A stretch of DNA of 64,000 bases. It comes from Streptomyces tsukubensis (GTDB taxonomy: Bacteria > Actinomycetota > Actinomycetes > Streptomycetales > Streptomycetaceae). The stretch covers positions 4,176,501 to 4,240,500 of the forward strand of contig NZ_CP020700.1 in NCBI RefSeq assembly GCF_003932715.1, given 5' to 3'. Under the pieces are notes generated by a model that worked only from the letters and a program-made list of their open reading frames with translations, did not search any database and was not told the DNA's origin. Position numbers and translations under genes: made by a program. Positions 1-64,000 of the stretch are shown piece after piece. Every line of letters starts with the position of its first letter. The first letter of the stretch is position 1.

Positions 1-125
1 AACGGCAGCCCCGCCCGCACCCCGAGACCCACCTGCGTCCACCCCTCCCCGCTGGTAGGAACTTGTGTCCCTGGAACGTTCGGTGGCCGCTGACATTCAC
101 CGTGGGCGGGTCCGCTTCGGGGCCG
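1..125 (-). pseudogene. Remnant of an AMIN-like secreted protein gene (second copy)
   Basis: These bases align with 6362-6487, the 3' half of the intact AMIN-like gene at 6307-6852, with an estimated 80-85% identity by eye. Both begin with the same run (aacggcagcc) and share the cccacctgcgtcc block. The copy has at least one single-base deletion around 58-60 (gtagg-aac against gtgccgaac), which breaks the frame, and similarity fades near 125. It probably continues left of the window. I see no open frame that would rescue it. It marks the left edge of the accessory block at 130-6281. Confidence 0.75.
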
Positions 126-129
126 ACGG

Positions 130-606
130 TCAGCTCGGCGGTTCGGCCCAGTAGTCGGTGAGCATTTCCCCGGGCCAGGTGGGCTGCCGTATCGGGCCTC
201 GGGGGCCCATCTCTCTGAAGTAAGGCGCCAGATCGTAGACCGGTGACCCGTCGACGGCGTCGAGATCGGTGACGTGGAGGTTGAGGCCGTCGACCTTCAG
301 CAGCCGGGGAAACGACTGCGCGAGCTGGTTCGGCCGCCGGTGATTGCGGTGCACGAAGGTCCCGGTGGCGGGCCAGCGGGGATCGTTGCGCGGGCTGCGG
401 GCGTGCAGAGCCACATCGGCGGGGGAAGCCCGGTGGAAGTGCCACACCACGAGCAGATGCGAGAACTCCGCCAGCCCCTGGACCACTTCGGCGGGAAACT
501 CCGGGTTCAGACGGATGACCGCCGTACCACTCCACTGATCGTCGGAAACCTCACTCCGCCCGCCGACCACGTACCCGATCGGCCGGATCTCCAGCGTCTG
601 CGTCAT
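130..606 (-). CDS. trmO: TrmO/TsaA-family tRNA methyltransferase-like protein
   Basis: A 158-residue protein of the TsaA/VirR/TrmO (YaeB) family, which N6-methylates threonylcarbamoyladenosine at tRNA position 37 using S-adenosylmethionine. Visible signatures are the N-terminal RPIGYV strand, the central FVHRNHRRPNQLAQS segment matching the family's F-x-R-xx-xRPNP core, and the LDAVDGSPVYDLAPY block matching the lDxxDGTPvlDIKPY signature. The start is the ATG at 604-606, which overlaps the stop of the upstream oxidoreductase (ATGA), so the two are translationally coupled. The family assignment is firm; the actual substrate is inferred. Confidence 0.8.
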   Translation of the reverse strand: MTQTLEIRPIGYVVGGRSEVSDDQWSGTAVIRLNPEFPAEVVQGLAEFSHLLVVWHFHRASPADVALHARSPRNDPRWPATGTFVHRNHRRPNQLAQSFPRLLKVDGLNLHVTDLDAVDGSPVYDLAPYFREMGPRGPIRQPTWPGEMLTDYWAEPPS

Positions 607-1448
607 ACGCTTCCCTTCGGTCGGTGGTGGAGGGTGTTGAGGACGGTGTCCAGGTCCGGGGACTGGTCCTTGTGCTGGTCCCAGCGCGAGTAGACGAGTT
701 CGGCGGCCTCGGCGAGCTCGGCCGGGAGCCCGGCGGCTCGCAGAGTGTCGGCGACCTCGGCCATCTCCGGCCCCCACCGCCAGGCCCGGGCGGCCACGCC
801 GGGCAGATAGCCGGGGTTGTCCAGGATGTCTTTGTTCATCGCCCCGGCCTCGGCCAGCAGGAGATCTTCCACACCGTGATCAGCCGCCAGCGCATGCGCG
901 ACCCCGGCCAGGGCCCGTGACACCTTCTGGTAGCTGGAGATGGCCAGCTTCAGCGCGGACGCGGATCCGATACCGCCACCCGTCGCCCGCGTGAGGATCC
1001 GGGTATCCGCGAACACCGCTTCCACCGACTCCCTGGCCCCCGCATCACCGGCCAGATAGAACCGGACCGTACGGCCGTCCCGCGGCGGCGGCCCGCTCAG
1101 CATGCCGTCCAGCACCGTGCACGAAGCCGGCATACGACCGGCGATCCGCTGCATCCGCTCCGGGCTGATCGCGTTGGCCTCGACGTAGATCCCCGCGAAG
1201 CCGTGACCGGCCACAGCATCTGCCACCTGTTCCGAGGCATGCGGCGGGCAGATGGACAGCACGATGTCACTCACACCCAGTGCCTCCCCCAGCCTCTCGC
1301 ACCGCGTCAGCCCGGCACCCTCGGCCCGCTCCCCGGACGCAGCACTCCGCCCCTCGGGCACCCACAACACCCGATGACCGGCAGCCACCGCCTCACCGGC
1401 AACAGGAGCCCCCATCGCACCGGGATGCAGAACGGTCAACGTGCTCAA
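603..1448 (-). CDS. NAD(P)-binding 6-phosphogluconate dehydrogenase-like oxidoreductase
   Basis: A 281-residue protein of the beta-hydroxyacid dehydrogenase/6PGDH-like group. It opens with a Rossmann strand and the glycine-rich motif HPGAMGAPVA, followed by the ADAVAGHGFAGIYVEANAISPERM segment and a helical C-terminal domain of the DUF1932 type. The start is taken as TTG at 1446-1448 because a perfect GGAGG lies five bases upstream (1454-1458); an in-frame ATG further upstream (1467-1469) has no comparable site. The substrate is unknown. It overlaps TrmO by four bases and lies 54 bases downstream of the CYTH gene, so the three look co-transcribed. Confidence 0.75.
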   Translation of the reverse strand: MSTLTVLHPGAMGAPVAGEAVAAGHRVLWVPEGRSAASGERAEGAGLTRCERLGEALGVSDIVLSICPPHASEQVADAVAGHGFAGIYVEANAISPERMQRIAGRMPASCTVLDGMLSGPPPRDGRTVRFYLAGDAGARESVEAVFADTRILTRATGGGIGSASALKLAISSYQKVSRALAGVAHALAADHGVEDLLLAEAGAMNKDILDNPGYLPGVAARAWRWGPEMAEVADTLRAAGLPAELAEAAELVYSRWDQHKDQSPDLDTVLNTLHHRPKGSV

Positions 1449-1502
1449 ACGGACCTCCGGGCACATCACAGGATCGGACCACGTACACCCTGGACGTTCC
1501 CG

Positions 1503-2054
1503 CTATCGGTGAGCCCTGACCGCGTCGGTGTACAGCTCACTCGTCAGATCAGCCTTGTCGATTCCGAGGCTGCTCAGGACCGAGCGCACGTCCGCCAGCG
1601 CCGCGGCCACATCGGGCTCCTCGGTGAGCGTCTCCACTTCCAGGAAAGTGCCGTCCAGCTCGGGAACCCGTACGAGTGTCGCGAGTATCTGCCGTCCATG
1701 AGCCTCGAACGCGTAGTTCCTGCACCGCTTCTCGAACTCGACGACGGGTACATAGCCCAGGCCGCGCAGCAGGGCGTGCACCGCCTCAGGGTGCTCCACC
1801 CCGGTCTCGTACTCGGGTTTGGACCCGGATTCGTCGTCCACCCGCGCACCCTTGAACGTCAGCACCGTCCGGGATCCGTCCGGGCCGTGCACGGTCCTCA
1901 CCCGCAGCTCCTGGTCCGCGGATTCAAGAGCGTGATCAGGAGTGTCGTAGTAGGTGTCCCGGTACACCTCGGAACGCCCTGCCACCAGACCCTCCAGACC
2001 TCGCCGGACCACGTCAGGTGCTGTCACCCGGGCCTTCAGCTCTGCTTCAACCAT
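1503..2054 (-). CDS. CYTH-domain (class IV adenylate cyclase/triphosphatase) protein
   Basis: A 183-residue stand-alone CYTH (triphosphate tunnel metalloenzyme) protein. The hallmark ExExK motif is residues 3-7 (EAELK), followed by a DTYYDTPDH segment, basic tunnel residues (LRVRT, TFKG) and acidic metal ligands near the C-terminus (FLEVETL). Family members hydrolyse triphosphates (thiamine triphosphate, inorganic triphosphate, RNA 5' ends) or make cyclic AMP; sequence alone does not decide. The start ATG follows AGGGAG about eight bases upstream. It sits in the same minus-strand run as a 2H phosphoesterase and a NUDIX hydrolase, which suggests nucleotide or RNA-end chemistry (inference). Confidence 0.85.
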   Translation of the reverse strand: MVEAELKARVTAPDVVRRGLEGLVAGRSEVYRDTYYDTPDHALESADQELRVRTVHGPDGSRTVLTFKGARVDDESGSKPEYETGVEHPEAVHALLRGLGYVPVVEFEKRCRNYAFEAHGRQILATLVRVPELDGTFLEVETLTEEPDVAAALADVRSVLSSLGIDKADLTSELYTDAVRAHR

Positions 2055-2135
2055 GCGGGATGCTCCCTTCGGGCCCTTCCCTCCTGATTCAGTGCAGCGT
2101 CAGGAGCCCGCTGTGTCCGTCTCTCGCATGAGACG

Positions 2136-2474
2136 TCAGCTGTCGGCTGTGGGTTTTCTGTCGTAGGAGGCCAGGGTGGCCTTGGTGGTGGAGGCGTCTT
2201 CGAAGGTCAGTGTCCAGGGCCCGGTGTTGATGTCGAAGTCCTTCCCGAAGCCGACCCCTTTGCCGGCCATGCGGCGGCCGGTCGGTTCGACGAGGAGCTG
2301 TACGGCCCCGTGGTAGCGGGCGCCCCGGTAGTCCCATCTCCGGACCAAGCGCTTGTTGGCATTGTTGGGCCGGCCTGCGCGGTTTCCGGCCTCGCGGACC
2401 GCGCGGGCGAAGTCGTCCTGGGACATCAGCAGGCCCATACGGACCGCCCGGAGAGCGCTGTTCGGGATCGCCAT
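2136..2474 (-). CDS. Small helix-turn-helix protein with basic C-terminal domain
   Basis: A 112-residue protein. Residues 1-50 look like an XRE-type helix-turn-helix (ALRAVRMGLLMSQDDFARAVREAG followed by NANKRLVRRW), with the serine-glutamine pair of helix 2 preserved. The rest is a basic beta-rich segment ending in FEDASTTKATLASYDRKP. The start ATG lies 11 bases after the stop of the 2H phosphoesterase gene, so the two are probably one transcript. It may regulate the block or bind nucleic acid; no specific function can be assigned. Confidence 0.65.
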   Translation of the reverse strand: MAIPNSALRAVRMGLLMSQDDFARAVREAGNRAGRPNNANKRLVRRWDYRGARYHGAVQLLVEPTGRRMAGKGVGFGKDFDINTGPWTLTFEDASTTKATLASYDRKPTADS

Positions 2475-2485
2475 GCGAGCACGGG

Positions 2486-3109
2486 CTAGCTGCCGAGAGG
2501 AATCCGGGCGTACGGCTCCCATTCGTACATCCGGCGGTCCCGGTGGATGACGATCAGCTCGGCGTGGGTGATCCGGGCTCGGGCCTCTTCGATGTCGGCG
2601 CGTGCGAGGACGGCCGCGAAGGACGCGGTCGGTCCGGTGTCGTTGCTGTAGCCGATGGAGACGTGCGGCGTGAAGCCGTCGGCGCGTTCGGGGACCTCGC
2701 GTACGTCCTCGATGGCCGCCCGTACCGCATCGCGGACTTCGTTGACCGCGTCGGCCGGACGGGCCGGGACGAGGATGGCCTCGGGGTCCACGACCGGTGC
2801 CCCCAGGACGAGGTCGAACGACGGGACAGCAGCAAGCCGCTCCCGCGCCGCGTCTGCGATCGCCCGTACCTCCTCCTCGGGCACTTCTCCCACGAATCCG
2901 ACGCCCTGCATGGTCAGGTGCAGCCATCGGTCGGGCACCGGGTCGAGGCCTCCTGCCGACGCGAGAAGTGCCCGGTAGGCGGCAGCGTACCGGTGGACAT
3001 CCGGCTGGCCGTCGAAGGTCAGGTGCCAGGTGTAGAACCGGCGTCCGGTGCTCCAGCCGGGACGCCACCACCAGTGGTCGCGCATCCGCTCGGGTGCTGT
3101 CGTCGTCAT
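2486..3109 (-). CDS. 2'-5' RNA ligase / 2H phosphoesterase family protein
   Basis: A 207-residue 2H phosphoesterase. The two catalytic H-x-T/S motifs are H64-L-T66 (in WLHLTM) and H149-V-S151 (in TPHVSIGYS), spaced as expected for the ThpR/2'-5' RNA ligase superfamily, which acts on 2',3'-cyclic phosphates or 2'-5' linkages in RNA. The N-terminal MRDHWWWRPGW segment is typical of actinobacterial members. The start is the ATG at 3107-3109; longer upstream frames lack the family pattern. It lies 11 bases ahead of the small HTH gene, suggesting a bicistronic unit. Likely cytoplasmic RNA repair or tRNA-end processing (inference). Confidence 0.82.
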   Translation of the reverse strand: MTTTAPERMRDHWWWRPGWSTGRRFYTWHLTFDGQPDVHRYAAAYRALLASAGGLDPVPDRWLHLTMQGVGFVGEVPEEEVRAIADAARERLAAVPSFDLVLGAPVVDPEAILVPARPADAVNEVRDAVRAAIEDVREVPERADGFTPHVSIGYSNDTGPTASFAAVLARADIEEARARITHAELIVIHRDRRMYEWEPYARIPLGS

Positions 3110-3308
3110 CCGCCCGACTCCCTTCAGACCGAGGCGTCTCCGGAAGAGAGCGCCTGCCTCCGGCGCACCGACTGAGCGCGCCGCTCCTCCAACGCCTGTA
3201 GTGGTGAGAGGGACACCGTTCTCCCGCAATCGCCCCGCTTGCCCCTGTTGAAGGACATGGGCGTAATCCCGGAAGCAGGCACTGAATGGGATCGGGGCCG
3301 TTGATGGC

Positions 3309-3779
3309 TTACCGGCCCGTCTGGGCGGGCTGCGCGAGGGGTTGTTCGCCGTGTTCGAGGTAGCGGGTCCGGCCGGTTTCCCGGGCAGCGATCGCCTGCT
3401 TGACGCGGCGGGCAAGACGCGGGATCAGGAGCTGGTCGAGTGCGTCAGTGGACTGGAACACGGCGGCCAGGAGTTCCTGCGGGGCGGGCCTGATCGACGC
3501 CGTATCGCCAGGGCCGAGTTCACCACCGTCGAAGACGTAAAGCGTCTTGTCGCCTTCGGCAGGGCTCGGCGCCCAGTCGACGACCAGGAGGTTGCCGATG
3601 TCCGGCGTAATGCCGAGTTCTTCCACGACCTCCCGCCGACAGGCCGCCAGCGGTGACTCGCCCTGCTCGACATAGCCGCCGGGAATCTCCCACAGGGGTT
3701 TGTACGAGGGCTTCACCAGCAGAACCTGCCCATAGGCGTCGAAGAAGAGCGCACCCGACGCTGTGCGTGGTCGCGCCAT
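3309..3779 (-). CDS. NUDIX hydrolase
   Basis: A 156-residue NUDIX protein. The complete Nudix box runs from about G35 to I57 (G-x5-E-x7-RE-x2-EE-xG-I), the metal-dependent diphosphatase signature for nucleoside diphosphate-X substrates. The family-typical lead-in (ASGALFF, PLWEIPGGYVEQGE) is intact. The start is placed at 3779, where AGGA precedes the ATG by seven bases and the N-terminus MARPRTASG fits the family; an ATG at 3806 in the same frame adds nine residues but lacks a clear ribosome site. Substrate unknown. A 199-base gap separates it from the 2H gene, so it may have its own promoter. Confidence 0.85.
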   Translation of the reverse strand: MARPRTASGALFFDAYGQVLLVKPSYKPLWEIPGGYVEQGESPLAACRREVVEELGITPDIGNLLVVDWAPSPAEGDKTLYVFDGGELGPGDTASIRPAPQELLAAVFQSTDALDQLLIPRLARRVKQAIAARETGRTRYLEHGEQPLAQPAQTGR

Positions 3780-4057
3780 CCGCTGTTCCTGCTCGTTCTC
3801 GGGCATGGACGGAGCGTACTGCGGCCGGTCCCGAGGATTCCGAGTCCGACAGCGTGCGTGGGGGACAGCAGGACAGCGCTACGTCCGGTAGCTGCCGAGA
3901 AGAATCCGAGCCCACGGCTCTCCTTCGTCCCCACCGGCCGGGCACCCGCTCACGGCCTTGTGACCGTACGCGGATGCCCGGCGATTGGAAGTCGTGGCGC
4001 TGTGCGTCGGTTCAGGTCAGCCCACCCGCGACCTGGTGACGTCCGGCGCCGGTTCTT

Positions 4058-4783
4058 TTACTGCTCGCCCAGGTTGGTGATCCACCGCAGGATGGTGGAG
4101 CCACCGGAGACCTTGACGGCGACCTCGACCACACGGCCGTCCGCGAGGTAGACGGTCCGAACGACCTGGGTGACGACGACGTCCCTGGCGGTCAAGCCCA
4201 GTGTCTCCTTCTCCACGACAGTCGGCAGGCGGGACGTCACCTCCTCCAGGACGTAGTCCTGTTCCACGCCGAGGCGTTCGGCGGCGAGTTCGCGCGATCC
4301 GCCGGTGGACACCGGCTCCGTCAGTTCCGGTGCGGCGGCAATGACGTAGGCGGGGTAGTAGGAGCTGCTGAGGTGCACTGGTGTGCCGTTACGGCTGACG
4401 ATCCGCCGACGGACGTGGACCGGAGTGCCTGGAGCGACATCGAGCCGCGGGGCGACGAGTTCGTCGGCGCCAACCGTGCCTGTCTCCAGGACTCGCGAAG
4501 TCTCCCCGCCGCCGAGGGCCGTACCAGTGTGCTGATGCAGACGGACGCGTGCGGAGATGTTGTTGCTGATCAGTCCGGCGACAACGGTGCCGACGCCTGG
4601 CTTCGGCAGCGTCAGCCCTTCCATCTTGAGAACGCGATACGCACGGTTCGCGGTCGTGTTGGCGACGTTGAACTGTTCGCACACCTCGCGCAGCGACGGC
4701 ATCACATCGCCTGGTGCCAGTGCTCCGTCCTGAATCTGTTGGCGGTAGTGCGCCGCGATGGCCGCGTATCCCACCTGGGCCAT
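4058..4783 (-). CDS. GntR-family transcriptional regulator with UTRA domain
   Basis: A 241-residue HutC-type GntR regulator. The winged helix is at residues 1-70 (YRQQIQDGALAPGDVMPSLREVCEQFNVANTTANRAYRVLKMEGL), and a UTRA ligand-binding domain follows from about residue 90 (TPVHVRRRIVSRNGTPVHLSSSYYP, then the ERLGVEQDYVLEEVTSRLPT region). The ATG follows GGGAG. It diverges from the small genes at 5223-6281 across a region with three AGCGCT-centred palindromes (4830-4843, 4870-4889), very likely its operators. Related GntR repressors control transfer or excision functions of Streptomyces integrative elements, but no transfer or integrase gene is present here, so the target is probably the neighbouring small genes. 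Confidence 0.88.
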   Translation of the reverse strand: MAQVGYAAIAAHYRQQIQDGALAPGDVMPSLREVCEQFNVANTTANRAYRVLKMEGLTLPKPGVGTVVAGLISNNISARVRLHQHTGTALGGGETSRVLETGTVGADELVAPRLDVAPGTPVHVRRRIVSRNGTPVHLSSSYYPAYVIAAAPELTEPVSTGGSRELAAERLGVEQDYVLEEVTSRLPTVVEKETLGLTARDVVVTQVVRTVYLADGRVVEVAVKVSGGSTILRWITNLGEQ

Positions 4784-4829
4784 GCCCGGTCTCCCTTCCC
4801 TCTGAGTGTGCTGGACCCGTCCATACAGG

Positions 4830-4843
4830 GTGCAGCGCTACAC
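4830..4843. promoter_or_regulatory. Near-perfect 14-bp palindrome, probable GntR site
   Basis: The sequence GTGCAGCGCTACAC is symmetric around AGCGCT except for one base pair. It lies about 50 bases upstream of the GntR start and shares the AGCGCT core with the larger palindrome at 4870-4889, so it is a likely auxiliary or autoregulatory site. Confidence 0.55.
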
Positions 4844-4869
4844 GTTAGAGGGTAAGCGAAGTACATATA

Positions 4870-4889
4870 TAGCGCTACTAGTAGCGCTA
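4870..4889. promoter_or_regulatory. Perfect 20-bp palindrome, probable GntR operator
   Basis: TAGCGCTACTAGTAGCGCTA reads identically on both strands. It contains two copies of TAGCGCTA, each itself an 8-bp palindrome, separated by four bases. The surroundings are unusually AT-rich for this genome (tacatatatag), which suits a promoter. It lies between the divergent GntR gene and the small plus-strand genes, the usual place for the operator of such a repressor. Confidence 0.72.
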
Positions 4890-4947
4890 GTGATAGCTAC
4901 TGGTCTACCTTCACTGTGCAGAACCTGGCGAGGCCGTCACCAAAACG

Positions 4948-4984
4948 CCCGTCCCGACCGGAGCCCACTCCCGGTCGGGACGGG
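4948..4984. terminator. Strong hairpin in the leader of the small-gene cluster
   Basis: A perfect 14-bp stem (CCCGTCCCGACCGG with its complement at 4971-4984) and a 9-base loop, followed by tcttcc. It lies 60 bases past the 20-bp palindrome and before the first small gene at 5223, so it could end a short leader RNA or act as an attenuator. No convincing leader ORF is visible ahead of it. Confidence 0.6.
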
Positions 4985-5222
4985 TCTTCCGCCGCAAAGG
5001 AGCCCCCGCAGCCTGGCAGGGCCCGGGGGCTTGGACGACTGAGATGGAGCCGACAAATGCAGCGTAGCGATCAACGTCACCGTGAGGAGAGCCGTACGGT
5101 GTGCACACCGATTGAACGGGTCGATGTCACAAACTCCTGGCCGCCTTGCACCTGTGGCGGTTCGATCTGCCCGGACAGGACTCCCAACAACGCTTCGGCA
5201 GTGGACTCCAGGGAGGTTGAAG

Positions 5223-5411
5223 GTGCCCAATAGCCCATCTCTCGACCTTGGTTCAGTACCGGAGTACTGCGTCTACTGCGACCGGCCCGTCGAGCGGTCC
5301 GAGGAGAACCTCGTGATGCTCGGGTTCTCCGCGTCCGGGGCACGGCCCTCCCTGTACGCGCACCCCTCCTGCCCCGCCTCGCGCAGGACCCCCAAGCGGG
5401 CGGGCCGCTGA
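5223..5411 (+). CDS. Small Cys-rich hypothetical protein (62 aa)
   Basis: GTG start preceded by GGAGG in ccagggaggttgaag. The product has 62 residues. Its N-terminal part carries a YCVYCDRPV CxxC pair, and H-P-S-C lies further on (YAHPSCPAS), together resembling a small zinc-binding CxxC...HxxxC site. The tail is basic (SRRTPKRAGR). It is the first gene downstream of the GntR operator region. I do not recognise a named family. The ribosome site and the clean zinc-site pattern support it as real; function unknown. Confidence 0.6.
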   Translation: MPNSPSLDLGSVPEYCVYCDRPVERSEENLVMLGFSASGARPSLYAHPSCPASRRTPKRAGR

Positions 5412-5458
5412 AGACTCCCGTACGCGCCGCAGCTTCCAATGCCCCGCGTACGGGAAAC

Positions 5459-5500
5459 GGTCCCGGCCCCGCAGACGACCCCCGGCACGGGGCCGGGACC
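5459..5500. terminator. GC-rich hairpin after the first small gene
   Basis: A 12-bp perfect stem GGTCCCGGCCCC with its complement GGGGCCGGGACC, and an 18-base loop, placed 48 bases after the stop at 5411. There is no T-run, as is common in Streptomyces. A second, weaker stem (ccccga...tcggggc) lies near 5524-5558. Confidence 0.5.
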
Positions 5501-5593
5501 ACCCAAGCCACGTACACAGAAGCGCCCCGACAGACCGGTGCAACGGTCCATCGGGGCTCAACCAACCAGCTGTGCAAGGAGCTGATCCGTCGT

Positions 5594-5860
5594 ATGCGGA
5601 ACCTTATCCACCGGGTCCTCAACCGGTTACGGACTTTCCTCAACCCGCTGACCCTCGTTGTACTCGTCCCGGCACCGCCGCCCCGTACCGATCCCTGGAC
5701 CCGGCCCTGGACCAGCCCCGACAAAGACCAGGCGCAGGCCATCCTCCGGGCCCAGGCTCGCCGCCGCAGGCTGATCGTCGCGCCCCACGGAATCCGGCTC
5801 GACCAGCCCGTCGCCGTACGCGCATCCCGGCCCGGTCACGCCTGGACGTGGGTCGGGTGA
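5594..5860 (+). CDS. Small basic hypothetical protein (88 aa)
   Basis: An 88-residue protein with an N-terminal amphipathic or hydrophobic segment (MRNLIHRVLNRLRTFLNPLTLVVLVPAPPP), then a proline/tryptophan-rich stretch (DPWTRPWTSPDKDQAQ) and a basic RAQARRRRL run. AAGGAG lies about 12 bases before the ATG. It overlaps the next gene by GTGA, so it heads a three-gene translationally coupled chain. No named family recognised; the hydrophobic start followed by a basic patch would suit a membrane-associated small protein (inference). Confidence 0.6.
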   Translation: MRNLIHRVLNRLRTFLNPLTLVVLVPAPPPRTDPWTRPWTSPDKDQAQAILRAQARRRRLIVAPHGIRLDQPVAVRASRPGHAWTWVG

Positions 5861-6021
5861 CCCTCGAAGGGCTTCTGGCCCAGACCCCGGAACCGGTCAC
5901 CGCCCACTGCTGCGTCTGCGGGCGGGCCACCACCGCGCCCGTCGAAGTGCGGCCCGGGCACACCACCTGCCCCGAACACATCACCGACGCCCTCACCATT
6001 GCACCCGGAGCCAACCCGTGA
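5857..6021 (+). CDS. 54-aa Cys-pair protein, middle of coupled trio
   Basis: GTG start inside GTGA, overlapping the stop of the previous gene. The 54-residue product has a CCVCGRAT cluster (residues 18-21) and a later C38 followed by H41 (TTCPEH), a typical C-x2-C...C-x2-H zinc-binding arrangement. It ends in another GTGA overlap with the next gene. Too short for family assignment. Its place in a chain with overlaps on both sides, plus conserved zinc ligands, is the evidence that it is expressed. Confidence 0.62.
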   Translation: MTLEGLLAQTPEPVTAHCCVCGRATTAPVEVRPGHTTCPEHITDALTIAPGANP

Positions 6022-6281
6022 TCTGCGAAGCCTGCTGGAACACACCCGTCGCCACGGTTCGGGACACGGCGGAAGGGCGCGATCTCCTCTGCCTGCCCTG
6101 CGCCGACGGCAACTACCCGGCCAGGGTTGTGCTGTTCCCTCCCCTCGGGATCTACCGGCTCACCGCGAGGAAGTTGGAGATGGGCAAGCACGGAAAGCCG
6201 AAGCCCCAACTCCCACCCGACCCCGGACCCCACCCGCCCAAGCCCACCCCCAAATCCCCACCCGGCACCCCACCCGTCTAG
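6018..6281 (+). CDS. 87-aa CxxC protein with proline-rich tail
   Basis: GTG start in GTGA overlap with the preceding gene. Residues 3-6 (CEAC) and 26-29 (CLPC) form two CxxC pairs, a compact zinc-ribbon pattern, followed by GNYPARVVLFPPLGIYRL. The last 30 residues are a proline/lysine-rich tail (PKPQLPPDPGPHPPKPTPKS). Last gene of the coupled trio and last before the AMIN-like gene on the opposite strand. Function unknown; such small zinc proteins often accompany GntR regulators in Streptomyces accessory DNA. Confidence 0.62.
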   Translation: MICEACWNTPVATVRDTAEGRDLLCLPCADGNYPARVVLFPPLGIYRLTARKLEMGKHGKPKPQLPPDPGPHPPKPTPKSPPGTPPV

Positions 6282-6306
6282 GCACCGGCGCCGGGCGCCA
6301 CCGTCC

Positions 6307-6852
6307 CTACCAGCGGTGGGCCACGTCCACGATCACCCGGTCACCGGTCCTGACCACCCGGAACGGCAGCCGCGCCCGCACCCCGAGGCCCACCTGCGTC
6401 CGCCCCTCCCAGCTGGTGCCGAACTTGTGGTCCCGGAAGGTCCGGTAGCCGTCGACGTCCACCCCGGGGAGGGCCCGCTTGCCCCGGGCGCGGTAGGTGG
6501 GGTTCAGCTCGCCGTCGTAACTCGGCGCCGTGACCGCGATCTCCAGGACCGCGCCGCCCGCGACGGGGATCGGATCGCCGGTGAAGTCCTGCCGGAACGT
6601 GTCGACGTACCGGACATCAAACCCGGCAGCGCCCGCCGCACCGGTGAGGTCGAAGACCATCCGGTCGAAACAGGCGTGCCTGCCGGTACGGATATCGCGC
6701 AGCGGTACGGCGGACCGCGAGCCCGCCGATTCGGTGCCGCTGCCCCATACCGTGGAACAGCGCGCTTCCGTCCCGGTCGCGGCGCCCGCCGCTCCCGGCA
6801 GGACGCCGCCCGCGATCAGCAGAGCGGCAGCGAGGGTGGTCAGCCGTCGCAT
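6307..6852 (-). CDS. Secreted AMIN-like domain protein
   Basis: A 181-residue exported protein. A Sec signal peptide covers residues 1-24 (RRLTTLAAALLIAGGVLPGAAGAA). The mature part matches the actinobacterial AMIN-like domain: CSTVWGSGTESAGS, then RTGRHACFDRMVFDLTG, the VRYVD strand, LEIAVTAPSYD, and the closing FEG-type WEGRTQVGLGVRARLPFRV. Two cysteines (32, 61) could form a disulphide. The family binds the cell envelope or glycan in other contexts; its role here is unknown. A broken second copy lies at 1-125, so this gene brackets the accessory block at 130-6281. Confidence 0.75.
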   Translation of the reverse strand: MRRLTTLAAALLIAGGVLPGAAGAATGTEARCSTVWGSGTESAGSRSAVPLRDIRTGRHACFDRMVFDLTGAAGAAGFDVRYVDTFRQDFTGDPIPVAGGAVLEIAVTAPSYDGELNPTYRARGKRALPGVDVDGYRTFRDHKFGTSWEGRTQVGLGVRARLPFRVVRTGDRVIVDVAHRW

Positions 6853-7033
6853 GAGTACCTCCGAAGGATGTCGACCGCCGCGCCGCAGCGCGCCGTTGCC
6901 CACCGGTCCCCCTGCCGGTCCCTGACGTATGTACCAGAGAGCCGGCCGACGCCACGGCGAGTCCGCCGCTCTGTCCCCCGTCCGGACCTGCCGTCGCCTT
7001 CTCCGGGAGCGGGGGATCATCGTCCAGGAGTGG

Positions 7034-7504
7034 TCATCCCGCCGGGCAGGCGCACTCCGTGCCGGTCTGTGCCTGCTCCTCCGGAGTGGTGCAGCAAGGG
7101 CCCTCGGCCTGCGCGGGGGCGTCCTTCGCCATCCCGTCGGCGTCGGCCTTGACGACATAGACCTCCCAGGGCTCCTGGCCGGGGCCGTGGACCCAGACCT
7201 TGTCCTGGAGGGCGTAACAGCAGGACGTGTCGTTCTCCTCGAAGGTGGCGAGTCCGGCCTCCCGGAGGCGGGTGGCGGCGGCCGTGACCCGGTCGGTGGA
7301 GACGACTTCGATGCCGAGGTGGTCGAGGCGGGTGTCCTGGCCGGGTTCGCCTTCGATCAGGACCAGCTTCAGCGGGGGTTCGGTGATGGCGAAGTTGGCG
7401 TAGCCGGGGCGGCGCTTGGCGGGTTCGGTGCCGAACAGTCGGGAGTAGAAGGTCACCGACGCTTCGAGGTCGGCGACGTTGAGTGCGAGCTGGACACGGG
7501 ACAT
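7034..7504 (-). CDS. arsI: ArsI/CadI-family glyoxalase-fold metal(loid) resistance enzyme
   Basis: A 156-residue vicinal-oxygen-chelate protein of the ArsI/CadI family; characterised ArsI is an Fe(II) dioxygenase that breaks C-As bonds of organoarsenicals. Visible are the N-terminal MSRVQLALNV, the DHLGIEV metal-ligand strand, NDTSCCYALQDKVWV with the adjacent cysteine pair typical of ArsI, and EPWEVYVVKADAD. The tail adds more cysteines (GPCCTTPEE...GTECACPAG), likely extra metalloid ligands. GAGGAC precedes the ATG. It diverges from arsR, with an ArsR-like operator between them. ArsI rather than CadI is favoured by the neighbouring arsenic genes. Confidence 0.87.
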   Translation of the reverse strand: MSRVQLALNVADLEASVTFYSRLFGTEPAKRRPGYANFAITEPPLKLVLIEGEPGQDTRLDHLGIEVVSTDRVTAAATRLREAGLATFEENDTSCCYALQDKVWVHGPGQEPWEVYVVKADADGMAKDAPAQAEGPCCTTPEEQAQTGTECACPAG

Positions 7505-7527
7505 GGCGTCCTCCCCGAAAAGGCTGT

Positions 7528-7543
7528 ATCGACGTTTGTCGAT
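7528..7543. promoter_or_regulatory. Inverted repeat, probable ArsR operator
   Basis: ATCGAC-GTTT-GTCGAT is a perfect 6-bp inverted repeat with a 4-base spacer in the arsI-arsR divergent gap. Its size and symmetry suit an ArsR dimer. It lies 24 bases upstream of the arsI start and 53 bases upstream of arsR. Confidence 0.6.
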
Positions 7544-7595
7544 GTCTTGTGGTTTCGAGCTTGCCCCTTGGATCGAAGTTCGTCAACATAGAGGA

Positions 7596-8006
7596 ATGTC
7601 GAATCAAGGGTGGGAAGTACTCGCACAGGACACCGGGATCGAGAGCTGCTGCCCGGGTCTGCTGTCCGCGCCGCTGGACGAGGAACAGGCGGTCGTCCTG
7701 GCGAAGGTGTTCAAGGCGCTGGGGGACCCGGTCCGGCTGCGGCTGCTGTCGATGATCGCCTCCCGCGCGGGCGGGGAGGTCTGCGTCTGCGATCTGACGC
7801 CGGCGTTCGACCTGTCCCAGCCGACGATCTCCCACCATCTGAAACTGCTGCGGGAGGCCGGGCTGATCGCCTCGGAGCGGCGCGGGACCTGGGTGTACTA
7901 CCGGCTGCTGCCGGAGACGACCGACCGTCTCGCCGGGATCCTGACCCGGCCCGGGGGCGAGCCCCTCCCCGCCACCGGATGCGGCCCGGCCGGAGCCGGT
8001 ACATGA
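7596..8006 (+). CDS. arsR: ArsR-family arsenic-responsive repressor
   Basis: A 136-residue winged-helix repressor. The core KALGDPVRLRLLSMIAS and the recognition helix DLSQPTISHHLKLLREAGL are textbook ArsR/SmtB. C63-V-C65-D is the As(III)-binding motif at the start of the recognition helix, and an adjacent C18-C19 pair near the N-terminus may supply the third thiol. Start taken as the ATG at 7596, preceded by gagga. Its stop overlaps the acr3 start (ATGA). As(III) binding would release the operator and induce both arsI and the acr3-arsC genes. Confidence 0.93.
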   Translation: MSNQGWEVLAQDTGIESCCPGLLSAPLDEEQAVVLAKVFKALGDPVRLRLLSMIASRAGGEVCVCDLTPAFDLSQPTISHHLKLLREAGLIASERRGTWVYYRLLPETTDRLAGILTRPGGEPLPATGCGPAGAGT

Positions 8007-9103
8007 GCGCTGCGGGCGCGGCCGGGCCGGTGGGTGCGCGGCTGTCGTTCCTCGACCGGTATCTGGCGGTGTGGATCCTCGTGGCGATGGCCGTCGGACT
8101 CGGGCTCGGGCGCTCGGCGCCGGGCCTGGGGGACGCGCTCGCGGGAGGGACGGTGGCCGGGGTGTCGCTGCCGATCGCGCTCGGCCTGCTGGTGATGATG
8201 TATCCGGTGCTGGCCAAGGTGCGCTACGACCGGCTGGACACCGTCACCCGCGACCGCCCGCTGCTGGTGTGGTCGCTGGTGCTGAACTGGGTCGTCGGTC
8301 CGGCGCTGATGTTCGCCCTGGCGTGGATCTTCCTGCCGGACCTGCCCGAGTACCGCACCGGGCTGATCATCGTGGGCCTCGCCCGCTGCATCGCCATGGT
8401 GATCATCTGGAACGATCTCGCCCGCGGCGACCGGGAGGCCGCTGCCGTACTCGTCGCCCTCAACTCCGTCTTCCAGGTTCTCGCCTTCGGCCTGCTCGGC
8501 TGGTTCTACCTCGAACTGCTGCCCGGCCTGCTGGGCCTGTCCACCAGCGGACTCGACATCTCCGCAGGGGAGATCGCCCGCGCCGTCCTGATCTTCCTCG
8601 GTATCCCGCTCGCCGCCGGATACCTCACCCGGCGCATCGGGGAGAAGGTCCGGGGGCGCGACTGGTACGAGACGGAGCTGATCCCCCGGATCGGCCCCTT
8701 CGCCCTCTACGGGCTGCTGTTCACCATCGTGATCCTCTTCGCCCTGCAAGGCGACGCCATCACCGCCCGGCCCCTCGACGTCGTCCGGATCGCCCTGCCC
8801 CTGCTCCTGTACTTCGCCGTCATGTGGGTGGGCTCCCTGGCCATCGGCCGCGCGGCCGGACTCGGCTACCCCCGGGCGGTGACCCTGGCGTTCACCGCGG
8901 CGGGCAACAACTTCGAACTGGCCATCGCGGTCGCCGTCGCCACCTTCGGCGCGGACAGCGGACAGGCACTCGCCGGAGTGGTCGGCCCCCTCATCGAGGT
9001 CCCGGTGCTCATCGGCCTCGTCTACGTCGCCCTCAGGGCCCGCCGCTACTTCCCCACCACCACCCCGGCCGCTTTCCCCGAAGGGAGTTCCCCCCATGCC
9101 TGA
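8003..9103 (+). CDS. acr3: ACR3-type arsenite efflux permease
   Basis: A 366-residue membrane protein with about ten transmembrane segments. It carries the ACR3 hallmark cysteine C129 in GLARCIAMVIIWNDLARG, the essential As(OH)3-interacting region, and the NNFELAIAVA motif of the bile/arsenite/riboflavin transporter superfamily near residue 310. ATGA overlap with arsR upstream and an 8-base overlap with arsC downstream indicate one operon. It extrudes As(III) produced by ArsC, driven by the proton motive force. It is the Acr3 type, not the unrelated ArsB type sometimes given the same label. Confidence 0.93.
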   Translation: MSAAGAAGPVGARLSFLDRYLAVWILVAMAVGLGLGRSAPGLGDALAGGTVAGVSLPIALGLLVMMYPVLAKVRYDRLDTVTRDRPLLVWSLVLNWVVGPALMFALAWIFLPDLPEYRTGLIIVGLARCIAMVIIWNDLARGDREAAAVLVALNSVFQVLAFGLLGWFYLELLPGLLGLSTSGLDISAGEIARAVLIFLGIPLAAGYLTRRIGEKVRGRDWYETELIPRIGPFALYGLLFTIVILFALQGDAITARPLDVVRIALPLLLYFAVMWVGSLAIGRAAGLGYPRAVTLAFTAAGNNFELAIAVAVATFGADSGQALAGVVGPLIEVPVLIGLVYVALRARRYFPTTTPAAFPEGSSPHA

Positions 9104-9521
9104 CCGCCCTCATGCCAAGCCGTCCGTGCTGTTCGTCTGTGTCCACAACGCCGGACGCTCCCAGATGGCCGCCGCTTTCCTCACCCACCTCGCCGGAGAC
9201 GGGGTCGAGGTCCGGTCCGCCGGCTCCGCACCCGCCGAGAGGCTGAACCCCGCCGTCGTCGAGGCCATGGCGGAGAAGGGCATCGACCTCACCGGGCTCG
9301 CCCCGAAGCTCCTCACCCCCGAAGCCGTCCGCGCGTCCGACTACGTCATCACCATGGGCTGCGGCGACACCTGCCCGGTCTTCCCCGGAAAGACCTACCT
9401 CGACTGGCGGCTCGACGACCCCGCCGGACAGGGCCTCGACTCCGTCCGGCCCATCCGCGACGCCATCGAACGAAGAGTCCGGGAACTGCTCACGGCGATC
9501 GCCCGGCCGGACAGGGCGTAA
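9096..9521 (+). CDS. arsC: Arsenate reductase, low-molecular-weight phosphatase fold
   Basis: A 141-residue thioredoxin- or mycothiol-type arsenate reductase. The phosphatase loop C15-x5-R21-S (CVHNAGRS) is the nucleophile and oxyanion site. Later cysteines C89 and C93 (MGCGDTC) can form the redox shuttle. The DYVITMGCGDTCPV stretch and the LDDPAGQ block are typical of the family. It overlaps acr3 by eight bases, so it is the last gene of arsR-acr3-arsC. It reduces As(V) to As(III) for export by Acr3. Confidence 0.93.
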   Translation: MPDRPHAKPSVLFVCVHNAGRSQMAAAFLTHLAGDGVEVRSAGSAPAERLNPAVVEAMAEKGIDLTGLAPKLLTPEAVRASDYVITMGCGDTCPVFPGKTYLDWRLDDPAGQGLDSVRPIRDAIERRVRELLTAIARPDRA

Positions 9522-9563
9522 AGGAGTGGCGGGTCCTCCGGCGCCGCGGACACCCTGGGCGCC

Positions 9564-10160
9564 ATGGCAGAGAACACCCGGCACCGGATACGCGCCCGGT
9601 ACACCGACACCACCGTCACCGTCTACCAGGCCTACTCTCCGCGGATCGGGCTGCCCGCCGCCCGGGACGGGCGCTTTCCCGCTGCCTGGAAGCGGGAGCG
9701 GATGACCTGGATCAAGCCGTCGTTCCTGTGGATGATGTACCGCTGCGGCTGGGGCGCCAAGGAGGACCAGGAGACCGTACTCGCCGTCGAGATCACCCGC
9801 GACGGCTTTGCATGGGCCCTGGAGCACGCCTGTCTCACCGAGTACGTCCGAAGCCTCCACGGCGACCACGCCGACTGGCGGCGGAGCCTGAAGCAGGCAC
9901 CGGCCCGGGTGCAGTGGGATCCCGAGCGCGATATCCGGCTCCAGCCGCTGCCGTACCGGGCCCTGCAACTCGGGCTCTCGGGCGAAGCCGCCGGGCGGTA
10001 CGCGGACGAGTGGATCACCGGGATCGCCGATGTCACGCCCCTGGCCCATGAGATCCACGCACTGGTGCGGGCGGGGGATACGGACGGGGCCCGTGCGCTG
10101 CTGCCCCGGGAGGAGGAGTATCCCGAACCCGCGGGGCTCCTCGACCGGCTCAGGCCCTGA
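9564..10160 (+). CDS. DUF4291-family protein
   Basis: A 198-residue protein matching the DUF4291 pattern: IRARYTDTTVTVYQAYSPRIGLPAA at the start, then WKRERMTWIKPSFLWMMYRCGW and VQWDPERD, with RALQLGLSG and YADEWITGIADVTPLAHEIHALV towards the end. Members are widespread, single-domain and uncharacterised. No signal or membrane segment. There is no strong ribosome site ahead of the ATG. Its 3' end overlaps the convergent MFS gene by 11 bases. Confidence 0.85.
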   Translation: MAENTRHRIRARYTDTTVTVYQAYSPRIGLPAARDGRFPAAWKRERMTWIKPSFLWMMYRCGWGAKEDQETVLAVEITRDGFAWALEHACLTEYVRSLHGDHADWRRSLKQAPARVQWDPERDIRLQPLPYRALQLGLSGEAAGRYADEWITGIADVTPLAHEIHALVRAGDTDGARALLPREEEYPEPAGLLDRLRP

Positions 10161-11817
10161 GCGCCTTCTCCCGTACGGGCTCCGCCGCCACCGGCTCCGG
10201 CGGGGTGCGCAGGGTCCCGGCCGCCACGCAGACGCCGATCGCGCAGACCGCCGCCGCGACCAGGCACACCACCGTGAACGCCGAGGCGAACGCCGATTCG
10301 GCCGCGGCGCGGGAAGCGCCCGGCAGCAGATCGAAGCGGGCCGTCTCGACCGCCTCGCGCAGCCCCTCCGACGTGCCGAGGCGGGCGGAGAGGCCGCTCG
10401 CGAACACCGCGCCGAAGACCGCGACACCCGCCGCCGTGCCCAGCGGGTACGCCGCGTTCGTCAGGCCCGACGCCATGCCCGCCCGGTCGGCGGGGACCGC
10501 GGCGACGGCCACGCACATCAGCGGCGGGAAGATCAGCGCGCCGCCGGTGCCGATCAGCACCAGCGCGGTCACCGTCACGGGCCGGGGGCCGCCCGCCGCC
10601 GCCCACGCCAGCGCCAGCAGCCCGAGGCCCTTCACCGCGAAGCCCGCCGCGACCAGCGAGGACGCCGGGAAGGCCTGTTGGAGGCGGGCCATGAAGAGGC
10701 CCGTGAACAGCAGGCTTCCGGTCAGTGGCAGCAGCTGCAGCCCGGTCTCCAGCGGGGAGTACGCGTAGGTGCCGGCCAGCCAGAGCGTGGTCAGCGCCAG
10801 GGTGCCGAGCCCGGCCAGCCGGGCGAGGAAACCGAGTACCGCCGCGCCCGCGAACGCCCGGATCCGCAGCAGGGAGAGGTCGATCAGCCCGTCGCCGCGC
10901 CGCTGGCTCACCACCAGCGCCGCCGTCAGCAGCACCCCGAGCCCGGCGGAACCGAGGACCTGCACGGACAGCCAGCCGTGTTCGGGGCCCGCGACCAGCG
11001 GATAGTGCAGGGCCAGCAGGGCTCCCACGGCGAGCAGCGCGCCCGCCGGGTCGATCCGGCGGCCGGTCCCGGCGGGCGCCGCCGATTCCGGCATCCGGGT
11101 CAGCGCGCCGACGACCACCAGGATCCCGATCGGCACATTCACCAGGAAGATCCACCGCCAGCCCGCGGCCTCCGTGAACACGCCGCCGACCACCGGCCCC
11201 AGCGCGCCCGCGCCCGAGGCGATCGCGGCGAACGCGGCGATCGCGGAGCGCCTGCGGCCCTCGTCCCGGTACGCGGCGGCGAGCAGCGCCAGCGCCGGGG
11301 CGAACATCAGCGCCCCGCCCAGCCCCTGGACGGCCCGGGCCGCGATCAGCGCGCCCGCGCCGGGCGCCAGCCCGCAGGCTGCGGAGGCGACGGTGAAGAG
11401 CGCGGTCCCCGCGGTGAAGACGGCGCGGCGGCCGAGCCGGTCCGAGAGGGCGCCCGCGGTGAGCAGCAGCGCCCCGAAGGCCAGGGAGTAGGCGGAAATC
11501 GTCCACTGCATCTGGCCGAGACCGGCGTTCAGATCCCGTGACATGTCCGAAAGTGCGATGTTGACGACGGTGACGTCGAGGGTCATGACGACGCCTCCGG
11601 CGCTGACGAGCGCGAAGGTCCAGGCGGGGCGGGCAGGGTGTGGGCGGCCCGCGGAGCCGACCGCCGCGCCCGAACCGGCTGAACTGCCCGAATCGCCTGA
11701 ACCGCCTGAACCGCCTGAACCGCCTGAACCGCCGGAACCGCCGGAACCGCCCGAACCGCCGGAACCAGCCGGTTCGTTCGGTCCGGTGGGCCCGGTCGTC
11801 GACGCTGCTGTGCTCAC
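10150..11817 (-). CDS. MFS (DHA2-type, 14-TM) exporter, probable siderophore exporter
   Basis: A 555-residue drug:H+ antiporter-2 family transporter. After an odd Gly/Ser-repeat N-terminus (about residues 18-50) it has the first TM, the motif LDVTVVNIALSDM (motif D1, typical of DHA2), LGQMQWTISAYSLAFGALLLTAGALSDRLGRR (motif A), then RAVQGLGGALMFAPALALL (motif C-like), for about 14 TM helices. GTG start. It diverges from the two NIS siderophore synthetases, with iron boxes at 12029 and 12103 between them, so it is the likely iron-repressed exporter of that siderophore (inference from context). Confidence 0.88.
   Translation of the reverse strand: MSTAASTTGPTGPNEPAGSGGSGGSGGSGGSGGSGGSGGSGDSGSSAGSGAAVGSAGRPHPARPAWTFALVSAGGVVMTLDVTVVNIALSDMSRDLNAGLGQMQWTISAYSLAFGALLLTAGALSDRLGRRAVFTAGTALFTVASAACGLAPGAGALIAARAVQGLGGALMFAPALALLAAAYRDEGRRRSAIAAFAAIASGAGALGPVVGGVFTEAAGWRWIFLVNVPIGILVVVGALTRMPESAAPAGTGRRIDPAGALLAVGALLALHYPLVAGPEHGWLSVQVLGSAGLGVLLTAALVVSQRRGDGLIDLSLLRIRAFAGAAVLGFLARLAGLGTLALTTLWLAGTYAYSPLETGLQLLPLTGSLLFTGLFMARLQQAFPASSLVAAGFAVKGLGLLALAWAAAGGPRPVTVTALVLIGTGGALIFPPLMCVAVAAVPADRAGMASGLTNAAYPLGTAAGVAVFGAVFASGLSARLGTSEGLREAVETARFDLLPGASRAAAESAFASAFTVVCLVAAAVCAIGVCVAAGTLRTPPEPVAAEPVREKALRA
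11675..11772. repeat. Nine-base tandem repeat coding for Gly-Ser-Gly units
   Basis: About ten copies of a degenerate 9-bp unit (cctgaaccg / ccggaaccg on the plus strand), which encode the (GSG)n N-terminal tail of the MFS exporter. The middle copies are identical, as expected for recent slippage, so copy number probably varies between strains. Confidence 0.85.
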
Positions 11818-12028
11818 ACGATCTCCTCACGCCGGTGCCGGTGCCGGTCACGGATGTCGGGACACGAATGCCGGGTCAGGGGGCGCCCGGTGGTCATGGT
11901 GCCGGGGCCGTGGCGGGGCGCCCGTGCCGCATCGCCGTCGTGCCGGATGCCCGTGTGCAGGTGTCGGACCGTCCCCGCCCGGGCACGAGAGAACCGCCGA
12001 CCGGGAAGATCTCCCGGACAGGACCTAG

Positions 12029-12047
12029 TTCGGTAAGGCTAGCCTAA
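12029..12047. promoter_or_regulatory. Iron box (DmdR/IdeR type), proximal to the exporter
   Basis: TTCGGTAAGGCTAGCCTAA matches the 19-bp actinobacterial iron box (TTAGGTTAGGCTAACCTAA) at most positions, with the strongest match in the right half (GGCTAGCCTAA). It lies 212 bases upstream of the MFS start and should repress it when Fe(II) is plentiful. Confidence 0.75.
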
Positions 12048-12102
12048 TTAAATCTGATGTGGCGTCAGCTCGACCTTCGTGGCTGAAAGTTGCGCTTGCA
12101 CA

Positions 12103-12121
12103 TTAGGCAAGGCTTACCTAA
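12103..12121. promoter_or_regulatory. Iron box (DmdR/IdeR type), upstream of siderophore synthetases
   Basis: TTAGGCAAGGCTTACCTAA is a close match to the 19-bp iron box consensus, including the outer TTAGG and CCTAA. It lies 100 bases upstream of the first IucA/IucC gene and 56 bases from the second box, so the divergent genes are jointly iron-controlled. Confidence 0.87.
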
Positions 12122-12220
12122 GGCTTGCTTTGTTCGGTGCCAACAGCACCGGTCAGCGCCGTGTTCGTGCCGTCCCCGTGATCCGCCACTGCCGTGCACC
12201 ACCTACCCCGGAGCCGTTCG

Positions 12221-14086
12221 ATGCCCGATCATCAGCCCGACCATCCCGTCCCCGATCTCACCGCCACCGACCCCGCCGCCTGGCGCGAGGCCAACCGCCG
12301 GCTCCTCGCCAAAGCCCTCGGCGAATGGTGCTTCGAGGACATGCTGAAAGCGGTCAGGACGGACGACGGAGGAGACGGCGGCGACGGCAGCCGGCAGGCC
12401 GCCTACCGCGTCGACCTCGACAGCGGCGCCACTTACGCGTTCCGCGCCACCACCGGCGCCTTCAACTGCCTCAGGGTCGACCCGGACTCCATCACCCGCA
12501 CGGGCGCGGGCATGCTCGGCAACTCCATCGCCCAGCCCGCCTGGGACGCCCAGCAGTTCCTGATCGAATCCGCCTCCACCATCGGCAGCGACGCCTCCAC
12601 GGTCGCCACCTACTTCACCGAGCTCTCCGCCACCCTCGCCGTCGACGCGGCCCGCCTCACCCACGGCGGCGAGACCGTCGCCGAACTCCGCGCCCTCGGC
12701 CACACCGAGCTGGAGTGCCGGATGACCGGCCACAACCTGCTCGTCGCCAACAAGGGCCGGATCGGCTTCTCCGCCACCGACGTACGGAAGTACGCCCCCG
12801 AGGCCGCCCAGCCGCTCACCCTCCAGTGGGTCGCGGTCCACCGCGGCCTCGCCGAGTTCCGCGGCACCTCCGAACTCTCCGAACAGGCCGTCATAGCCCG
12901 CGAACTCGACGACGCCACCCGGGCCCGCTTCACCGCCGTGCTCGAAGCCGCCGGGGTCGACCCCGAAGGCTATGTGTGGATGCTGGTCCACCCCTGGCAG
13001 TGGGACCACGCCGTGCAGATCCTGCACGCCGCCGATATCGCCCAGCGCCGGATCATCCCCCTCGGCCAGAGCCCCGACCACTACCTCCCCGGCCAGTCCA
13101 TCCGGACCATGGCCAACACCGGCACACCCGAGCGCTACGACGTCAAACTGCCGCTCAAGATCCTCAACACCCTCGTCTGGCGCGGTATCCCGCCGCACTG
13201 CACCTCCGGCGCGCCCGTCGTCACCCAGTGGCTGCGCGGACTCGTCGACCGCGACCCCTTCCTCACCGAGGAGACGCGGACCGTGTTCCTCGGCGAGGTC
13301 GCGTCCGTCACCGTCCACCACCCCTATCTCTCCCACCTGGACCAGGCGCCCTACCAGCATCTGGAGACCCTGGGCTGCATCTGGCGGGAGTCGGTGTCGT
13401 CCCGTCAGGACCCCGGCGAGCGGGTCCGTACCTTCGCCTCCCTCCTCCACACCGACACCGCCGGGGACGCCTTCGTCGCCGAACTCGTCCGCGCCTCCGG
13501 CCTCAAGCCCGAGAAATGGCTGCGGCAGCTCTTCGACACCCTCCTCGTGCCGCTGCTGCACGTCCTCTACAAATACGGGGTCACCTTCAACCCGCACGGG
13601 CAGAACACCCTCATCGGCTACGACGAGAACGACATCCCCGTCCGGCTGTATCTGAAGGACTTCGTCGACGACGTCTGCGTCTCCTTCACCGATGTCCCCG
13701 AGCGCGGCCCCGAGCCCGACGGCCACGCCCACGTCCTGCCCCGCAAGCACCCGTCGATCATCCGGCAGCACGTCGTCGACCAGGTCTTCGTCGGCCACTT
13801 CCGCTATCTCGCCCCGCTCTGCGAAGAGCAGCTCGGCGTCCCCGAGAAGACGTTCTGGAAGCTGGTGCGGCGCACGATCCTCGACTTCCAGAAGGATTTC
13901 CGCAAGCGGTTCCCGGAGCTGGAGAGCCGGTTCGCCGAGTACGACCTGCTGACCGAGCAGATCCCGCGGTACGGGCTCAACCGCGACCGCATCGTCGTCA
14001 CCCGCTACACCGACCGCGCCCTGCGGCACGCCCTGTACCCCAACGGCACCCACCCCAACCCGCTCGCCGAGGAGGGCGGCGCATGA
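12221..14086 (+). CDS. IucA/IucC-family NIS siderophore synthetase (first)
   Basis: A 621-residue NRPS-independent siderophore synthetase, which adenylates a carboxylate and condenses it with an amine or hydroxylamine. Family motifs are clear: MTGHNLLVANKGRIGF (substrate/ATP loop), VHPWQWDH, the catalytic SIRTMANTGTPERYDVKL core, and FNPHGQNTLIGYDENDIPVRLYLKD near the C-terminus, followed by the ferric iron reductase FhuF-like helical tail. Start chosen at ATG 12221; the upstream GTG at 12194 adds nine residues. It is coupled to the second synthetase by ATGA. Substrate class (citrate half or end-group) cannot be decided by eye. Confidence 0.92.
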   Translation: MPDHQPDHPVPDLTATDPAAWREANRRLLAKALGEWCFEDMLKAVRTDDGGDGGDGSRQAAYRVDLDSGATYAFRATTGAFNCLRVDPDSITRTGAGMLGNSIAQPAWDAQQFLIESASTIGSDASTVATYFTELSATLAVDAARLTHGGETVAELRALGHTELECRMTGHNLLVANKGRIGFSATDVRKYAPEAAQPLTLQWVAVHRGLAEFRGTSELSEQAVIARELDDATRARFTAVLEAAGVDPEGYVWMLVHPWQWDHAVQILHAADIAQRRIIPLGQSPDHYLPGQSIRTMANTGTPERYDVKLPLKILNTLVWRGIPPHCTSGAPVVTQWLRGLVDRDPFLTEETRTVFLGEVASVTVHHPYLSHLDQAPYQHLETLGCIWRESVSSRQDPGERVRTFASLLHTDTAGDAFVAELVRASGLKPEKWLRQLFDTLLVPLLHVLYKYGVTFNPHGQNTLIGYDENDIPVRLYLKDFVDDVCVSFTDVPERGPEPDGHAHVLPRKHPSIIRQHVVDQVFVGHFRYLAPLCEEQLGVPEKTFWKLVRRTILDFQKDFRKRFPELESRFAEYDLLTEQIPRYGLNRDRIVVTRYTDRALRHALYPNGTHPNPLAEEGGA

Positions 14087-15873
14087 CCGCCACGACCACC
14101 ACCACGCCCCTCGCACTCGCCACCGAGCCGCTGCACGGCCTCGACCCCCGCGCCGCCGCCGAACACGCCCATCTCGAAGCCCTGCTGCGCGTCCGGCTCC
14201 TGGAGTCCGGGGTGGAGCCCGCCGCCGGACCGCTCAGGATCGACCTGCCCGCCCTCGGGCTGGCCCTGGTCACCGAGGTCGTGCACCGCTCCCCGAGCGG
14301 CTGGCACCGCTTCGGCCCGGTCCGCCTCGAAGGCCCCGGCGGCCCCCTGGGCGCCGCCGCCGACCCGGTGACCGTCGTCGCCCTGCTCTCCACCGAGACC
14401 GCGAGCCGCGCGCCCGGCCGCCGGGGCGCCATCGCCGCGGGCGAGATCGCGGACCTCGTGGAACGTACCGCCGAATCCGTCCGCCGGGTCACCGCCTTCA
14501 TCACCGACCGGCGCGCCAAGCCCGAACCCCCCGCGGAAGTCGACGCCTTCCTCGAATCCGAGCAGGCCCTCCTCCTCGGGCACCTCTACCACCCGTCGCC
14601 CAAATCCCGCGACGGGATCTCCGAGCAGGAGAACCGGGTCTACTCGCCCGAGCTGCGCGGCTCCTTCCGGCTGCACTGGTTCGCCGCCGACCCGTCCGTC
14701 GTCTCCCACGACGCCGTCGACGGCGCCCCGTCCCTCAAAGGCCGGAACACCGTCGAACTCCTCGCCGACCTCGCGGGCCGGCCCGACACCGGCGGCCGGA
14801 TCCTGGTCCCCGCCCACCCCTGGCAGGCCCGGGACGTCCTGCACCGCCCCCGGACCGCCGCCCTGATCGCCTCCGGCGCCCTGGAACCCCTCGGTGAACT
14901 CGGCCCCGCATGGTGGCCCACCTCCAGCGTCCGCACCCTCTACCGGCCCGGCGCGGAGGTGATGCTCAAGCTCTCCCTCGGGCTGCGGCTCACCAACTCC
15001 CGCCGTGAGTCGACCCGTACGGAACTCCTCCGCGGACTGGAGATCAACCGGCTCCTCGACGCGGGCCACGCCGACGCCACCTTCGCCGCCCACCCCGGCT
15101 TCTCGGTCACCCGCGACCCGGCGTGGCTCGCCGTCGACGAACCCGGCCGCCCCGAAGGCCCCGAGATCACCGGCCTCGACGTCGCCGTCCGCGAGGTCCC
15201 CGACGGCATCGAGAGCCTCCGTACCCTGGTCGGCCTGGTCGCGCCCCGGCCCGGAATCGGCCGTACCCCCCTCGGTGAGATCGTGGCCGCGCTCGGCCCC
15301 GGCACCGCCGAGGAGTGGGCCGCCGACTTCTTCGACCGGACGCTGATCCCGATGCTGCACCTGTACGCGGCCACCGGCATCGGCCTCGAAGCGCACCAGC
15401 AGAACACGCTCCTGCGGCTGGACTCCCGGGGCCGGGTCACCGGCTCCGCCTTCCGCGACAACCAGGGCTACTACCTGGCCGCGTCCCATCTGCCCGCCGT
15501 ACTCCGGCGGACCGGCACCGACGCGTCCACCCTCGCCGTGGTCGACGACGACGTCGTGGACGACCGGCTCTCGTACTACCTGCTGCGCAACCAGGCGCTG
15601 TCGGTCGTCGGCGCCCTCGCCATCGACGGACTCGCCGACGAGCGCGACCTGCTCGGCGTCCTCGCGGACCGGCTGCGGGCCGCCCTGCCCGAACTGGCCG
15701 CCGCCGGTCCCCGCGGCGACCGGCTCGCCCGCCGCTGGCTCACCGCCACCACCCTGCCCACCAAGGGCAATCTGCTCACCCGGCTGCACGGGATCGACGA
15801 AGTGCTCGCCCCGCTGGACGCGCAGTCCGTCTATCTCGACGCCCCCAACCCCCTCATGGAGGCCTCCGTATGA
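14083..15873 (+). CDS. IucA/IucC-family NIS siderophore synthetase (second)
   Basis: A 596-residue paralogue of the preceding gene, diverged in the active-site motifs: GHLYHPSPKSRDGIS, LVPAHPWQARDV, the PTSSVRTLYRPGAEVMLKLSLGLRLTNSRR core and LEAHQQNTLLRLDSRG. The arrangement of two NIS enzymes, one acting on free citrate or dicarboxylate and one on the half-product, is seen in aerobactin- and rhizobactin-like pathways. ATG start overlaps the upstream stop, and its own stop overlaps the acetyltransferase start, so all three genes form one translationally coupled operon. Confidence 0.92.
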   Translation: MTATTTTTPLALATEPLHGLDPRAAAEHAHLEALLRVRLLESGVEPAAGPLRIDLPALGLALVTEVVHRSPSGWHRFGPVRLEGPGGPLGAAADPVTVVALLSTETASRAPGRRGAIAAGEIADLVERTAESVRRVTAFITDRRAKPEPPAEVDAFLESEQALLLGHLYHPSPKSRDGISEQENRVYSPELRGSFRLHWFAADPSVVSHDAVDGAPSLKGRNTVELLADLAGRPDTGGRILVPAHPWQARDVLHRPRTAALIASGALEPLGELGPAWWPTSSVRTLYRPGAEVMLKLSLGLRLTNSRRESTRTELLRGLEINRLLDAGHADATFAAHPGFSVTRDPAWLAVDEPGRPEGPEITGLDVAVREVPDGIESLRTLVGLVAPRPGIGRTPLGEIVAALGPGTAEEWAADFFDRTLIPMLHLYAATGIGLEAHQQNTLLRLDSRGRVTGSAFRDNQGYYLAASHLPAVLRRTGTDASTLAVVDDDVVDDRLSYYLLRNQALSVVGALAIDGLADERDLLGVLADRLRAALPELAAAGPRGDRLARRWLTATTLPTKGNLLTRLHGIDEVLAPLDAQSVYLDAPNPLMEASV

Positions 15874-16460
15874 CGTCGTTACACCAGGACGCGCCCGATA
15901 CGACCACCGTGCCCGGGCCGCCGCTGCCCCGGCTCGGCGGCCGCTGGACGGCCCGGGTGGCGAGATCCCACGGCGCCGACCTCGACCTGGTGCACGGCTG
16001 GATGCAGTCCCCGCACATCGACGCCTTCTGGCACCAGGCCTGGCCCAGGGAGCGCTGGGAGGAGGAGATCGCGGGCCATCTGGCCGGGGACGCCATCCTG
16101 CCGGTGCTGGTCGTCCTGGACGGCGAGGCCTTCGCGTACGTCGAGGTCTACCGGGTGGCCCGGGACCGGCTCGCCGCCCACTATCCGTACGGCGCCCGCG
16201 ACCTCGGCCTGCACATCGCCATCGGTGAGCAGCGCCGCACCGGCCGGGGTCTCGGCAGGGAACTGCTGGGGGTGCTCGCGGACGGGCTGCTCGCGGCCGA
16301 TCCGGACTGCCCGCGGGTGGTCGCCGAACCGGACATCACCAACGCGCCGTCCCTGCGGGCGTTCGCGGCGGCGGGGTTCCGGGACGCGGGCGAGATCGTC
16401 CTCCCGGACAAGCGGGCGGCGCTGCTGATCCGCCCGCGGACGGACGCGGACATGCTGTGA
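15870..16460 (+). CDS. GNAT acetyltransferase, IucB/RhbD-like, siderophore N-acylation
   Basis: A 196-residue GNAT protein of the siderophore type (IucB/RhbD/Acinetobactin N-acyltransferase-like). The segment HGWMQSPHIDAFWHQAWPRERW is characteristic of enzymes acting on N6-hydroxylysine or similar hydroxylamines, and the CoA-binding loop is GEQRRTGRGLGRELLG. NAPSLRAFAAAGFRDAGEI is the usual C-terminal acetyltransferase motif. Coupled by ATGA to the second NIS gene. It should acetylate (or acylate) the hydroxylamine before condensation. No N-hydroxylase or decarboxylase gene lies nearby, so its substrate must be made elsewhere. Confidence 0.85.
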   Translation: MTSLHQDAPDTTTVPGPPLPRLGGRWTARVARSHGADLDLVHGWMQSPHIDAFWHQAWPRERWEEEIAGHLAGDAILPVLVVLDGEAFAYVEVYRVARDRLAAHYPYGARDLGLHIAIGEQRRTGRGLGRELLGVLADGLLAADPDCPRVVAEPDITNAPSLRAFAAAGFRDAGEIVLPDKRAALLIRPRTDADML

Positions 16461-16567
16461 CCGTGCGGGACGCGGACATGCGGTGACCGGGCGGGGCGGG
16501 GGAGCCGGTGGTACGGGCTTCCCCGCCCCGCCCGCGGTACGGAGCCGTTCCGGCGGCGCGGCGGGGC

Positions 16568-18031
16568 CTACTCGCGGGGGCCGTCCGGCCGCCCCGCCCG
16601 GGCCCGGACCAGCAGGGCGTACGCCCCCACCAGCACCAGCAGCGCCGGAACGCCCACCAGGCACGCCGTCCGCATCTCGGGGACGAAGATCCCCGTCGCG
16701 TACACCGACAGCAGCGCGGCGATCCCCAGCACCGGGGTCACCCGCCCGCCGGGCAGCCGCAGCGACGACGGCGGCCGGTCCGGATCCCGGCGGAAGGCGA
16801 GCAGCGTCAGCAGGACGACGATCCACACCGCGACGATCCCGAACGTGCCCAGCGCCAGCAGCACCCCGAAGACCCGGGCGCCGAAGAGCGCGGTCAGCCC
16901 GGCGGTGACCAGGAAGCCCAGCGCGGAGAAGAGGATCGCCCGGCGCGGCACCCCGTGCCCGGTGGTGGCGCCGAGGGCGCGCGGCGCGAACCGGTCGTCG
17001 CCCAGGGAGTGCAGCATCCGCCCGGCGGCGTACAGATTGGCGTTGGCGGCGGACAGCGCGGTGACCAGGACGACGAAGTTGGTCACGGACGCCGCGGCGG
17101 GGATCCCGGCCGCGTCGAACATCGTCACGAACGGGCTGCCCTCGGTGCCGTGCCCGCCGGACACCTCGGTCCACGGCAGGACGGCGAGCATCACGGCGAT
17201 CGCGCCCAGATAGAAGAGGGTGAGCCGGAGGACGAGGGTCCGCAGGGCGCCGCGGAGCGCCGGGCCGGGGTCCTTCGCCTCGGGCGCGGAGACGGCGACG
17301 AGTTCGATGCCCGCGAAGCTGAACAGCACGATCGACATCACCAGCCAGATCGCCATCGGCCCCTCGGGGACGAAACCGCCGTGCGCGGTCCAGTTGCCGA
17401 CACCGGTCGCGGGCCGGTCCGGCAGTCCGAAGACGATCAGTACGGTCCCGATGACGATGAACGCGACGACGGCGAAGGCCTTGATCGCACTGAGGACGGA
17501 CTCGGTGGTGCCGAAGTTCCGCACCCCGGTCGCGTTGACGCCGGTGACGGCGGCCGCGAAGACGAGGACCGCGGCCCACAGGGGGACATCGGGCCACCAG
17601 AAGCGCAGATAGATCGCGGCGGCGACGACCTCGGAGCCGATGCCGACGATCAGCGCGACCCAGTAGATCCACTGGACGGAGAATCCGGCGAAGGGGCCGA
17701 GGGCGCGTCCGGCGATGGTGCCGAAGGAGCCGCGGACGGGCAGGGCGCTGACCATCTCGCCGAGGGCGTAGGCGACGACGAGGGCGATCAGCGCACCGGC
17801 GGCGTAGCTGAGGAGGACGGCGGGCCCGGCGACGGAGATCGCGGCGCCCGCGCCGAGGAACAGTCCGGTGCCGAGCGCGGAACCGAGCCCGAGCAGCGCC
17901 ATCTGCCGTCGGCCGAGCCCGCGCCGCAGCTCGTTCCCGCCGGTGCCGGTCGTGCCGGTCGTGCCGGTCGTGCTGGTCGTGCTGTCGCCGGGGGCCGCCG
18001 GTGCCGCGGGGCGGCGGGGAGCGGTGGTCAC
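16568..18031 (-). CDS. Amino-acid permease (APC superfamily)
   Basis: A 487-residue permease with about 12 TM helices. It carries the APC hallmarks: GLGSALGTGLFLGAGAAISVAGPAVLLSYAAGALI in TM1-2, GRALGPFAGFSVQWIYWVALIVGIGSEVVAAA, and LFSFAGIELVAVSAPEAKDP in TM6. It resembles the GabP/ProY/AnsP amino-acid-transporter group. The first 33 residues are a hydrophilic, Thr/Gly-repeat tail (STTSTTGTTGTTGTGG) encoded by 9-bp repeats. GTG start. Convergent with the siderophore operon, so probably unrelated to it, although a precursor amino-acid role is conceivable. Confidence 0.88.
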   Translation of the reverse strand: MTTAPRRPAAPAAPGDSTTSTTGTTGTTGTGGNELRRGLGRRQMALLGLGSALGTGLFLGAGAAISVAGPAVLLSYAAGALIALVVAYALGEMVSALPVRGSFGTIAGRALGPFAGFSVQWIYWVALIVGIGSEVVAAAIYLRFWWPDVPLWAAVLVFAAAVTGVNATGVRNFGTTESVLSAIKAFAVVAFIVIGTVLIVFGLPDRPATGVGNWTAHGGFVPEGPMAIWLVMSIVLFSFAGIELVAVSAPEAKDPGPALRGALRTLVLRLTLFYLGAIAVMLAVLPWTEVSGGHGTEGSPFVTMFDAAGIPAAASVTNFVVLVTALSAANANLYAAGRMLHSLGDDRFAPRALGATTGHGVPRRAILFSALGFLVTAGLTALFGARVFGVLLALGTFGIVAVWIVVLLTLLAFRRDPDRPPSSLRLPGGRVTPVLGIAALLSVYATGIFVPEMRTACLVGVPALLVLVGAYALLVRARAGRPDGPRE

Positions 18032-18256
18032 GGCGGGGCCTCGGCAGTACTGGGGGAGCTGGGGGAGCTGGGGGCGGGGTGCGGCCGGTCACGAGGCGTA
18101 CTCCGGGAGGAGGAACCCCTGACCGTATCCGCCCTATACGGTACCTTCCCGGCCCCCCGGGACGATTCCGGCGGCTTCCAGGCTGCCCGAGGTGCTTGAG
18201 GTGCCGGGCCCGTCCCCCGAGCGCGGGCCCGGCACCTCAGCTCCGTCAGGAGCGCG

Positions 18257-19645
18257 TCACAGACCCGTGCCCGCGCTCCACACCTTGCCGCTGACGGCGT
18301 CGGGGGCGTCCTGCCACACCGCCGTGGTCCGGCCCGCCGGGCCGCCCGCGACATGACCCTCGGCCACCCCGGACGGCTGGGCCATCAGAGCGGCAGGCGC
18401 GCTCCACGCCCCTCCGGTACGGCCCGCGTAGTGGACGACCTGCGAGAAGCCCGTGTCGTCCTGCTCGGTCCACAGAACATGGACGGAGCCGTCCGGACCG
18501 ATCTCCGCGTCGTACTCGTCCCGCGGGTAGCCGTTGGTCACGGTGGTCGCCGGGGACCAGGTGCCGGTGGCCGCGGAGCGGGTGGTCGCGTGGATCCGGA
18601 ACCCGTTCGCTCCGTAGCCGCGCCACACCATGGTGATCTGGCCGTCCGGGCCGATCAGCGGCCGGCTCGCCGCCGCGGAATCGACGTCCGCGGCCTTCTG
18701 CGGCGCGCCCCACTGGGTGCTGCCCGCGGGGCGGACGAGCACGTCGAGGGCTTCGGGCCCGAAGGCGCCCGCCGGGGTGCGGAGCCAGCTCAGGACGGCC
18801 GAGCCGTCGGGGGCGACGGCCGCCCGCGGCACCACTGCGTCGGACGTGCCGGACAGACTGCGGGCCGTGGTCCAGGTGCCGGATCCCGGGGCCAGATCGG
18901 AGGCGATGACGGACGAGCCGTCGGCACGGTTCTCGTGCCAGAGCACGGTGGCCGTGCCGTCGGGCGCGACCAGCGGCTCCAGGGTGCCTTCCAGGGTCTC
19001 CGCCGGTGTGGTGTCCAGCTTGACCGGCGCGGACCAGGCGCCGCCCGCGGCCGGGCGCTCGGAGACGTACACATCGGTGATGCGGTCGCCCTGCCGGAGC
19101 CAGGTGGTGACCGCCCGGCCGCCGGTGCCGACGGCGGTGGAGGGGGCGATGTAGTCGGCTCCGGCGGCGATGTCGACCGGTGCCGAGAAGGCCGTGGCAC
19201 CGGGGGCGAGGGCCGCCGTCCGGATGGTGTTCTGCGCGGCGGCGACCTTGACCCAGGTGAGGGTGAGGGAGCCGTCAGGGCCCGGGACCAGCGTGGCGTT
19301 GCGCGTCCCGGTGGGCAGGGTGTCCACGACCGTCGGCGCGCCCCAGACGGCGCTGCCCGCGGGCCGGATCGCGATCAGGAGGTCCGTCTGCGCGGAGCCG
19401 GGTGACTGCCGGAACGTGGCCGCGACGACATCGCCGTTCCCGGCCGTACGGACCTCGGCGACGTGCACCGTGTCGGCACCGGTCGCGGAGAGGGCGACGG
19501 GGGTGCTCCAGGGTCCGGTGACCCCGGCGGACGCGGATGTCGCACTGCCCAGCAGCAGCGCCGGGGTGAGGACGGCCCCGATCAGCGCGGCGCGGGCGGA
19601 CATCGGGCGGCGGGGGGTCGGGGCGTGGTGAACCTGCTGGCTCAA
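18257..19645 (-). CDS. Secreted repeat protein, beta-propeller-like
   Basis: A 462-residue exported protein. TTG start with a perfect GGAGG five bases ahead (19651-19655); an internal ATG at 19603 also precedes the signal peptide (SARAALIGAVLTPALLLGSATSASAG). The rest is built of repeated units of about 45-60 residues with patterns such as G-x-W-x-P...GPDG-x-V/L-x-W, e.g. VAPDGTATVLWHENRADGS, VAPDGSAVLSWLRTPAG, IGPDGQITMVWRGYG, IGPDGSVHVLWTEQDD. This matches exo-alpha-sialidase/BNR-like propellers and suggests seven or so blades. No catalytic residues identified; likely a carbohydrate- or surface-binding protein. Confidence 0.75.
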   Translation of the reverse strand: MSQQVHHAPTPRRPMSARAALIGAVLTPALLLGSATSASAGVTGPWSTPVALSATGADTVHVAEVRTAGNGDVVAATFRQSPGSAQTDLLIAIRPAGSAVWGAPTVVDTLPTGTRNATLVPGPDGSLTLTWVKVAAAQNTIRTAALAPGATAFSAPVDIAAGADYIAPSTAVGTGGRAVTTWLRQGDRITDVYVSERPAAGGAWSAPVKLDTTPAETLEGTLEPLVAPDGTATVLWHENRADGSSVIASDLAPGSGTWTTARSLSGTSDAVVPRAAVAPDGSAVLSWLRTPAGAFGPEALDVLVRPAGSTQWGAPQKAADVDSAAASRPLIGPDGQITMVWRGYGANGFRIHATTRSAATGTWSPATTVTNGYPRDEYDAEIGPDGSVHVLWTEQDDTGFSQVVHYAGRTGGAWSAPAALMAQPSGVAEGHVAGGPAGRTTAVWQDAPDAVSGKVWSAGTGL

Positions 19646-19883
19646 GGAAACCTCCGGCTCGTCGCTACAGGCACGCCGGAAAACCATGCCCTTTGTCATG
19701 GCCACGGAATTCCGGTGATCGCCGGGAAGCTATCACCGGGCCCGTATCACCGCAGGACAAAGGGGATGGAGCGGGAGAAGGTTCCTCGTGATCACGTGAC
19801 CGCGGTACGGGCGGTGGCGCGCGCGTGTCCCGCCGCCGCCCGCCGCGCCGCCGCTACCTGCGCACCGCCGTGAAACCGTCGCT

Positions 19884-20522
19884 TCAGACGACCGCGCAGG
19901 GGCACTCCCGGTATTCGAGCCCCAGCTCCCGGTCGACCGGCACGCTGGTCCGCGTCGACGCGGCGGTCACGGCCTCCCAGGAGCCGTACTTCGCATAGAG
20001 CTGGTCGGCGGTCGGGCCCAGCGGATTGCCGTACTTGGCGATGTTCCGCTCCTCCAGCGCGCGTACCTCGTCCGGGCTCATCCCGGCCCGGGTGATCTCC
20101 TTGGCCTCATTGCGCAGCTGCACCATGCGCCGGGCGATCTCCTCCTCCGAGGCCCCCGCGGCGCGCATCGCGCACTCCTCGCGGTCCATCTCCACGAGCA
20201 GCCCGTGGTACATCATCCGGATCTCGCGCGACTGCTCGCGCTGCTCCGGGGTCTGCGCCCGGATCCGGCAGACCACCGGCTCGGGGCTGTCGCACGGCCC
20301 CGCGCTCGGCGGCTGCTGCGACAGCGGGGCGACGACCACGGATCCGCAGGACCCGGTCCCGGGCGAGCAGACGGCGGCCTGGGCCGCGCCGGGGGCGAAC
20401 AGCACGGCCTGTCCGGCGAGGACCGCGGAGACCACAAGGGTTCGGGCGGCCCGCCCGAATCGGGAGGCGGAGCGGGAGTCCTGAGCGGGCCCGGAGTGTC
20501 GGGGGTGACGAAGTGTCGGCAT
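19884..20522 (-). CDS. Exported cysteine-containing hypothetical protein
   Basis: A 212-residue protein with a Sec-type signal peptide (SRFGRAARTLVVSAVLAGQAVLFAPGAAQAAV), then a Cys-rich N-region (CSPGTGSCGS, GPCDSPEPVVCRI), an acidic helix-rich middle (REQSREIRMMYHGLLVEMDREECAMRAAGASEEEIARRMVQLR) and a C-terminus ending ECPCAVV. The pattern EEIARRMVQLRNE...MSPDEVRALEERNIAKYG looks like repeated helical hairpins found in actinobacterial toxin-immunity or polymorphic-toxin leaders, but I cannot name the family. Alternative start at 20567. Six cysteines in the mature part suggest disulphides. Confidence 0.65.
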   Translation of the reverse strand: MPTLRHPRHSGPAQDSRSASRFGRAARTLVVSAVLAGQAVLFAPGAAQAAVCSPGTGSCGSVVVAPLSQQPPSAGPCDSPEPVVCRIRAQTPEQREQSREIRMMYHGLLVEMDREECAMRAAGASEEEIARRMVQLRNEAKEITRAGMSPDEVRALEERNIAKYGNPLGPTADQLYAKYGSWEAVTAASTRTSVPVDRELGLEYRECPCAVV

Positions 20523-20647
20523 GCGCGCATCCTGCGGCGCCGATGCCTCCGCGCACCCTGTGAACACGGCGGTTTCGCCCGTCCGGGCGGCCCCGCCCGC
20601 CGAAAAATCAAACGCCCGGCCCCCGATCCCCCACTACGGTCGAACGC

Positions 20648-21397
20648 ATGGCTGACGAGAAGTTCGAGAATCCGGTCCTGGCCGAGATCTACGACCCCCT
20701 GGAGGCCGACCGTTCGGACCTCGACGCCTACCTCCGGATGGCCGAGGAGTTCGGGGCCCGCCGGATCCTGGACGTCGGCTGCGGCACCGGGGTGTTCGCC
20801 CTGCTCCTGGCGGAACGCGGGCTCGACGTCACGGGCCTGGACCCCGCGGGTGCCTCCCTGGACGTGGCCCGCGCCAAACCGGGGGCCGGCCGGGTCCGGT
20901 GGATCCACGGCGACATCGCCGCCCTGCCGCCGCTCGACGGCTTCGACCTGATCACCATGACGGCGAACGTCGCCCAGGACATCGAATCGCCCGCCCTCTG
21001 GCATGCCACCCTCCGGGGCGCCCGGGCCGCACTCCGCCCCGGCGGCCGGCTCGTCTTCGAGACCCGCGACCCCGCCCGCCGCGCCTGGGAATCCTGGAAC
21101 CGGGACGAGAGCTACGAGGTGGTGGACGTTCCCGGCCGGGGGGAGGTCGAGAGCTGGTACGACGTCCTGGACGCCGACGGCCCCCTGGTGACCTTCCGTC
21201 AGACCTGTGTTTTCCGGGCCACGGGGGCGGTCCTGACCTCGGACTCCACCCTCCGCTTCCGCACCCGCGAGGAGGTCGCCGCCGATCTGGCGGCCACGGG
21301 CTTCCCGGCGCACGAGGTCCGCGACGCCCCCGACCGCCCCGGCCGCGAGTTCGTGTTCGTCGCCCGCCGCCCGCCGCAGGACCCGGACCGGGACTGA
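20648..21397 (+). CDS. SAM-dependent methyltransferase, class I
   Basis: A 249-residue Rossmann-fold methyltransferase. Motif I is ILDVGCGTGVFALLLAERG (around residue 39), motif II GLDPAG, motif III DGFDLITMTANVAQDI, and post-motif LRPGGRLVFETRDPARRAW. The C-terminal half (VESWYDVLDADGPLVTFRQTCVFRATGAVLTSDSTLRFRTREEVAADLAATG) is the lid typical of small-molecule methyltransferases. ATG start. Substrate unknown; it stands alone between secreted-protein genes. Confidence 0.85.
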   Translation: MADEKFENPVLAEIYDPLEADRSDLDAYLRMAEEFGARRILDVGCGTGVFALLLAERGLDVTGLDPAGASLDVARAKPGAGRVRWIHGDIAALPPLDGFDLITMTANVAQDIESPALWHATLRGARAALRPGGRLVFETRDPARRAWESWNRDESYEVVDVPGRGEVESWYDVLDADGPLVTFRQTCVFRATGAVLTSDSTLRFRTREEVAADLAATGFPAHEVRDAPDRPGREFVFVARRPPQDPDRD

Positions 21398-21470
21398 CTC
21401 CGGTACCGACGAATTCGCTCCACTCCCTGCCCGTGCCCCCGCCACGGCGCTACGGTGTCCCCTCACCGAA

Positions 21471-21525
21471 TCTGCACATCTGCAGATACGCACATCCGCA
21501 AACCTGCACATCTGAACATCTGCAC
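21471..21525. repeat. Degenerate tandem repeat of cacatctgc-like units
   Basis: A run of about six imperfect 8-11-base units related to tctgcacat fills the 12-65 bases upstream of the excalibur gene's TTG start. The units are more AT-rich than the flanks. Position suggests a promoter or expression-tuning element; no function is established. Confidence 0.6.
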
Positions 21526-21536
21526 CAGGGGGGACC

Positions 21537-22043
21537 TTGAGTAGTCCGTATGCGATGGCGCCACCGCCACCACCACCCCCGCCCGGCCCCGCGGGTCCGG
21601 AACGGTCGCTGTGGCGGATGAAGCGCCTCTACGCCGGAGGCGCCCTGATCTTGTTCCTGGGCTTCGGCTGCGGCAGCACCGCCGGATCCGGGGACCCCGG
21701 CGCATCGGCCGCGAAGCCCGGACCGACCGTGACCGCAACGGCCACCGTCACCGCGACGGCGACCGCCGCACCCGAGCCCGCGAAGACGGTCGTCGAGCCG
21801 GGCCCGACGGTCACCGTCATCAAGACCAAGGCCGCGAAGCCCCCGGCTCCGGCCCGCGACACCGGAACGGACCAGGGCGGCACGGACGGCGGCGGCACCG
21901 GCGGAGGCGGCGTCTCCACGGAGGTCTACTACGCCAACTGCACCGCCGCCCGGGCCGCGGGCGCCGCACCGGTCAGCAGGGGCGAACCCGGCTACGGCCG
22001 CCACCTCGACCGCGACAACGACGGCGTCGGCTGCGACTCCTGA
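21537..22043 (+). CDS. Excalibur calcium-binding domain protein, membrane-anchored
   Basis: A 168-residue protein. TTG start after gggggaccttga. The N-terminus is poly-proline (PPPPPPPP), then one TM or lipoprotein-like segment (RLYAGGALILFLGFGCGSTAG), a long Thr/Ala/Pro linker (TVTATATVTATATAAPEPAK), a Gly-rich spacer and a C-terminal excalibur domain (VYYANCTAARAAGAAPVSRGEPGYGRHLDRDNDGVGCDS) with the DRDNDGVGC calcium loop. Such domains bind Ca2+ at the cell surface. The GCG around residue 45 could be a lipobox. Confidence 0.88.
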   Translation: MSSPYAMAPPPPPPPPGPAGPERSLWRMKRLYAGGALILFLGFGCGSTAGSGDPGASAAKPGPTVTATATVTATATAAPEPAKTVVEPGPTVTVIKTKAAKPPAPARDTGTDQGGTDGGGTGGGGVSTEVYYANCTAARAAGAAPVSRGEPGYGRHLDRDNDGVGCDS

Positions 22044-22239
22044 CCCCGGACCCGTCGGGCCGGTGCCGTGCCCGGCACCGGCCCCCGGAATCGGTTTTCA
22101 TCGCAGTAACTCCCCCATTCCGCCCGGCGTGCGCTAGGTTCGGCTGCGTGCGCGCTGCGTAGGCGGCATATGACGGAACGAGACGACTGCGGCTGCCTTG
22201 GGCAGGTGCCCGCTGCGGCTGTGCGCCCGGGGGGGCCAC

Positions 22240-24369
22240 ATGCAAGAGATGATCAAAGGAGCCAATGTCGCCCTGGCGGCGCTGAGCGAGGACACCGACG
22301 CGGTGGTCGTCGGACTGAGCTGGAGCAGTGCGGACGGGGACGGCGACGCGGATGTGTCGGTGCTCCTCCTCGACGACAACGGCAAGGTCCGCAGCGACAA
22401 CGACTTCTACTTCTACAACCACCCGGCCGCCGCCGACGGCAGCATCCAGCTCCTGGGCAAGATACCGACGGCCAACGGCAGCGAAGACCGCATCAGCCTG
22501 GATCTCGCCGCGGTACCGCCGGACGTCGCCCGCGTCGTCGTGGCCGCCAGCCGGTACGAAGGCGCCCGCTTCGGGCAGCTCGACGACATCCGGCTCACGC
22601 TGGCCGACCGCGGCGGGGACGTTCTGCTCGGATTCGCCATCGACGACGCGAGCGTGGAGACCGCGTTCGTCTTCGGTGAGCTGTACCGGCGCGGCGAGGA
22701 GTGGAAGTTCCGGGCGGTCGGCCAGGGGTACGAGAGCGGACTGGCCGGTCTCGCCACCGACTTCGGCATCGACATAGCCGAAGACACCGAAGACACCGCA
22801 GACACCGACGACACGGCAGCCACCGAAGACACCGCAGCCGCGACCACGACCGCGACCGCGCCCGGGGGCACCGCCCGGGAGCCCGCCGCGGAAGCCCCCG
22901 CCCCCGCCCCGGAGCCCGCGGACCGGCCGGCCTCCGCCACCGGCGCCCCGTCGACTTCTTCCGCCCGGCCCGCCCCCGAGGCGGCCCCCGCCTCCGCCGA
23001 CCGCCCGGCCCGCCCCCGCGCCACCAGGACGGTCAAGAAGAAGGTCACGCTGCCGAAGGTGGCCAAGAAGTCCCTCGCCGAGAACGACGCCTGGCGGACC
23101 GCCCGGCTCTTCCCCGTACCGACGCTCAGAAGCGACAAGGAGCGGGAGCTGCGCGCCACTTCGGTGCTGCTGTCGGTGATGGCGCAGGTGCCGGAGTTCG
23201 GCCGGCGCCTCACGGCGGCGTTCGGCGCGCCGGCCGGGCGGATGCAGACCTTCACCGAGGTGTCCCTGCCACACGGTGATACCCCGCGCCGCCCGGACGG
23301 GGTGATCCGTGTCGAGCGCGCCGGGAAGCTGTGGACGGCGCTGGTCGAGACGAAGACCAACGGCAATCCGCTCAAGGCCGAACAGGTCCAGGACTATATG
23401 GACATCGCCGCCCGCCGCGGCTACGAGGCCGTGATCACCCTCTCGAACGAAGTCGCCCTCGACGGTGTTCCGCTGGTCGAGGTGAAGGTCGACGGGCGCC
23501 GCAAGCACAAGGTGACCCTGTGGCATCTGTCCTGGGCGGAAGTGGCGCACCAGGCGCAGATGCTGATCCGCCACGAAGGCGTCGGCAACGCCGCGCACGC
23601 CTGGCTGCTCCAGGAACTGCTGCACTATCTGCAGCACGAGAACTCCGGCTGCCACGGCTTCCAGAACATGGGCCCCGCCTGGGTCCCCGTCCGCAACGGC
23701 ATCGAGGCGGAGACCCTCTCCCAGGGTGATCCGCGCGCCGTCCGGGTCGTGGAGAGCTGGGAGCAGCTCGTCCGTCAGGTCTGCCTCCGGCTCGGCGGCG
23801 AACTGGGCCAGAAGGCCCTGCCCGTCCAGCGCACCAAGCGCGGTGCCGACCCGACCGCCCGGCGGGCCGAGCTCGCCGACCGGCTGTGCACGGACGGCCG
23901 GCTCACCGCGGAACTGCGCATCGACGGCACACCGGGCGTCTTCACGATCACGGCCGATCTGCGGACCGCCAAACTGCGGACGTCCGTCGACGTCCCGACG
24001 CCCGAGGGCGGCTATCCGCTCGCCTCGGCCAAGCGTCTGGTCCGGTCCCTGGCGGAGGCCCCGGCGGACCTCCACGTCGAGACGCTGGTGGACGAGGGCA
24101 ACGGGCCCCGGGGCACGCTGGAGCGGCTGCGCCCCGAGCCGGGCGATCTGCTGCCCAGGGACGGCGCCCCGATCGCCGGGTTCCGGCTGTCGCTCTTCAA
24201 GGGCATGGGCGGTACCCGCGGCGCGACGGAATCCGGCTTCATCCGGAGCGTCGACGATGCCGTGGACCGGTTCTACGGCAGCGTCGTGGCACATCTGACG
24301 TCCTTCGACCGCCGTACGCCCCGCCGCGCCGCGTCCGCGGAACCCGCGGAGTCCGGCGCGGACGCCTGA
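22240..24369 (+). CDS. TerD-domain protein fused to a PD-(D/E)XK nuclease-like domain
   Basis: A 709-residue protein. Residues 1-180 are a TerD (tellurium/stress, Ca2+-binding) domain: LSWSSADGDGDADVSVLLLDDNGKV, DFYFYNHP, and the DVLLGFAIDDASVETAFVFGELYRRGEEWKFRAVGQGY ending. A disordered acidic/proline linker follows (EDTEDTADTDD...), then a basic patch (RATRTVKKKVTLPKVAKK). Around residues 300-480 lies a nuclease-like block with D353 (RPDGVIRV), E370-x-K372 (ALVETKTNG) and a downstream QVQDY helix, the PD-(D/E)XK order. C-terminal residues 490-709 are an uncharacterised all-purpose domain. Domain pairing of TerD with nuclease modules has been described for Ter systems; this protein's own role is unknown. 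Confidence 0.8.
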   Translation: MQEMIKGANVALAALSEDTDAVVVGLSWSSADGDGDADVSVLLLDDNGKVRSDNDFYFYNHPAAADGSIQLLGKIPTANGSEDRISLDLAAVPPDVARVVVAASRYEGARFGQLDDIRLTLADRGGDVLLGFAIDDASVETAFVFGELYRRGEEWKFRAVGQGYESGLAGLATDFGIDIAEDTEDTADTDDTAATEDTAAATTTATAPGGTAREPAAEAPAPAPEPADRPASATGAPSTSSARPAPEAAPASADRPARPRATRTVKKKVTLPKVAKKSLAENDAWRTARLFPVPTLRSDKERELRATSVLLSVMAQVPEFGRRLTAAFGAPAGRMQTFTEVSLPHGDTPRRPDGVIRVERAGKLWTALVETKTNGNPLKAEQVQDYMDIAARRGYEAVITLSNEVALDGVPLVEVKVDGRRKHKVTLWHLSWAEVAHQAQMLIRHEGVGNAAHAWLLQELLHYLQHENSGCHGFQNMGPAWVPVRNGIEAETLSQGDPRAVRVVESWEQLVRQVCLRLGGELGQKALPVQRTKRGADPTARRAELADRLCTDGRLTAELRIDGTPGVFTITADLRTAKLRTSVDVPTPEGGYPLASAKRLVRSLAEAPADLHVETLVDEGNGPRGTLERLRPEPGDLLPRDGAPIAGFRLSLFKGMGGTRGATESGFIRSVDDAVDRFYGSVVAHLTSFDRRTPRRAASAEPAESGADA

Positions 24370-24527
24370 CCCCGGCCCGACCTCTTTCGCAGCCGTACGG
24401 CCCGGGCGGCGCGGCCCGGGCCTCAGGCGGAGCTCCCGTACGGACCCGGCTACCAGGGTCTCCGGCGGGGACCGCCGCGTACCGAACGGCCCGTACGAGG
24501 GCGCCCGTACCCCTCGTACGCAAAGAA

Positions 24528-24554
24528 CCCCGGCCTCCGTGACGGAGGCCGGGG
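24528..24554 (-). terminator. Terminator of the atypical tRNA-Gly gene
   Basis: A perfect 12-bp stem (CCCCGGCCTCCG with its complement) and a 3-base loop. On the minus strand it is followed by TTCTTT, an intrinsic-terminator tail. It starts six bases past the tRNA 3' end. Confidence 0.85.
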
Positions 24555-24559
24555 CCTGA

Positions 24560-24632
24560 TGGAGCGCTGGGCAGGCCTTGCACCTGCATCCCCCCACGGG
24601 AAGTGGGGTGTCTTTCCTTGGACCACCAACGC
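24560..24632 (-). tRNA. tRNA-Gly(UCC), structurally atypical, CCA encoded
   Basis: A complete cloverleaf of 73 nt: acceptor GCGTTGG paired with CCAGCGC, short D-arm (GTC/GAC, A14, A15, G18, G19, A21 present), anticodon stem CCCCA/TGGGG with loop CTTCCCG (anticodon UCC), 4-base variable region ending U48 (pairs with A15), T-stem GCAGG/CCTGC, discriminator U73 and encoded CCA. GlyRS identity elements G1-C72, C2-G71, G3-C70, U73, C35, C36 are all present. Deviations: T-loop TGCAAGG has G at 55 instead of U, and position 37 is C, able to extend the stem. Own promoter (24675-24704) and terminator. Likely a functional glycine tRNA, perhaps with a non-ribosomal role (inference). Confidence 0.85.
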
Positions 24633-24674
24633 ATGTCGTCCGCTTCCGGTTTCCCGGTGCGCGATCGCAAGATC

Positions 24675-24704
24675 ACTATACCCCGCCGGACGCCTGTTCC
24701 CCAA
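24675..24704 (-). promoter_or_regulatory. Promoter of the atypical tRNA-Gly
   Basis: On the minus strand TTGGGG (-35, 24699-24704), 18 bases, then TATAGT (-10, 24675-24680). The -10 ends 42 bases before the mature tRNA 5' end, leaving a short leader. A strong vegetative-type match for this GC-rich genome. Confidence 0.65.
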
Positions 24705-24744
24705 CTCCGCCGGACGGGGCCCGAACCGGCGGATCCATGCCGAC

Positions 24745-25974
24745 TCAGGCCCTGCGCAGGCGTGTTGCGAGTACGGCCAGGACGGCCATGAGCGCCGGGA
24801 GCACCAGCATCGCCACCCGCAGGTCCGTCGCCTCCGCGACGAAGCCGATGACGGGCGGACCGGCCAGGAAGCCGACGTAGCCGACCGCGGAGACGGCGGC
24901 GATGGACGGGCCGGGGCGGTCGGGACGGAGATCGGCCGCATGACTGAAGACCACCGGGACGACGGCGGCCAGGCCGAGGCCCAGCAGACCGTAGCCGAAC
25001 AGCCCGGCGGGGACCGTGGGGGAGACGATCGGGACCAGCGCCCCGGCCCCGGCCACCACCGCGCAGCCCAGCAGGAAGCCGGTCGTCCCCACCCGGGGGC
25101 GGACCCGGTCCGCCGTCAGCCGGCCGATCACCATCCCGGCGGAGAAGACGGCGAAGCCCGCACCCGCCGCACCCACGGCCGCGTCCGCCACCTCGTGGAG
25201 ATAGACCGCGCCCCAGTCGTTGACGACACCCTCGCCCATCAGCGCGCAGAAGGCGATGAGACCGGGGATCCACAGACCGGGGCCCGGCAGGGCGAGCAGC
25301 GGTCCGGACCCGCCGCCGGAAGCGGCCGTCCGCCGCGGTTCCGGCACCAGCGCGGTGACCGCGACGCCCGCCACCGCGCACAGCACCACCGCGGTGACGG
25401 CGAAATGCGGTCCGGTGCCGATACCGGCCCAGGCCACGAGTGCCCCCGCACCCGCGCCCACGATGCCGCCGAGGCTGAACATGGCGTGGAAGCCGCCGAG
25501 AACCGGCCGCCCGTACGCCCGCTCCACCAGCACGCCCTGGGTGTTCATGGCCACGTCGACCGCGGTGTTGCCGCAGGCGAACAGGGCCAGCACCACGGTG
25601 AGCGCGGCGAGTCCCGGCACGAAGGCCAGGGCCGCCAGCGCGGCCAGATATCCGGCCATGCCGGCGCAGAGCACCGTACGGCTGCCGTACCGGGCCACCA
25701 GGCCGCCCACGAGCGGCAGTCCGAGGAAGGCGCCGCTGCTGAGCCCGACCAGGGCGACCGCGAGCTGACCGGCGGAGAGGTCGAGGCGGTCCTGGACGGC
25801 GGGGACCCGGGCGGCCCAAGTGGCGAAGGCGGCCCCGGTGACGAAGAAGATCGTGCTCACGGCCAGCCGGGCCGCTCTCGGCCGGGGCAGCACCGGGGCG
25901 GCGGGCCGGTCCCCCGTGCCGCGTACCCCCGTTTCGAGAGCAGGGTCGTCCGCCCCGTACAGCTTCTTCCCCAT
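24745..25974 (-). CDS. MFS transporter (12 TM)
   Basis: A 409-residue major facilitator. About 12 TM helices are visible, with a motif-A-like loop (GGLVARYGSRT) after TM2 and a duplicated loop in the C-terminal half (GRLTADRVRPRVG). TM1 carries TGAAFATWAARVPAVQDRLDLS, typical of the sugar-phosphate/fucose permease-like or YbjJ-type clade. ATG start. Function unknown; it lies upstream of the tRNA-Gly gene on the same strand. Confidence 0.85.
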   Translation of the reverse strand: MGKKLYGADDPALETGVRGTGDRPAAPVLPRPRAARLAVSTIFFVTGAAFATWAARVPAVQDRLDLSAGQLAVALVGLSSGAFLGLPLVGGLVARYGSRTVLCAGMAGYLAALAALAFVPGLAALTVVLALFACGNTAVDVAMNTQGVLVERAYGRPVLGGFHAMFSLGGIVGAGAGALVAWAGIGTGPHFAVTAVVLCAVAGVAVTALVPEPRRTAASGGGSGPLLALPGPGLWIPGLIAFCALMGEGVVNDWGAVYLHEVADAAVGAAGAGFAVFSAGMVIGRLTADRVRPRVGTTGFLLGCAVVAGAGALVPIVSPTVPAGLFGYGLLGLGLAAVVPVVFSHAADLRPDRPGPSIAAVSAVGYVGFLAGPPVIGFVAEATDLRVAMLVLPALMAVLAVLATRLRRA

Positions 25975-26062
25975 CGACGCGCCGTTCCTTCCTGTGCAGC
26001 AACCGAAGGCCCGGCCGGGCCCCGGCCCTCCCCCCGCGTACCCCTCCCGGCCCTTACTACTT

Positions 26063-27382
26063 CTATCGGCCCCCGTCGATCACCGCCCCGCGCCGCGCCA
26101 GCGCGATCAGCGCCTCCCGCTCCTCCACCAGGACCTTGTGGAAGACATCGGCGTAGCGCCGCATGGTGCGTTCGCCGTTCGGCGGGCCCAGGGAGCTGAA
26201 GCTCTGGCCGAGGACCAGCCTGCGCCGGCAGATCTCCTCGGCGACCGGATACTCCTCCGGGCGGTAGGCGTGCCCCGCGGCGGCGTGACCGCAGGACCAG
26301 GGGCAGCCCCGGCCGTATCCGCGCAGCTCCTGGAAGAGGGTTTGCGCCGGGACCGGCTGCGGCTGCCAGCGCATGATGCCGAGGCCCTCCGCGTTCACGG
26401 CCGCCGCGAGCGCGTCGCGGAACGCCGCCACGGGCACATCGGCCGGGTCGAGCCCCAGCTCCTCCGGCATCACGAGCAGCGGATAGAAGAAGTAGACATG
26501 GGTACGGCCTTCGGGAACGCCCGGCGGCCTGATGCCCGGCACCCCCGCCAGCGCCGCGGTGAGAGCCGCGCCGTTGGCCTCGCGGACCCGGGTCATCTCC
26601 GGGAGGCGCCGGAGCTGGGAGCGGGCGAAGGCCGCGGCGAGCACGTCGATGCGGTAGTTCCAGCCCATGATGCGGGCGTTGTAGTCGCGGTCCCGGCCCG
26701 GCAGTTCCTCGCCGAACATCAGCACCCGCCGGGCGAGCGCGTACTGCTCCTCGTCGCGCGTCGCGAACAGCCCGCCCTCGCCGAGCGCCGAAAGCGTCTT
26801 CGACCCGTTGAGGCTGGCGCCGCTCATGGTGCCGAGCGCCCCCACCGCCCGGCCCCGGTAGGTGGCACCGTGCGCCTGGGCCGCGTCTTCGATCAGAGGC
26901 AGGCCGTGACGTTCTGCGACAGCGCTCAGGGCGTCGTAGTCGGCGGGCAGCCCGTTGAGGTCGACGGCGACGATGGCGCGCGTACGGCCGGTGATGCGCG
27001 CCTCGACCAGGGCGGGGTCGACATTGAAGGTTTCGGGATCGGTATCGGCGAAGACGGGCACCGCATTGGCCTGGAGGACGCAGGACGCCGAGGCCAGGAA
27101 GGTGTCGGCGGGCACGATCACCTCGTCGCCGGGCTCGACGCCCGCGGCGGCGATCGCCATGTGCAGGGCGGCCGTACCGGAGTTGGCGGCGACGACGTAC
27201 GGCATGGAGGTGTACGCCGCCCACGCCTCCTCCAGCTCCTGCACGGCCCGCATGGGCCAGTGCCAGGGCGTCGCCGCATCCAGCGCCCGGCCGACGGCCC
27301 GCCGGTCCTCGTCCGTGATGTACGGCCAGGGCGCGACGGTGCCTTCGGGGAGGAGCCGGGGACCGCCGTCGACGGCTAGCAC
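26063..27382 (-). CDS. DegT/DnrJ/EryC1/StrS-family aminotransferase
   Basis: A 439-residue PLP-dependent sugar-type aminotransferase. It shows NSGTAALHMAIAAAG (phosphate-binding), EDAAQAHGA with D166, and the internal-aldimine lysine K195 in SLNGSKTLSALGEGG, plus YNARIMGWNYRIDVLAAAFARSQLRRL. The C-terminal CPWSCGHAAAGHAYRPEEYPVAEE segment has paired cysteines and histidines common to one DegT subclade. It overlaps the epimerase gene by seven bases, so the pair forms an operon. Together they suggest an amino-sugar or amino-cyclitol step, but no glycosyltransferase or dehydratase gene is adjacent. Confidence 0.87.
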   Translation of the reverse strand: MLAVDGGPRLLPEGTVAPWPYITDEDRRAVGRALDAATPWHWPMRAVQELEEAWAAYTSMPYVVAANSGTAALHMAIAAAGVEPGDEVIVPADTFLASASCVLQANAVPVFADTDPETFNVDPALVEARITGRTRAIVAVDLNGLPADYDALSAVAERHGLPLIEDAAQAHGATYRGRAVGALGTMSGASLNGSKTLSALGEGGLFATRDEEQYALARRVLMFGEELPGRDRDYNARIMGWNYRIDVLAAAFARSQLRRLPEMTRVREANGAALTAALAGVPGIRPPGVPEGRTHVYFFYPLLVMPEELGLDPADVPVAAFRDALAAAVNAEGLGIMRWQPQPVPAQTLFQELRGYGRGCPWSCGHAAAGHAYRPEEYPVAEEICRRRLVLGQSFSSLGPPNGERTMRRYADVFHKVLVEEREALIALARRGAVIDGGR

Positions 27383-28524
27383 GGGGGAGTCCCGGCCGGG
27401 TCGGGGGCGGACGCGGGATCGGTACGGGCGGCGCCGGGCCCCTCGGCGGAGACCGCCGCGACGGACCGGGCCCCCGGTCCGGACCGAACCGGGGCCATGG
27501 GGTCCTCCGTCAGCCGCCGGCGGGCCGGCCGGGCCCGCCGGAACACGGCCTTCGCGGAGGGCAGTTCGGGCTCCCGGCCCAGCACGGCGGCGAGATCGGA
27601 CAGGCCCCGGGCGAGACCGATCCCGGCGGTGCAGCCGAGAGCGGTCAGCTTGGAGACGTCCGCGACCAGGGCGAAGCTGTCCTCCGTACTGCTCGTATCG
27701 GCCTCCAGCAGCGCGGGCCGCCCGGTGGCCCGCCCCACCGCGTCCGCCAGTTCACGCATGGACACCCCGGAGCCGCTGCCCAGGTTGTAGACCTCGCCGT
27801 CCCCGCCCCGGTCGGCGAGCGCGAGCAGCGCCCGGCACACGTCGTCGACATGGACGAAGTCCCGCGTCTTCAGGTCGATGTCGCCGACCACCGGGATCGG
27901 CAGCCCGTTGAGATGCCACCGCAGGAACTGCGACACCTCGCCGCCCGCGTGCTCCGGATGTTCACCGGGCCCGTAGACCACGAAGGGCCGCCCGATGACG
28001 ACGGGAAGTCCGCCGGAGTGCCAGAGGCTCAGCAGGGTGAGTTCGCCGGAGAGCTTGGAGGCGCCGTAGGGCAGGAACGGCCGGGTGGGGTGCTCCTCGT
28101 CCATCGGCGCGTACCGCGGTGTGCCGTACACGATGGCGGAGGAGAGGTGCACCAGCTTCCGGACCCCGAGTTCGAGACAGGCGTTCCCGACGTTGCAGGT
28201 GCCCAGGGCATTGAGCTGGAAGTCGTGCCGGGGCCGCTCCACGGACACGGTCCCGCTGGCGTTCCCGGCGAGATGGAAGACGACGTCGGCGCCTTGGAGG
28301 GCGAGCAGGGTCTCGCCGTAGTCCCGGAGATCGGCCCGGACCTGGCGAACACCGGGTAACCGTGCTAAGCCGTCCGGTAGTTCGGCCAGGTCGACGACGG
28401 TGATTCTCTTGCCGAGACGGCCAAGGACTGCAACCAGATGGCGTCCGATGAAACCGGCTCCCCCGGTCACCGCCACTTCTTCGTTTTGCCCGATATGTTC
28501 GAACATGTCGACCGAGTTGATCAA
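27376..28524 (-). CDS. NAD-dependent epimerase/dehydratase (extended SDR)
   Basis: A 382-residue extended short-chain dehydrogenase. The NAD motif TGGAGFIG is at residues 20-27, DLRDYGETLLALQGADVVFHLAG and the catalytic YGASK (Y153, K157) follow, with LSSAIVYG before it. The C-terminal 60 residues are a low-complexity Pro/Ala/Arg tail not found in the family. Start set at TTG 28522-28524, which has AGGAG five bases upstream; ATG 28504-28506 in the same frame is the alternative. Likely acts on a nucleotide sugar feeding the coupled aminotransferase. Upstream DNA (28525-28600) is AT-rich, suiting a promoter. Confidence 0.85.
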   Translation of the reverse strand: MINSVDMFEHIGQNEEVAVTGGAGFIGRHLVAVLGRLGKRITVVDLAELPDGLARLPGVRQVRADLRDYGETLLALQGADVVFHLAGNASGTVSVERPRHDFQLNALGTCNVGNACLELGVRKLVHLSSAIVYGTPRYAPMDEEHPTRPFLPYGASKLSGELTLLSLWHSGGLPVVIGRPFVVYGPGEHPEHAGGEVSQFLRWHLNGLPIPVVGDIDLKTRDFVHVDDVCRALLALADRGGDGEVYNLGSGSGVSMRELADAVGRATGRPALLEADTSSTEDSFALVADVSKLTALGCTAGIGLARGLSDLAAVLGREPELPSAKAVFRRARPARRRLTEDPMAPVRSGPGARSVAAVSAEGPGAARTDPASAPDPAGTPPC

Positions 28525-28935
28525 AACAGCTCCTGGGAACGGCAGGATGATGCCGGAAATCGTTGTTCTCGGCATTTGCGAAGGGAACTTCGAGACATGC
28601 ACTCGGAAAGCTGGCTTGGGGCAAGGGGGTCGGGATGCGAACTCGGGCCGGAAACGGGCCGTTGCGGCAGGCCGCCCGGCTTTGAGAAGGCCGGGCCCGG
28701 GACCGTGTCGTCGAGGTGATGGTCAGGTCCGCCGACACCAGTGGGTCGGTGCGGGGCAGGAGAGCAGATCAGCCACAGCCGTACCCGCTGTCTCCCAGTG
28801 GAACATGCGTCCTCGTTGCGATGGCAAGCCCGGCGTCAGTGTTTGGCCGAATCCTCACCTCGCCCACACATCGCTATCCGCATCGGCCGAGTTCGCCTCT
28901 GGGGTATGAGTCGAGGCCCCGAGGGAGGCTTTGTC
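28525..28935. other. Intergenic region, relatively AT-rich
   Basis: No convincing gene. The left part is the likely promoter of the epimerase (minus strand) and the right end carries GGGAGG ahead of the small ORF at 28936. Short open frames here lack ribosome sites and family-like composition. Confidence 0.5.
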
Positions 28936-29025
28936 ATGCCCTGTGCATTCTGTGAGTGGCGGGATGATACCGGCTTCTCCGTGCCACCGTCAGAACCTTT
29001 GACTCTGACGGCACAACTCAGCTAG
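28936..29025 (+). CDS. Putative 29-aa peptide with CxxC
   Basis: ATG with GAGGGAGG ideally placed upstream encodes MPCAFCEWRDDTGFSVPPSE plus nine residues (29 in all), with a CxxC pair at residues 3-6. It ends 10 bases before the next ORF, which lacks its own ribosome site, so the peptide may drive that gene by coupling. Could be a leader peptide; it is too short to be sure. Confidence 0.45.
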   Translation: MPCAFCEWRDDTGFSVPPSEPLTLTAQLS

Positions 29026-29035
29026 TAACAAAATT

Positions 29036-29374
29036 ATGGACTTCACCGTTATTGCCCATGCCGTGGAAGTCGATCACGGGATCAAGCGGTTGTCGATGCG
29101 CTTCATCAAGCGTTACGCCGCGCCGGAGCGGGCCCGGCTCAGTGTGGATCTATGCCAGCAGATCAGCCAGGCGCTGGACGGCCTCGGGTTGATGACCTTG
29201 CCTCGACGGCTTCCGACTTCCGAGACCGAGTACGTCTTTGTCGTCAAGAAAGCCAGTCCGCTCGGTGAGGCGCTCGCGATCGCCGGTGCCGTTGCCATGA
29301 TGGAGAAGATGGGAACACCAGTTCTTCCGACTCTTTTTGAGCGGTTCCCCGAGGCTGAGCGCTACTTGACCTAG
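29036..29374 (+). CDS. Small hypothetical protein (112 aa)
   Basis: A 112-residue protein of unknown family: MDFTVIAHAVEVDHGIKRLSMRFIKRYAAPERARLSVDLCQQISQ, then a beta-rich LPTSETEYVFVVKKASPLGEALAIAG and a closing GTPVLPTLFERFPEAERYL. No signal or TM segment. GC content and codon use are milder than in the core genes. No Shine-Dalgarno precedes its ATG; translation probably depends on the 29-aa ORF just upstream. Function unknown. Confidence 0.6.
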   Translation: MDFTVIAHAVEVDHGIKRLSMRFIKRYAAPERARLSVDLCQQISQALDGLGLMTLPRRLPTSETEYVFVVKKASPLGEALAIAGAVAMMEKMGTPVLPTLFERFPEAERYLT

Positions 29375-29767
29375 TGCAAAAGAAGCCTGAAAGATCAGCC
29401 GTCGAAAGGAATCTATCAATATCCGACAATCATTCCATGGGAGGGGTGGCGGCGTTAAGGTCGCTGCACGCATCGCCGCCCTGGGGTGTGGCCTAAAGGT
29501 GTCCGGCAATGCGAAGTGATGCGCGCAACTCGACAGTTCGCGACGTGCTCTCCATCGCGATGGGATCCCACGCTCCGGCCTCGACCCCCGGAGGGGGACC
29601 TTCGGGGGTTTGCCTGAGAAGGCTCAGTCAAGTCCGCTTGAAAGCTTCAATTTCATGACATGCCAGAATGATCTTTATTTATCCGATTTTGGCCATATTT
29701 GGGTTCCTCGGATCGGCGGACGTCCCCGCTGAGATCCGTCGTATCCACAGTGCAGACCGGAGAACAG
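29375..29767. other. Intergenic region with AT-rich stretch
   Basis: No gene seen. A short stem (acccccg/cgggggt, 29584-29609) followed by ttt may end the 29036 gene. Bases 29640-29700 are strikingly AT-rich for this genome (atctttatttatccgattttggccatattt), a plausible promoter for the 749-residue protein or a mark of acquired DNA. Confidence 0.5.
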
Positions 29768-32017
29768 ATGTTCCACCCACCTCACCGATCCCTGTCCGTC
29801 GACTGGAGGAACGAGACCGTGGCGGTCTCGAACCCTGCGCGTTCCTTGCCTGAACCACCCCCGGAATCCGCCCGGATGGAGCTGGCTGAGGCCGGCCTCG
29901 CCAATCCCCTGACCCGCCTTCCGGCTGACGCCTGGCAGACCGTGGCGCGTGGGGTGGTCGGTGCCAGAGGTGTCGCGGGTCTGCTGGCGGCGACTGAGCA
30001 GGAGAACGGACTTCTCAAGGAGGAGAACGTCGAGGGGGCAACCCTTCGAACGTTCAGTAGCCGTGTCTGGCTCAGCGAACTGCTGCCGGGTATCCAGCCT
30101 CGTACCGGGATGGAAGTGCTGGACGTTCCGGACCCGCAGGTAACGGGCATGACCGAGGGTGGTCTTCCGTGTGCTGCCGTGCGATACCGGTACCAGAGTC
30201 TTCGGCATCTGAAAGACCATGTCCGGCAAACGATCCACGGCACCCTGGCGATCAACAGCTATGCCGTCTCGATCCTGGGGCGAAAGGTGACTCGCCCCCT
30301 CATCACCCACCCGGTGGAGTTCACTTTCGAAGACGGTGCCGAGCCCTTTTACGCCCTGGTGGTACGGGACGGCATCACCCGACTGGCCAGCGCCTGGGCT
30401 GTGCTGGCCGGACCGGACGCCGAGGCCGGCAAGGCAGCCGATCTCGTAGTGGAGTCGCTGTTCGGAGACACACCGGCCGAACCGGCCGGTGGTGCGAGCC
30501 TTGGGGAGCGGCTGGCCGCGCACCGGCAGGCGCACCGCAATGCACTGACCGGGGAGTTCCAGCGGGCCACGGCCGAGGACGACGCCGAACGCTCTGTCCC
30601 CATCGGTCAGACCTTTGTGGTGCCGGCGGATATCGCCGTGGGCATTGAGGGACATCTGGAGCGTCTGCTGGCTCCCGAAGACGTCTTCGACGACGCCATG
30701 CGCTCGATTCTGGCCAGTGTCCATGTCGAGTTCAAGGCGTGGGACACGGCTGCCCAGAATGTCGAGGTGGCCACCCGGGCACTCAAACGACTGATTCAGA
30801 TCGACGATCTGGAAGTACCGAAGGAGGACCTCCAAGTCGTCTACGGTATGGCCGTCGGACGCATCGGCCCGGAGGACCTGCCGAAGGAGTACGGCGACGA
30901 CCGGCTTCCGGGTACTGCACTGTGGCGTGGTGTCCAGGTCGTTCACGGGCTCACCAGGCCTCAGGTCTTCGGACGGCTCAAAGATCAGGCGAAGATCATC
31001 AAGGGTGGTTCCCGGATGAGTGCCAAGGGCTTTGCCGACATGCTGGGCCCTATCTTGGACCGTCCTTGGCGCAATGCGAAGAAGGCCGTCTCCAAGCAGG
31101 CCCGCAATGCCTGGGGTAATGGTGGTGTGCTGACCGGGGACGTACTCAAGGAATGGGATCCGGTCCTGACAGATGATTTCACCGAGTTGGTCCAGCCGGC
31201 GATGGACGGAGATCTGGACGCCCGCTGCACCCTTGCAGTCGCCGGAGGCATAGCGCTGATCGCGGACAAGCTTCTCACCCGGAACGTGGGTTCTTCCCTG
31301 CTGGCAGCCAAGGAGAAGGGCGGGGTGCCGTTCCGGGCCGATGTCCCCAAGATCGTCGAAGGGCTATCGGCCCCGGGCAATGAACTGGGTCTGTGGACCC
31401 TCGCCCTTGCTGCCAACCGATTCCGGCACGACGCCCTTCCGGAGAACGCCCAGGTGCTGCGGCAGCTCATCCGCCGGGACCGGAGCCATCAGGAGGGCAC
31501 CCCGTATGTCCATCTCAAGGTGGACGTGACCCATCCCGACAAGATCGCGCGAGACGAGCACGGCGTGCCCGTACGCCTGCTGGAATGGGACGTGGTCTGG
31601 GCTTCCGACCCTCAGCGCGCCGAGAGCGCGTGGAAGGCGCAGCAATTCCGCCAGTCGCCGTTGCCGATGATGCCTGTGCTGCCGGCCGGTCTCCGAGAGG
31701 AGAGCGATCCGGCGGAAACTGACGTATCCCCCGCCGCCGAGCCGTCGGCGGACCAGTTGAGTGCCCCTGTTCCTGCCGCCCGTCGCGCTGAAGGGTTCCA
31801 GCGCACTCTGCGCAACGCCTTGGAGAGCGCCCAGTACGCGCTGGACGGACTGACCGATATCGACCGTACGGCTGGCAGCTGGCCCCCGGTGATGGAAGCC
31901 GCCTCCTTCGGCAGCCTCCGCCAGACGCTTCTGGAACTTCAGACGGACCTGGAGAACCTCCGGCGCAACATCCAGGGCGACGACTCCCTGCCCCTGGAGG
32001 ACGACGACGTGGCGTGA
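29768..32017 (+). CDS. Large hypothetical protein with ParB-like signature (749 aa)
   Basis: A 749-residue cytoplasmic protein of no named family. Start ATG 29768 is preceded by CGGAG six bases away. Around residues 150-215 it reads RQTIHGTLAINSYAVSILGRK, RPLITHPVEFTF and YALVVRDGITRLASAW, an order resembling the ParB/Srx fold (xRPLivhP strand followed by a vDGxtRlxA box in place of GERRxxA). The middle and C-terminal parts are helix-rich (KDQAKIIKGGSRMSAKGFADML; NALESAQYALDGL; LRQTLLELQTDLENLRRNI) with a probable terminal coiled coil. It stands alone, with an AT-rich promoter region and a large hairpin downstream. Function unknown; a DNA-binding or nucleotide-hydrolysing role is inference. 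Confidence 0.7.
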   Translation: MFHPPHRSLSVDWRNETVAVSNPARSLPEPPPESARMELAEAGLANPLTRLPADAWQTVARGVVGARGVAGLLAATEQENGLLKEENVEGATLRTFSSRVWLSELLPGIQPRTGMEVLDVPDPQVTGMTEGGLPCAAVRYRYQSLRHLKDHVRQTIHGTLAINSYAVSILGRKVTRPLITHPVEFTFEDGAEPFYALVVRDGITRLASAWAVLAGPDAEAGKAADLVVESLFGDTPAEPAGGASLGERLAAHRQAHRNALTGEFQRATAEDDAERSVPIGQTFVVPADIAVGIEGHLERLLAPEDVFDDAMRSILASVHVEFKAWDTAAQNVEVATRALKRLIQIDDLEVPKEDLQVVYGMAVGRIGPEDLPKEYGDDRLPGTALWRGVQVVHGLTRPQVFGRLKDQAKIIKGGSRMSAKGFADMLGPILDRPWRNAKKAVSKQARNAWGNGGVLTGDVLKEWDPVLTDDFTELVQPAMDGDLDARCTLAVAGGIALIADKLLTRNVGSSLLAAKEKGGVPFRADVPKIVEGLSAPGNELGLWTLALAANRFRHDALPENAQVLRQLIRRDRSHQEGTPYVHLKVDVTHPDKIARDEHGVPVRLLEWDVVWASDPQRAESAWKAQQFRQSPLPMMPVLPAGLREESDPAETDVSPAAEPSADQLSAPVPAARRAEGFQRTLRNALESAQYALDGLTDIDRTAGSWPPVMEAASFGSLRQTLLELQTDLENLRRNIQGDDSLPLEDDDVA

Positions 32018-32183
32018 GCCCCCGCATGATCGTTCTGCAGACCGGGGGTGCCGCCTCATTGCCAATGGCCATGCTTTGGCCCGGGGCGGACGGCCAGCGT
32101 GCTGCGGCATTTCGGCCCAAGGAAAGCCGCAGAGCGTCAGAGGTGCGCTGTGGAAGGGTTGCCGAGCGGCTGGCATACTGCAC

Positions 32184-32227
32184 GGGTGTAGCCCTTCGCG
32201 CATCCCCCGTCGCGAAGGGCTACACCC
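32184..32227. terminator. 17-bp perfect inverted repeat, probable terminator
   Basis: GGGTGTAGCCCTTCGCG pairs perfectly with its complement after a 10-base loop (catcccccgt). It lies 167 bases after the 749-residue gene and 170 before the XRE gene. Immediately before it, 32153-32180 reads like the 5' half of a class II tRNA (ggttgccgagcggctggc), but no matching 3' half exists. The rest of 32018-32397 holds no gene. Confidence 0.6.
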
Positions 32228-32397
32228 ATAGTCCGGCCGAATCGGCGCCGGGCGGAGTCGGCGCGCGGGAGTTGTCCACACGGACAGGGGACTCCCCGGT
32301 GGCCCCCTGGCCGTGTTTTTTGTAGTTAACAGTGGCGTAGAGTGTTTGTGCAAGCCGGACACTTGCCCCGGTGCATGAGGTGAACGTAGGTAACCGG

Positions 32398-32856
32398 ATG
32401 GACATCGGCGAAGAACACGTACCCGAACTGCATTCGCTGCAGCAGAAGGTCGAGTACATGCTGGAGAAGACCTTCCCGGGCCAGAAGGTGTCCGGGCGGA
32501 CCTTCGCCGAGCTCGTCAAGGAGCGCGGCGGTTCCCTCTCCCACAGCTACTTCTCCAACATCCTGGCCGGCAAGGTCACCCAGCCCTCCGAGGAGATCCT
32601 CAAGGCGCTCGGGCTGGGCTTCGGCGTGGACTGGCGGTTCTTCAAGGAGGAGTCGGAGGTCGTCGGCGACGTGGTCGCCGGGCTCCAGTTCCTCGCCAGA
32701 CGCCGTACCGGTGAGATCGCGGGCGTGGCGGGCCGGGGCGTCGACGACGACGGGCTGCCGGTGGAGCTGCTGGAGTTCGCCCTCTCCCTGCTGGCGGACA
32801 CCAAGGCCAGACAGCGGACCGAGGGCGCGGAGGACGGTGATCCGGACACGACCTAG
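32398..32856 (+). CDS. XRE-like helix-turn-helix regulator
   Basis: A 152-residue regulator. The DNA-binding domain is residues 12-85: LQQKVEYMLEKTFPGQKVSGRTFAELVKERGGSLSHSYFSNILAGKVTQPSEEILKALGLGFGVDWRFF, an XRE/Cro fold with the recognition helix SHSYFSNILAGK. A hinge (ESEVVGDVVAGLQFLARRRTGE) and a C-terminal acidic helix follow. ATG 32398 is favoured; a GTG in the same frame at 32371 would add nine residues. It heads a run with an ImmA/IrrE peptidase, a membrane protein and a PAP2-like protein, a recurrent actinobacterial pairing in which the peptidase can cleave the XRE repressor. Confidence 0.85.
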   Translation: MDIGEEHVPELHSLQQKVEYMLEKTFPGQKVSGRTFAELVKERGGSLSHSYFSNILAGKVTQPSEEILKALGLGFGVDWRFFKEESEVVGDVVAGLQFLARRRTGEIAGVAGRGVDDDGLPVELLEFALSLLADTKARQRTEGAEDGDPDTT

Positions 32857-32943
32857 CGGAAGCGGACTCCGTGTGCGTGACTGGCGTTGGCTAAAATCGC
32901 CGACCGCTTGTGATACACGCGTGATGACGACCAAGAGGCCTCA

Positions 32944-33501
32944 ATGTCCCTGCGTGAACTGCGCAAAGAGTGTGAAGCCGGACTGGCTGACCTTCCCATA
33001 CCTGCGCCCTTCACCGTCGAAGGCCTGGTGGCGAACATGGAGGCGGCCCGCGGCCGGACCATCGTCCTCCAAGAGCTGCCCGAACGACTGGCGCGCGTCA
33101 ACGCGGCCTGTGGTCTGCGGCTGAAATCCGGCACCACCAGTTACGTCCTCTACCGGCGTCGCCCCACCGCGTACCAAACCCAGCACGTGATCCTGCACGA
33201 GCTGTGCCACGAATGGTTCGACCACGGCACCAGCCTGGACGCGGAGCAGCTGCGGCTGCTGCTGCCGGTGTTCGACACCTCGCTGATCAAACGGGTGCTC
33301 TCCTCCGACACGGTCCAGGCCCGGGCCCAGTACGACACGCACGACGAGCGGGTCGCCGAGTTCGGCGCCTCCCTCATCCCGCGCATGGCCAGGGACGTGA
33401 CCAGCGACGACATGGTCGGACGGCTGGCGAACTCGCTCTCCCGGCCGGTCGCCCACCGGCGCCGGGTCTTCTCCCTCCGTACGTTCTTCCGCCGCTCGTA
33501 G
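32944..33501 (+). CDS. ImmA/IrrE-family metallopeptidase
   Basis: A 185-residue zincin. The HExxH zinc motif is H85-E86-L-C-H89 in HVILHELCHEWFDHG, in the usual ImmA/IrrE context (VNAACGLRLKSGTTSYVLYRRRPTAYQTQHVILHE). Characterised relatives (ImmA of ICEBs1, Deinococcus IrrE) cleave XRE-type repressors after DNA damage. It follows the XRE gene by 87 bases on the same strand. Cytoplasmic; the neighbouring regulator is the natural candidate substrate (inference). Confidence 0.9.
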   Translation: MSLRELRKECEAGLADLPIPAPFTVEGLVANMEAARGRTIVLQELPERLARVNAACGLRLKSGTTSYVLYRRRPTAYQTQHVILHELCHEWFDHGTSLDAEQLRLLLPVFDTSLIKRVLSSDTVQARAQYDTHDERVAEFGASLIPRMARDVTSDDMVGRLANSLSRPVAHRRRVFSLRTFFRRS

Positions 33502-33596
33502 CGGCACCGGAAAGACCGCGGCCCTCGCCCCGGGCCCAGCCGCGCTCGACTCCACCCCACGCCACCCCCCACCCCGCAACACCCCGAGGAACTCAT

Positions 33597-34847
33597 GTGA
33601 CCGCGCTCGACCTCGCCGGCTACCTCGTCGCCGGTCTGATGACGGCCGTCGCCCTGTGGCGTATGCCGGCCGCGCTCTGGGGCGACGAGGAGGACAAGCG
33701 CCGCCGCGCCCTGTGGGGTTGCTACGCGGGCTTCGCCGTCGCCCTGTGGACCAAGACCCGCGTGGTCCGAATAAGCCTCAACAACAGTCCCATCGTGGAC
33801 CTGTCGGTACTGATCAAGCACTACACGTCGACCATCGCGATCCTGGCGATCCTCAGCTACATCGTCGCCATCTACGGTCACTTCCCGGAGGGCGGGGCGA
33901 TCCCCCGCCATGTCCGGTTCGCCCGGCTCATCCAGCGGGTGGCCACCAAGGCATCCGTGGTCACCCTCATCCTCCTGACCGTGCTCTTCTTCACGGTCGT
34001 GGACCGCTCGGTCCCCGCGGACCGGTTCGTCGCCGAACACGCCGGCCAGTGGGGCGCCACGCTCTACATGAGCGTCTTCTACCTCTACCTGGGCGCCGCA
34101 TCCGCCGTCTGCGCCTATCAGTGGGCTCTGGCCACCGCCGACGCCCGGTTGCGCCACCTCCGGGTCGGCCTCGGCATGATGACCTTCGCGATGTTCATCG
34201 GTGTCGGCTACACCCTCAGCCGCACCTTGTTCCTGTGGATCAGTGTGGTCGACCGGCCCAGCGAGAGCTTCGCGCTGACCTTCGACACGGCCACCGAGGC
34301 CGCCCAGGTGGTCCTCTTCGTCTTCTTCGCGCTCGGTGCCTCCATCCCCGCCTTCAGCAAGGGCTGGCGGCGGATCCGCCTCTGGCGGGCGCAGGTGAAT
34401 CTGCATCCGCTGTGGCGCGATCTGATGACCGCCTTCCCCGACCAGCCGTTCGCCCCTCCGGCCCCGCTCGCCCGCGAACTGACGCGCTTCGACACCCCCG
34501 CCGACCTGCGCGTCGACCGCTGGGCGGCCGATATCGCGGATGCGGTCGAGAAGCTGCGCCACTATGTGCCCGACGGTCTGCTGACCGCCGCCAAGGAGGC
34601 CGCCGCGGGCGAAGACGGGAACCCCGGGAAGGCCGACTCCCTCGCCGACGCCTACTGGATCAAGGCGGCCCTGGTCGCCAAGGCCGAGGGCGCGCCCGCC
34701 GGGAAGGCCGCCGCCTTCGAGACCAAGCACGCCACCGACCAGGACGGCGAAGTCGCCTGGCTGGTACGGGTGGCCGCCGCCTACAAGACCATCCCGGAAC
34801 AGCGGACCCGCGTCGTCCTGCGGTCGAGCCTGGAGCACAGCGCGTGA
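33597..34847 (+). CDS. MAB_1171c-type multi-pass membrane protein
   Basis: A 416-residue membrane protein. Seven or so TM helices occupy residues 5-260 (LAGYLVAGLMTAVALWRM; WGCYAGFAVALW; IAILAILSYIVAIYGHF; TLILLTVLFFTVVD; LYMSVFYLYLGAASAVCAYQW; GLGMMTFAMFIGVGYTLSR; VVLFVFFALGASIPAF). A cytoplasmic C-terminal domain follows, starting RRIRLWRAQVNLHPLWRDLMTAFP, the signature of the MAB_1171c/DUF6545 putative-transporter family. GTG start with GAGGA six bases ahead. Its stop overlaps the PAP2-like gene start (GTGA). Function unknown. Confidence 0.82.
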   Translation: MTALDLAGYLVAGLMTAVALWRMPAALWGDEEDKRRRALWGCYAGFAVALWTKTRVVRISLNNSPIVDLSVLIKHYTSTIAILAILSYIVAIYGHFPEGGAIPRHVRFARLIQRVATKASVVTLILLTVLFFTVVDRSVPADRFVAEHAGQWGATLYMSVFYLYLGAASAVCAYQWALATADARLRHLRVGLGMMTFAMFIGVGYTLSRTLFLWISVVDRPSESFALTFDTATEAAQVVLFVFFALGASIPAFSKGWRRIRLWRAQVNLHPLWRDLMTAFPDQPFAPPAPLARELTRFDTPADLRVDRWAADIADAVEKLRHYVPDGLLTAAKEAAAGEDGNPGKADSLADAYWIKAALVAKAEGAPAGKAAAFETKHATDQDGEVAWLVRVAAAYKTIPEQRTRVVLRSSLEHSA

Positions 34848-35470
34848 ACCACGTCGGCAGTACGGACAACAACACCACCGGGACCCCCGCCGGTTCGGCC
34901 CTCACCACCACGGCCCGCATCGTCACCGACGTCCTGCAGCCGCGCAACGTCCTGCTCGCGGGCATGCTCGGGATCGGTCTGGCCGCGGCCGGCCACTGGA
35001 CCGGCCTGCTGTGGGGTCTGCTCGGCGCCCTGTGCGCCGGGCTGATTCCGGCCGGCTACATCGAATGGGAGCGCAAACGGGGAACCTGGGGCGACCGCCA
35101 TGTGGTCGACCGCACCCAGCGGGCCCCGATCTTCTTCGTCATCCTCGGCTCCATCGGCACCGGCTCGGTGATCATGGTCCTCGGCGGGGCACCCGTGCCG
35201 ATCCTGGTCGCGATGCTGGGCCTGTGGGTGATGACCATCGGGCTGCTCGCGGTGAACACCGTCTGGAAGATCTCGGTGGACTCCGCGGTGGCCTCGGCGA
35301 CGGTCGCCCTGCTGGCCGCGGTGCACTCGCCGTGGTGGCTGGTCGCCTACTCGCTGACGGCCGCCGTCTGCTGGTCCCGGGTCGCGCTGTCGTATCACAC
35401 GGTGGCCCAGACGCTCGCCGGGGCGGTGCTCGGCGGGGCCACCACCGCCGCGTTCCTCTTCGTCCCCTGA
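34844..35470 (+). CDS. PAP2-like membrane phosphatase-type protein
   Basis: A 208-residue membrane protein with about five TM helices. The C-terminal SRVALSYHTVAQTLAGAVLGG matches motif 3 of PAP2 phosphatases (SRxxxxxHxxxDxxxG), with glutamine in place of the usual aspartate, while motif 1 is weak (KRGTWGDRHVVDRTQRAP) and the central PSGH motif is absent. It may therefore be a non-catalytic or divergent member. GTG start overlaps the upstream stop (GTGA), placing it last in the XRE-ImmA-membrane-PAP2 cassette. Confidence 0.7.
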   Translation: MNHVGSTDNNTTGTPAGSALTTTARIVTDVLQPRNVLLAGMLGIGLAAAGHWTGLLWGLLGALCAGLIPAGYIEWERKRGTWGDRHVVDRTQRAPIFFVILGSIGTGSVIMVLGGAPVPILVAMLGLWVMTIGLLAVNTVWKISVDSAVASATVALLAAVHSPWWLVAYSLTAAVCWSRVALSYHTVAQTLAGAVLGGATTAAFLFVP

Positions 35471-35550
35471 TTCGTTCCCCTGACGCGGCCCGGACACCGG
35501 AACAAAGCAGCGCGGGCCTTGTCCTCCCCGAGGCAACACCCTTCTCCGTC

Positions 35551-35889
35551 TCAGCCCGCGGCCGGCGGGTCCGCCGATCCGGCGGCGCGACGGTATTCGG
35601 CGTTGATGCGCCGGGCTTCTTCGAGCTGGTCTTCGAGGATGATGATGCGGCACGCGGCCTCGATGGGGGTGCCCTGGTCGACGAGCTCCCGGGCGCGGGC
35701 GGCGATACGCAGCTGGTAGCGGGAGTAGCGGCGGTGGCCGCCCTCGGAGCGCAGCGGGGTGATGAGGCGGGCTTCTCCGACGGCGCGGAGGAACCCCTGG
35801 GTGGTGCCGATGATTTCGGCGGCCCGGCCCATCGTGTAGGCGGGGTAGTCGTCGTCGTCGAGACGGTCGTACGAGTCGTCTGCTGTCAT
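35551..35889 (-). CDS. MerR-family DNA-binding protein
   Basis: A 112-residue regulator with a MerR-type winged helix: YTMGRAAEIIGTTQGFLRAVGEARLITPLRSEGGHRRYSRYQLRIAARARELVDQGTPIEAACRIIILEDQLEEARRINAEYRRA. The helix-turn-helix plus RYSRYQL wing is clear, and the short C-terminal helix suits dimerisation, with no effector domain, as in BldC-like regulators. ATG start. In Streptomyces a protein of this type is often encoded beside the SCO5918-type, CBS, DEAD-box and cold-shock genes that follow here. Confidence 0.85.
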   Translation of the reverse strand: MTADDSYDRLDDDDYPAYTMGRAAEIIGTTQGFLRAVGEARLITPLRSEGGHRRYSRYQLRIAARARELVDQGTPIEAACRIIILEDQLEEARRINAEYRRAAGSADPPAAG

Positions 35890-36102
35890 GGGACCTCTCT
35901 CGTGGGACGCGCTTCGGGGCCCTCGTGCCGTATGGCGCCGGGGCCCCGAAGGAACTACTACACCACTTGCCGGCCCCGGCACCGAGCCGGGCTTCCGTCT
36001 CCGCGTACCCACGGCCTCTGATCACTGCGGGCCGTCTCCCCGACACGGAGGGCCCGCCCGGCATCTGCCGGGCGGGCCCTCCTGACGGTGCGAACCGGTC
36101 GG

Positions 36103-36414
36103 TCAGGCCGCCGCCGAGGCGCCGAGCATCGCGGAGGCGCGCTGGAACGGGTCGGGGGCGTGCGCGGGCGCGGTCACCGGAGGCAGCCCGCGGCAGGTGA
36201 AACCGAGCTTGGTCATGGCCCGGACGACTTCGCCGGCCGTGAAATCGCGCCGGTCCTGGCGGGTGACGACCTGGCCGACCTGCTTGACGGGGTAAGCGCG
36301 ACGGCCGATGAGCACGGACTCACCGGTGATCTCCTCGGGCTTGACGCCCTTCATGGCGTCCAGGACGCCGCTCTTGGTGAGCTCGAAGGGGAAACGGGCG
36401 ATGACACAGCGCAC
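36103..36414 (-). CDS. SCO5918-type small conserved protein
   Basis: A 103-residue protein matching the Streptomyces SCO5918 family: MRCVIARFPFELTKSGVLDAMKGVKPEEITGESVLIGRRAYPVKQVGQVVTRQDRRDFTAGEVVRAMTKLGFTCRGLPP. The region is a compact alpha/beta domain; the C-terminal 25 residues are low complexity. No catalytic residues known. It is co-oriented with the CBS, DEAD-box and cold-shock genes, so a link to RNA or cold response is likely but unproven. Confidence 0.75.
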   Translation of the reverse strand: MRCVIARFPFELTKSGVLDAMKGVKPEEITGESVLIGRRAYPVKQVGQVVTRQDRRDFTAGEVVRAMTKLGFTCRGLPPVTAPAHAPDPFQRASAMLGASAAA

Positions 36415-36462
36415 GATGCCTCACAGGGAGTGGAAGGGATGGTTCCGGTGTGGAGGAGCGGT

Positions 36463-36759
36463 TCAGGTGTGGACGGGGGCGGGGGCGCACGGGTTGTCGT
36501 GCTCTCCGCCGGGGATCTCGCGCAGGCGGATCCGGTCCGTGTAGACGGAGCTGTCGCGGACGGTGGTGAGCTGGGCCCGGGTGACGAGTCCGGTGCACAG
36601 CCCGTCGTCGTCGCAGACGAGCAGGTGTCCGGTACGGGCGCCGGCCATCACGGCCAGGGCCACCTCGACGGTCATGTCGTCACCGACCTGCGGCCCGGCC
36701 GTGTCCACGGTATCGGCGTCGGTCCGCGCCGAGCGGTTCTGTGTCTGGGCCGGCGTCAC
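36463..36759 (-). CDS. CBS-domain protein
   Basis: A 98-residue protein with a single CBS motif. AQTQNRSARTDADTVDTAGPQVGDDMTVEVALAVMAGARTGHLLVCDDDGLCTGLVTRAQLTTVRDS is a clear CBS half-pair, normally found in tandem. The GTG start has AGGAGG just upstream. It would need to dimerise to form a full Bateman module; such single-CBS proteins bind adenine nucleotides. It lies between the DEAD-box and SCO5918-type genes on the same strand. Confidence 0.8.
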   Translation of the reverse strand: MTPAQTQNRSARTDADTVDTAGPQVGDDMTVEVALAVMAGARTGHLLVCDDDGLCTGLVTRAQLTTVRDSSVYTDRIRLREIPGGEHDNPCAPAPVHT

Positions 36760-36804
36760 AACGTGCCTCCTGTAGGGATGGGTCGGCTTCCGTATCACGC
36801 GGTG

Positions 36805-37623
36805 TCAGGCCGCCGCCTCGGGCGCGGGAAGCGGGATTGCGACGTGCGGGTCCACGGCGTGGACGACGGGGTCGGTGAGGTAGCTGCGGCCCAGGAGGTC
36901 GACGTTGCGGTCCGGGGCTGCGGAGAACAGCATGCGCTGGCCCTGGGGGCGTACCTGGTCCAGGAGCGCGGTGACCTGCGGCATGAAGCCCATGTCGGCC
37001 ATCCGGTCGGCTTCGTCGAGGACGGTGACCGCAACCTGGTCCAGTCGGCAGTCACCGCGGTCGACGAGGTCCCCCAGCCGGCCGGGGGTGGCCACGACGA
37101 CTTCCGCACCGTCACGCAGCGCGGCTGCCTGTCTGCTGATCGGCATCCCGCCGACGACGGTGGTCAGGCGCAGCTTCACAGCGCGGGTGTACGGGGCGAG
37201 GGCGTCGGTGACCTGCCGGGCGAGTTCCCGGTCGGGCACCAGGACGAGAGCCAGCGGCTGACGGGGCTCGGCGCGCTGTCCGGCGGTGCGGGCCAGCAGG
37301 GCCAGTCCGAAGGCGAGGGTCTTCCCGGAGCCCGTCCGCCCGCGGCCCAGGACGTCACGGCCCGCCAGGGAGTCCGGCAGCGTCGCACCCTGAATCGGGA
37401 ACGGCACGGACACGCCCTGCGCTGTGAGCGCGGCCAGGAGTTCCCTGGGCAGGTCGAGGCCGGCGAACGCCTCGACGGCGGGCAGTGCCGGAGTGACCGT
37501 CCGCGGCGGGGCGAACTCTCCCTGCACCACGGTCCACTGCGAGCCGGCGGCGGAGCCGAACGCGGGCCCCCTGCTGAGGCGGCGCCTGCCGGAGGAACGG
37601 CCGTTCGTACGTGTGCGGTTCAT
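36805..37623 (-). CDS. DEAD-box protein lacking the second helicase lobe
   Basis: A 272-residue DEAD-box protein containing only RecA-like lobe 1. Present are the Q-region (FPIQGATL), motif I (GRGRTGSGKT, residues 93-102), Ia (PDRELA), TPGRL (179-183), motif II DEAD (203-206) and motif III as SAA (234-236, normally SAT). The protein ends at 272 with no motifs IV-VI; normal DEAD helicases are 400 residues or more. The stop is in frame and the CBS gene follows at once, with no second-lobe fragment in another frame. N-terminal 30 residues are basic, suiting RNA binding. It may anneal or bind RNA rather than unwind it. Confidence 0.85.
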   Translation of the reverse strand: MNRTRTNGRSSGRRRLSRGPAFGSAAGSQWTVVQGEFAPPRTVTPALPAVEAFAGLDLPRELLAALTAQGVSVPFPIQGATLPDSLAGRDVLGRGRTGSGKTLAFGLALLARTAGQRAEPRQPLALVLVPDRELARQVTDALAPYTRAVKLRLTTVVGGMPISRQAAALRDGAEVVVATPGRLGDLVDRGDCRLDQVAVTVLDEADRMADMGFMPQVTALLDQVRPQGQRMLFSAAPDRNVDLLGRSYLTDPVVHAVDPHVAIPLPAPEAAA

Positions 37624-37879
37624 TCAGAGCCTTCCTCGATACGGCACGTATCGAGGAATTCCAGCCGCGAATGACCAGCGCGGAGAATCACAGGACGGGC
37701 CGGATGGAATGCGAAAACCGGACTCGGTAAAACAGATGATGGTAGGCGGAGCCGAACCCGGCACATCAACGGGTGCGGCTCGGCGGAGGCTGTGCCCCTG
37801 CGGCTGACGGTACAAACGCGAGCAGCTGGGACCCGCACCCCGAGGGATGCGGGCCCCAGCTGCGAAATGCGTGTCAGGG

Positions 37880-39758
<1,879 letters not shown>

Positions 39759-40042
39759 GCCACTCTCCAGAGGTTCCTCATCCGTCGGGCCGAACCACGA
39801 CAGCGCCCGCCCTCCGGTACCTTGCACCACGCATCCGACAGTGCGCTTCGGAGGTGGCCGGGCCGGGCCGTAGGCGCATCTGCACATGCGTGAGTGGCAT
39901 CTGTTGAGGCAGAGCAGGCGGGGTTGGCCGTCCGGCGTGGCGCCCTGGAATGAGGGCCCCGCAATGTCTCGCCTGGAGGGAGTCGGTTGACGGTCATGTT
40001 GTACCCATGCCGGTTCACCGACGGGCGGGCCGAAAACCAGAA

Positions 40043-40069
40043 AAGGCCCCGGTCTCTGACCAGGGCCTT
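40043..40069 (-). terminator. Terminator after tRNA-Gly(CCC)
   Basis: AAGGCCC...GGGCCTT with an inner GGTC/GACC stem and a three-base loop. On the minus strand it is followed by TTTTCTGG, a proper intrinsic terminator nine bases after the tRNA. Confidence 0.85.
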
Positions 40070-40077
40070 CAATCAAG

Positions 40078-40148
40078 AGCGGGTGACGAGAATCGAACTC
40101 GCGCTCTGAGCTTGGGAAGCTCATGTTCTACCATTAAACTACACCCGC
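40078..40148 (-). tRNA. tRNA-Gly(CCC)
   Basis: A standard 71-nt tRNA, with no CCA encoded. Acceptor GCGGGTG/CACCCGC, D-arm TAGTTTAATGGTAGAAC with G18-G19, anticodon stem TGAGC/GCTCA with loop TTCCCAA giving anticodon CCC (codon GGG), T-arm GCGAG-TTCGATT-CTCGT. Discriminator U73 as in other glycine tRNAs. It differs sharply in T-loop from the atypical glycine tRNA at 24560. Confidence 0.95.
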
Positions 40149-40392
40149 ACAGCGGACCGAAGATCGGGAACCGCAGTGCCGTCACTCTACCCCATCGCAG
40201 GCCCCGGGCGAAGAACGCCGCGGGGTCTTTCGTTTCCCCGGGCGGCAGCGAGGGGCGGTGGCGAGCGGTGGGAAGTGGGTGCGGGGCAAGGGAGTTGGGG
40301 CATAGCGTGGTGGGTGCGGGGTGGCGGGGTGGAGGCCGTGGGGGGATGGCCTAATGTGGGGGTTCGTCCGCATTTGTTGGGGAAGGGACTCG

Positions 40393-40563
40393 ATGGACCT
40401 GATGGAGCGCACCGTCGTCCGCTGTGCCGAAGGGCACGTCTTCGCTACCACCTCGTTTCCGATGCAGCAGCTCGGGACCGGGCGGATCGGGCCGGCCCGG
40501 TTGGTCCGGTGTCCTCGGTGTGCGCGGTTGCGGAGTGTCGTGCCGGTGGCCGTAGCGAAGTGA
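40393..40563 (+). CDS. Small zinc-ribbon-like protein upstream of dcd
   Basis: A 56-residue protein with a C11-E-G-H...C-P-R-C pattern (VRCAEGHVF and LVRCPRCARL), i.e. a CxxH/CxxC zinc-ribbon. ATG preceded by GGGAAGGGACTCG. It lies 60 bases ahead of the dCTP deaminase gene and is probably co-transcribed. Small unnamed proteins of this shape are common beside dcd in Streptomyces. Function unknown. Confidence 0.7.
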   Translation: MDLMERTVVRCAEGHVFATTSFPMQQLGTGRIGPARLVRCPRCARLRSVVPVAVAK

Positions 40564-40623
40564 CGGGGGAGCGCACGGACGTCCGGTTCGGTGGGGTCCG
40601 TGCGCTCTGCGTATCCTCGGGGG

Positions 40624-41199
40624 GTGCTTCTCTCAGACAAGGACATCCGGGCCGAGATCGACGCCGGGCGGGTCCGCATCGACCCGTATGACGATTCCAT
40701 GGTGCAGCCTTCGAGCATTGATGTGCGGCTGGACCGCTACTTCCGGGTGTTCGAGAACCACCGCTATCCGCATATCGACCCCGCGGTCGAGCAGGCCGAT
40801 CTGACCCGGACGGTGGAGCCGGACGGCGACGAGGCGTTCATCCTGCATCCGGGTGAGTTCGTGCTGGCGTCGACGTACGAGGTCATCTCGCTGCCGGACG
40901 ATCTGGCGTCGCGGCTGGAGGGCAAGAGCTCCCTCGGGCGGCTCGGACTGGTCACGCACTCGACCGCCGGGTTCATCGACCCCGGGTTCTCCGGGCACGT
41001 CACGCTGGAGCTGTCGAATCTGGCGACCCTGCCCATCAAGCTGTGGCCCGGGATGAAGATCGGGCAGCTGTGCATGTTCCGGCTCAGCTCGCCCGCGGAG
41101 TTCCCGTACGGCAGCGAGCGCTACGGCTCGCGCTACCAGGGGCAGCGGGGGCCGACGGCCTCGCGCTCCTTCCAGAACTTCCACCGGACGCAGGTGTGA
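40624..41199 (+). CDS. dcd: dCTP deaminase
   Basis: A 191-residue trimeric dUTPase-fold enzyme converting dCTP to dUTP. Family features: [42 protein letters not shown], the catalytic [48 protein letters not shown], and the C-terminal nucleotide-binding tail [17 protein letters not shown] start at 40624. Length is normal for the monofunctional Dcd. It supplies dUMP for dTMP synthesis via dUTPase. Confidence 0.95.
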
Positions 41200-41201
41200 C
41201 G

Positions 41202-41699
41202 ATGAGTGCGGTACGGGAGAACCTGACCTACGACAAGTTCGGGACCGCGGTCCGTGAGCTGGCGCAGAGCATCGCGGACGACGGCTTCGAACCGGACATC
41301 GTGCTCTCCATCGCGCGCGGCGGTGTCTTCGTCGCGGGCGGGCTGGCGTACGCGCTGGACTGCAAGAACATCCACCTGGTGAATGTGGAGTTCTACACCG
41401 GGGTGGGCACCACCTTGGAGATGCCGGTGATGCTGGCCCCGGTGCCGAATGCGATCGACTTCTCCGACAAGAAGGTCCTCATCGCGGACGACGTCGCTGA
41501 CACCGGCAAGACGCTGAAGCTGGTCCACGACTTCTGCCTGGACCATGTCGCGGAAGTCCGGTCGGCCGTGATCTACGAGAAGTCGCACTCGCTGGTGAAG
41601 TGCGAGTACGTGTGGAAGCGCACCGACGACTGGATCAACTTCCCGTGGTCCGTCGAAGCGCCGGTGGTACGGCGCGAGGGCCAGGTCCTCGACTCCTGA
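41202..41699 (+). CDS. Phosphoribosyltransferase-domain protein
   Basis: A 165-residue type I phosphoribosyltransferase. The PRPP-binding signature is KVLIADDVADTGKTLKLV (around residues 86-103), with LSIARGGVFVAGGLAYAL as the PPi loop. It resembles the hypoxanthine/xanthine-type Streptomyces paralogues (Hpt-like, XGPRT-like) rather than uracil or orotate enzymes. It begins two bases after dcd, so the two are coupled; a role in nucleobase salvage is likely. Confidence 0.85.
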   Translation: MSAVRENLTYDKFGTAVRELAQSIADDGFEPDIVLSIARGGVFVAGGLAYALDCKNIHLVNVEFYTGVGTTLEMPVMLAPVPNAIDFSDKKVLIADDVADTGKTLKLVHDFCLDHVAEVRSAVIYEKSHSLVKCEYVWKRTDDWINFPWSVEAPVVRREGQVLDS

Positions 41700-41730
41700 C
41701 GGAGGACGCAAGACGGAGAGATGAGCTCAG

Positions 41731-41760
41731 AAGGAGCCCGGGCCGAGGCCCGGGCTCCTT
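41731..41760. terminator. Bidirectional terminator
   Basis: A perfect 14-bp stem AAGGAGCCCGGGCC with its complement and only two bases between the arms. The outer AAGG/CCTT ends give an A/T-edged stem that can serve both the phosphoribosyltransferase and the convergent YIP1-type gene. Confidence 0.8.
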
Positions 41761-42753
41761 TCAGATCGTGCCCAGTTTGATCAGCGAGAGCAGCGCCAGC
41801 AGCTGGATCGCGGACGCGCCCAGCGCCTTCGGCCACGGCAGATCGTGGGATTTGCTCACCATCGACGTGAACAGCGCGCCCGCCGCCAGCCAGGTCAGCC
41901 AGCCCAGGAGCTGGACCATGGAGTTCTGGCCGCCCAGGAAGAGGGCGAAGAACAGCCGCGGTGCGTCCGTGACCGCCATGATCAGCATGGCGAGTCCGAT
42001 GGTCGGCTGCCAGGCGCCGGTGCCGCCGAACTGGCGGGCGAGGGTGTTGGTGACGGCACCGAGGATCAACCCGCCGATGACGAAGGCGACGGCCGTCATC
42101 AGGACGGCCGGGATCGCCGACGACAGCGTGGCGTTGAAGATCTCCTCGCGCGGCTCGTCGAGCCCGAAGATCGCCAGCGCGCCGTAGATCAGGGTCACCA
42201 CCAGCGCCGGGCCCCAGACCGGGTAGTCCCGCATCTGGAGGAAGGTCTGCGCCGGACGGGTGACGATGCCGCTCAGCAACTGCTTCCAGTGCAGCCGCGG
42301 GCCGGGCGGGGGAGCGGGCGCGCTGCCCGCCTGGTACGTCGAGCCCTGGCCGTACGGGTCGTCGACCGTGAAGGCCTGGGTGTGACCCGGATTGTTGTCC
42401 GCGTACGGGTCGTGGGGCGGCGGGTGGGGAGCGTTGTGGTGCTGCGGGGGGTGGGGCTGGTGGTGGCCCGGGTGCCTCGGGGGCTGCTGGTACTGCGGCG
42501 CGCCCCGCTGAGGGCCCCCGTGCTGCGGACCGCCGTGCTGCGGGGCCCCGTACTGCGGCGGGCCCTGCTGCGGACCGCCCTGCTGCTGGTACGGGTCCCC
42601 GTAGTACTCCGGTTCGCCGTACGCCGACGGCCGCCCGTCGCCCGCCTGGGGCCAGGCCTGCTGCTGCCCGTACGGCGGTTCCTGGGGCGGCCCCTGCGGG
42701 GGTCGCTGCTGCCTGCGGTTGTCCCGTCCGCGTCCGATCCTGAATCCAGCCAC
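41761..42753 (-). CDS. YIP1-family membrane protein with Gln/Pro-rich N-terminus
   Basis: A 330-residue protein. The first 150 residues are a low-complexity cytoplasmic region rich in Gln, Pro, Gly and His (repeated GGPQ/QYGAPQ/QHGGPQ units and PPHDPYADNN). The second half is a YIP1 domain with about five TM helices: WKQLLSGIVTRPAQTFLQMRDYPVWGPALVVTLIYGALAIFGL and later RQFGGTGAWQPTIGLAMLIMAVTDAPRLFF. GTG start at 42753. Actinobacterial YIP1 proteins are uncharacterised; the disordered tail may interact with partners. Convergent with the dcd operon. Confidence 0.85.
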   Translation of the reverse strand: MAGFRIGRGRDNRRQQRPPQGPPQEPPYGQQQAWPQAGDGRPSAYGEPEYYGDPYQQQGGPQQGPPQYGAPQHGGPQHGGPQRGAPQYQQPPRHPGHHQPHPPQHHNAPHPPPHDPYADNNPGHTQAFTVDDPYGQGSTYQAGSAPAPPPGPRLHWKQLLSGIVTRPAQTFLQMRDYPVWGPALVVTLIYGALAIFGLDEPREEIFNATLSSAIPAVLMTAVAFVIGGLILGAVTNTLARQFGGTGAWQPTIGLAMLIMAVTDAPRLFFALFLGGQNSMVQLLGWLTWLAAGALFTSMVSKSHDLPWPKALGASAIQLLALLSLIKLGTI

Positions 42754-42851
42754 GCTTTCGAAACTACCCCGTTCCGGCAGATCACCACCCCACCGGGGCC
42801 GCGGACAGGGGGCTTTGCGGCTGAGCTGTGACATCCCTTAGGGGGAACGGG

Positions 42852-42894
42852 AAGGGGACCCGGAGGGGGCTGCGCCCCCGGCCCGGGTCCCCTT
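42852..42894. terminator. GC-rich hairpin after the Fe-S reductase gene
   Basis: Outer stem AAGGGGACCC/GGGTCCCCTT encloses an inner GGGGGC-tgc-GCCCCC stem. It lies 22 bases past the end of the Fe-S protein gene (minus strand) and serves as its terminator. Confidence 0.75.
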
Positions 42895-42915
42895 GGAAGT
42901 ACGGGAAGTGCGGGA

Positions 42916-45186
42916 CTACTGCACCGGCTCCGGCTCGGGCGCGCCCGCCGGCTCCTCCTTCGGCTCCGGGTCCGACGGTGGCGTCTTCACCGAGTCGAGC
43001 AGCAGCTGCGCCACATCCACGACCTGGAGGGATTCCTTCGCCGTACCGCTGTTCTTCTTCCCGTTGACCGAGTCGGTCAGCATCACCAGGCAGAACGGGC
43101 AGGCGGTGGAGACGATGTCCGGGTTGAGGGAGAGCGCCTCGTCGACCCGCTCGTCGTTGATCCGCTTGCCGATCCGCTCCTCCATCCACATCCGCGCGCC
43201 GCCCGCGCCGCAGCAGAAACCGCGCTCCTTGTGGCGGTGCATCTCCTGCTGCCGCAGACCGGGGACGGCCGACATGATCTCGCGCGGGGGCGTGTAGACC
43301 TTGTTGTGACGGCCCAGGTAGCAGGGGTCGTGGTAGGTGATCAGGCCTTCCACCGGCGTCACCGGGATCAGCCTGCCCTCGTCGATGAGGTGCTGGAGCA
43401 GCTGGGTGTGGTGGATGACCTCGTAGTCGCCGCCGAGCTGCGGATACTCGTTGGCGATGGTGTTGAAGCAGTGCGGGCAGGTGGAGACGATCTTCTTCGC
43501 CGACTTCGGCTTCTTCGTCGCCGGATCGTCCTCGTCCTCGCCGAAGGCCATGTTCAGCATGGCCACGTTCTCCTGGCCCAGCTGCTGGAACAGCGGTTCG
43601 TTGCCGAGCCGGCGGGGGGAGTCGCCGGTGCACTTCTCGTCGCCGCCCATGATCGCGAACTTGACGCCCGCGATGTGCAGCAGTTCGGCGAAGGCCTTGG
43701 TGGTCTTCTTGGCCCGGTCCTCCAGGGCGCCCGCGCAGCCGACCCAGTAGAGGTAGTCGACCTCGCTGAGGTCCTCGACGTTCTGCCCGACGATCGGGAC
43801 CTCGAAGTCGACCTCCTTGGTCCACTCGACGCGGGCCTTCTTCGCCAGGCCCCAGGGGTTGCCCTTCTTCTCCAGGTTCTTGAGCATCGTGCCCGCCTCG
43901 GACGGGAAGGCCGATTCGATCATCACCTGGTAGCGGCGCATATCGACGATGTGGTCGATGTGCTCGATATCGACCGGGCACTGCTCGACGCAGGCGCCGC
44001 AGGTGGTGCAGGACCAGAGCACGTCCGGGTCGATGACGCCGTTCTCCTCCAGCGTCCCGATCAGCGGCCGCTCGGCCTCGGCGAGCGCGGCGGCCGGAAC
44101 GTCCTTCAGCGCCTCGGCGCTCGCCTTCTCCTCACCCTCCATGCTCTTTCCGCCGCCCGCCAGCAGATACGGCGCCTTGGCGTGGGCATGGTCCCGCAGG
44201 GACATGATCAGGAGCTTGGGGGAGAGGGGCTTTCCGGTGTTCCAGGCGGGGCACTGGGACTGGCAGCGGCCGCATTCGGTGCAGGTGGAGAAGTCGAGGA
44301 TGCCCTTCCAGGAGAACTGCTCGACCTGCGAGACGCCGTAGACGTCGTCGTCGCCCGGGTCCTCGAAGTCGATCTCCTTGCCGCCGCTGGTCATGGGCTG
44401 GAGCGCGCCCAGCGCGGTGGCGCCGTCGGCGTTCCGCTTGAACCAGATGTTCGGGAAGCCGAGGAAGCGGTGCCAGGCGACACCCATATTGGTGTTGAGG
44501 GACACCGTGATCATCCAGATCAGCGAGGTGCCGATCTTCACCGCGGCGGTGAGGTAGATCAGGTTCTGGAGGGTGCCGGTGCTCAGGCCGTCGAAGGCGG
44601 CGACCAGGGGGTACGAGATGAAGTAGCCGGCCTGGTAGCCGTCGACGTGGTGGATCGCGCCCTCAAGACCGCGCAGGACGAGGATGGCGAGGCCGATGGT
44701 GAGGATCACGTACTCGACGAAGTACGCCTGCCAGGCCTTGGAGCCCGCGAAACGCGATTTGCGGCCCGCCCGGGACGGCAGGTTCAGCAGCCGGATGGCC
44801 ATCAGGACGAGGATTCCGGCGACCGTCATCAGACCGATGAATTCGGTGTACATCTCGAACGGCGCCCAGGAGCCGATCACCGGCAGCATCCAGTCGGCCC
44901 GGAACAGCTGGCCGTATGCCTGGACCAGGGTCGGCGGCAGGGTGAGGAAGCCGATCGCGACGAACCAGTGGGCGAAGCCGACGATGCCCCAGCGGTTCAT
45001 CCGGGTGTGCCCCAGGAACTCCCTGGCCAGGGTGATCGTGCGCTGTTTCGGGTCGTTGGTGCGGCTGCCCGCGGGCACGGGTTGGCCGAGTTTCACAAAG
45101 CGGTAGATCTGCGCGACGGCTCGGGAGATGAGCGCGACGGCGACCACGGTCAGGACCAGCGACACGACGATCGCGGCGAGCTGCAT
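42916..45186 (-). CDS. Membrane Fe-S oxidoreductase, heterodisulfide reductase-like
   Basis: A 756-residue protein combining a NarI/GlpC-like membrane N-terminus (about six TM helices in residues 1-260) with two 4Fe-4S sites (CTECGRCQSQCPAW, CTTCGACVEQCPVDIEH) and two CCG domains in the C-terminal half (DEKCTGDSPRR, CPHCFNTIANEYPQL, YHDPCYLGRHNKVY, GFCCGAGGARMW). It probably passes electrons between the quinone pool and a soluble partner. The adjacent tail ends in acidic/proline residues. Such a gene is conserved next to the dnaK region in Streptomyces. The exact electron donor is unknown. Confidence 0.87.
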   Translation of the reverse strand: MQLAAIVVSLVLTVVAVALISRAVAQIYRFVKLGQPVPAGSRTNDPKQRTITLAREFLGHTRMNRWGIVGFAHWFVAIGFLTLPPTLVQAYGQLFRADWMLPVIGSWAPFEMYTEFIGLMTVAGILVLMAIRLLNLPSRAGRKSRFAGSKAWQAYFVEYVILTIGLAILVLRGLEGAIHHVDGYQAGYFISYPLVAAFDGLSTGTLQNLIYLTAAVKIGTSLIWMITVSLNTNMGVAWHRFLGFPNIWFKRNADGATALGALQPMTSGGKEIDFEDPGDDDVYGVSQVEQFSWKGILDFSTCTECGRCQSQCPAWNTGKPLSPKLLIMSLRDHAHAKAPYLLAGGGKSMEGEEKASAEALKDVPAAALAEAERPLIGTLEENGVIDPDVLWSCTTCGACVEQCPVDIEHIDHIVDMRRYQVMIESAFPSEAGTMLKNLEKKGNPWGLAKKARVEWTKEVDFEVPIVGQNVEDLSEVDYLYWVGCAGALEDRAKKTTKAFAELLHIAGVKFAIMGGDEKCTGDSPRRLGNEPLFQQLGQENVAMLNMAFGEDEDDPATKKPKSAKKIVSTCPHCFNTIANEYPQLGGDYEVIHHTQLLQHLIDEGRLIPVTPVEGLITYHDPCYLGRHNKVYTPPREIMSAVPGLRQQEMHRHKERGFCCGAGGARMWMEERIGKRINDERVDEALSLNPDIVSTACPFCLVMLTDSVNGKKNSGTAKESLQVVDVAQLLLDSVKTPPSDPEPKEEPAGAPEPEPVQ

Positions 45187-45330
45187 TTCGGGCTCCTCGG
45201 GCCTGCGAGGGGGGCCGGTCGGGCGTGCCCGGCCACCGAAAAATTACTAAGCGGTAACTTAATCGTTTCGGGCCGAGACTACCCACTTATGGGGCCGCAC
45301 TGTAGCCGCGCGGCCGGTGATCTGTATCGC

Positions 45331-45894
45331 TCAGGCTTGCCTCAGCCCCTGCGGGCGCGGTACGCGCGCCGGTGGGGCGCCGGCCGCGGCGCGTACGGGG
45401 CGCCCGCGCCGGGCGGTGGAGACGGTACGGGCCAGGATCATCAGGTCCATGCCCAGCCAGTGCTCCCTGATGTAGTGCAGGTCCTGGACGGCCATCTCCT
45501 CCCACGGCAGCCCGGACCGCCCGCCGGTCTGCCAGAGCCCGGTGATTCCGGGGCGTACGGAGGTACGGGCCCGGGCACTGTCCGCCGGGATCCGGTCCAC
45601 CGGCAGCGGGCGCGGGCCGACCAGGGACATCTCGCCCCGGAGCACATTCACGAGCTGCGGCAGATGGTCCAGGTAGTGGCGGTGGAGCAGTCGGCCCGTA
45701 CGGGTACCGGGCGCCACCCGGAACGCCAGCATCCGGAACGGCCGTCCGCCCGCACCCGTACACCGCTTCGGTACGAGGACGCGTCCGCGCGCCGAGACCG
45801 CGACGGCGGCCGTGAGCGCCGCCAGCGCCGGGGCGAGGAGCAGCAGCAGAAGGACCGCGCCCAGCAGGTCGACGGCTCTTTTGGAAAGGGACAT
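45331..45894 (-). CDS. Short bacterial sugar transferase
   Basis: A 187-residue undecaprenyl-phosphate sugar phosphotransferase of the WecA-unrelated (WbaP C-terminal) class. One N-terminal TM helix (AVDLLGAVLLLLLLAPALAALTAAVAV), then PKRCTGAGGRPFRMLAFRV, the catalytic HYLDHLPQLVNVLRGEMSLVGPRPLPVDR and RPGITGLWQTGGRSGLPWEEM. GGGAG precedes the ATG by seven bases. It is the stand-alone catalytic module; the usual extra membrane domain is missing, as in many actinobacterial copies. It lies upstream of the heat-shock operon on the opposite strand. Confidence 0.88.
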   Translation of the reverse strand: MSLSKRAVDLLGAVLLLLLLAPALAALTAAVAVSARGRVLVPKRCTGAGGRPFRMLAFRVAPGTRTGRLLHRHYLDHLPQLVNVLRGEMSLVGPRPLPVDRIPADSARARTSVRPGITGLWQTGGRSGLPWEEMAVQDLHYIREHWLGMDLMILARTVSTARRGRPVRAAAGAPPARVPRPQGLRQA

Positions 45895-46136
45895 CTGTCT
45901 TCTCCCGCCGATTTCTTCTCCCGCCGCAGCGTGCGGCAAGGGAAGTTTCCGGAGTTCCGGGGTGAGTCGCGGTGTATAGGGGTGTATAGGTGTTTCGTGA
46001 GGTCTGTGGGGGATGACTGTGGCAGATGCGGTCCCCGGAGGGGTGGTCGCCACGCGCGGCCGGTTGACGGGTGCCGGTGCGCGGCCCGGCGGATACGGCA
46101 TCGGACGTCCGGGGTGCGGATAAGCGTGGGATAAAA

Positions 46137-46157
46137 GTTGAGTGGGGTCGACTCAGG
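46137..46157. promoter_or_regulatory. HAIR element 1 (HspR operator) of dnaK operon
   Basis: GTTGAGT-N7-ACTCAGG closely matches the HspR inverted repeat CTTGAGT-N7-ACTCAAG. It is the distal of two HAIR sites upstream of dnaK. Confidence 0.82.
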
Positions 46158-46188
46158 TCTGTTGACTCCCGCGAGGGGCTGGGGCATC

Positions 46189-46209
46189 CTTGAGTCAGTT
46201 CCACTCAAG
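46189..46209. promoter_or_regulatory. HAIR element 2 (HspR operator) of dnaK operon
   Basis: CTTGAGT-N7-ACTCAAG is a perfect consensus HAIR, 21 bases upstream of the dnaK ATG. Just upstream lies TTGACT (46162-46167) with a 17-base spacer to CATCCT, a plausible -35/-10 pair that the bound repressor would cover. Confidence 0.95.
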
Positions 46210-46229
46210 AAGTCTCTGGAGGAATTGAC

Positions 46230-48082
<1,853 letters not shown>

Positions 48083-48086
<4 letters not shown>

Positions 48087-48793
48087 CCGAGGAGACCCCG
48101 GGCTTCGACGAGAAGCCCGACGTCCCCTCCGGCTCCGACGACGCCGCCGAGACCGCCGCGCCCTCCGATCAGGAGGGCGGGGCGGCCCCGGCAGGGGACG
48201 CTGCCAAGACCGCCGGTCTGACGGCCGAACTGGACCAGGCGCGGTCGGCACTCGCCGAGCGCACCGCCGATCTCCAGCGGCTCCAGGCCGAGTACCAGAA
48301 CTACCGCCGCCGGGTGGAGCGGGACCGCGTCACGGTGAAGGAGATCGCCACGGCGACGCTCCTGGCCGAGCTGCTGCCCGTGCTCGACGACATCGGCCGC
48401 GCCCGGGACCACGGGGAGCTGGTCGGCGGATTCAAGTCCGTCGCCGAGTCCCTGGAGACGGGCGTCGCGAAGATGGGTCTCCAGCAGTTCGGCAAGGAGG
48501 GCGAGCCCTTCGACCCGACGATCCACGAGGCGCTGATGCACAGCTATGCGCCGGATGTCACGGAGACGACGTGCGTCGCGGTGCTCCAGCCGGGGTATCG
48601 CATCGGCGAGCGGACCATCCGCCCCGCGCGGGTGGCCGTGGCCGAGCCGCAGCCCGGCGCCGGTCCGGCACCGGCGGCCAAGGAGTCGAAGGAGTCCGCA
48701 GACTCCGCAGGCGCCGCAGGTGCCACGGACGGCACGGAGGCCAAGGACGGCGCGGCCGACGGCGAGGAGAGCGGTGGCCCGGACAAGGGCTGA
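48083..48793 (+). CDS. grpE: Nucleotide-exchange factor GrpE
   Basis: A 236-residue GrpE. The long dimerising coiled coil begins near residue 45 ([37 protein letters not shown]), followed by the beta head ([50 protein letters not shown]). N- and C-terminal tails are acidic and disordered, longer than in E. coli. GTG start overlaps the dnaK stop. Acts with DnaK and DnaJ. Confidence 0.97.
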
Positions 48794-48853
48794 CGCAGGC
48801 AGAGGCGTACGCGTACGGAGCGTGCGCGGCACCGCCCGGGAGGAGGGACGTCG

Positions 48854-50035
48854 ATGAACACGAAGGACTTCGTCGAGAAGGACTACTACAAGGTCCTCGG
48901 CGTCCCCAAGGACGCCACCGAAGCCGAGATCAAGAAGGCGTACCGGAAGCTCGCCCGCGAGTTCCACCCGGACGCCAACAAGGGTGACAACAAGGCGGAG
49001 GAGCGCTTCAAGGAGATCTCCGAGGCCAATGACATCCTCGGCGACCCCAAGCGGCGCAAGGAGTACGACGAGGCCCGCGCCCTCTTCGGCAACGGCGGCT
49101 TCCGCGCCGGGCCGGGCGGCGGCAGCTTCAACTTCGACCTGGGCGACCTCTTCGGAGGCGCCCAGGGCGGGGGCCCCCAGCCCGGCGGGGCCGGTGGCTT
49201 CGGCGGCGGTCTGGGCGATGTGTTCGGCGGGCTGTTCAACCGCGGTGCGGGCGCCGGGACCCGGGTCCAGCCGCGGCGCGGCCAGGACATCGAGTCCGAG
49301 GTGACGCTCAGCTTCACCGAGGCCGTCGACGGGGCCACGGTCCCGCTGCGGATGTCCAGCTCCGCGGCGTGCAAGGCCTGTTCCGGCACCGGCGACAAGA
49401 ACGGCAACCCCCGGGTCTGCCCGACCTGCGTCGGCACCGGCCAGGTCTCCCGCGGCGGCAGCGGCTCCTTCTCGCTGACCGATCCCTGTGTGGACTGCAA
49501 GGGCCGCGGGCTGATCGCCCAGGACCCCTGCGAGGTCTGCAAGGGCAGCGGACGGGCCCGCTCCTCGCGCACCATGCAGGTGCGGATCCCGGCGGGCGTC
49601 TCCGACGGCCAGCGGATCCGGCTGCGCGGCAAGGGAGCCCCGGGCGAGCGCGGCGGCCCGGCCGGTGACCTCTATGTCGTCGTCCATGTCGGCGAGCACC
49701 CCGTGTTCGGCCGCCGTGGCGACAACCTGACCGTCACCGTGCCCGTGACGTACACGGAGGCCGTACTGGGCGGCGAGGTCAAGGTGCCCACGCTCGGCGG
49801 CCCGCCGGTGACCCTGAAGCTGCCCGCGGGCACGCCCAACGGGCGCACCATGCGGGCCCGCGGCAAGGGAGCGGTCCGCAAGGACGGCACCCGCGGCGAT
49901 CTGCTGGTCACCGTGGAGGTGACGGTCCCGAAGGATCTGAGCGGCAAGGCGAAGGAAGCGCTGGAGGCCTATCGCGAGGCCACCGCGGACGAGGACCCGA
50001 GGGCCGAGCTCTTCGAGGCCGCGAAGGGAGCATGA
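48854..50035 (+). CDS. dnaJ: Co-chaperone DnaJ
   Basis: A 393-residue type I DnaJ. The J domain (YYKVLGVPKDATEAEIKKAYRKLAREFHPDANKGD) has HPD, a Gly/Phe-rich linker follows, then four zinc repeats CKACSGTG, CPTCVGTG, CVDCKGRG, CEVCKGSG, and the C-terminal substrate domains (SRTMQVRIPAGVSDGQRIRLRGKG). ATG start with GGAGGGACGTCG. ATGA overlap with hspR. Confidence 0.98.
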   Translation: MNTKDFVEKDYYKVLGVPKDATEAEIKKAYRKLAREFHPDANKGDNKAEERFKEISEANDILGDPKRRKEYDEARALFGNGGFRAGPGGGSFNFDLGDLFGGAQGGGPQPGGAGGFGGGLGDVFGGLFNRGAGAGTRVQPRRGQDIESEVTLSFTEAVDGATVPLRMSSSAACKACSGTGDKNGNPRVCPTCVGTGQVSRGGSGSFSLTDPCVDCKGRGLIAQDPCEVCKGSGRARSSRTMQVRIPAGVSDGQRIRLRGKGAPGERGGPAGDLYVVVHVGEHPVFGRRGDNLTVTVPVTYTEAVLGGEVKVPTLGGPPVTLKLPAGTPNGRTMRARGKGAVRKDGTRGDLLVTVEVTVPKDLSGKAKEALEAYREATADEDPRAELFEAAKGA

Positions 50036-50487
50036 GGACGATGGACGGAAGGCGCCGCAACCCCTACGAACTGACCGACGAGTCACCGGTGTACGTGATC
50101 TCGGTGGCGGCCCAGCTCTCCGGGCTGCACCCGCAGACGCTGCGGCAGTACGACCGGCTGGGGCTGGTCTCCCCCGACCGTACGGCGGGCCGGGGGCGGC
50201 GCTACTCCGCCCGGGACATCGAACTGCTCCGTACGGTGCAGCAGTTGTCCCAGGACGAGGGCATCAACCTCGCGGGCATCAAGCGCATCATCGAGCTGGA
50301 GAACCAGGTCGCGGCGCTCCAGTCCCGGGTGGCCGAGCTGACGGCCGCGGTCGAGGGCGCGGCGGCGGCGATGCGGCAGCGCGAATCGCAGGTCCACGCC
50401 TCGTACCGGCGCGATCTGGTGCCGTACCAGGACGTGCAGCAGGCGAGCGCGCTGGTCGTATGGCGGCCCAAGCGCCCCGGCGAGTAG
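50032..50487 (+). CDS. hspR: HspR heat-shock repressor (MerR family)
   Basis: A 151-residue MerR-type repressor. The winged helix is PVYVISVAAQLSGLHPQTLRQYDRLGLVSPDRTAGRGRRYSARDIELLRTVQQL, followed by a coiled-coil dimerisation helix (EGINLAGIKRIIELENQVAALQSRVAELTAAVEGAAAAMRQRESQVHASYRR). The C-terminus VVWRPKRPGE is the HspR signature tail. The ATG at 50032 overlaps the dnaJ stop; the internal ATG at 50041 is an alternative. It binds HAIR sites with DnaK as corepressor, repressing its own operon and clpB. Confidence 0.96.
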   Translation: MRTMDGRRRNPYELTDESPVYVISVAAQLSGLHPQTLRQYDRLGLVSPDRTAGRGRRYSARDIELLRTVQQLSQDEGINLAGIKRIIELENQVAALQSRVAELTAAVEGAAAAMRQRESQVHASYRRDLVPYQDVQQASALVVWRPKRPGE

Positions 50488-50506
50488 CCCACCGGAGCGC
50501 ATGACC

Positions 50507-50566
50507 CACCGGCGTACAGCACACCGGCGTACAGCACACCGGCGTACAGCACGCCGGTGGACAGCG
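50507..50566. repeat. 15-bp tandem repeat downstream of hspR
   Basis: Three exact copies of CACCGGCGTACAGCA (50507-50551) and one degenerate copy (to 50566), in the gap between hspR and the convergent LuxR-type gene. It contains no gene. It may be a terminator-proximal or recombination-prone tract. Confidence 0.85.
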
Positions 50567-50638
50567 CTTCGCCGTACGGTGTGACAGCCGTCCCGCCCGC
50601 GTCCCGTTGCATTGGTGAACGGCGCGGGCGGGGGGCCG

Positions 50639-51637
50639 TCAGCCCGCCGAGGTCGGCGTTTCGTGCTCCAGGATTCCCGACTGGGCGATCAGATACCCCA
50701 GTTGGGTACGGCTGCCGCTGCCCAGCGACGAGCCGAGTTTGGCGATATGGGCCCGGCAGGTCCGGACGTTCATCCCCAGCCGGCGGGCGATTGCCTCGTC
50801 GACATGCCCCTCCACCAGCAGTTTGGCGATGGAGCGCTGGACACCCGTCACCCCGTTGAGATCGGGGCCGTACGAGATGGGCTCGTCCCACGGCAGTCCG
50901 TGCAGCCAGAACTGCTCGAAGACGCCGACCAGATAGTCCACGATCCCCTTGTGCCGCAGCTCCAGAGCGAACAGCCGGTCGCTGCTGGCGGGGATGAAGG
51001 CCACCTTCCGGTCCACGATGATCAGCCGGTCGATGATTTCTTCGAGGGTGCGCACCTCCACTCCGGACGGGCCGACCTTCTCCATATAGGAGAGCGTGGC
51101 GGGATGGTGGCGGGCGGTGTGCTGGTAGAGGGTCCGCATCCGGACCCCGCGTTCGATCAGCGGCTGCACCCGGTGCAGCGCCTTCTCCAGGGAGTGCGGC
51201 TGCCGTCCGCTGCCCGGCTGGACTGTGAGAAGCTCCTCCGTGCAGTCGGCGGTGACCTGGTCCAGACTGGCGTTGATCCGGTTGAGGCCTTCGAGGACGG
51301 TGATGCCGTCGGGCACGGGCGAGCCCTGGGCACTGATGGACATAAACGGTTCGAGAGCGTCGGTGAGGGCGACGGCCCGCCGGCGGCGGTCCTGGATCTC
51401 CCTCTCGATGGGGTGAATCAGTTGCGCCAGTGCCGTGGTGGGAGCAACCGGTCGGAGCCACTGGGCGTCATACGGGTCCGGATCGAGCAGTGCGAGGTCG
51501 AACAGGCAGGGCGCGGTCTCCGCCTCCAGCCGGGACAGCCGGCCGCTCCGCAGCGCGGTGATGTAAAGACTCTTTCCCGCCTCGCACAACTTGCCGTCTG
51601 AGTGAGGGTGTCCGAGTTCGCCCCCATGAGACGTCAT
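50639..51637 (-). CDS. LuxR-type transcriptional regulator
   Basis: A 333-residue regulator. Residues 1-230 include a helical sensor region (a LEKALHRVQPLIERGVRMRTLYQHTARHHPATLSYMEKV segment and EVRTLEEIIDRLIIVDRKVAFIPAS, the shape of TrmB-like/LuxR regulators). The C-terminal LuxR helix-turn-helix is GVTGVQRSIAKLLVEGHVDEAIARRLGMNVRTCRAHIAKLGSSLGSGSRTQLGYLIAQSGIL. ATG start preceded by GAGGGGG. An 11-bp perfect inverted repeat (51648-51674) overlaps its ribosome-site region, suggesting autoregulation. It diverges from the repeat-peptide gene at 51746. Confidence 0.88.
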   Translation of the reverse strand: MTSHGGELGHPHSDGKLCEAGKSLYITALRSGRLSRLEAETAPCLFDLALLDPDPYDAQWLRPVAPTTALAQLIHPIEREIQDRRRRAVALTDALEPFMSISAQGSPVPDGITVLEGLNRINASLDQVTADCTEELLTVQPGSGRQPHSLEKALHRVQPLIERGVRMRTLYQHTARHHPATLSYMEKVGPSGVEVRTLEEIIDRLIIVDRKVAFIPASSDRLFALELRHKGIVDYLVGVFEQFWLHGLPWDEPISYGPDLNGVTGVQRSIAKLLVEGHVDEAIARRLGMNVRTCRAHIAKLGSSLGSGSRTQLGYLIAQSGILEHETPTSAG

Positions 51638-51647
51638 ATGTACCCCC

Positions 51648-51674
51648 TCATGTTCCTGCATTACAGGAACATGA
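51648..51674. promoter_or_regulatory. Perfect 11-bp inverted repeat, probable operator
   Basis: TCATGTTCCTG-catta-CAGGAACATGA is a perfect 11-bp inverted repeat with a 5-base centre, in the 108-base gap between the divergent LuxR-type gene and the repeat-peptide gene. It begins 11 bases before the LuxR start and lies next to its ribosome site, and 72 bases from the peptide start, a natural control point for both. Confidence 0.75.
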
Positions 51675-51745
51675 TGCCTGCCGTCGCTGGTGCAAGCGTT
51701 CGGAGTGAGACATCGTCTTATGCGCGGGGGAGGAGGAATGATCAA

Positions 51746-51997
51746 ATGAGGTGGAGATCACCCATGTCTAGGACGCTACGTGCGCTATGTGCTCTTGCCT
51801 TGGCGGGCGCCGCGCTGGGCGCGGCCGGATTCACCGGCGAGCCCTCTTGGGAGCGCGTCCCCGCAGCCGTCGCGGCGGCGGACCAGGGTGAGCCCTCGTG
51901 GGAGGTCGGTGGACCGTTCGCGGCGGCCACTGCCGACGACGGCGAGCCTTCCTGGGAACTCACCACCGCACCTGCTTCCGAAGGTGCGGACGCATGA
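51746..51997 (+). CDS. Exported peptide with three GEPSWE repeats
   Basis: An 83-residue exported peptide. A basic start (MRWRSPMSRTLR) and hydrophobic core (ALCALALAGAALGAAGF) form a Sec-type signal. Three identical GEPSWE hexads follow at residues 31-36, 48-53 and 66-71, spaced 17 and 18 residues by variable alanine-rich linkers. The DNA of the hexads differs at several silent positions (ggcgagccctcttgggag, ggtgagccctcgtgggag, ggcgagccttcctgggaa), so the peptide sequence is conserved by selection. AGGAGG lies nine bases ahead of ATG 51746; ATG 51764 is also possible. Stop overlaps the next start (ATGA). Possibly a multi-core precursor or a repeat-binding peptide. Confidence 0.72.
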   Translation: MRWRSPMSRTLRALCALALAGAALGAAGFTGEPSWERVPAAVAAADQGEPSWEVGGPFAAATADDGEPSWELTTAPASEGADA

Positions 51998-52320
51998 CCG
52001 TTCCACCGGATGACCGCTCCTTCCGGCGCGAGATGGCCACGGCCTACCGCTCCGGGTGGCATTTCATCGACCTCGTCACGGCCATTCCCCACCGAGGCGA
52101 CTCGTTGATGGTCACCCTGTTCGGCGAGCCGATCGTCGTGGCCCGCGAGGAGGACGAGGACGTCCGCGCCTACCGGTGCCTCCGCCGTCCGAGGGGCGCG
52201 CCGCAGCCCGTCCGCTGCGCCATCCGATACGGAATGATTTTTGTGAACCTCGACCAGCGCGACCACCGGCTGGCCGATCCGGACACCAACACCACCCGAG
52301 CCACCCCCCGAAGTGCCTGA
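51994..52320 (+). CDS. Small Rieske-fold-like protein lacking His ligands
   Basis: A 108-residue protein translationally coupled to the GEPSWE peptide (ATGA). The order of segments follows the N-terminal Rieske domain of ring-hydroxylating oxygenases: SGWHFIDLVTAIPHRGDSLMVTLFGEPIVVAREEDEDVRAYRCLRR, then CAIRYGMIFVNLDQRD. The two ligand sites that should be C-x-H and C-x2-H read C62-L-R64 and C75-A-I-R78, so both histidines are arginine while both cysteines remain. A normal 2Fe-2S cluster is therefore unlikely. It may be a structural partner or use another cofactor. Downstream is an 18-bp stem hairpin. Confidence 0.62.
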   Translation: MTVPPDDRSFRREMATAYRSGWHFIDLVTAIPHRGDSLMVTLFGEPIVVAREEDEDVRAYRCLRRPRGAPQPVRCAIRYGMIFVNLDQRDHRLADPDTNTTRATPRSA

Positions 52321-52362
52321 GCGATTCCCCCGTCGTTCCAGATCGCTCCGGCACATCCCCCA

Positions 52363-52407
52363 CACAGCGGCGCCATCGCGGACCTGAAACGCGATGGCGC
52401 CGCTGTG
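52363..52407. terminator. 18-bp perfect hairpin between convergent genes
   Basis: CACAGCGGCGCCATCGCG pairs perfectly with its complement after a 9-base loop. It ends the GEPSWE/Rieske-like transcript and lies ahead of the convergent PPOX gene. Confidence 0.75.
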
Positions 52408-52472
52408 CGTCTGCGTACGGGCGGTGGGCCCGCAATGCGGCCCCCTGGCGCCCGGCGGGCGCGGGCGGGGTC

Positions 52473-52886
52473 TCAGGCGCGGCCCAGGGCCCGTTCCACG
52501 GTGATTTCGACGAGGACCCGGTCCGGGTTGGGCTTCGGGGTGCGTCCGTACCGCTCGGCATAGCGCCGGACCGCGTCCGCGACGGCCTCCGGCTCCGTGA
52601 CGATCCGGGCCCGGCCCTCCAGCGTCGCCCAGCGCCCCCGGTCCAGCTGGCAGACCGCGACCCGCGCGCCCTGCCCGTCCGCGGTGCCCGCGAGGACATG
52701 GGCGACCTTCCGGCTGGACTTGTTGGTGATCACCCGGGCCAGTCCGGCCTCGGGCTCGAAGGTCACCCCGACCGGGACCACATGCGGGGAACCGTCCGCC
52801 CTGAGCGTCGTCAGAGTGCACAGATGGTGTTCGCGCCAGAACTCCAGATAGCCGGGGGACAGCTCGTTCAGATCGGTGATCGCCAT
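52473..52886 (-). CDS. PPOX-class F420-dependent oxidoreductase
   Basis: A 137-residue split-barrel flavin/F420-binding protein: LEFWREHHLCTLTTLRADGSPHVVPVGVTFEPEAGLARVITNKSSRKVAHVLAGTADGQGARVAVCQLDRGRWATLEGRARIV. Matches the pyridoxamine-5'-phosphate-oxidase-like family whose actinobacterial members use F420. ATG at 52886. A clpB HAIR site lies just upstream but points to the opposite gene. Likely a quinone or small-molecule reductase. Confidence 0.85.
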   Translation of the reverse strand: MAITDLNELSPGYLEFWREHHLCTLTTLRADGSPHVVPVGVTFEPEAGLARVITNKSSRKVAHVLAGTADGQGARVAVCQLDRGRWATLEGRARIVTEPEAVADAVRRYAERYGRTPKPNPDRVLVEITVERALGRA

Positions 52887-52935
52887 GGAATCCAGCGTAG
52901 GGCGTGTGCCGGGCCGCCGGCGGTTGAGGCCGGGC

Positions 52936-52956
52936 CTTGAGTGGAATAGACTCAAC
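52936..52956. promoter_or_regulatory. HAIR element (HspR operator) of clpB
   Basis: CTTGAGT-N7-ACTCAAC is a near-perfect HspR site 105 bases upstream of clpB. A second, weaker half (GGTTGAATGAGTCA) follows. Confidence 0.88.
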
Positions 52957-53060
52957 TTTGTGCAGGTTGAATGAGTCAGACTTAGTGGGCGGGTGCGGTC
53001 CGGGGCCGTACCCGGACTCAGTGACCTGCGTGAGTGACCTGCGAGGAGGAGTTACCGGAC

Positions 53061-55652
<2,592 letters not shown>

Positions 55653-55744
55653 TCCGGAACGCCCCCGGGAATGCCCCGGGGGCGCTTGGGGCCCGGCCCC
55701 GCCATGGGGGAGGATGGCCGCATCCGTACGAAGGGAATACCAGG

Positions 55745-56287
55745 GTGACCATCGATCCGTCCTCGATTCCGAATTTCGGGGGCCAGCCCCAGCCGCAGGC
55801 CGCAGGACCGGCGGGACCCGTCGTTCCCGACCAGGACCTCGTGAAGCAGCTCCTCGACCAGATGGAGCTGAAGTACGTCGTCGACGACGAGGGCGACCTC
55901 GCTGCGCCGTGGGAGGAGTTCCGCACGTACTTCATGTTCCGCGGCGAGAACGAGCAGCAGGTCTTCTCCGTCCGGACCTTCTACGACCGTCCGCTGGACG
56001 TCGAGGAGCGCACCCGGATCCTGGAGAAGATCGACGACTGGAACCGCCGCACCCTCTGGCCGAAGGTCTACACGCATCTGCACGAGGACGAGGAGGGCGG
56101 CGCGTCCGTCCGTCTCATCGGTGAGGCGCAGATGCTGATCGGCATGGGCGTGAGCCTCGACCACTTCGTCTCCTCCACCGTGAGCTGGGTGCAGGCGTCG
56201 ATGGAGTTCGACAACTGGTTCGCCACCGAGATGGGCTTCAAGCCCTCGGAGGGCGGCCAGGAGGGTGCCGGACCCGACGAGGCCTGA
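55745..56287 (+). CDS. YbjN-domain protein
   Basis: A 180-residue actinobacterial YbjN (type III secretion chaperone fold) protein. QDLVKQLLDQMELKYVVDDEGDLAAPWEEFRTYFMFRGENEQQVFSVRTFYDRPLDVEERTRILEKIDDWNRRTLWPKVYTHLHEDEEGGASVRLIGEAQMLIGMGVSLDHFVSSTVSWVQASMEFDNWF covers the whole YbjN fold. GTG start. Acidic tail. Function unknown; widely conserved in Streptomyces. Confidence 0.88.
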   Translation: MTIDPSSIPNFGGQPQPQAAGPAGPVVPDQDLVKQLLDQMELKYVVDDEGDLAAPWEEFRTYFMFRGENEQQVFSVRTFYDRPLDVEERTRILEKIDDWNRRTLWPKVYTHLHEDEEGGASVRLIGEAQMLIGMGVSLDHFVSSTVSWVQASMEFDNWFATEMGFKPSEGGQEGAGPDEA

Positions 56288-56335
56288 CCACCGGCCCCGG
56301 ACACGTCCCGGCAGGTCCGGCGGGGTTCCGCCGGA

Positions 56336-57550
56336 TCAGAGCGCCATCGGTGACAGCGTCAGCAGATAGGTGCCGTAGCCGAACGAGAGCCCGGCCAGGG
56401 CGGCGATCACCGCGATCGCCGCCCTGGGCCGGGCTCTCGTCAGTGCCAGCGCCACCGGCAGCAGCAGCGGGAACGCCGGCAGCAGGAACCGCGGTTTCGA
56501 CTCGAAGAACCCGGACCCGCCGAGGGTGATCAGCACCAGTACCCCCGTGTAGACCAGCAGCGCGGCGGGCGGGCGGGCCAGCACCAGCAGTGCGAACAGC
56601 ACCGTCGATACGAGCACGATCAGCAGTGCCATCGTCAGCGGCAGCGCGACGGGCCGCAGCGCGATATCGCGGACCACGCGGGCCGCCCCGGCGCCGAAGT
56701 CGAAGGTCGACGTCCAGCCGCGCTGTACGGCGAAGTAGCCGCCGAGCGGATCGCCGGTGCGGAAGCCGACCCAGAGGACGTAGCCGCACCAGCCGGTGGG
56801 GGCGAGCGCCGCGGCCGCCCACAGCCTCGGATCCCGACGGCCCCCGCGACCCCCGCGGCCTCCGCGGACGAGTTCGTACGCCACCACGCACAGCACCGCG
56901 GCGGCCACCGCGATCCCGTTGGGCCGGGAGAGGCCCGCGAGCGCGGCGAGGCCCCCCGCCCACAGCCAGCGGCGGGTCAGCAGTGCGTACAGCGACCAGG
57001 CGGCGAACGCGGTCAGCAGCGGTTCCGTGTACGCCATGGTGAGCACGACCGAATGCGGCAGCAGCCCCCACAGCAGCACCAGCACCGTCGCCGTCCGGCG
57101 GCCGTGCAGCCGCTCGCCCACCGCGTAGATCCCGGCCGCCGCGACCAGCGCCGCCGACCAGGAGATCAGCAGCCCGATGCTGCCGCTGGTGATCCGGTCC
57201 GGGACGGCGTACGACAGACCGCGCACCAGCCCGGGGTAGAGCGGGAAGAACGCCAGGTCGCTCTGGACCGCGCCGGGCCAGGTCAGCACCCGCCCGTAGC
57301 CGTGTTCGGCGATGAGCATGTACCAGTCCGCGTCCCAGGCCCGGCCGAGGATGGCCCGCGGCTGCCGTCCGATGTGCCAGGCCCAGACGCTCATCAGGAC
57401 CAGCCCGGTCAGCCGTGCCGCGGCGAACAGCCCGACGGCGGGGGCGATGCGCAGCAGGGCCGAGTGAAGGGTGCGGGGGCTGTGGCGCGTGTCGTTCGTG
57501 TCGTGCGTGGCGGGTGCCGCTGTGTCGTCGAAGGCCGTTTCGGCGGACAG
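56336..57550 (-). CDS. PIG-V/mannosyltransferase-like membrane protein
   Basis: A 404-residue polytopic membrane protein with about ten TM helices and the GT-C-type luminal loop WDADWYMLIAEHGYG (W-D-x-x-W-Y-x-x-I-A), like PIG-V and actinobacterial mannosyltransferases. Other family blocks: FFPLYPGLVRGLSY, LLWGLLPHSVVLTMAYTEPLLTAFAAWSLYALLTRRWLWAGGLAALAGLSRPNG. The start is unusual: GGAGG lies six bases before CTG 57548-57550; the only upstream ATG (57592) lacks a ribosome site. Probably glycosylates lipids or proteins on the outer membrane face. Confidence 0.8.
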   Translation of the reverse strand: MSAETAFDDTAAPATHDTNDTRHSPRTLHSALLRIAPAVGLFAAARLTGLVLMSVWAWHIGRQPRAILGRAWDADWYMLIAEHGYGRVLTWPGAVQSDLAFFPLYPGLVRGLSYAVPDRITSGSIGLLISWSAALVAAAGIYAVGERLHGRRTATVLVLLWGLLPHSVVLTMAYTEPLLTAFAAWSLYALLTRRWLWAGGLAALAGLSRPNGIAVAAAVLCVVAYELVRGGRGGRGGRRDPRLWAAAALAPTGWCGYVLWVGFRTGDPLGGYFAVQRGWTSTFDFGAGAARVVRDIALRPVALPLTMALLIVLVSTVLFALLVLARPPAALLVYTGVLVLITLGGSGFFESKPRFLLPAFPLLLPVALALTRARPRAAIAVIAALAGLSFGYGTYLLTLSPMAL

Positions 57551-57693
57551 GGGGCACCTCCGGTCGCGGTTCGTCTCCTTCCGACACAACATGGGCCGCG
57601 CGGGGGTGCCGCGCGAGTCACGCTGCGCCGACAGGCCGCGCCGCGCCGCGCTTCCCACTCGTACGGCGCAGCCCCCGGACGCTGCGGGGCTGC

Positions 57694-58935
<1,242 letters not shown>

Positions 58936-59031
58936 GCGGCCATCCTGGGCCGAAGCTCTGGACTTGCTCAAGTCGGCTTTGGCGCACGGCGGGGCGGGGC
59001 ATCCCGGATACGGAGAAGCTCGGAAGGAACG

Positions 59032-59244
59032 GTGAAGGTCATGGGGGTACCGCTGGTCATCGTGCTGGTCTTGCTGGCGCTGATCTGGTTCGGCGTCCTG
59101 GCACTGAACAGGCGCGGGGTGAGGGAGGGCCGACGGAGCCGCAGGGGCTCCGATTCCGATTCGGGCGGTTCGTGGTGGAGCAGCGGGGACACCGGGCACA
59201 GCTGCGGCGGTGGTGGGGGCTGCGGCGGTGGTGGTGGTGACTGA
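59032..59244 (+). CDS. Small membrane protein with Cys-Gly tail
   Basis: A 70-residue protein. One TM helix (VPLVIVLVLLALIWFGVLAL), a basic loop (NRRGVREGRRSRRG), a Ser/Trp stretch (GGSWWSSGD) and an extreme Cys/Gly C-terminus (SCGGGGGCGGGGGD). The tail resembles the end of TIGR04222-type proteins. GTG start with GGAAGG ahead. Function unknown. Confidence 0.65.
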   Translation: MKVMGVPLVIVLVLLALIWFGVLALNRRGVREGRRSRRGSDSDSGGSWWSSGDTGHSCGGGGGCGGGGGD

Positions 59245-59260
59245 ACCGCTCCGGTGAGAA

Positions 59261-59300
59261 GTGCCCTGAAGTGCCCTGTAGTGACCTGTAGTGACCTGAA
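59261..59300. repeat. Four tandem decamers (gtgccctgaa-like)
   Basis: Four adjacent 10-base units (gtgccctgaa, gtgccctgta, gtgacctgta, gtgacctgaa) follow the Cys-Gly protein stop. The rest of 59301-59780 has no gene I can support; it precedes DUF2617. Confidence 0.75.
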
Positions 59301-59780
59301 TGACGAGAAATGGTTGGATATGGGCTTAACGAGACAGGGGGAGCTGACGGCGGAAGCGGCTGACACGGGGCAGCCGATCCGCGACCCGGAGGCACCTGGC
59401 GGGAGGGGCGACCCTTTCGCCAGGTGCCGAAGTCGTTTCGGGGGTACGGGTGTTGGCATCGGAGCGGGTGCTCTGCGGCGGTAGCGGGGGGCGGGGAGGT
59501 TCCCGTCATTCGATACTACGTACGGATTTTCTTGAACAGGTGAACCGCAAGGCCACCCAGGGGATGGAAACCCCGCCAACTTGGGTAAAAACGCTGTGAG
59601 CCCCGCGTACTTCGTGATTCCGTTGACGACGGAACCTGTTGGAACCGTCCAGCCTTCGGGCCGGCATCCGGGCCCGATCAGGCGCGTCCCCCATTTCTCT
59701 TCAGATCCTGCCGTCTTTGCGCTCCGGGGCGCCTTCAGGTCCATGTATCCACCGCCGAAGCGTGTTTGCGGAGCCGATCC

Positions 59781-60329
59781 ATGCTCACCACCCTCCATAC
59801 CGCCTACACCGATACCCGTGCCGACGACCTCGCCTGGGCCCTCGGCCGGGAGCCCCTGCCCGCCCTGGCCGTCCTCGACCTCGAACTCGCCGGGGCCAAG
59901 CTGCAGCTCAGGCTGCTCGGCGCTTCCCATCAGGTGCTGCTGGAAGACGAACAGGGCACCTGCTCCGAGACCGTGGCCTGTATGCCCGGCAGCAGAACGC
60001 CCCTGCCCCTGGGGGTCTCGGAGCGGCTCGGCGCCTGGGAGTACGAGTTCGCCGCGCGGGTCGAGACGCTGTCCGAGGGGTCGTTCGCCGGGCGCGCCCA
60101 GGAGCTGCTGGCCCTGGTCGCGGACCATCCCAACTCCCTCGCCGGAACGTTTCCCGGGGATCCGCACGCCTTCACCGCGATGATGGCGCAGTGCCGGGGC
60201 CGGCAGGTGCTCTGGCGTACCTGGCACGCGTATCCCCAGGAGGGGCGGCTGGTCGTCACGCGGACCCGGGTCGGGGTGGCCGCCCGGGGCGCGGAGGTCG
60301 CCTGCTGCCCGGAGCAGGTGCTGCTCTAG
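59781..60329 (+). CDS. DUF2617-family protein
   Basis: A 182-residue protein matching DUF2617: TTLHTAYTDTRADDLAWALGREPLPALAVLDLELAGAKLQLRLLGASHQVLLED, then CMPGSRTPLPLGVSERLGAWEYEFAARVETLSEG, and QELLALVADHPNSLAGTFPGDPHAFTAMMAQCRGRQVLWRTWHAYPQEGRLVVTRTRV. Conserved in Streptomyces next to a spermidine-synthase-like gene. GGAG precedes ATG by seven bases. Function unknown. Confidence 0.87.
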   Translation: MLTTLHTAYTDTRADDLAWALGREPLPALAVLDLELAGAKLQLRLLGASHQVLLEDEQGTCSETVACMPGSRTPLPLGVSERLGAWEYEFAARVETLSEGSFAGRAQELLALVADHPNSLAGTFPGDPHAFTAMMAQCRGRQVLWRTWHAYPQEGRLVVTRTRVGVAARGAEVACCPEQVLL

Positions 60330-60338
60330 CCCGGAGGC

Positions 60339-60392
60339 GCGACGGGCGCGACGGACGCGACAGGCGCGATAGACGCGACGGACGCGACAGGC
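60339..60392. repeat. Six 9-base tandem units (gcgacgggc-like)
   Basis: gcgacgggc, gcgacggac, gcgacaggc, gcgatagac, gcgacggac, gcgacaggc in a row, ten bases after DUF2617. It has an 18-base higher order. No gene lies between 60330 and 60630; the region is otherwise plain GC-rich spacer. Confidence 0.8.
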
Positions 60393-60630
60393 GCGGGGCC
60401 CCGGACCCACGGCGGCGCAGCAGGGTCGGGAGTGCGGAGGCACGGGATTCCGTCGGCGCGTTCGCGCGGGCCGTGTGCGGGCGTAGTACGGATCCGTTCG
60501 GGGTGCGCGGCCCTCGCGCGCGCTCTTACCCGATGAGCCGGGGGCGCGAAAGGCGGCGGGCCGCGTCCGTGCGCCGGATGCACACGTGTGGGTGACAGGA
60601 TGTGCGCGAAACGTGACGTAGCGTTACTGC

Positions 60631-62274
60631 ATGATCGACCGGTCACCGCAGTTGTCCCCGCCGACGGCGGCGCTTCCGCTGCCGGTGCGCCCGGACGCCG
60701 GCCGGTTCCTGGTGCTGCTCGGAGTCTTCGTCTGCGCCGCCTGCGGTCTGGTGTACGAGCTGGAGCTGGTGGCCCTCGCCTCGTATCTGATCGGTGATTC
60801 CGTCACCCAGGCCTCTGTGGTGCTGTCCCTGATGGTGTTCGCGATGGGGATCGGCTCGCTGCTCGCGAAGCGGCTGCGCTGCCGGGCCGCCGTCGGCTTC
60901 GGTCTGCTGGAGCTGGGGCTCGCGCTGGTCGGCGGCTGTTCGGCGATGGTGCTGTACGCGACGTTCGCGTGGCTCGGTGAATCGCGGAGCGTCCTGGTCG
61001 CCTTCTCCCTGGCCATCGGCGTCCTGATCGGCGCCGAGATCCCGCTGCTGATGTCCCTGATCCAGCGGATCTCCCGCCGGGACGCGGAGGGGACGGTCGC
61101 GGACCTGTTCGCCGCGGACTACGTGGGCGCGCTGGTCGGCGGGCTGGCCTTCCCGTTCCTGCTGCTGCCGTGGCTCGGCCGGCTCACCAGCGGACTGCTC
61201 ACCGGCGCGGTCAACGCCCTGGTCGGCGGGGCCCTGGTGCTGTGGCTCTTCCGCCGTGATCTGACCCGCCGCTCCCGTAACTGGCTGCTGTTCGCCAACG
61301 CCCTCGTCCTCGCCCTGCTCGCCACCGCGACCGCTCTGGTCGGGGACTTCGAGCAGGCGGCCCGGCGGGCGATGTACGGGGACCGGGTGCGGATCGCCGT
61401 CCAGACCGGGGTCCAGGAGGTCGTGCTGACCGGCGACGGCTCCCGCCCGCCCGATCTCTTCCTCGACGGGCGGCTCCGGGTCAGCGGCGCCGACGAGTAC
61501 CGCTATCACGAGGCCCTGGTCCACCCCGCGATGAACGGCCGTCACCGCCGGGTGCTGATCCTCGGCGGCGGCGACGGGCTGGCCGCCCGGGAGGTGCTGC
61601 GCCACCCCGGGGCCGAGTCCCTGACGATCGTGGAGCTGGACCCCTGGATGGTCCGGCTCGCCCGGACCGACCCCGGCCTCTCCGCGCTCAACGACCGGGC
61701 GTACGAGGATCCGCGGGTCCGGGTGGTCACGGCCGATGCCTTCGCCTGGCTGCGGGACCCGGGCAGCGCGGTGCCGGGGGGTTACGACGTGGTGATCACC
61801 GATCTGCCGGACCCCGGCTCCACCGAGGGCGGCAAGTTCTACTCGCAGGAGTTCTACGGGCTGGTCGCCGGGATCCTGGCCCCCGAGGGGCGGCTGGCGG
61901 TCCACGCGGGCCCGCTGGAGGGCCGCCGCCGGGCGTTCTGGACGGCGGAGGCCACACTGCGCGCCGCGGGGTACGGGACGAGCCCGTACCGCGTGGGACC
62001 GGCCGGTTCCGCCGGCTCCGCTTTCTCCGGCGGCGGCCGGGGCGCCCGGCTCAACGAGGACTTCGAGGCGCTGGGCGCGGAGTCGGCGCCCGAGGACTGG
62101 GGGCTGCTGCTGGCCGCGCCCGGCCGGATCACGCCGCTCGCCCTCGGCCCGGACGCGCCCCCGCTGCGCTCGCTGACGGACGCGCTGCTCGCGGTGGACG
62201 CCCGGGACGCCGAGCGGACCCGGATGACCGGTCTTCCGCCGTCGACGCTCGTCCATCCGCGCTACCCGGACTGA
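60631..62274 (+). CDS. Polyamine aminopropyltransferase-like membrane protein
   Basis: A 547-residue protein. N-terminal 240 residues form about seven TM helices ([76 protein letters not shown]). A spermidine-synthase domain follows with [40 protein letters not shown] (SAM/dcAdoMet binding) and [27 protein letters not shown]. The fused membrane type is typical of actinobacteria. Substrate uncertain; could be a polyamine or other aminopropyl acceptor. Confidence 0.88.
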
Positions 62275-62351
62275 TGCGACCGGCGCCCTGCGGGAACGGA
62301 AAGAGGCGGGTGGGGAGACGGTCGGGGGCGCCCTGGGTAGGCTCGGTTGTC

Positions 62352-63242
62352 ATGGACCATGAGGTGTTCGTTCCGGTTCCGGTCGAGTCCGTACGACGGG
62401 TGCTCAGGGACCCCGTACAGGCGGCCCGTTGCGTCCCGGGGCTCCAGCTCGACGCGGCCGGAAAGCCCGGGGAGCTGCGGGAAACTGCGGAGCCCGGTGC
62501 GGCGGTGGTGGGCCGGCTGAAGATCCGGGTCGGCAACCACACCATCACCTACCGGGGCCGGCTGGGGATCGTGGAGCACGACGGCGTCTTCACCGTCGAA
62601 GGCGAGGGCACGGAAGCGCGCGGCCCGGGTTCGGTGAAGGCCGTGCTGACGGTTCGGGTCCGGGACGACGCCTCGGGCGGTACGACGCTGGACTTCGCCG
62701 GTACGGCGCAGGCGGAGGGGCGGCTCGCGGGGCTGCCGGACACCTCGAAGGAGCAGGCGGCGCGCCGCCTGCTGGACCGTTTCGCCGAGGCGCTGGCGGC
62801 GTACGCAGCGGAGCATGCGGAGGGTGCGGAGGCCGATGAGGTCGACGAGGTCGACGGTGACGGCGAGGCGGAAGGGGCCGTGTACGACTCGCCCGTACTG
62901 CCGCCGGGGTTCGGCGACGGCCTGGACGGACTCGACGCACTGAGCGACCTGAACGACCTGGGCGACCTGAGCGGCCTCGGTGAGCCGGGTGCAGCGGGCG
63001 TACCGGGCGTACCGGGTGGCGGTTCCGGTGACGAGCCGCCCGCGGAGGCGGCCCACGCCCGGCGCACGATGATCGGCCGCAGCGCGGAGGAGGTCGACCA
63101 CGCCCCGCCGAGGGGCCGGTACGCGCCCCGCCCCGCCCCCGACACGGGAAGCCGGAAGGTGCCGGTCCGCTGGGTCGCGGGTGCCGCGGCCGTGGGCTCC
63201 GCGCTGCTGCTGGCCCGTGCGCTGCGCCGCCGCCGGGCCTGA
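62352..63242 (+). CDS. SRPBCC-family protein with C-terminal TM anchor
   Basis: A 296-residue protein. Residues 1-150 are a CoxG-like SRPBCC fold (MDHEVFVPVPVESVRRVLRDPVQAARCVPGLQL; GRLKIRVGNHTITYRGRLGIVEHDG; GGTTLDFAGTAQAEGRLAGL). An acidic/Gly-rich spacer follows, then a Pro/Arg region and a C-terminal TM anchor (VRWVAGAAAVGSALLLARALRRRRA). CoxG proteins recruit CO dehydrogenase to the membrane, but no cox genes are near. Confidence 0.82.
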   Translation: MDHEVFVPVPVESVRRVLRDPVQAARCVPGLQLDAAGKPGELRETAEPGAAVVGRLKIRVGNHTITYRGRLGIVEHDGVFTVEGEGTEARGPGSVKAVLTVRVRDDASGGTTLDFAGTAQAEGRLAGLPDTSKEQAARRLLDRFAEALAAYAAEHAEGAEADEVDEVDGDGEAEGAVYDSPVLPPGFGDGLDGLDALSDLNDLGDLSGLGEPGAAGVPGVPGGGSGDEPPAEAAHARRTMIGRSAEEVDHAPPRGRYAPRPAPDTGSRKVPVRWVAGAAAVGSALLLARALRRRRA

Positions 63243-63333
63243 CCCGGCCGGCGGGCCGCCGACCCGGTTCCGTACCTCCGTGGTGGTACGGCCTGCGGCG
63301 CCGTGATCGCCGCACTCCCGTTAGGGTCGGGAC

Positions 63334-64000
63334 GTGAGCAGCAGCAAGGGCAGCGAAGAGGGCGTACGGCTCCGGGCCGGGGACGCCGAGTTGACCGTAC
63401 GGCCGGACCACGGATGCCGGGTGTCGAGCCTGACCGTCGGGGGCACGGAGCTCCTCCGCCAGGGGGAGCGGTACGGCTCGTTCCCGATGGTCCCCTGGTG
63501 CGGGCGGGTGGACCACGGCCGCTTCCGGGACGGCGCCGTACAGCATCAGCTCCCCGTCAACGCCGATCCGCACGCCATCCACGGCACCGGCCGCGACACC
63601 GTCTGGCGGACCCGCCGGGCCGACGAGAACGAGGCGGTGTTCACGTACGAACTCGGTGAACCGTGGCCGTACCCGGGTCTGGTGACCCAGGTCTTCGCGC
63701 TGACGGACTCCTCCCTGACGCTGACCCTCGCGGTCGAGGCGCAGGAGGACTCGTTCCCGGCCCAGGCGGGCTGGCACCCCTGGTTCCTGCGGAACATCGG
63801 CGGCGAGGACGCGGTGCTCGACTTCGCCCCCGCCTGGCAGGAGGAGCGCGGCGACGACCATCTGCCGACCGGGCGCCGGATCGACCCCCGCCCCGGCCCC
63901 TGGGACGACTGCTTCGGTATGCCCGACGGGGTCGCCGCCACCCTCACCTGGCCCGGGCAGCTCGAACTGGAGATCACCGGCTCGGGCCAGTGGGTCGTGG
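63334..64000 (+). CDS. Aldose 1-epimerase-family protein, cut by window end
   Basis: At least 222 residues, incomplete at the right edge. GTG start at 63334. Galactose-mutarotase-like: CRVSSLTVGGTELLRQGERYGSFPMVPWCGRVDHGRF, the HAIHGTGRDTVW motif with the catalytic histidine region, and QAGWHPWFLRNIGG. It should interconvert aldose anomers; specificity unknown. Confidence 0.88.
   Translation, partial: MSSSKGSEEGVRLRAGDAELTVRPDHGCRVSSLTVGGTELLRQGERYGSFPMVPWCGRVDHGRFRDGAVQHQLPVNADPHAIHGTGRDTVWRTRRADENEAVFTYELGEPWPYPGLVTQVFALTDSSLTLTLAVEAQEDSFPAQAGWHPWFLRNIGGEDAVLDFAPAWQEERGDDHLPTGRRIDPRPGPWDDCFGMPDGVAATLTWPGQLELEITGSGQWVV

Follow-up and report, generated by a model that had tools for sequence, protein, structure and literature searches.

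Introduction

Actinomycetota typically signal through small molecules made by enzymes, whereas Bacillota as a rule use oligopeptides that are genetically encoded (PMC10075063, available in part). A review lists the actinobacterial signals as 'cyclic or modified peptides' and gamma-butyrolactones (PMC4748050, available in part), and the accessible portion of the literature on these signals describes no Streptomyces case of a linear peptide that is encoded by a gene and paired with the gene of its own receptor.

Among the described systems, ComS–ComR of the streptococci combines a small precursor carrying a Trp-based C-terminal signal with an adjacent receptor gene, and its XIP peptide carries a Trp-Trp motif. 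The receptor, ComR, is an Rgg-type protein with TPRs, with no visible relation to the regulator described here. PapR–PlcR and the other RRNPP systems of Bacillota (for the latter, PMC10075063, available in part) likewise place the gene of a small exported precursor beside that of a cytoplasmic transcription factor. Their signal sequence is short, polymorphic and often C-terminal, and the receptor varies together with it. The Streptomyces locus presented below shares these traits, with export predicted from sequence, but belongs to actinomycetes, carries as many as seven Trp units in one precursor and encodes a receptor candidate in which a TrmB winged helix, a PLD-like domain and a LuxR-type helix-turn-helix (HTH) take the place of the TPR. 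A search of the open-access literature, whose coverage leaves out bioRxiv and most subscription journals, found no description of this peptide family, a weak negative.

Organization and conservation of the locus

The locus lies in a 64,000-nt stretch of Streptomyces tsukubensis (NZ_CP020700.1), hereafter the window, to which all coordinates are relative (Table 1). The three GEPSWE hexads, the ATGA overlap, the inverted repeat and the closing hairpin reported in the first-pass annotation are all present, and the regulator frame stays open upstream to a TTG at 51745.

Table 1. Features of the locus, in window coordinates
Feature	Position	Strand	Detail
TrmB-LuxR regulator gene	50639..51637	(-)	332 aa from ATG 51637
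Inverted repeat, candidate operator	51648..51674		11-bp perfect arms, 5-nt spacer
Export-like peptide precursor	51764..51997	(+)	77 aa, three tetrad units
Unit 1	51836..51853	(+)	GEPSWE
Unit 2	51887..51904	(+)	GEPSWE
Unit 3	51941..51958	(+)	GEPSWE
Rieske-fold protein gene	51994..52320	(+)	108 aa, cluster histidines absent
18-bp perfect hairpin	52363..52407	(+)	probable transcript end

The trio of regulator, peptide and Rieske-like protein is conserved in Streptomyces. The search for paired homologues of both small ORFs, proposed with the first-pass annotation, found an ORF that appears export-like from its sequence directly upstream of the Rieske-like gene at every one of 139 loci, that of the window among them, and a regulator homologue occupies the equivalent divergent place at 80 of 80 loci, the copy at L055 being in pieces. 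All 118 distinct loci retain the core of the inverted repeat, at a distance of 75-120 nt before the start of the peptide gene; arms with full complementarity occur only at the locus in the window. Matches to TCCTG-N5/6-CAGGAAC in the genome of S. tsukubensis numbered six, two of them the two strands of the window site, against seven for the reversed control, so that a second operator copy is indistinguishable from chance and no regulon can be named. Scans of the locus for sigma-70 promoters and for T-run terminators, the latter including the 18-bp hairpin, gave no match; a stem of at least 12 bp occurs within 140 nt at 77 of 80 loci.

The peptide and its tryptophan tetrads

Pfam and NCBIfam contain no family that matches the peptides above cut-off, the window peptide having been searched without its first residue in some cases. 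All 96 distinct peptides contain Trp, one to seven each, and 94 carry the pattern [D/E/N]-x-x-W, the remaining two having only FTEW or ITEW; the third residue before Trp is D, E or N at 301 of 305 Trp. The proposal of a repeated functional unit is borne out: the core of the hexad is the tetrad E-P-S-W, which homologues keep with other letters (among them DSTW, DVGW, EPTW and DTRW). Homologues lacking the hexads had been named as evidence against that proposal, and they exist to the letter only: the hexad varies and the unit persists.

The tetrad word is nearly always uniform within the peptide of a species and differs between species. All tetrads are identical in 68 of the 79 multi-Trp peptides, and, when tetrads are compared in pairs, their two inner letters match in 97% of cases if both come from one peptide and in 26% if they come from different ones. 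The silent differences reported among the GEPSWE copies recur within other peptides: the residue is kept in 1327 of 1359 within-peptide tetrad codon pairs, and 473 of these 1327 differ silently; tetrad codon identity within peptides is 0.64, against 0.45 expected if the codons were independent. Spacers within the same peptides keep the residue in only 523 of 1655 codon pairs, which points to selection on the tetrad letters and not only to recent copying. Where a peptide has a single Trp, this is the penultimate residue in 11 of 17 cases, which fits a released C-terminal peptide; in multi-Trp peptides the last Trp is penultimate in only 9 of 79, so that release there would require internal cuts.

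The regulator

The divergent LuxR-type regulator of the first-pass annotation does carry a GerE-type HTH, together with a TrmB winged helix and a PLD-like domain. From the N-terminus, a winged helix is followed by a long helix, the PLD-like central domain (~112-246) and the LuxR-type HTH (~265-320). An AF2 model of the window regulator (mean pLDDT 80.3) matched TrmBL2 (5bpd, E 6.4e-14), TrmB (3qph, E 7.5e-8) and the PLD-family nuclease Nuc (1byr, E 1.4e-7) in Foldseek, and a regulator profile searched against the PDB matched TrmBL2 over 54-248 (E 1e-8) and the DevR/NarL HTH over 254-322. The GerE domain is found at E <= 0.01 in 65 of 66 aligned regulators, the window protein reaching 17.3 of 23.5 bits, below the Pfam cut-off; TrmB (PF01978) is found at that threshold in seven of the 66, the window regulator not among them.

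Archaeal TrmB and TrmBL2 share with this protein the winged helix, long helix and PLD-like domain, whereas their entry titles name a sugar-binding domain and a chromatin protein, and the extra C-terminal LuxR HTH and adjacent peptide gene are found here. Unlike in AHL-type LuxR receptors, the central domain matches TrmBL2 and PLD proteins and not an autoinducer-binding domain: neither that domain nor a TPR is among the Pfam matches of the window regulator up to E 1, and structural matches to LasR and CviR rank below TrmBL2 and the PLD proteins.

The Rieske-like protein

The gene overlapping the peptide gene encodes a protein ending in ATPRSA whose predicted structure superposes on Rieske domains, in agreement with the first-pass description of a Rieske fold without histidines. 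Arg replaces both cluster histidines (R64, R78) in 229 of 229 distinct sequences, and Cys62 or Cys75 is missing in some homologues. Ring-hydroxylating oxygenases such as NagGH and GbcA carry CxH...CxxH in their Rieske domains, against CxR...CxxR here, and have a catalytic domain that this protein lacks; the intact [2Fe-2S] ligand set is thus absent from the family, many members of which are labelled '(2Fe-2S)-binding protein' in public records. By a crude count, dN/dS of the gene is ~0.03: a Rieske fold is kept under strong selection across the genus without its cluster histidines.

Related regulator–peptide pairs

Beside paralogous regulators, an export-like ORF with an exactly penultimate Trp was found at 17 of 30 loci, 16 of them convincing, and at none of 71 control pieces (4 kb each, from the clpB side of related loci and not mutually independent). 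Excluding L148, the locus of the same genome that prompted the comparison, the count is 16 of 29. No Rieske gene accompanies these peptides. The better control is internal: across the 30 loci no other penultimate residue exceeded seven, and at six further positions near the C-terminus Trp scored one to three. Earlier versions of the scan, which required an acid or Asn three residues before Trp, gave 9/30 and 11/30 (control 0 and 1 of 71). L171 and one of the two ORFs in L160 look spurious.

At 30 loci from genomes without the Rieske gene, 15 penultimate-Trp matches, including the doubtful L184 and L201 and one peptide repeated in L207, L209, L210 and L211, reduce to nine distinct peptides in nine genomes. 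SCO2686-like regulators have such an ORF at 7 of 11 loci, always with D three residues before Trp. Outside the order it is found at only 4 of 34 regulator loci, L230 and L236 being plausible and L255 and L261 not.

SCO2686 and SCO3664, the latter assigned in this analysis, are S. coelicolor members of the regulator family, and both adjoin peptides of the Trp design. In S. coelicolor the tetrad regions read ...TSDTIWS and ...DDSQWG. Both are published negative modulators of actinorhodin, insertions in either gene raising its production in S. coelicolor (PMC6585502, available in part). The same species has a 655-Da peptide signal imported by BldK, which resembles the system proposed here in being a Streptomyces peptide signal taken up by an oligopeptide permease (PMC9640686, available in part). 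The identity of the two was rejected: no unmodified unit-bearing fragment of 3-10 residues from the S. coelicolor-group peptide falls at mass 652-658, the sole fragment in that range, VAEVPAA, lacking the unit.

Covariation of the tetrad with the regulator

In 78 loci, taken from the 80 that lie closest by their Rieske-like protein, variation in the tetrad tracks the PLD-like central domain of the regulator, and not the HTH, the Rieske-like protein or ClpB. Tetrad distance correlates with the central domain at r 0.755 (partial r 0.70 given HTH, Rieske and ClpB), the HTH having a partial r of -0.11 given the central domain; the correlation recurs in D/N-type loci only (0.49), in E-type loci only (0.68) and with one locus per tetrad (0.58). 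Among the 25 most informative regulator columns, 23 fall in 91-250. For the Rieske-like protein the partial r is -0.10 with the regulator allowed for, and a correlation of 0.22 is retained in the 18 E-type loci. Having been chosen for closeness in that very protein, the loci as a whole offer limited Rieske variance and limited power for this comparison. The N-terminal part of the regulator reaches 0.65, and 0.11 given the central domain (0.225 in D/N-type loci).

The peptide leader correlates with the central domain at 0.81 over all loci and 0.65 in the D/N-type. Controlling for it as well leaves 0.38 between central domain and tetrad (D/N-type, 0.28), while the leader retains 0.32 with the tetrad given the central domain (D/N-type, 0.009). 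As regulator, peptide and leader are linked, joint inheritance could produce part of the covariation. The partner of the peptide indicated by these data is the regulator, which the first-pass annotation had taken as the controller of the operon.

Proposed mechanism and alternative explanations

We consider it probable that the locus encodes a peptide signal, secreted by the cell, together with the one-component receptor that reads it, resembling PapR–PlcR but built on an unrelated receptor, with the peptide as the putative ligand. The 77-aa precursor would be exported through its N-terminal signal sequence, and extracellular proteolysis would free short peptides that contain E-P-S-W, three copies per precursor, which may re-enter through an oligopeptide permease by analogy with PapR/PlcR. 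Their binding site would lie in the divergent regulator, in its PLD-like central domain, as the covariation suggests, and the regulator in turn would act at the inverted repeat conserved in the intergenic region and on distant targets, antibiotic production included, as the published effect of the two S. coelicolor regulator genes hints. The species-specific letters may serve as a self-recognition code, and the Rieske-like protein would serve the locus as an accessory in the cytoplasm, lacking a normal [2Fe-2S] cluster.

The covariation might alternatively reflect joint inheritance only, regulator and peptide being exchanged together by recombination without physical contact, as the adjacency of the genes and the correlation of leader and central domain would allow. 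We consider this unlikely: for all its overlap with the peptide gene, the Rieske-like gene does not track the tetrad over all loci; the N-terminal part of the regulator, although encoded closer to the peptide gene, tracks it less than the central part does; and in D/N-type loci the leader explains nothing beyond what the central domain explains. Physical contact could also involve a small protein that escapes processing and binds to the regulator itself, in the cytoplasm or at the membrane, as a non-diffusible, cis-acting anti-regulator with several docking motifs. This would account for the covariation and for multiple copies, internal units included, and the short N-terminal hydrophobic segment could act as an uncleaved anchor; it is nevertheless quite unlikely, given that Trp in the paralogues is exactly penultimate, as in a released C-terminal peptide, and that a basic N-terminus, by the general rule, would place the motif outside the membrane.

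If the regulator merely controls expression, the peptide may be an extracellular ligand or inhibitor presenting repeated motifs to an outside partner, such as a protease or envelope component. An export-like precursor, repeats and the conservation of an operator-like site within the promoter region that both genes share agree with such a role, which is improbable in that it leaves unexplained both why the central domain rather than the HTH tracks the tetrad and why the pairing recurs at other loci. Least of all do we expect a RiPP-like precursor in which the Rieske-like protein, encoded by the overlapping gene, modifies the repeated units as core peptides, although the two genes are tightly coupled and co-conserved, Rieske-type enzymes carry out oxidations and a tetrad–Rieske correlation persists in E-type loci. 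The first-pass annotation had offered both this core and an action of the Rieske-like protein on the peptide, and neither idea fares well: the cluster histidines are absent from every homologue aligned and a cluster Cys from some, the correlation vanishes over all loci with the regulator allowed for, the same peptide–regulator design occurs in Rieske-less genomes, and the trio contains no other modifying enzyme.

Significance

Beyond the single locus, it is possible, and we put it forward tentatively, that streptomycetes and some relatives in the order possess an undescribed pheromone family, in which Trp-centred words differing by species and locus are each read by their own TrmB-LuxR receptor and the pairs gate antibiotic production. 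The hspR–clpB locus would then be its conserved representative, found nearly throughout the genus, carrying arrays of as many as about six receptor copies together with a Rieske protein that has lost its cluster and been put to a new use. If true, most of the genus would possess such a peptide–receptor pair, and control of actinorhodin has already been connected with two members; a short synthetic peptide would offer a simple handle on antibiotic pathways, and the matched words and receptors would form a natural series for studying the evolution of signal specificity.

Layout and conservation of the locus

The features of the locus are collected in the table, where hspR and clpB are names assigned by reading the sequence, without a family search. 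The first-pass annotation described the sequence correctly: the three GEPSWE hexads of the export-like peptide, at residues 25, 42 and 60, differ silently, the peptide gene is coupled to the 108-aa gene by an ATGA overlap, and the divergent regulator and the hairpin closing the unit are both present. Between hspR and the regulator lies a tandem repeat, CACCGGCGTACAGCA, with three exact copies and a fourth, variant one.

Features of the peptide-regulator locus in the window
Feature	Coordinates	Strand	Remarks
hspR	50032-50487		
Tandem repeat	50507-50566		between hspR and regulator
Regulator	50639-51637	minus	between hspR and peptide gene; divergent from the latter
Export-like peptide, 77 aa	51764-51997	plus	
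Rieske-like protein, 108 aa	51994-52320	plus	ATGA overlap with peptide gene
Perfect 18-bp hairpin			3′ of the 108-aa gene; then a minus-strand gene, then clpB
clpB	from 53034		

A search for the 108-aa protein across 84,980 species genomes confirmed at least 548 stretches, of which the best 80 (by title, 79 Streptomyces and one ‘Actinobacteria bacterium’) were used. All 80 carry a regulator homologue in the divergent position, cut by the contig in L051 and in pieces in L055, and all have clpB downstream, 3.4 kb away in L049. The peptide-adjacent regulator of L055 (4634-5654; Streptomyces sp. DHE7-1) is scattered over several frames, perhaps through faulty sequencing or because the gene is broken. 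The protein was matched in 333 of 392 sampled Streptomyces genomes, a few matches being weak; among the matches listed for 150 genomes of the family, the ten in other genera are weak and fall in frames of 389-672 aa, large proteins such as oxygenases. Together with 59 loci from further genomes, 139 loci with the 108-aa gene were read, all best-scoring, some conspecific and one the window itself; in every one, a small ORF with a basic N-terminus and a hydrophobic stretch ends where the 108-aa gene begins, and the peptide-Rieske pairing is conserved. The stop of this ORF falls four bases inside the 108-aa gene in 75 of the first 113 loci, and between -13 and +1 in the rest. The inverted repeat next to the regulator keeps its core, at a near-constant distance, in 118/118 distinct loci, its arms being fully complementary in the window only, and the hairpin is kept in 77 of 80 loci.

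The tetrad, a repeated unit of the peptide

The peptides share a four-letter unit ending in Trp, the tetrad (EPSW in the window), whose first position is termed W-3. The first 113 loci provide 96 distinct peptides; past residue 20 these contain 305 Trp, one to seven per peptide and never zero, and W-3 is Asp in 205 cases, Glu in 92 and Asn in 4. The motif [D/E/N]xxW is found at least once in 94 peptides, the remaining two having FTEW or ITEW only, and tetrad types include EPSW, EPTW, DSTW, DSSW, DSGW, DVGW, DLGW, DTVW, DTRW, DPIW, DPVW and DISW. In 68 of the 79 multi-Trp peptides every tetrad is the same, and the inner two letters agree in 97% of 453 pairs within a peptide versus 26% of 40,875 pairs between peptides. 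Within peptides, tetrad residues agree in 1327 of 1359 comparisons, with silent codon differences in 473 of the agreeing pairs, and spacer residues in only 523 of 1655. Identity of the tetrad codons reaches 0.64, where independent codons would give 0.45, so part of the copying is recent. The letters are nevertheless kept equal within a peptide by selection, and the tetrad is a species-specific unit. Trp is penultimate in 11 of 17 single-Trp peptides (e.g. ...PADTVWD, and ...TTSDTIWS in the S. coelicolor group), as is the last Trp in 9 of 79 multi-Trp peptides. One relative of the window peptide, P0003 from Streptomyces sp. NPDC004838, has three GEPSWE hexads plus PDTAWGG and PDTSWGG, which look foreign, as in a mixed-word precursor.

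The regulator and its covariation with the tetrad

The AlphaFold model of the regulator (66-row alignment; mean pLDDT 80.3, pTM 0.48) predicts a winged helix, a long helix (66-105), an alpha/beta domain (112-246) and a LuxR-type HTH (265-320). Its best Foldseek matches are TrmBL2 (E 6.4e-14), TrmB (7.5e-8) and the PLD-family nuclease Nuc (1.4e-7), and a profile search found TrmBL2 over 54-248 and DevR/NarL HTH domains over about 254-322. By a rough count of the flank examined, two to six regulator relatives are present in 52 of 80 loci. Tandem TrmB-LuxR paralogues stand beside the peptide gene in the upstream flank of, e.g., L048, L056 and L069, as if receptors diversified locally.

Distances were compared over 78 of the 80 loci, with distinct peptides and the commonest tetrad of each, using 499-999 permutations. 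The correlation with tetrad distance is 0.755 for the PLD-like central domain, 0.646 for the N-terminal part, 0.405 for the HTH, 0.339 for the Rieske-like protein and 0.204 for ClpB, values whose permutation tests leave part of shared ancestry in. Given HTH, Rieske-like protein and ClpB, 0.70 is left for the central domain; when the central domain and the remaining variables are controlled, the values drop to -0.11 for the HTH, -0.10 for the Rieske-like protein and 0.11 for the N-terminal part. In subsets, the central domain retains 0.49 among the 57 loci with Asp or Asn at W-3 (N-terminal part 0.225), 0.68 among the 18 with Glu (Rieske-like protein 0.22) and 0.58 with one locus per tetrad (24 loci). 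Once the peptide leader is controlled as well, the central domain retains 0.38 in the full set and 0.28 in the D/N-type; conversely, with the central domain controlled, the leader retains 0.32 in the full set and 0.009 (not significant) in the D/N-type. By mutual information with the tetrad, 23 of the top 25 regulator columns lie within 91-250. Had linkage alone been at work, the Rieske-like protein, whose gene overlaps that of the peptide, should have followed the tetrad too.

These values bear on the suggestion that GEPSWE is a RiPP-like core on which the Rieske-like protein acts. The conserved pairing of the two genes accords with it; it is the regulator's central domain that covaries, with -0.10 for the Rieske-like protein once that domain is given, although choosing the 80 loci by Rieske similarity lowered the Rieske variance. 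The RiPP reading is disfavoured.

A Rieske fold for the 108-aa protein is moderately supported, and the reported lack of cluster histidines extends across the family: His is found at the ligand positions in none of 229 distinct sequences, R64 and R78 are invariant, and Cys62 and Cys75 are kept in 219 and 220. A normal cluster is thus not expected, which makes public names such as ‘(2Fe-2S)-binding’ doubtful. The near-invariant C-terminal ATPRSA (207/229), behind a variable linker, resembles a tag for docking or degradation. With dN/dS at about 0.03 by a crude count, the protein matters to the cell.

The same design at other loci

S. tsukubensis itself harbours four further regulator relatives (E ≤ 1e-5), two of them near full-length at 32-34% identity. 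One, L115 (= L148), has an export-like 50-aa ORF nearby on the opposite strand, ending ...NDNMIWG. When 41 relatives were searched with this regulator, matches were obtained in 27 genomes and 30 loci were read; 17 of these (16 convincing by eye, counting L148, from which the idea of the test came) have an export-like ORF whose Trp is exactly the last residue but one, and none of 71 control pieces of 4 kb, taken on the clpB side, has such an ORF. Six other C-terminal positions carry Trp in 1-3 of the 30 loci, and any other penultimate residue is seen in at most 7. Endings include DAGWQ (repeated), DMSWQ, DLGWQ, GLIWD, GFGWD (twice), CGACWE and NISWD, the constant being the penultimate Trp, with an acid at W-3 not universal. 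Among Streptomyces genomes lacking the Rieske-like gene (59 sampled), regulator relatives were found in 19 of 20 searched, and the 30 loci read yielded nine distinct plausible -W-x peptides in nine genomes. Within the class, 82 of 197 genomes, Streptomyces among them, contain members of the regulator family, but the pairing thins out beyond the order, with a penultimate-Trp ORF in 4 of 34 regulator loci, two of them plausible.

In S. tsukubensis, two paralogous regulators have as neighbours small proteins of roughly 120 aa (L115:868-1224, minus strand; L116:3016-3384, plus strand), which look alike and perhaps correspond at those loci to the Rieske-like protein. Many paralogue regulators (e.g. 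L160, L163-L168, L173) end in ...GWL, ...GWI or nearly so; their Trp lies close to the C-terminus, as in the peptides, and may mimic the ligand internally.

Streptomyces coelicolor members and a proposed peptide-receptor pair

The Rieske-like protein encoded in genome G246 is identical to one named S. violaceoruber. In this genome, the hspR-clpB locus has successive regulators of 394, 327 and 345 aa; since the lengths stated for SCO3666 and SCO3665 in passages of PMC3282765 are 394 and 327 aa, the 345-aa regulator next to the peptide corresponds to SCO3664 by its place in the order. Five published SCO2686 oligonucleotides map to one G246 regulator locus, L267 (four exactly, one with one mismatch), where a divergent 53-aa export-like ORF ends in DDSQWG. 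Close SCO2686 relatives occur in 11 of 199 Streptomyces genomes, one being 99% identical, and such an ORF accompanies 7 of the 11 (DSQWG, DSAWG twice, DPGWV, DPEWG, DPGWP, DHGWG). The SCO2686 ArgR sites described in passages of PMC5839063 match L267:1435-1575, between and close to the points where the regulator and the divergent peptide ORF start, and could link a peptide pair with control by arginine.

The strongest reading, which we consider somewhat better than even, is that the peptide is a secreted signal and the adjacent TrmB-LuxR protein its receptor. It draws on the conservation of the locus, the selected within-species identity of the tetrad, its covariation with the receptor's central domain and the repetition of the design at other loci. 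The peptide would be exported, cleaved and imported, and would then bind the regulator, with an effect in a direction that we can only infer. Such a pair would resemble PapR-PlcR in its way of working, and is not a member of RRNPP, because the receptor shows no TPR domain. Two such regulator genes are reported to affect actinorhodin: passages on a transposon screen (PMC6585502), in which no mention of the peptide genes was found, list SCO3664 and SCO2686 as down-modulators, with SCO3664 insertions among those raising actinorhodin more than 50-fold; complementation restored 12 of 16 mutants tested, with no word in the passages on whether these two belong to the 12, and plasmids for both genes are listed.
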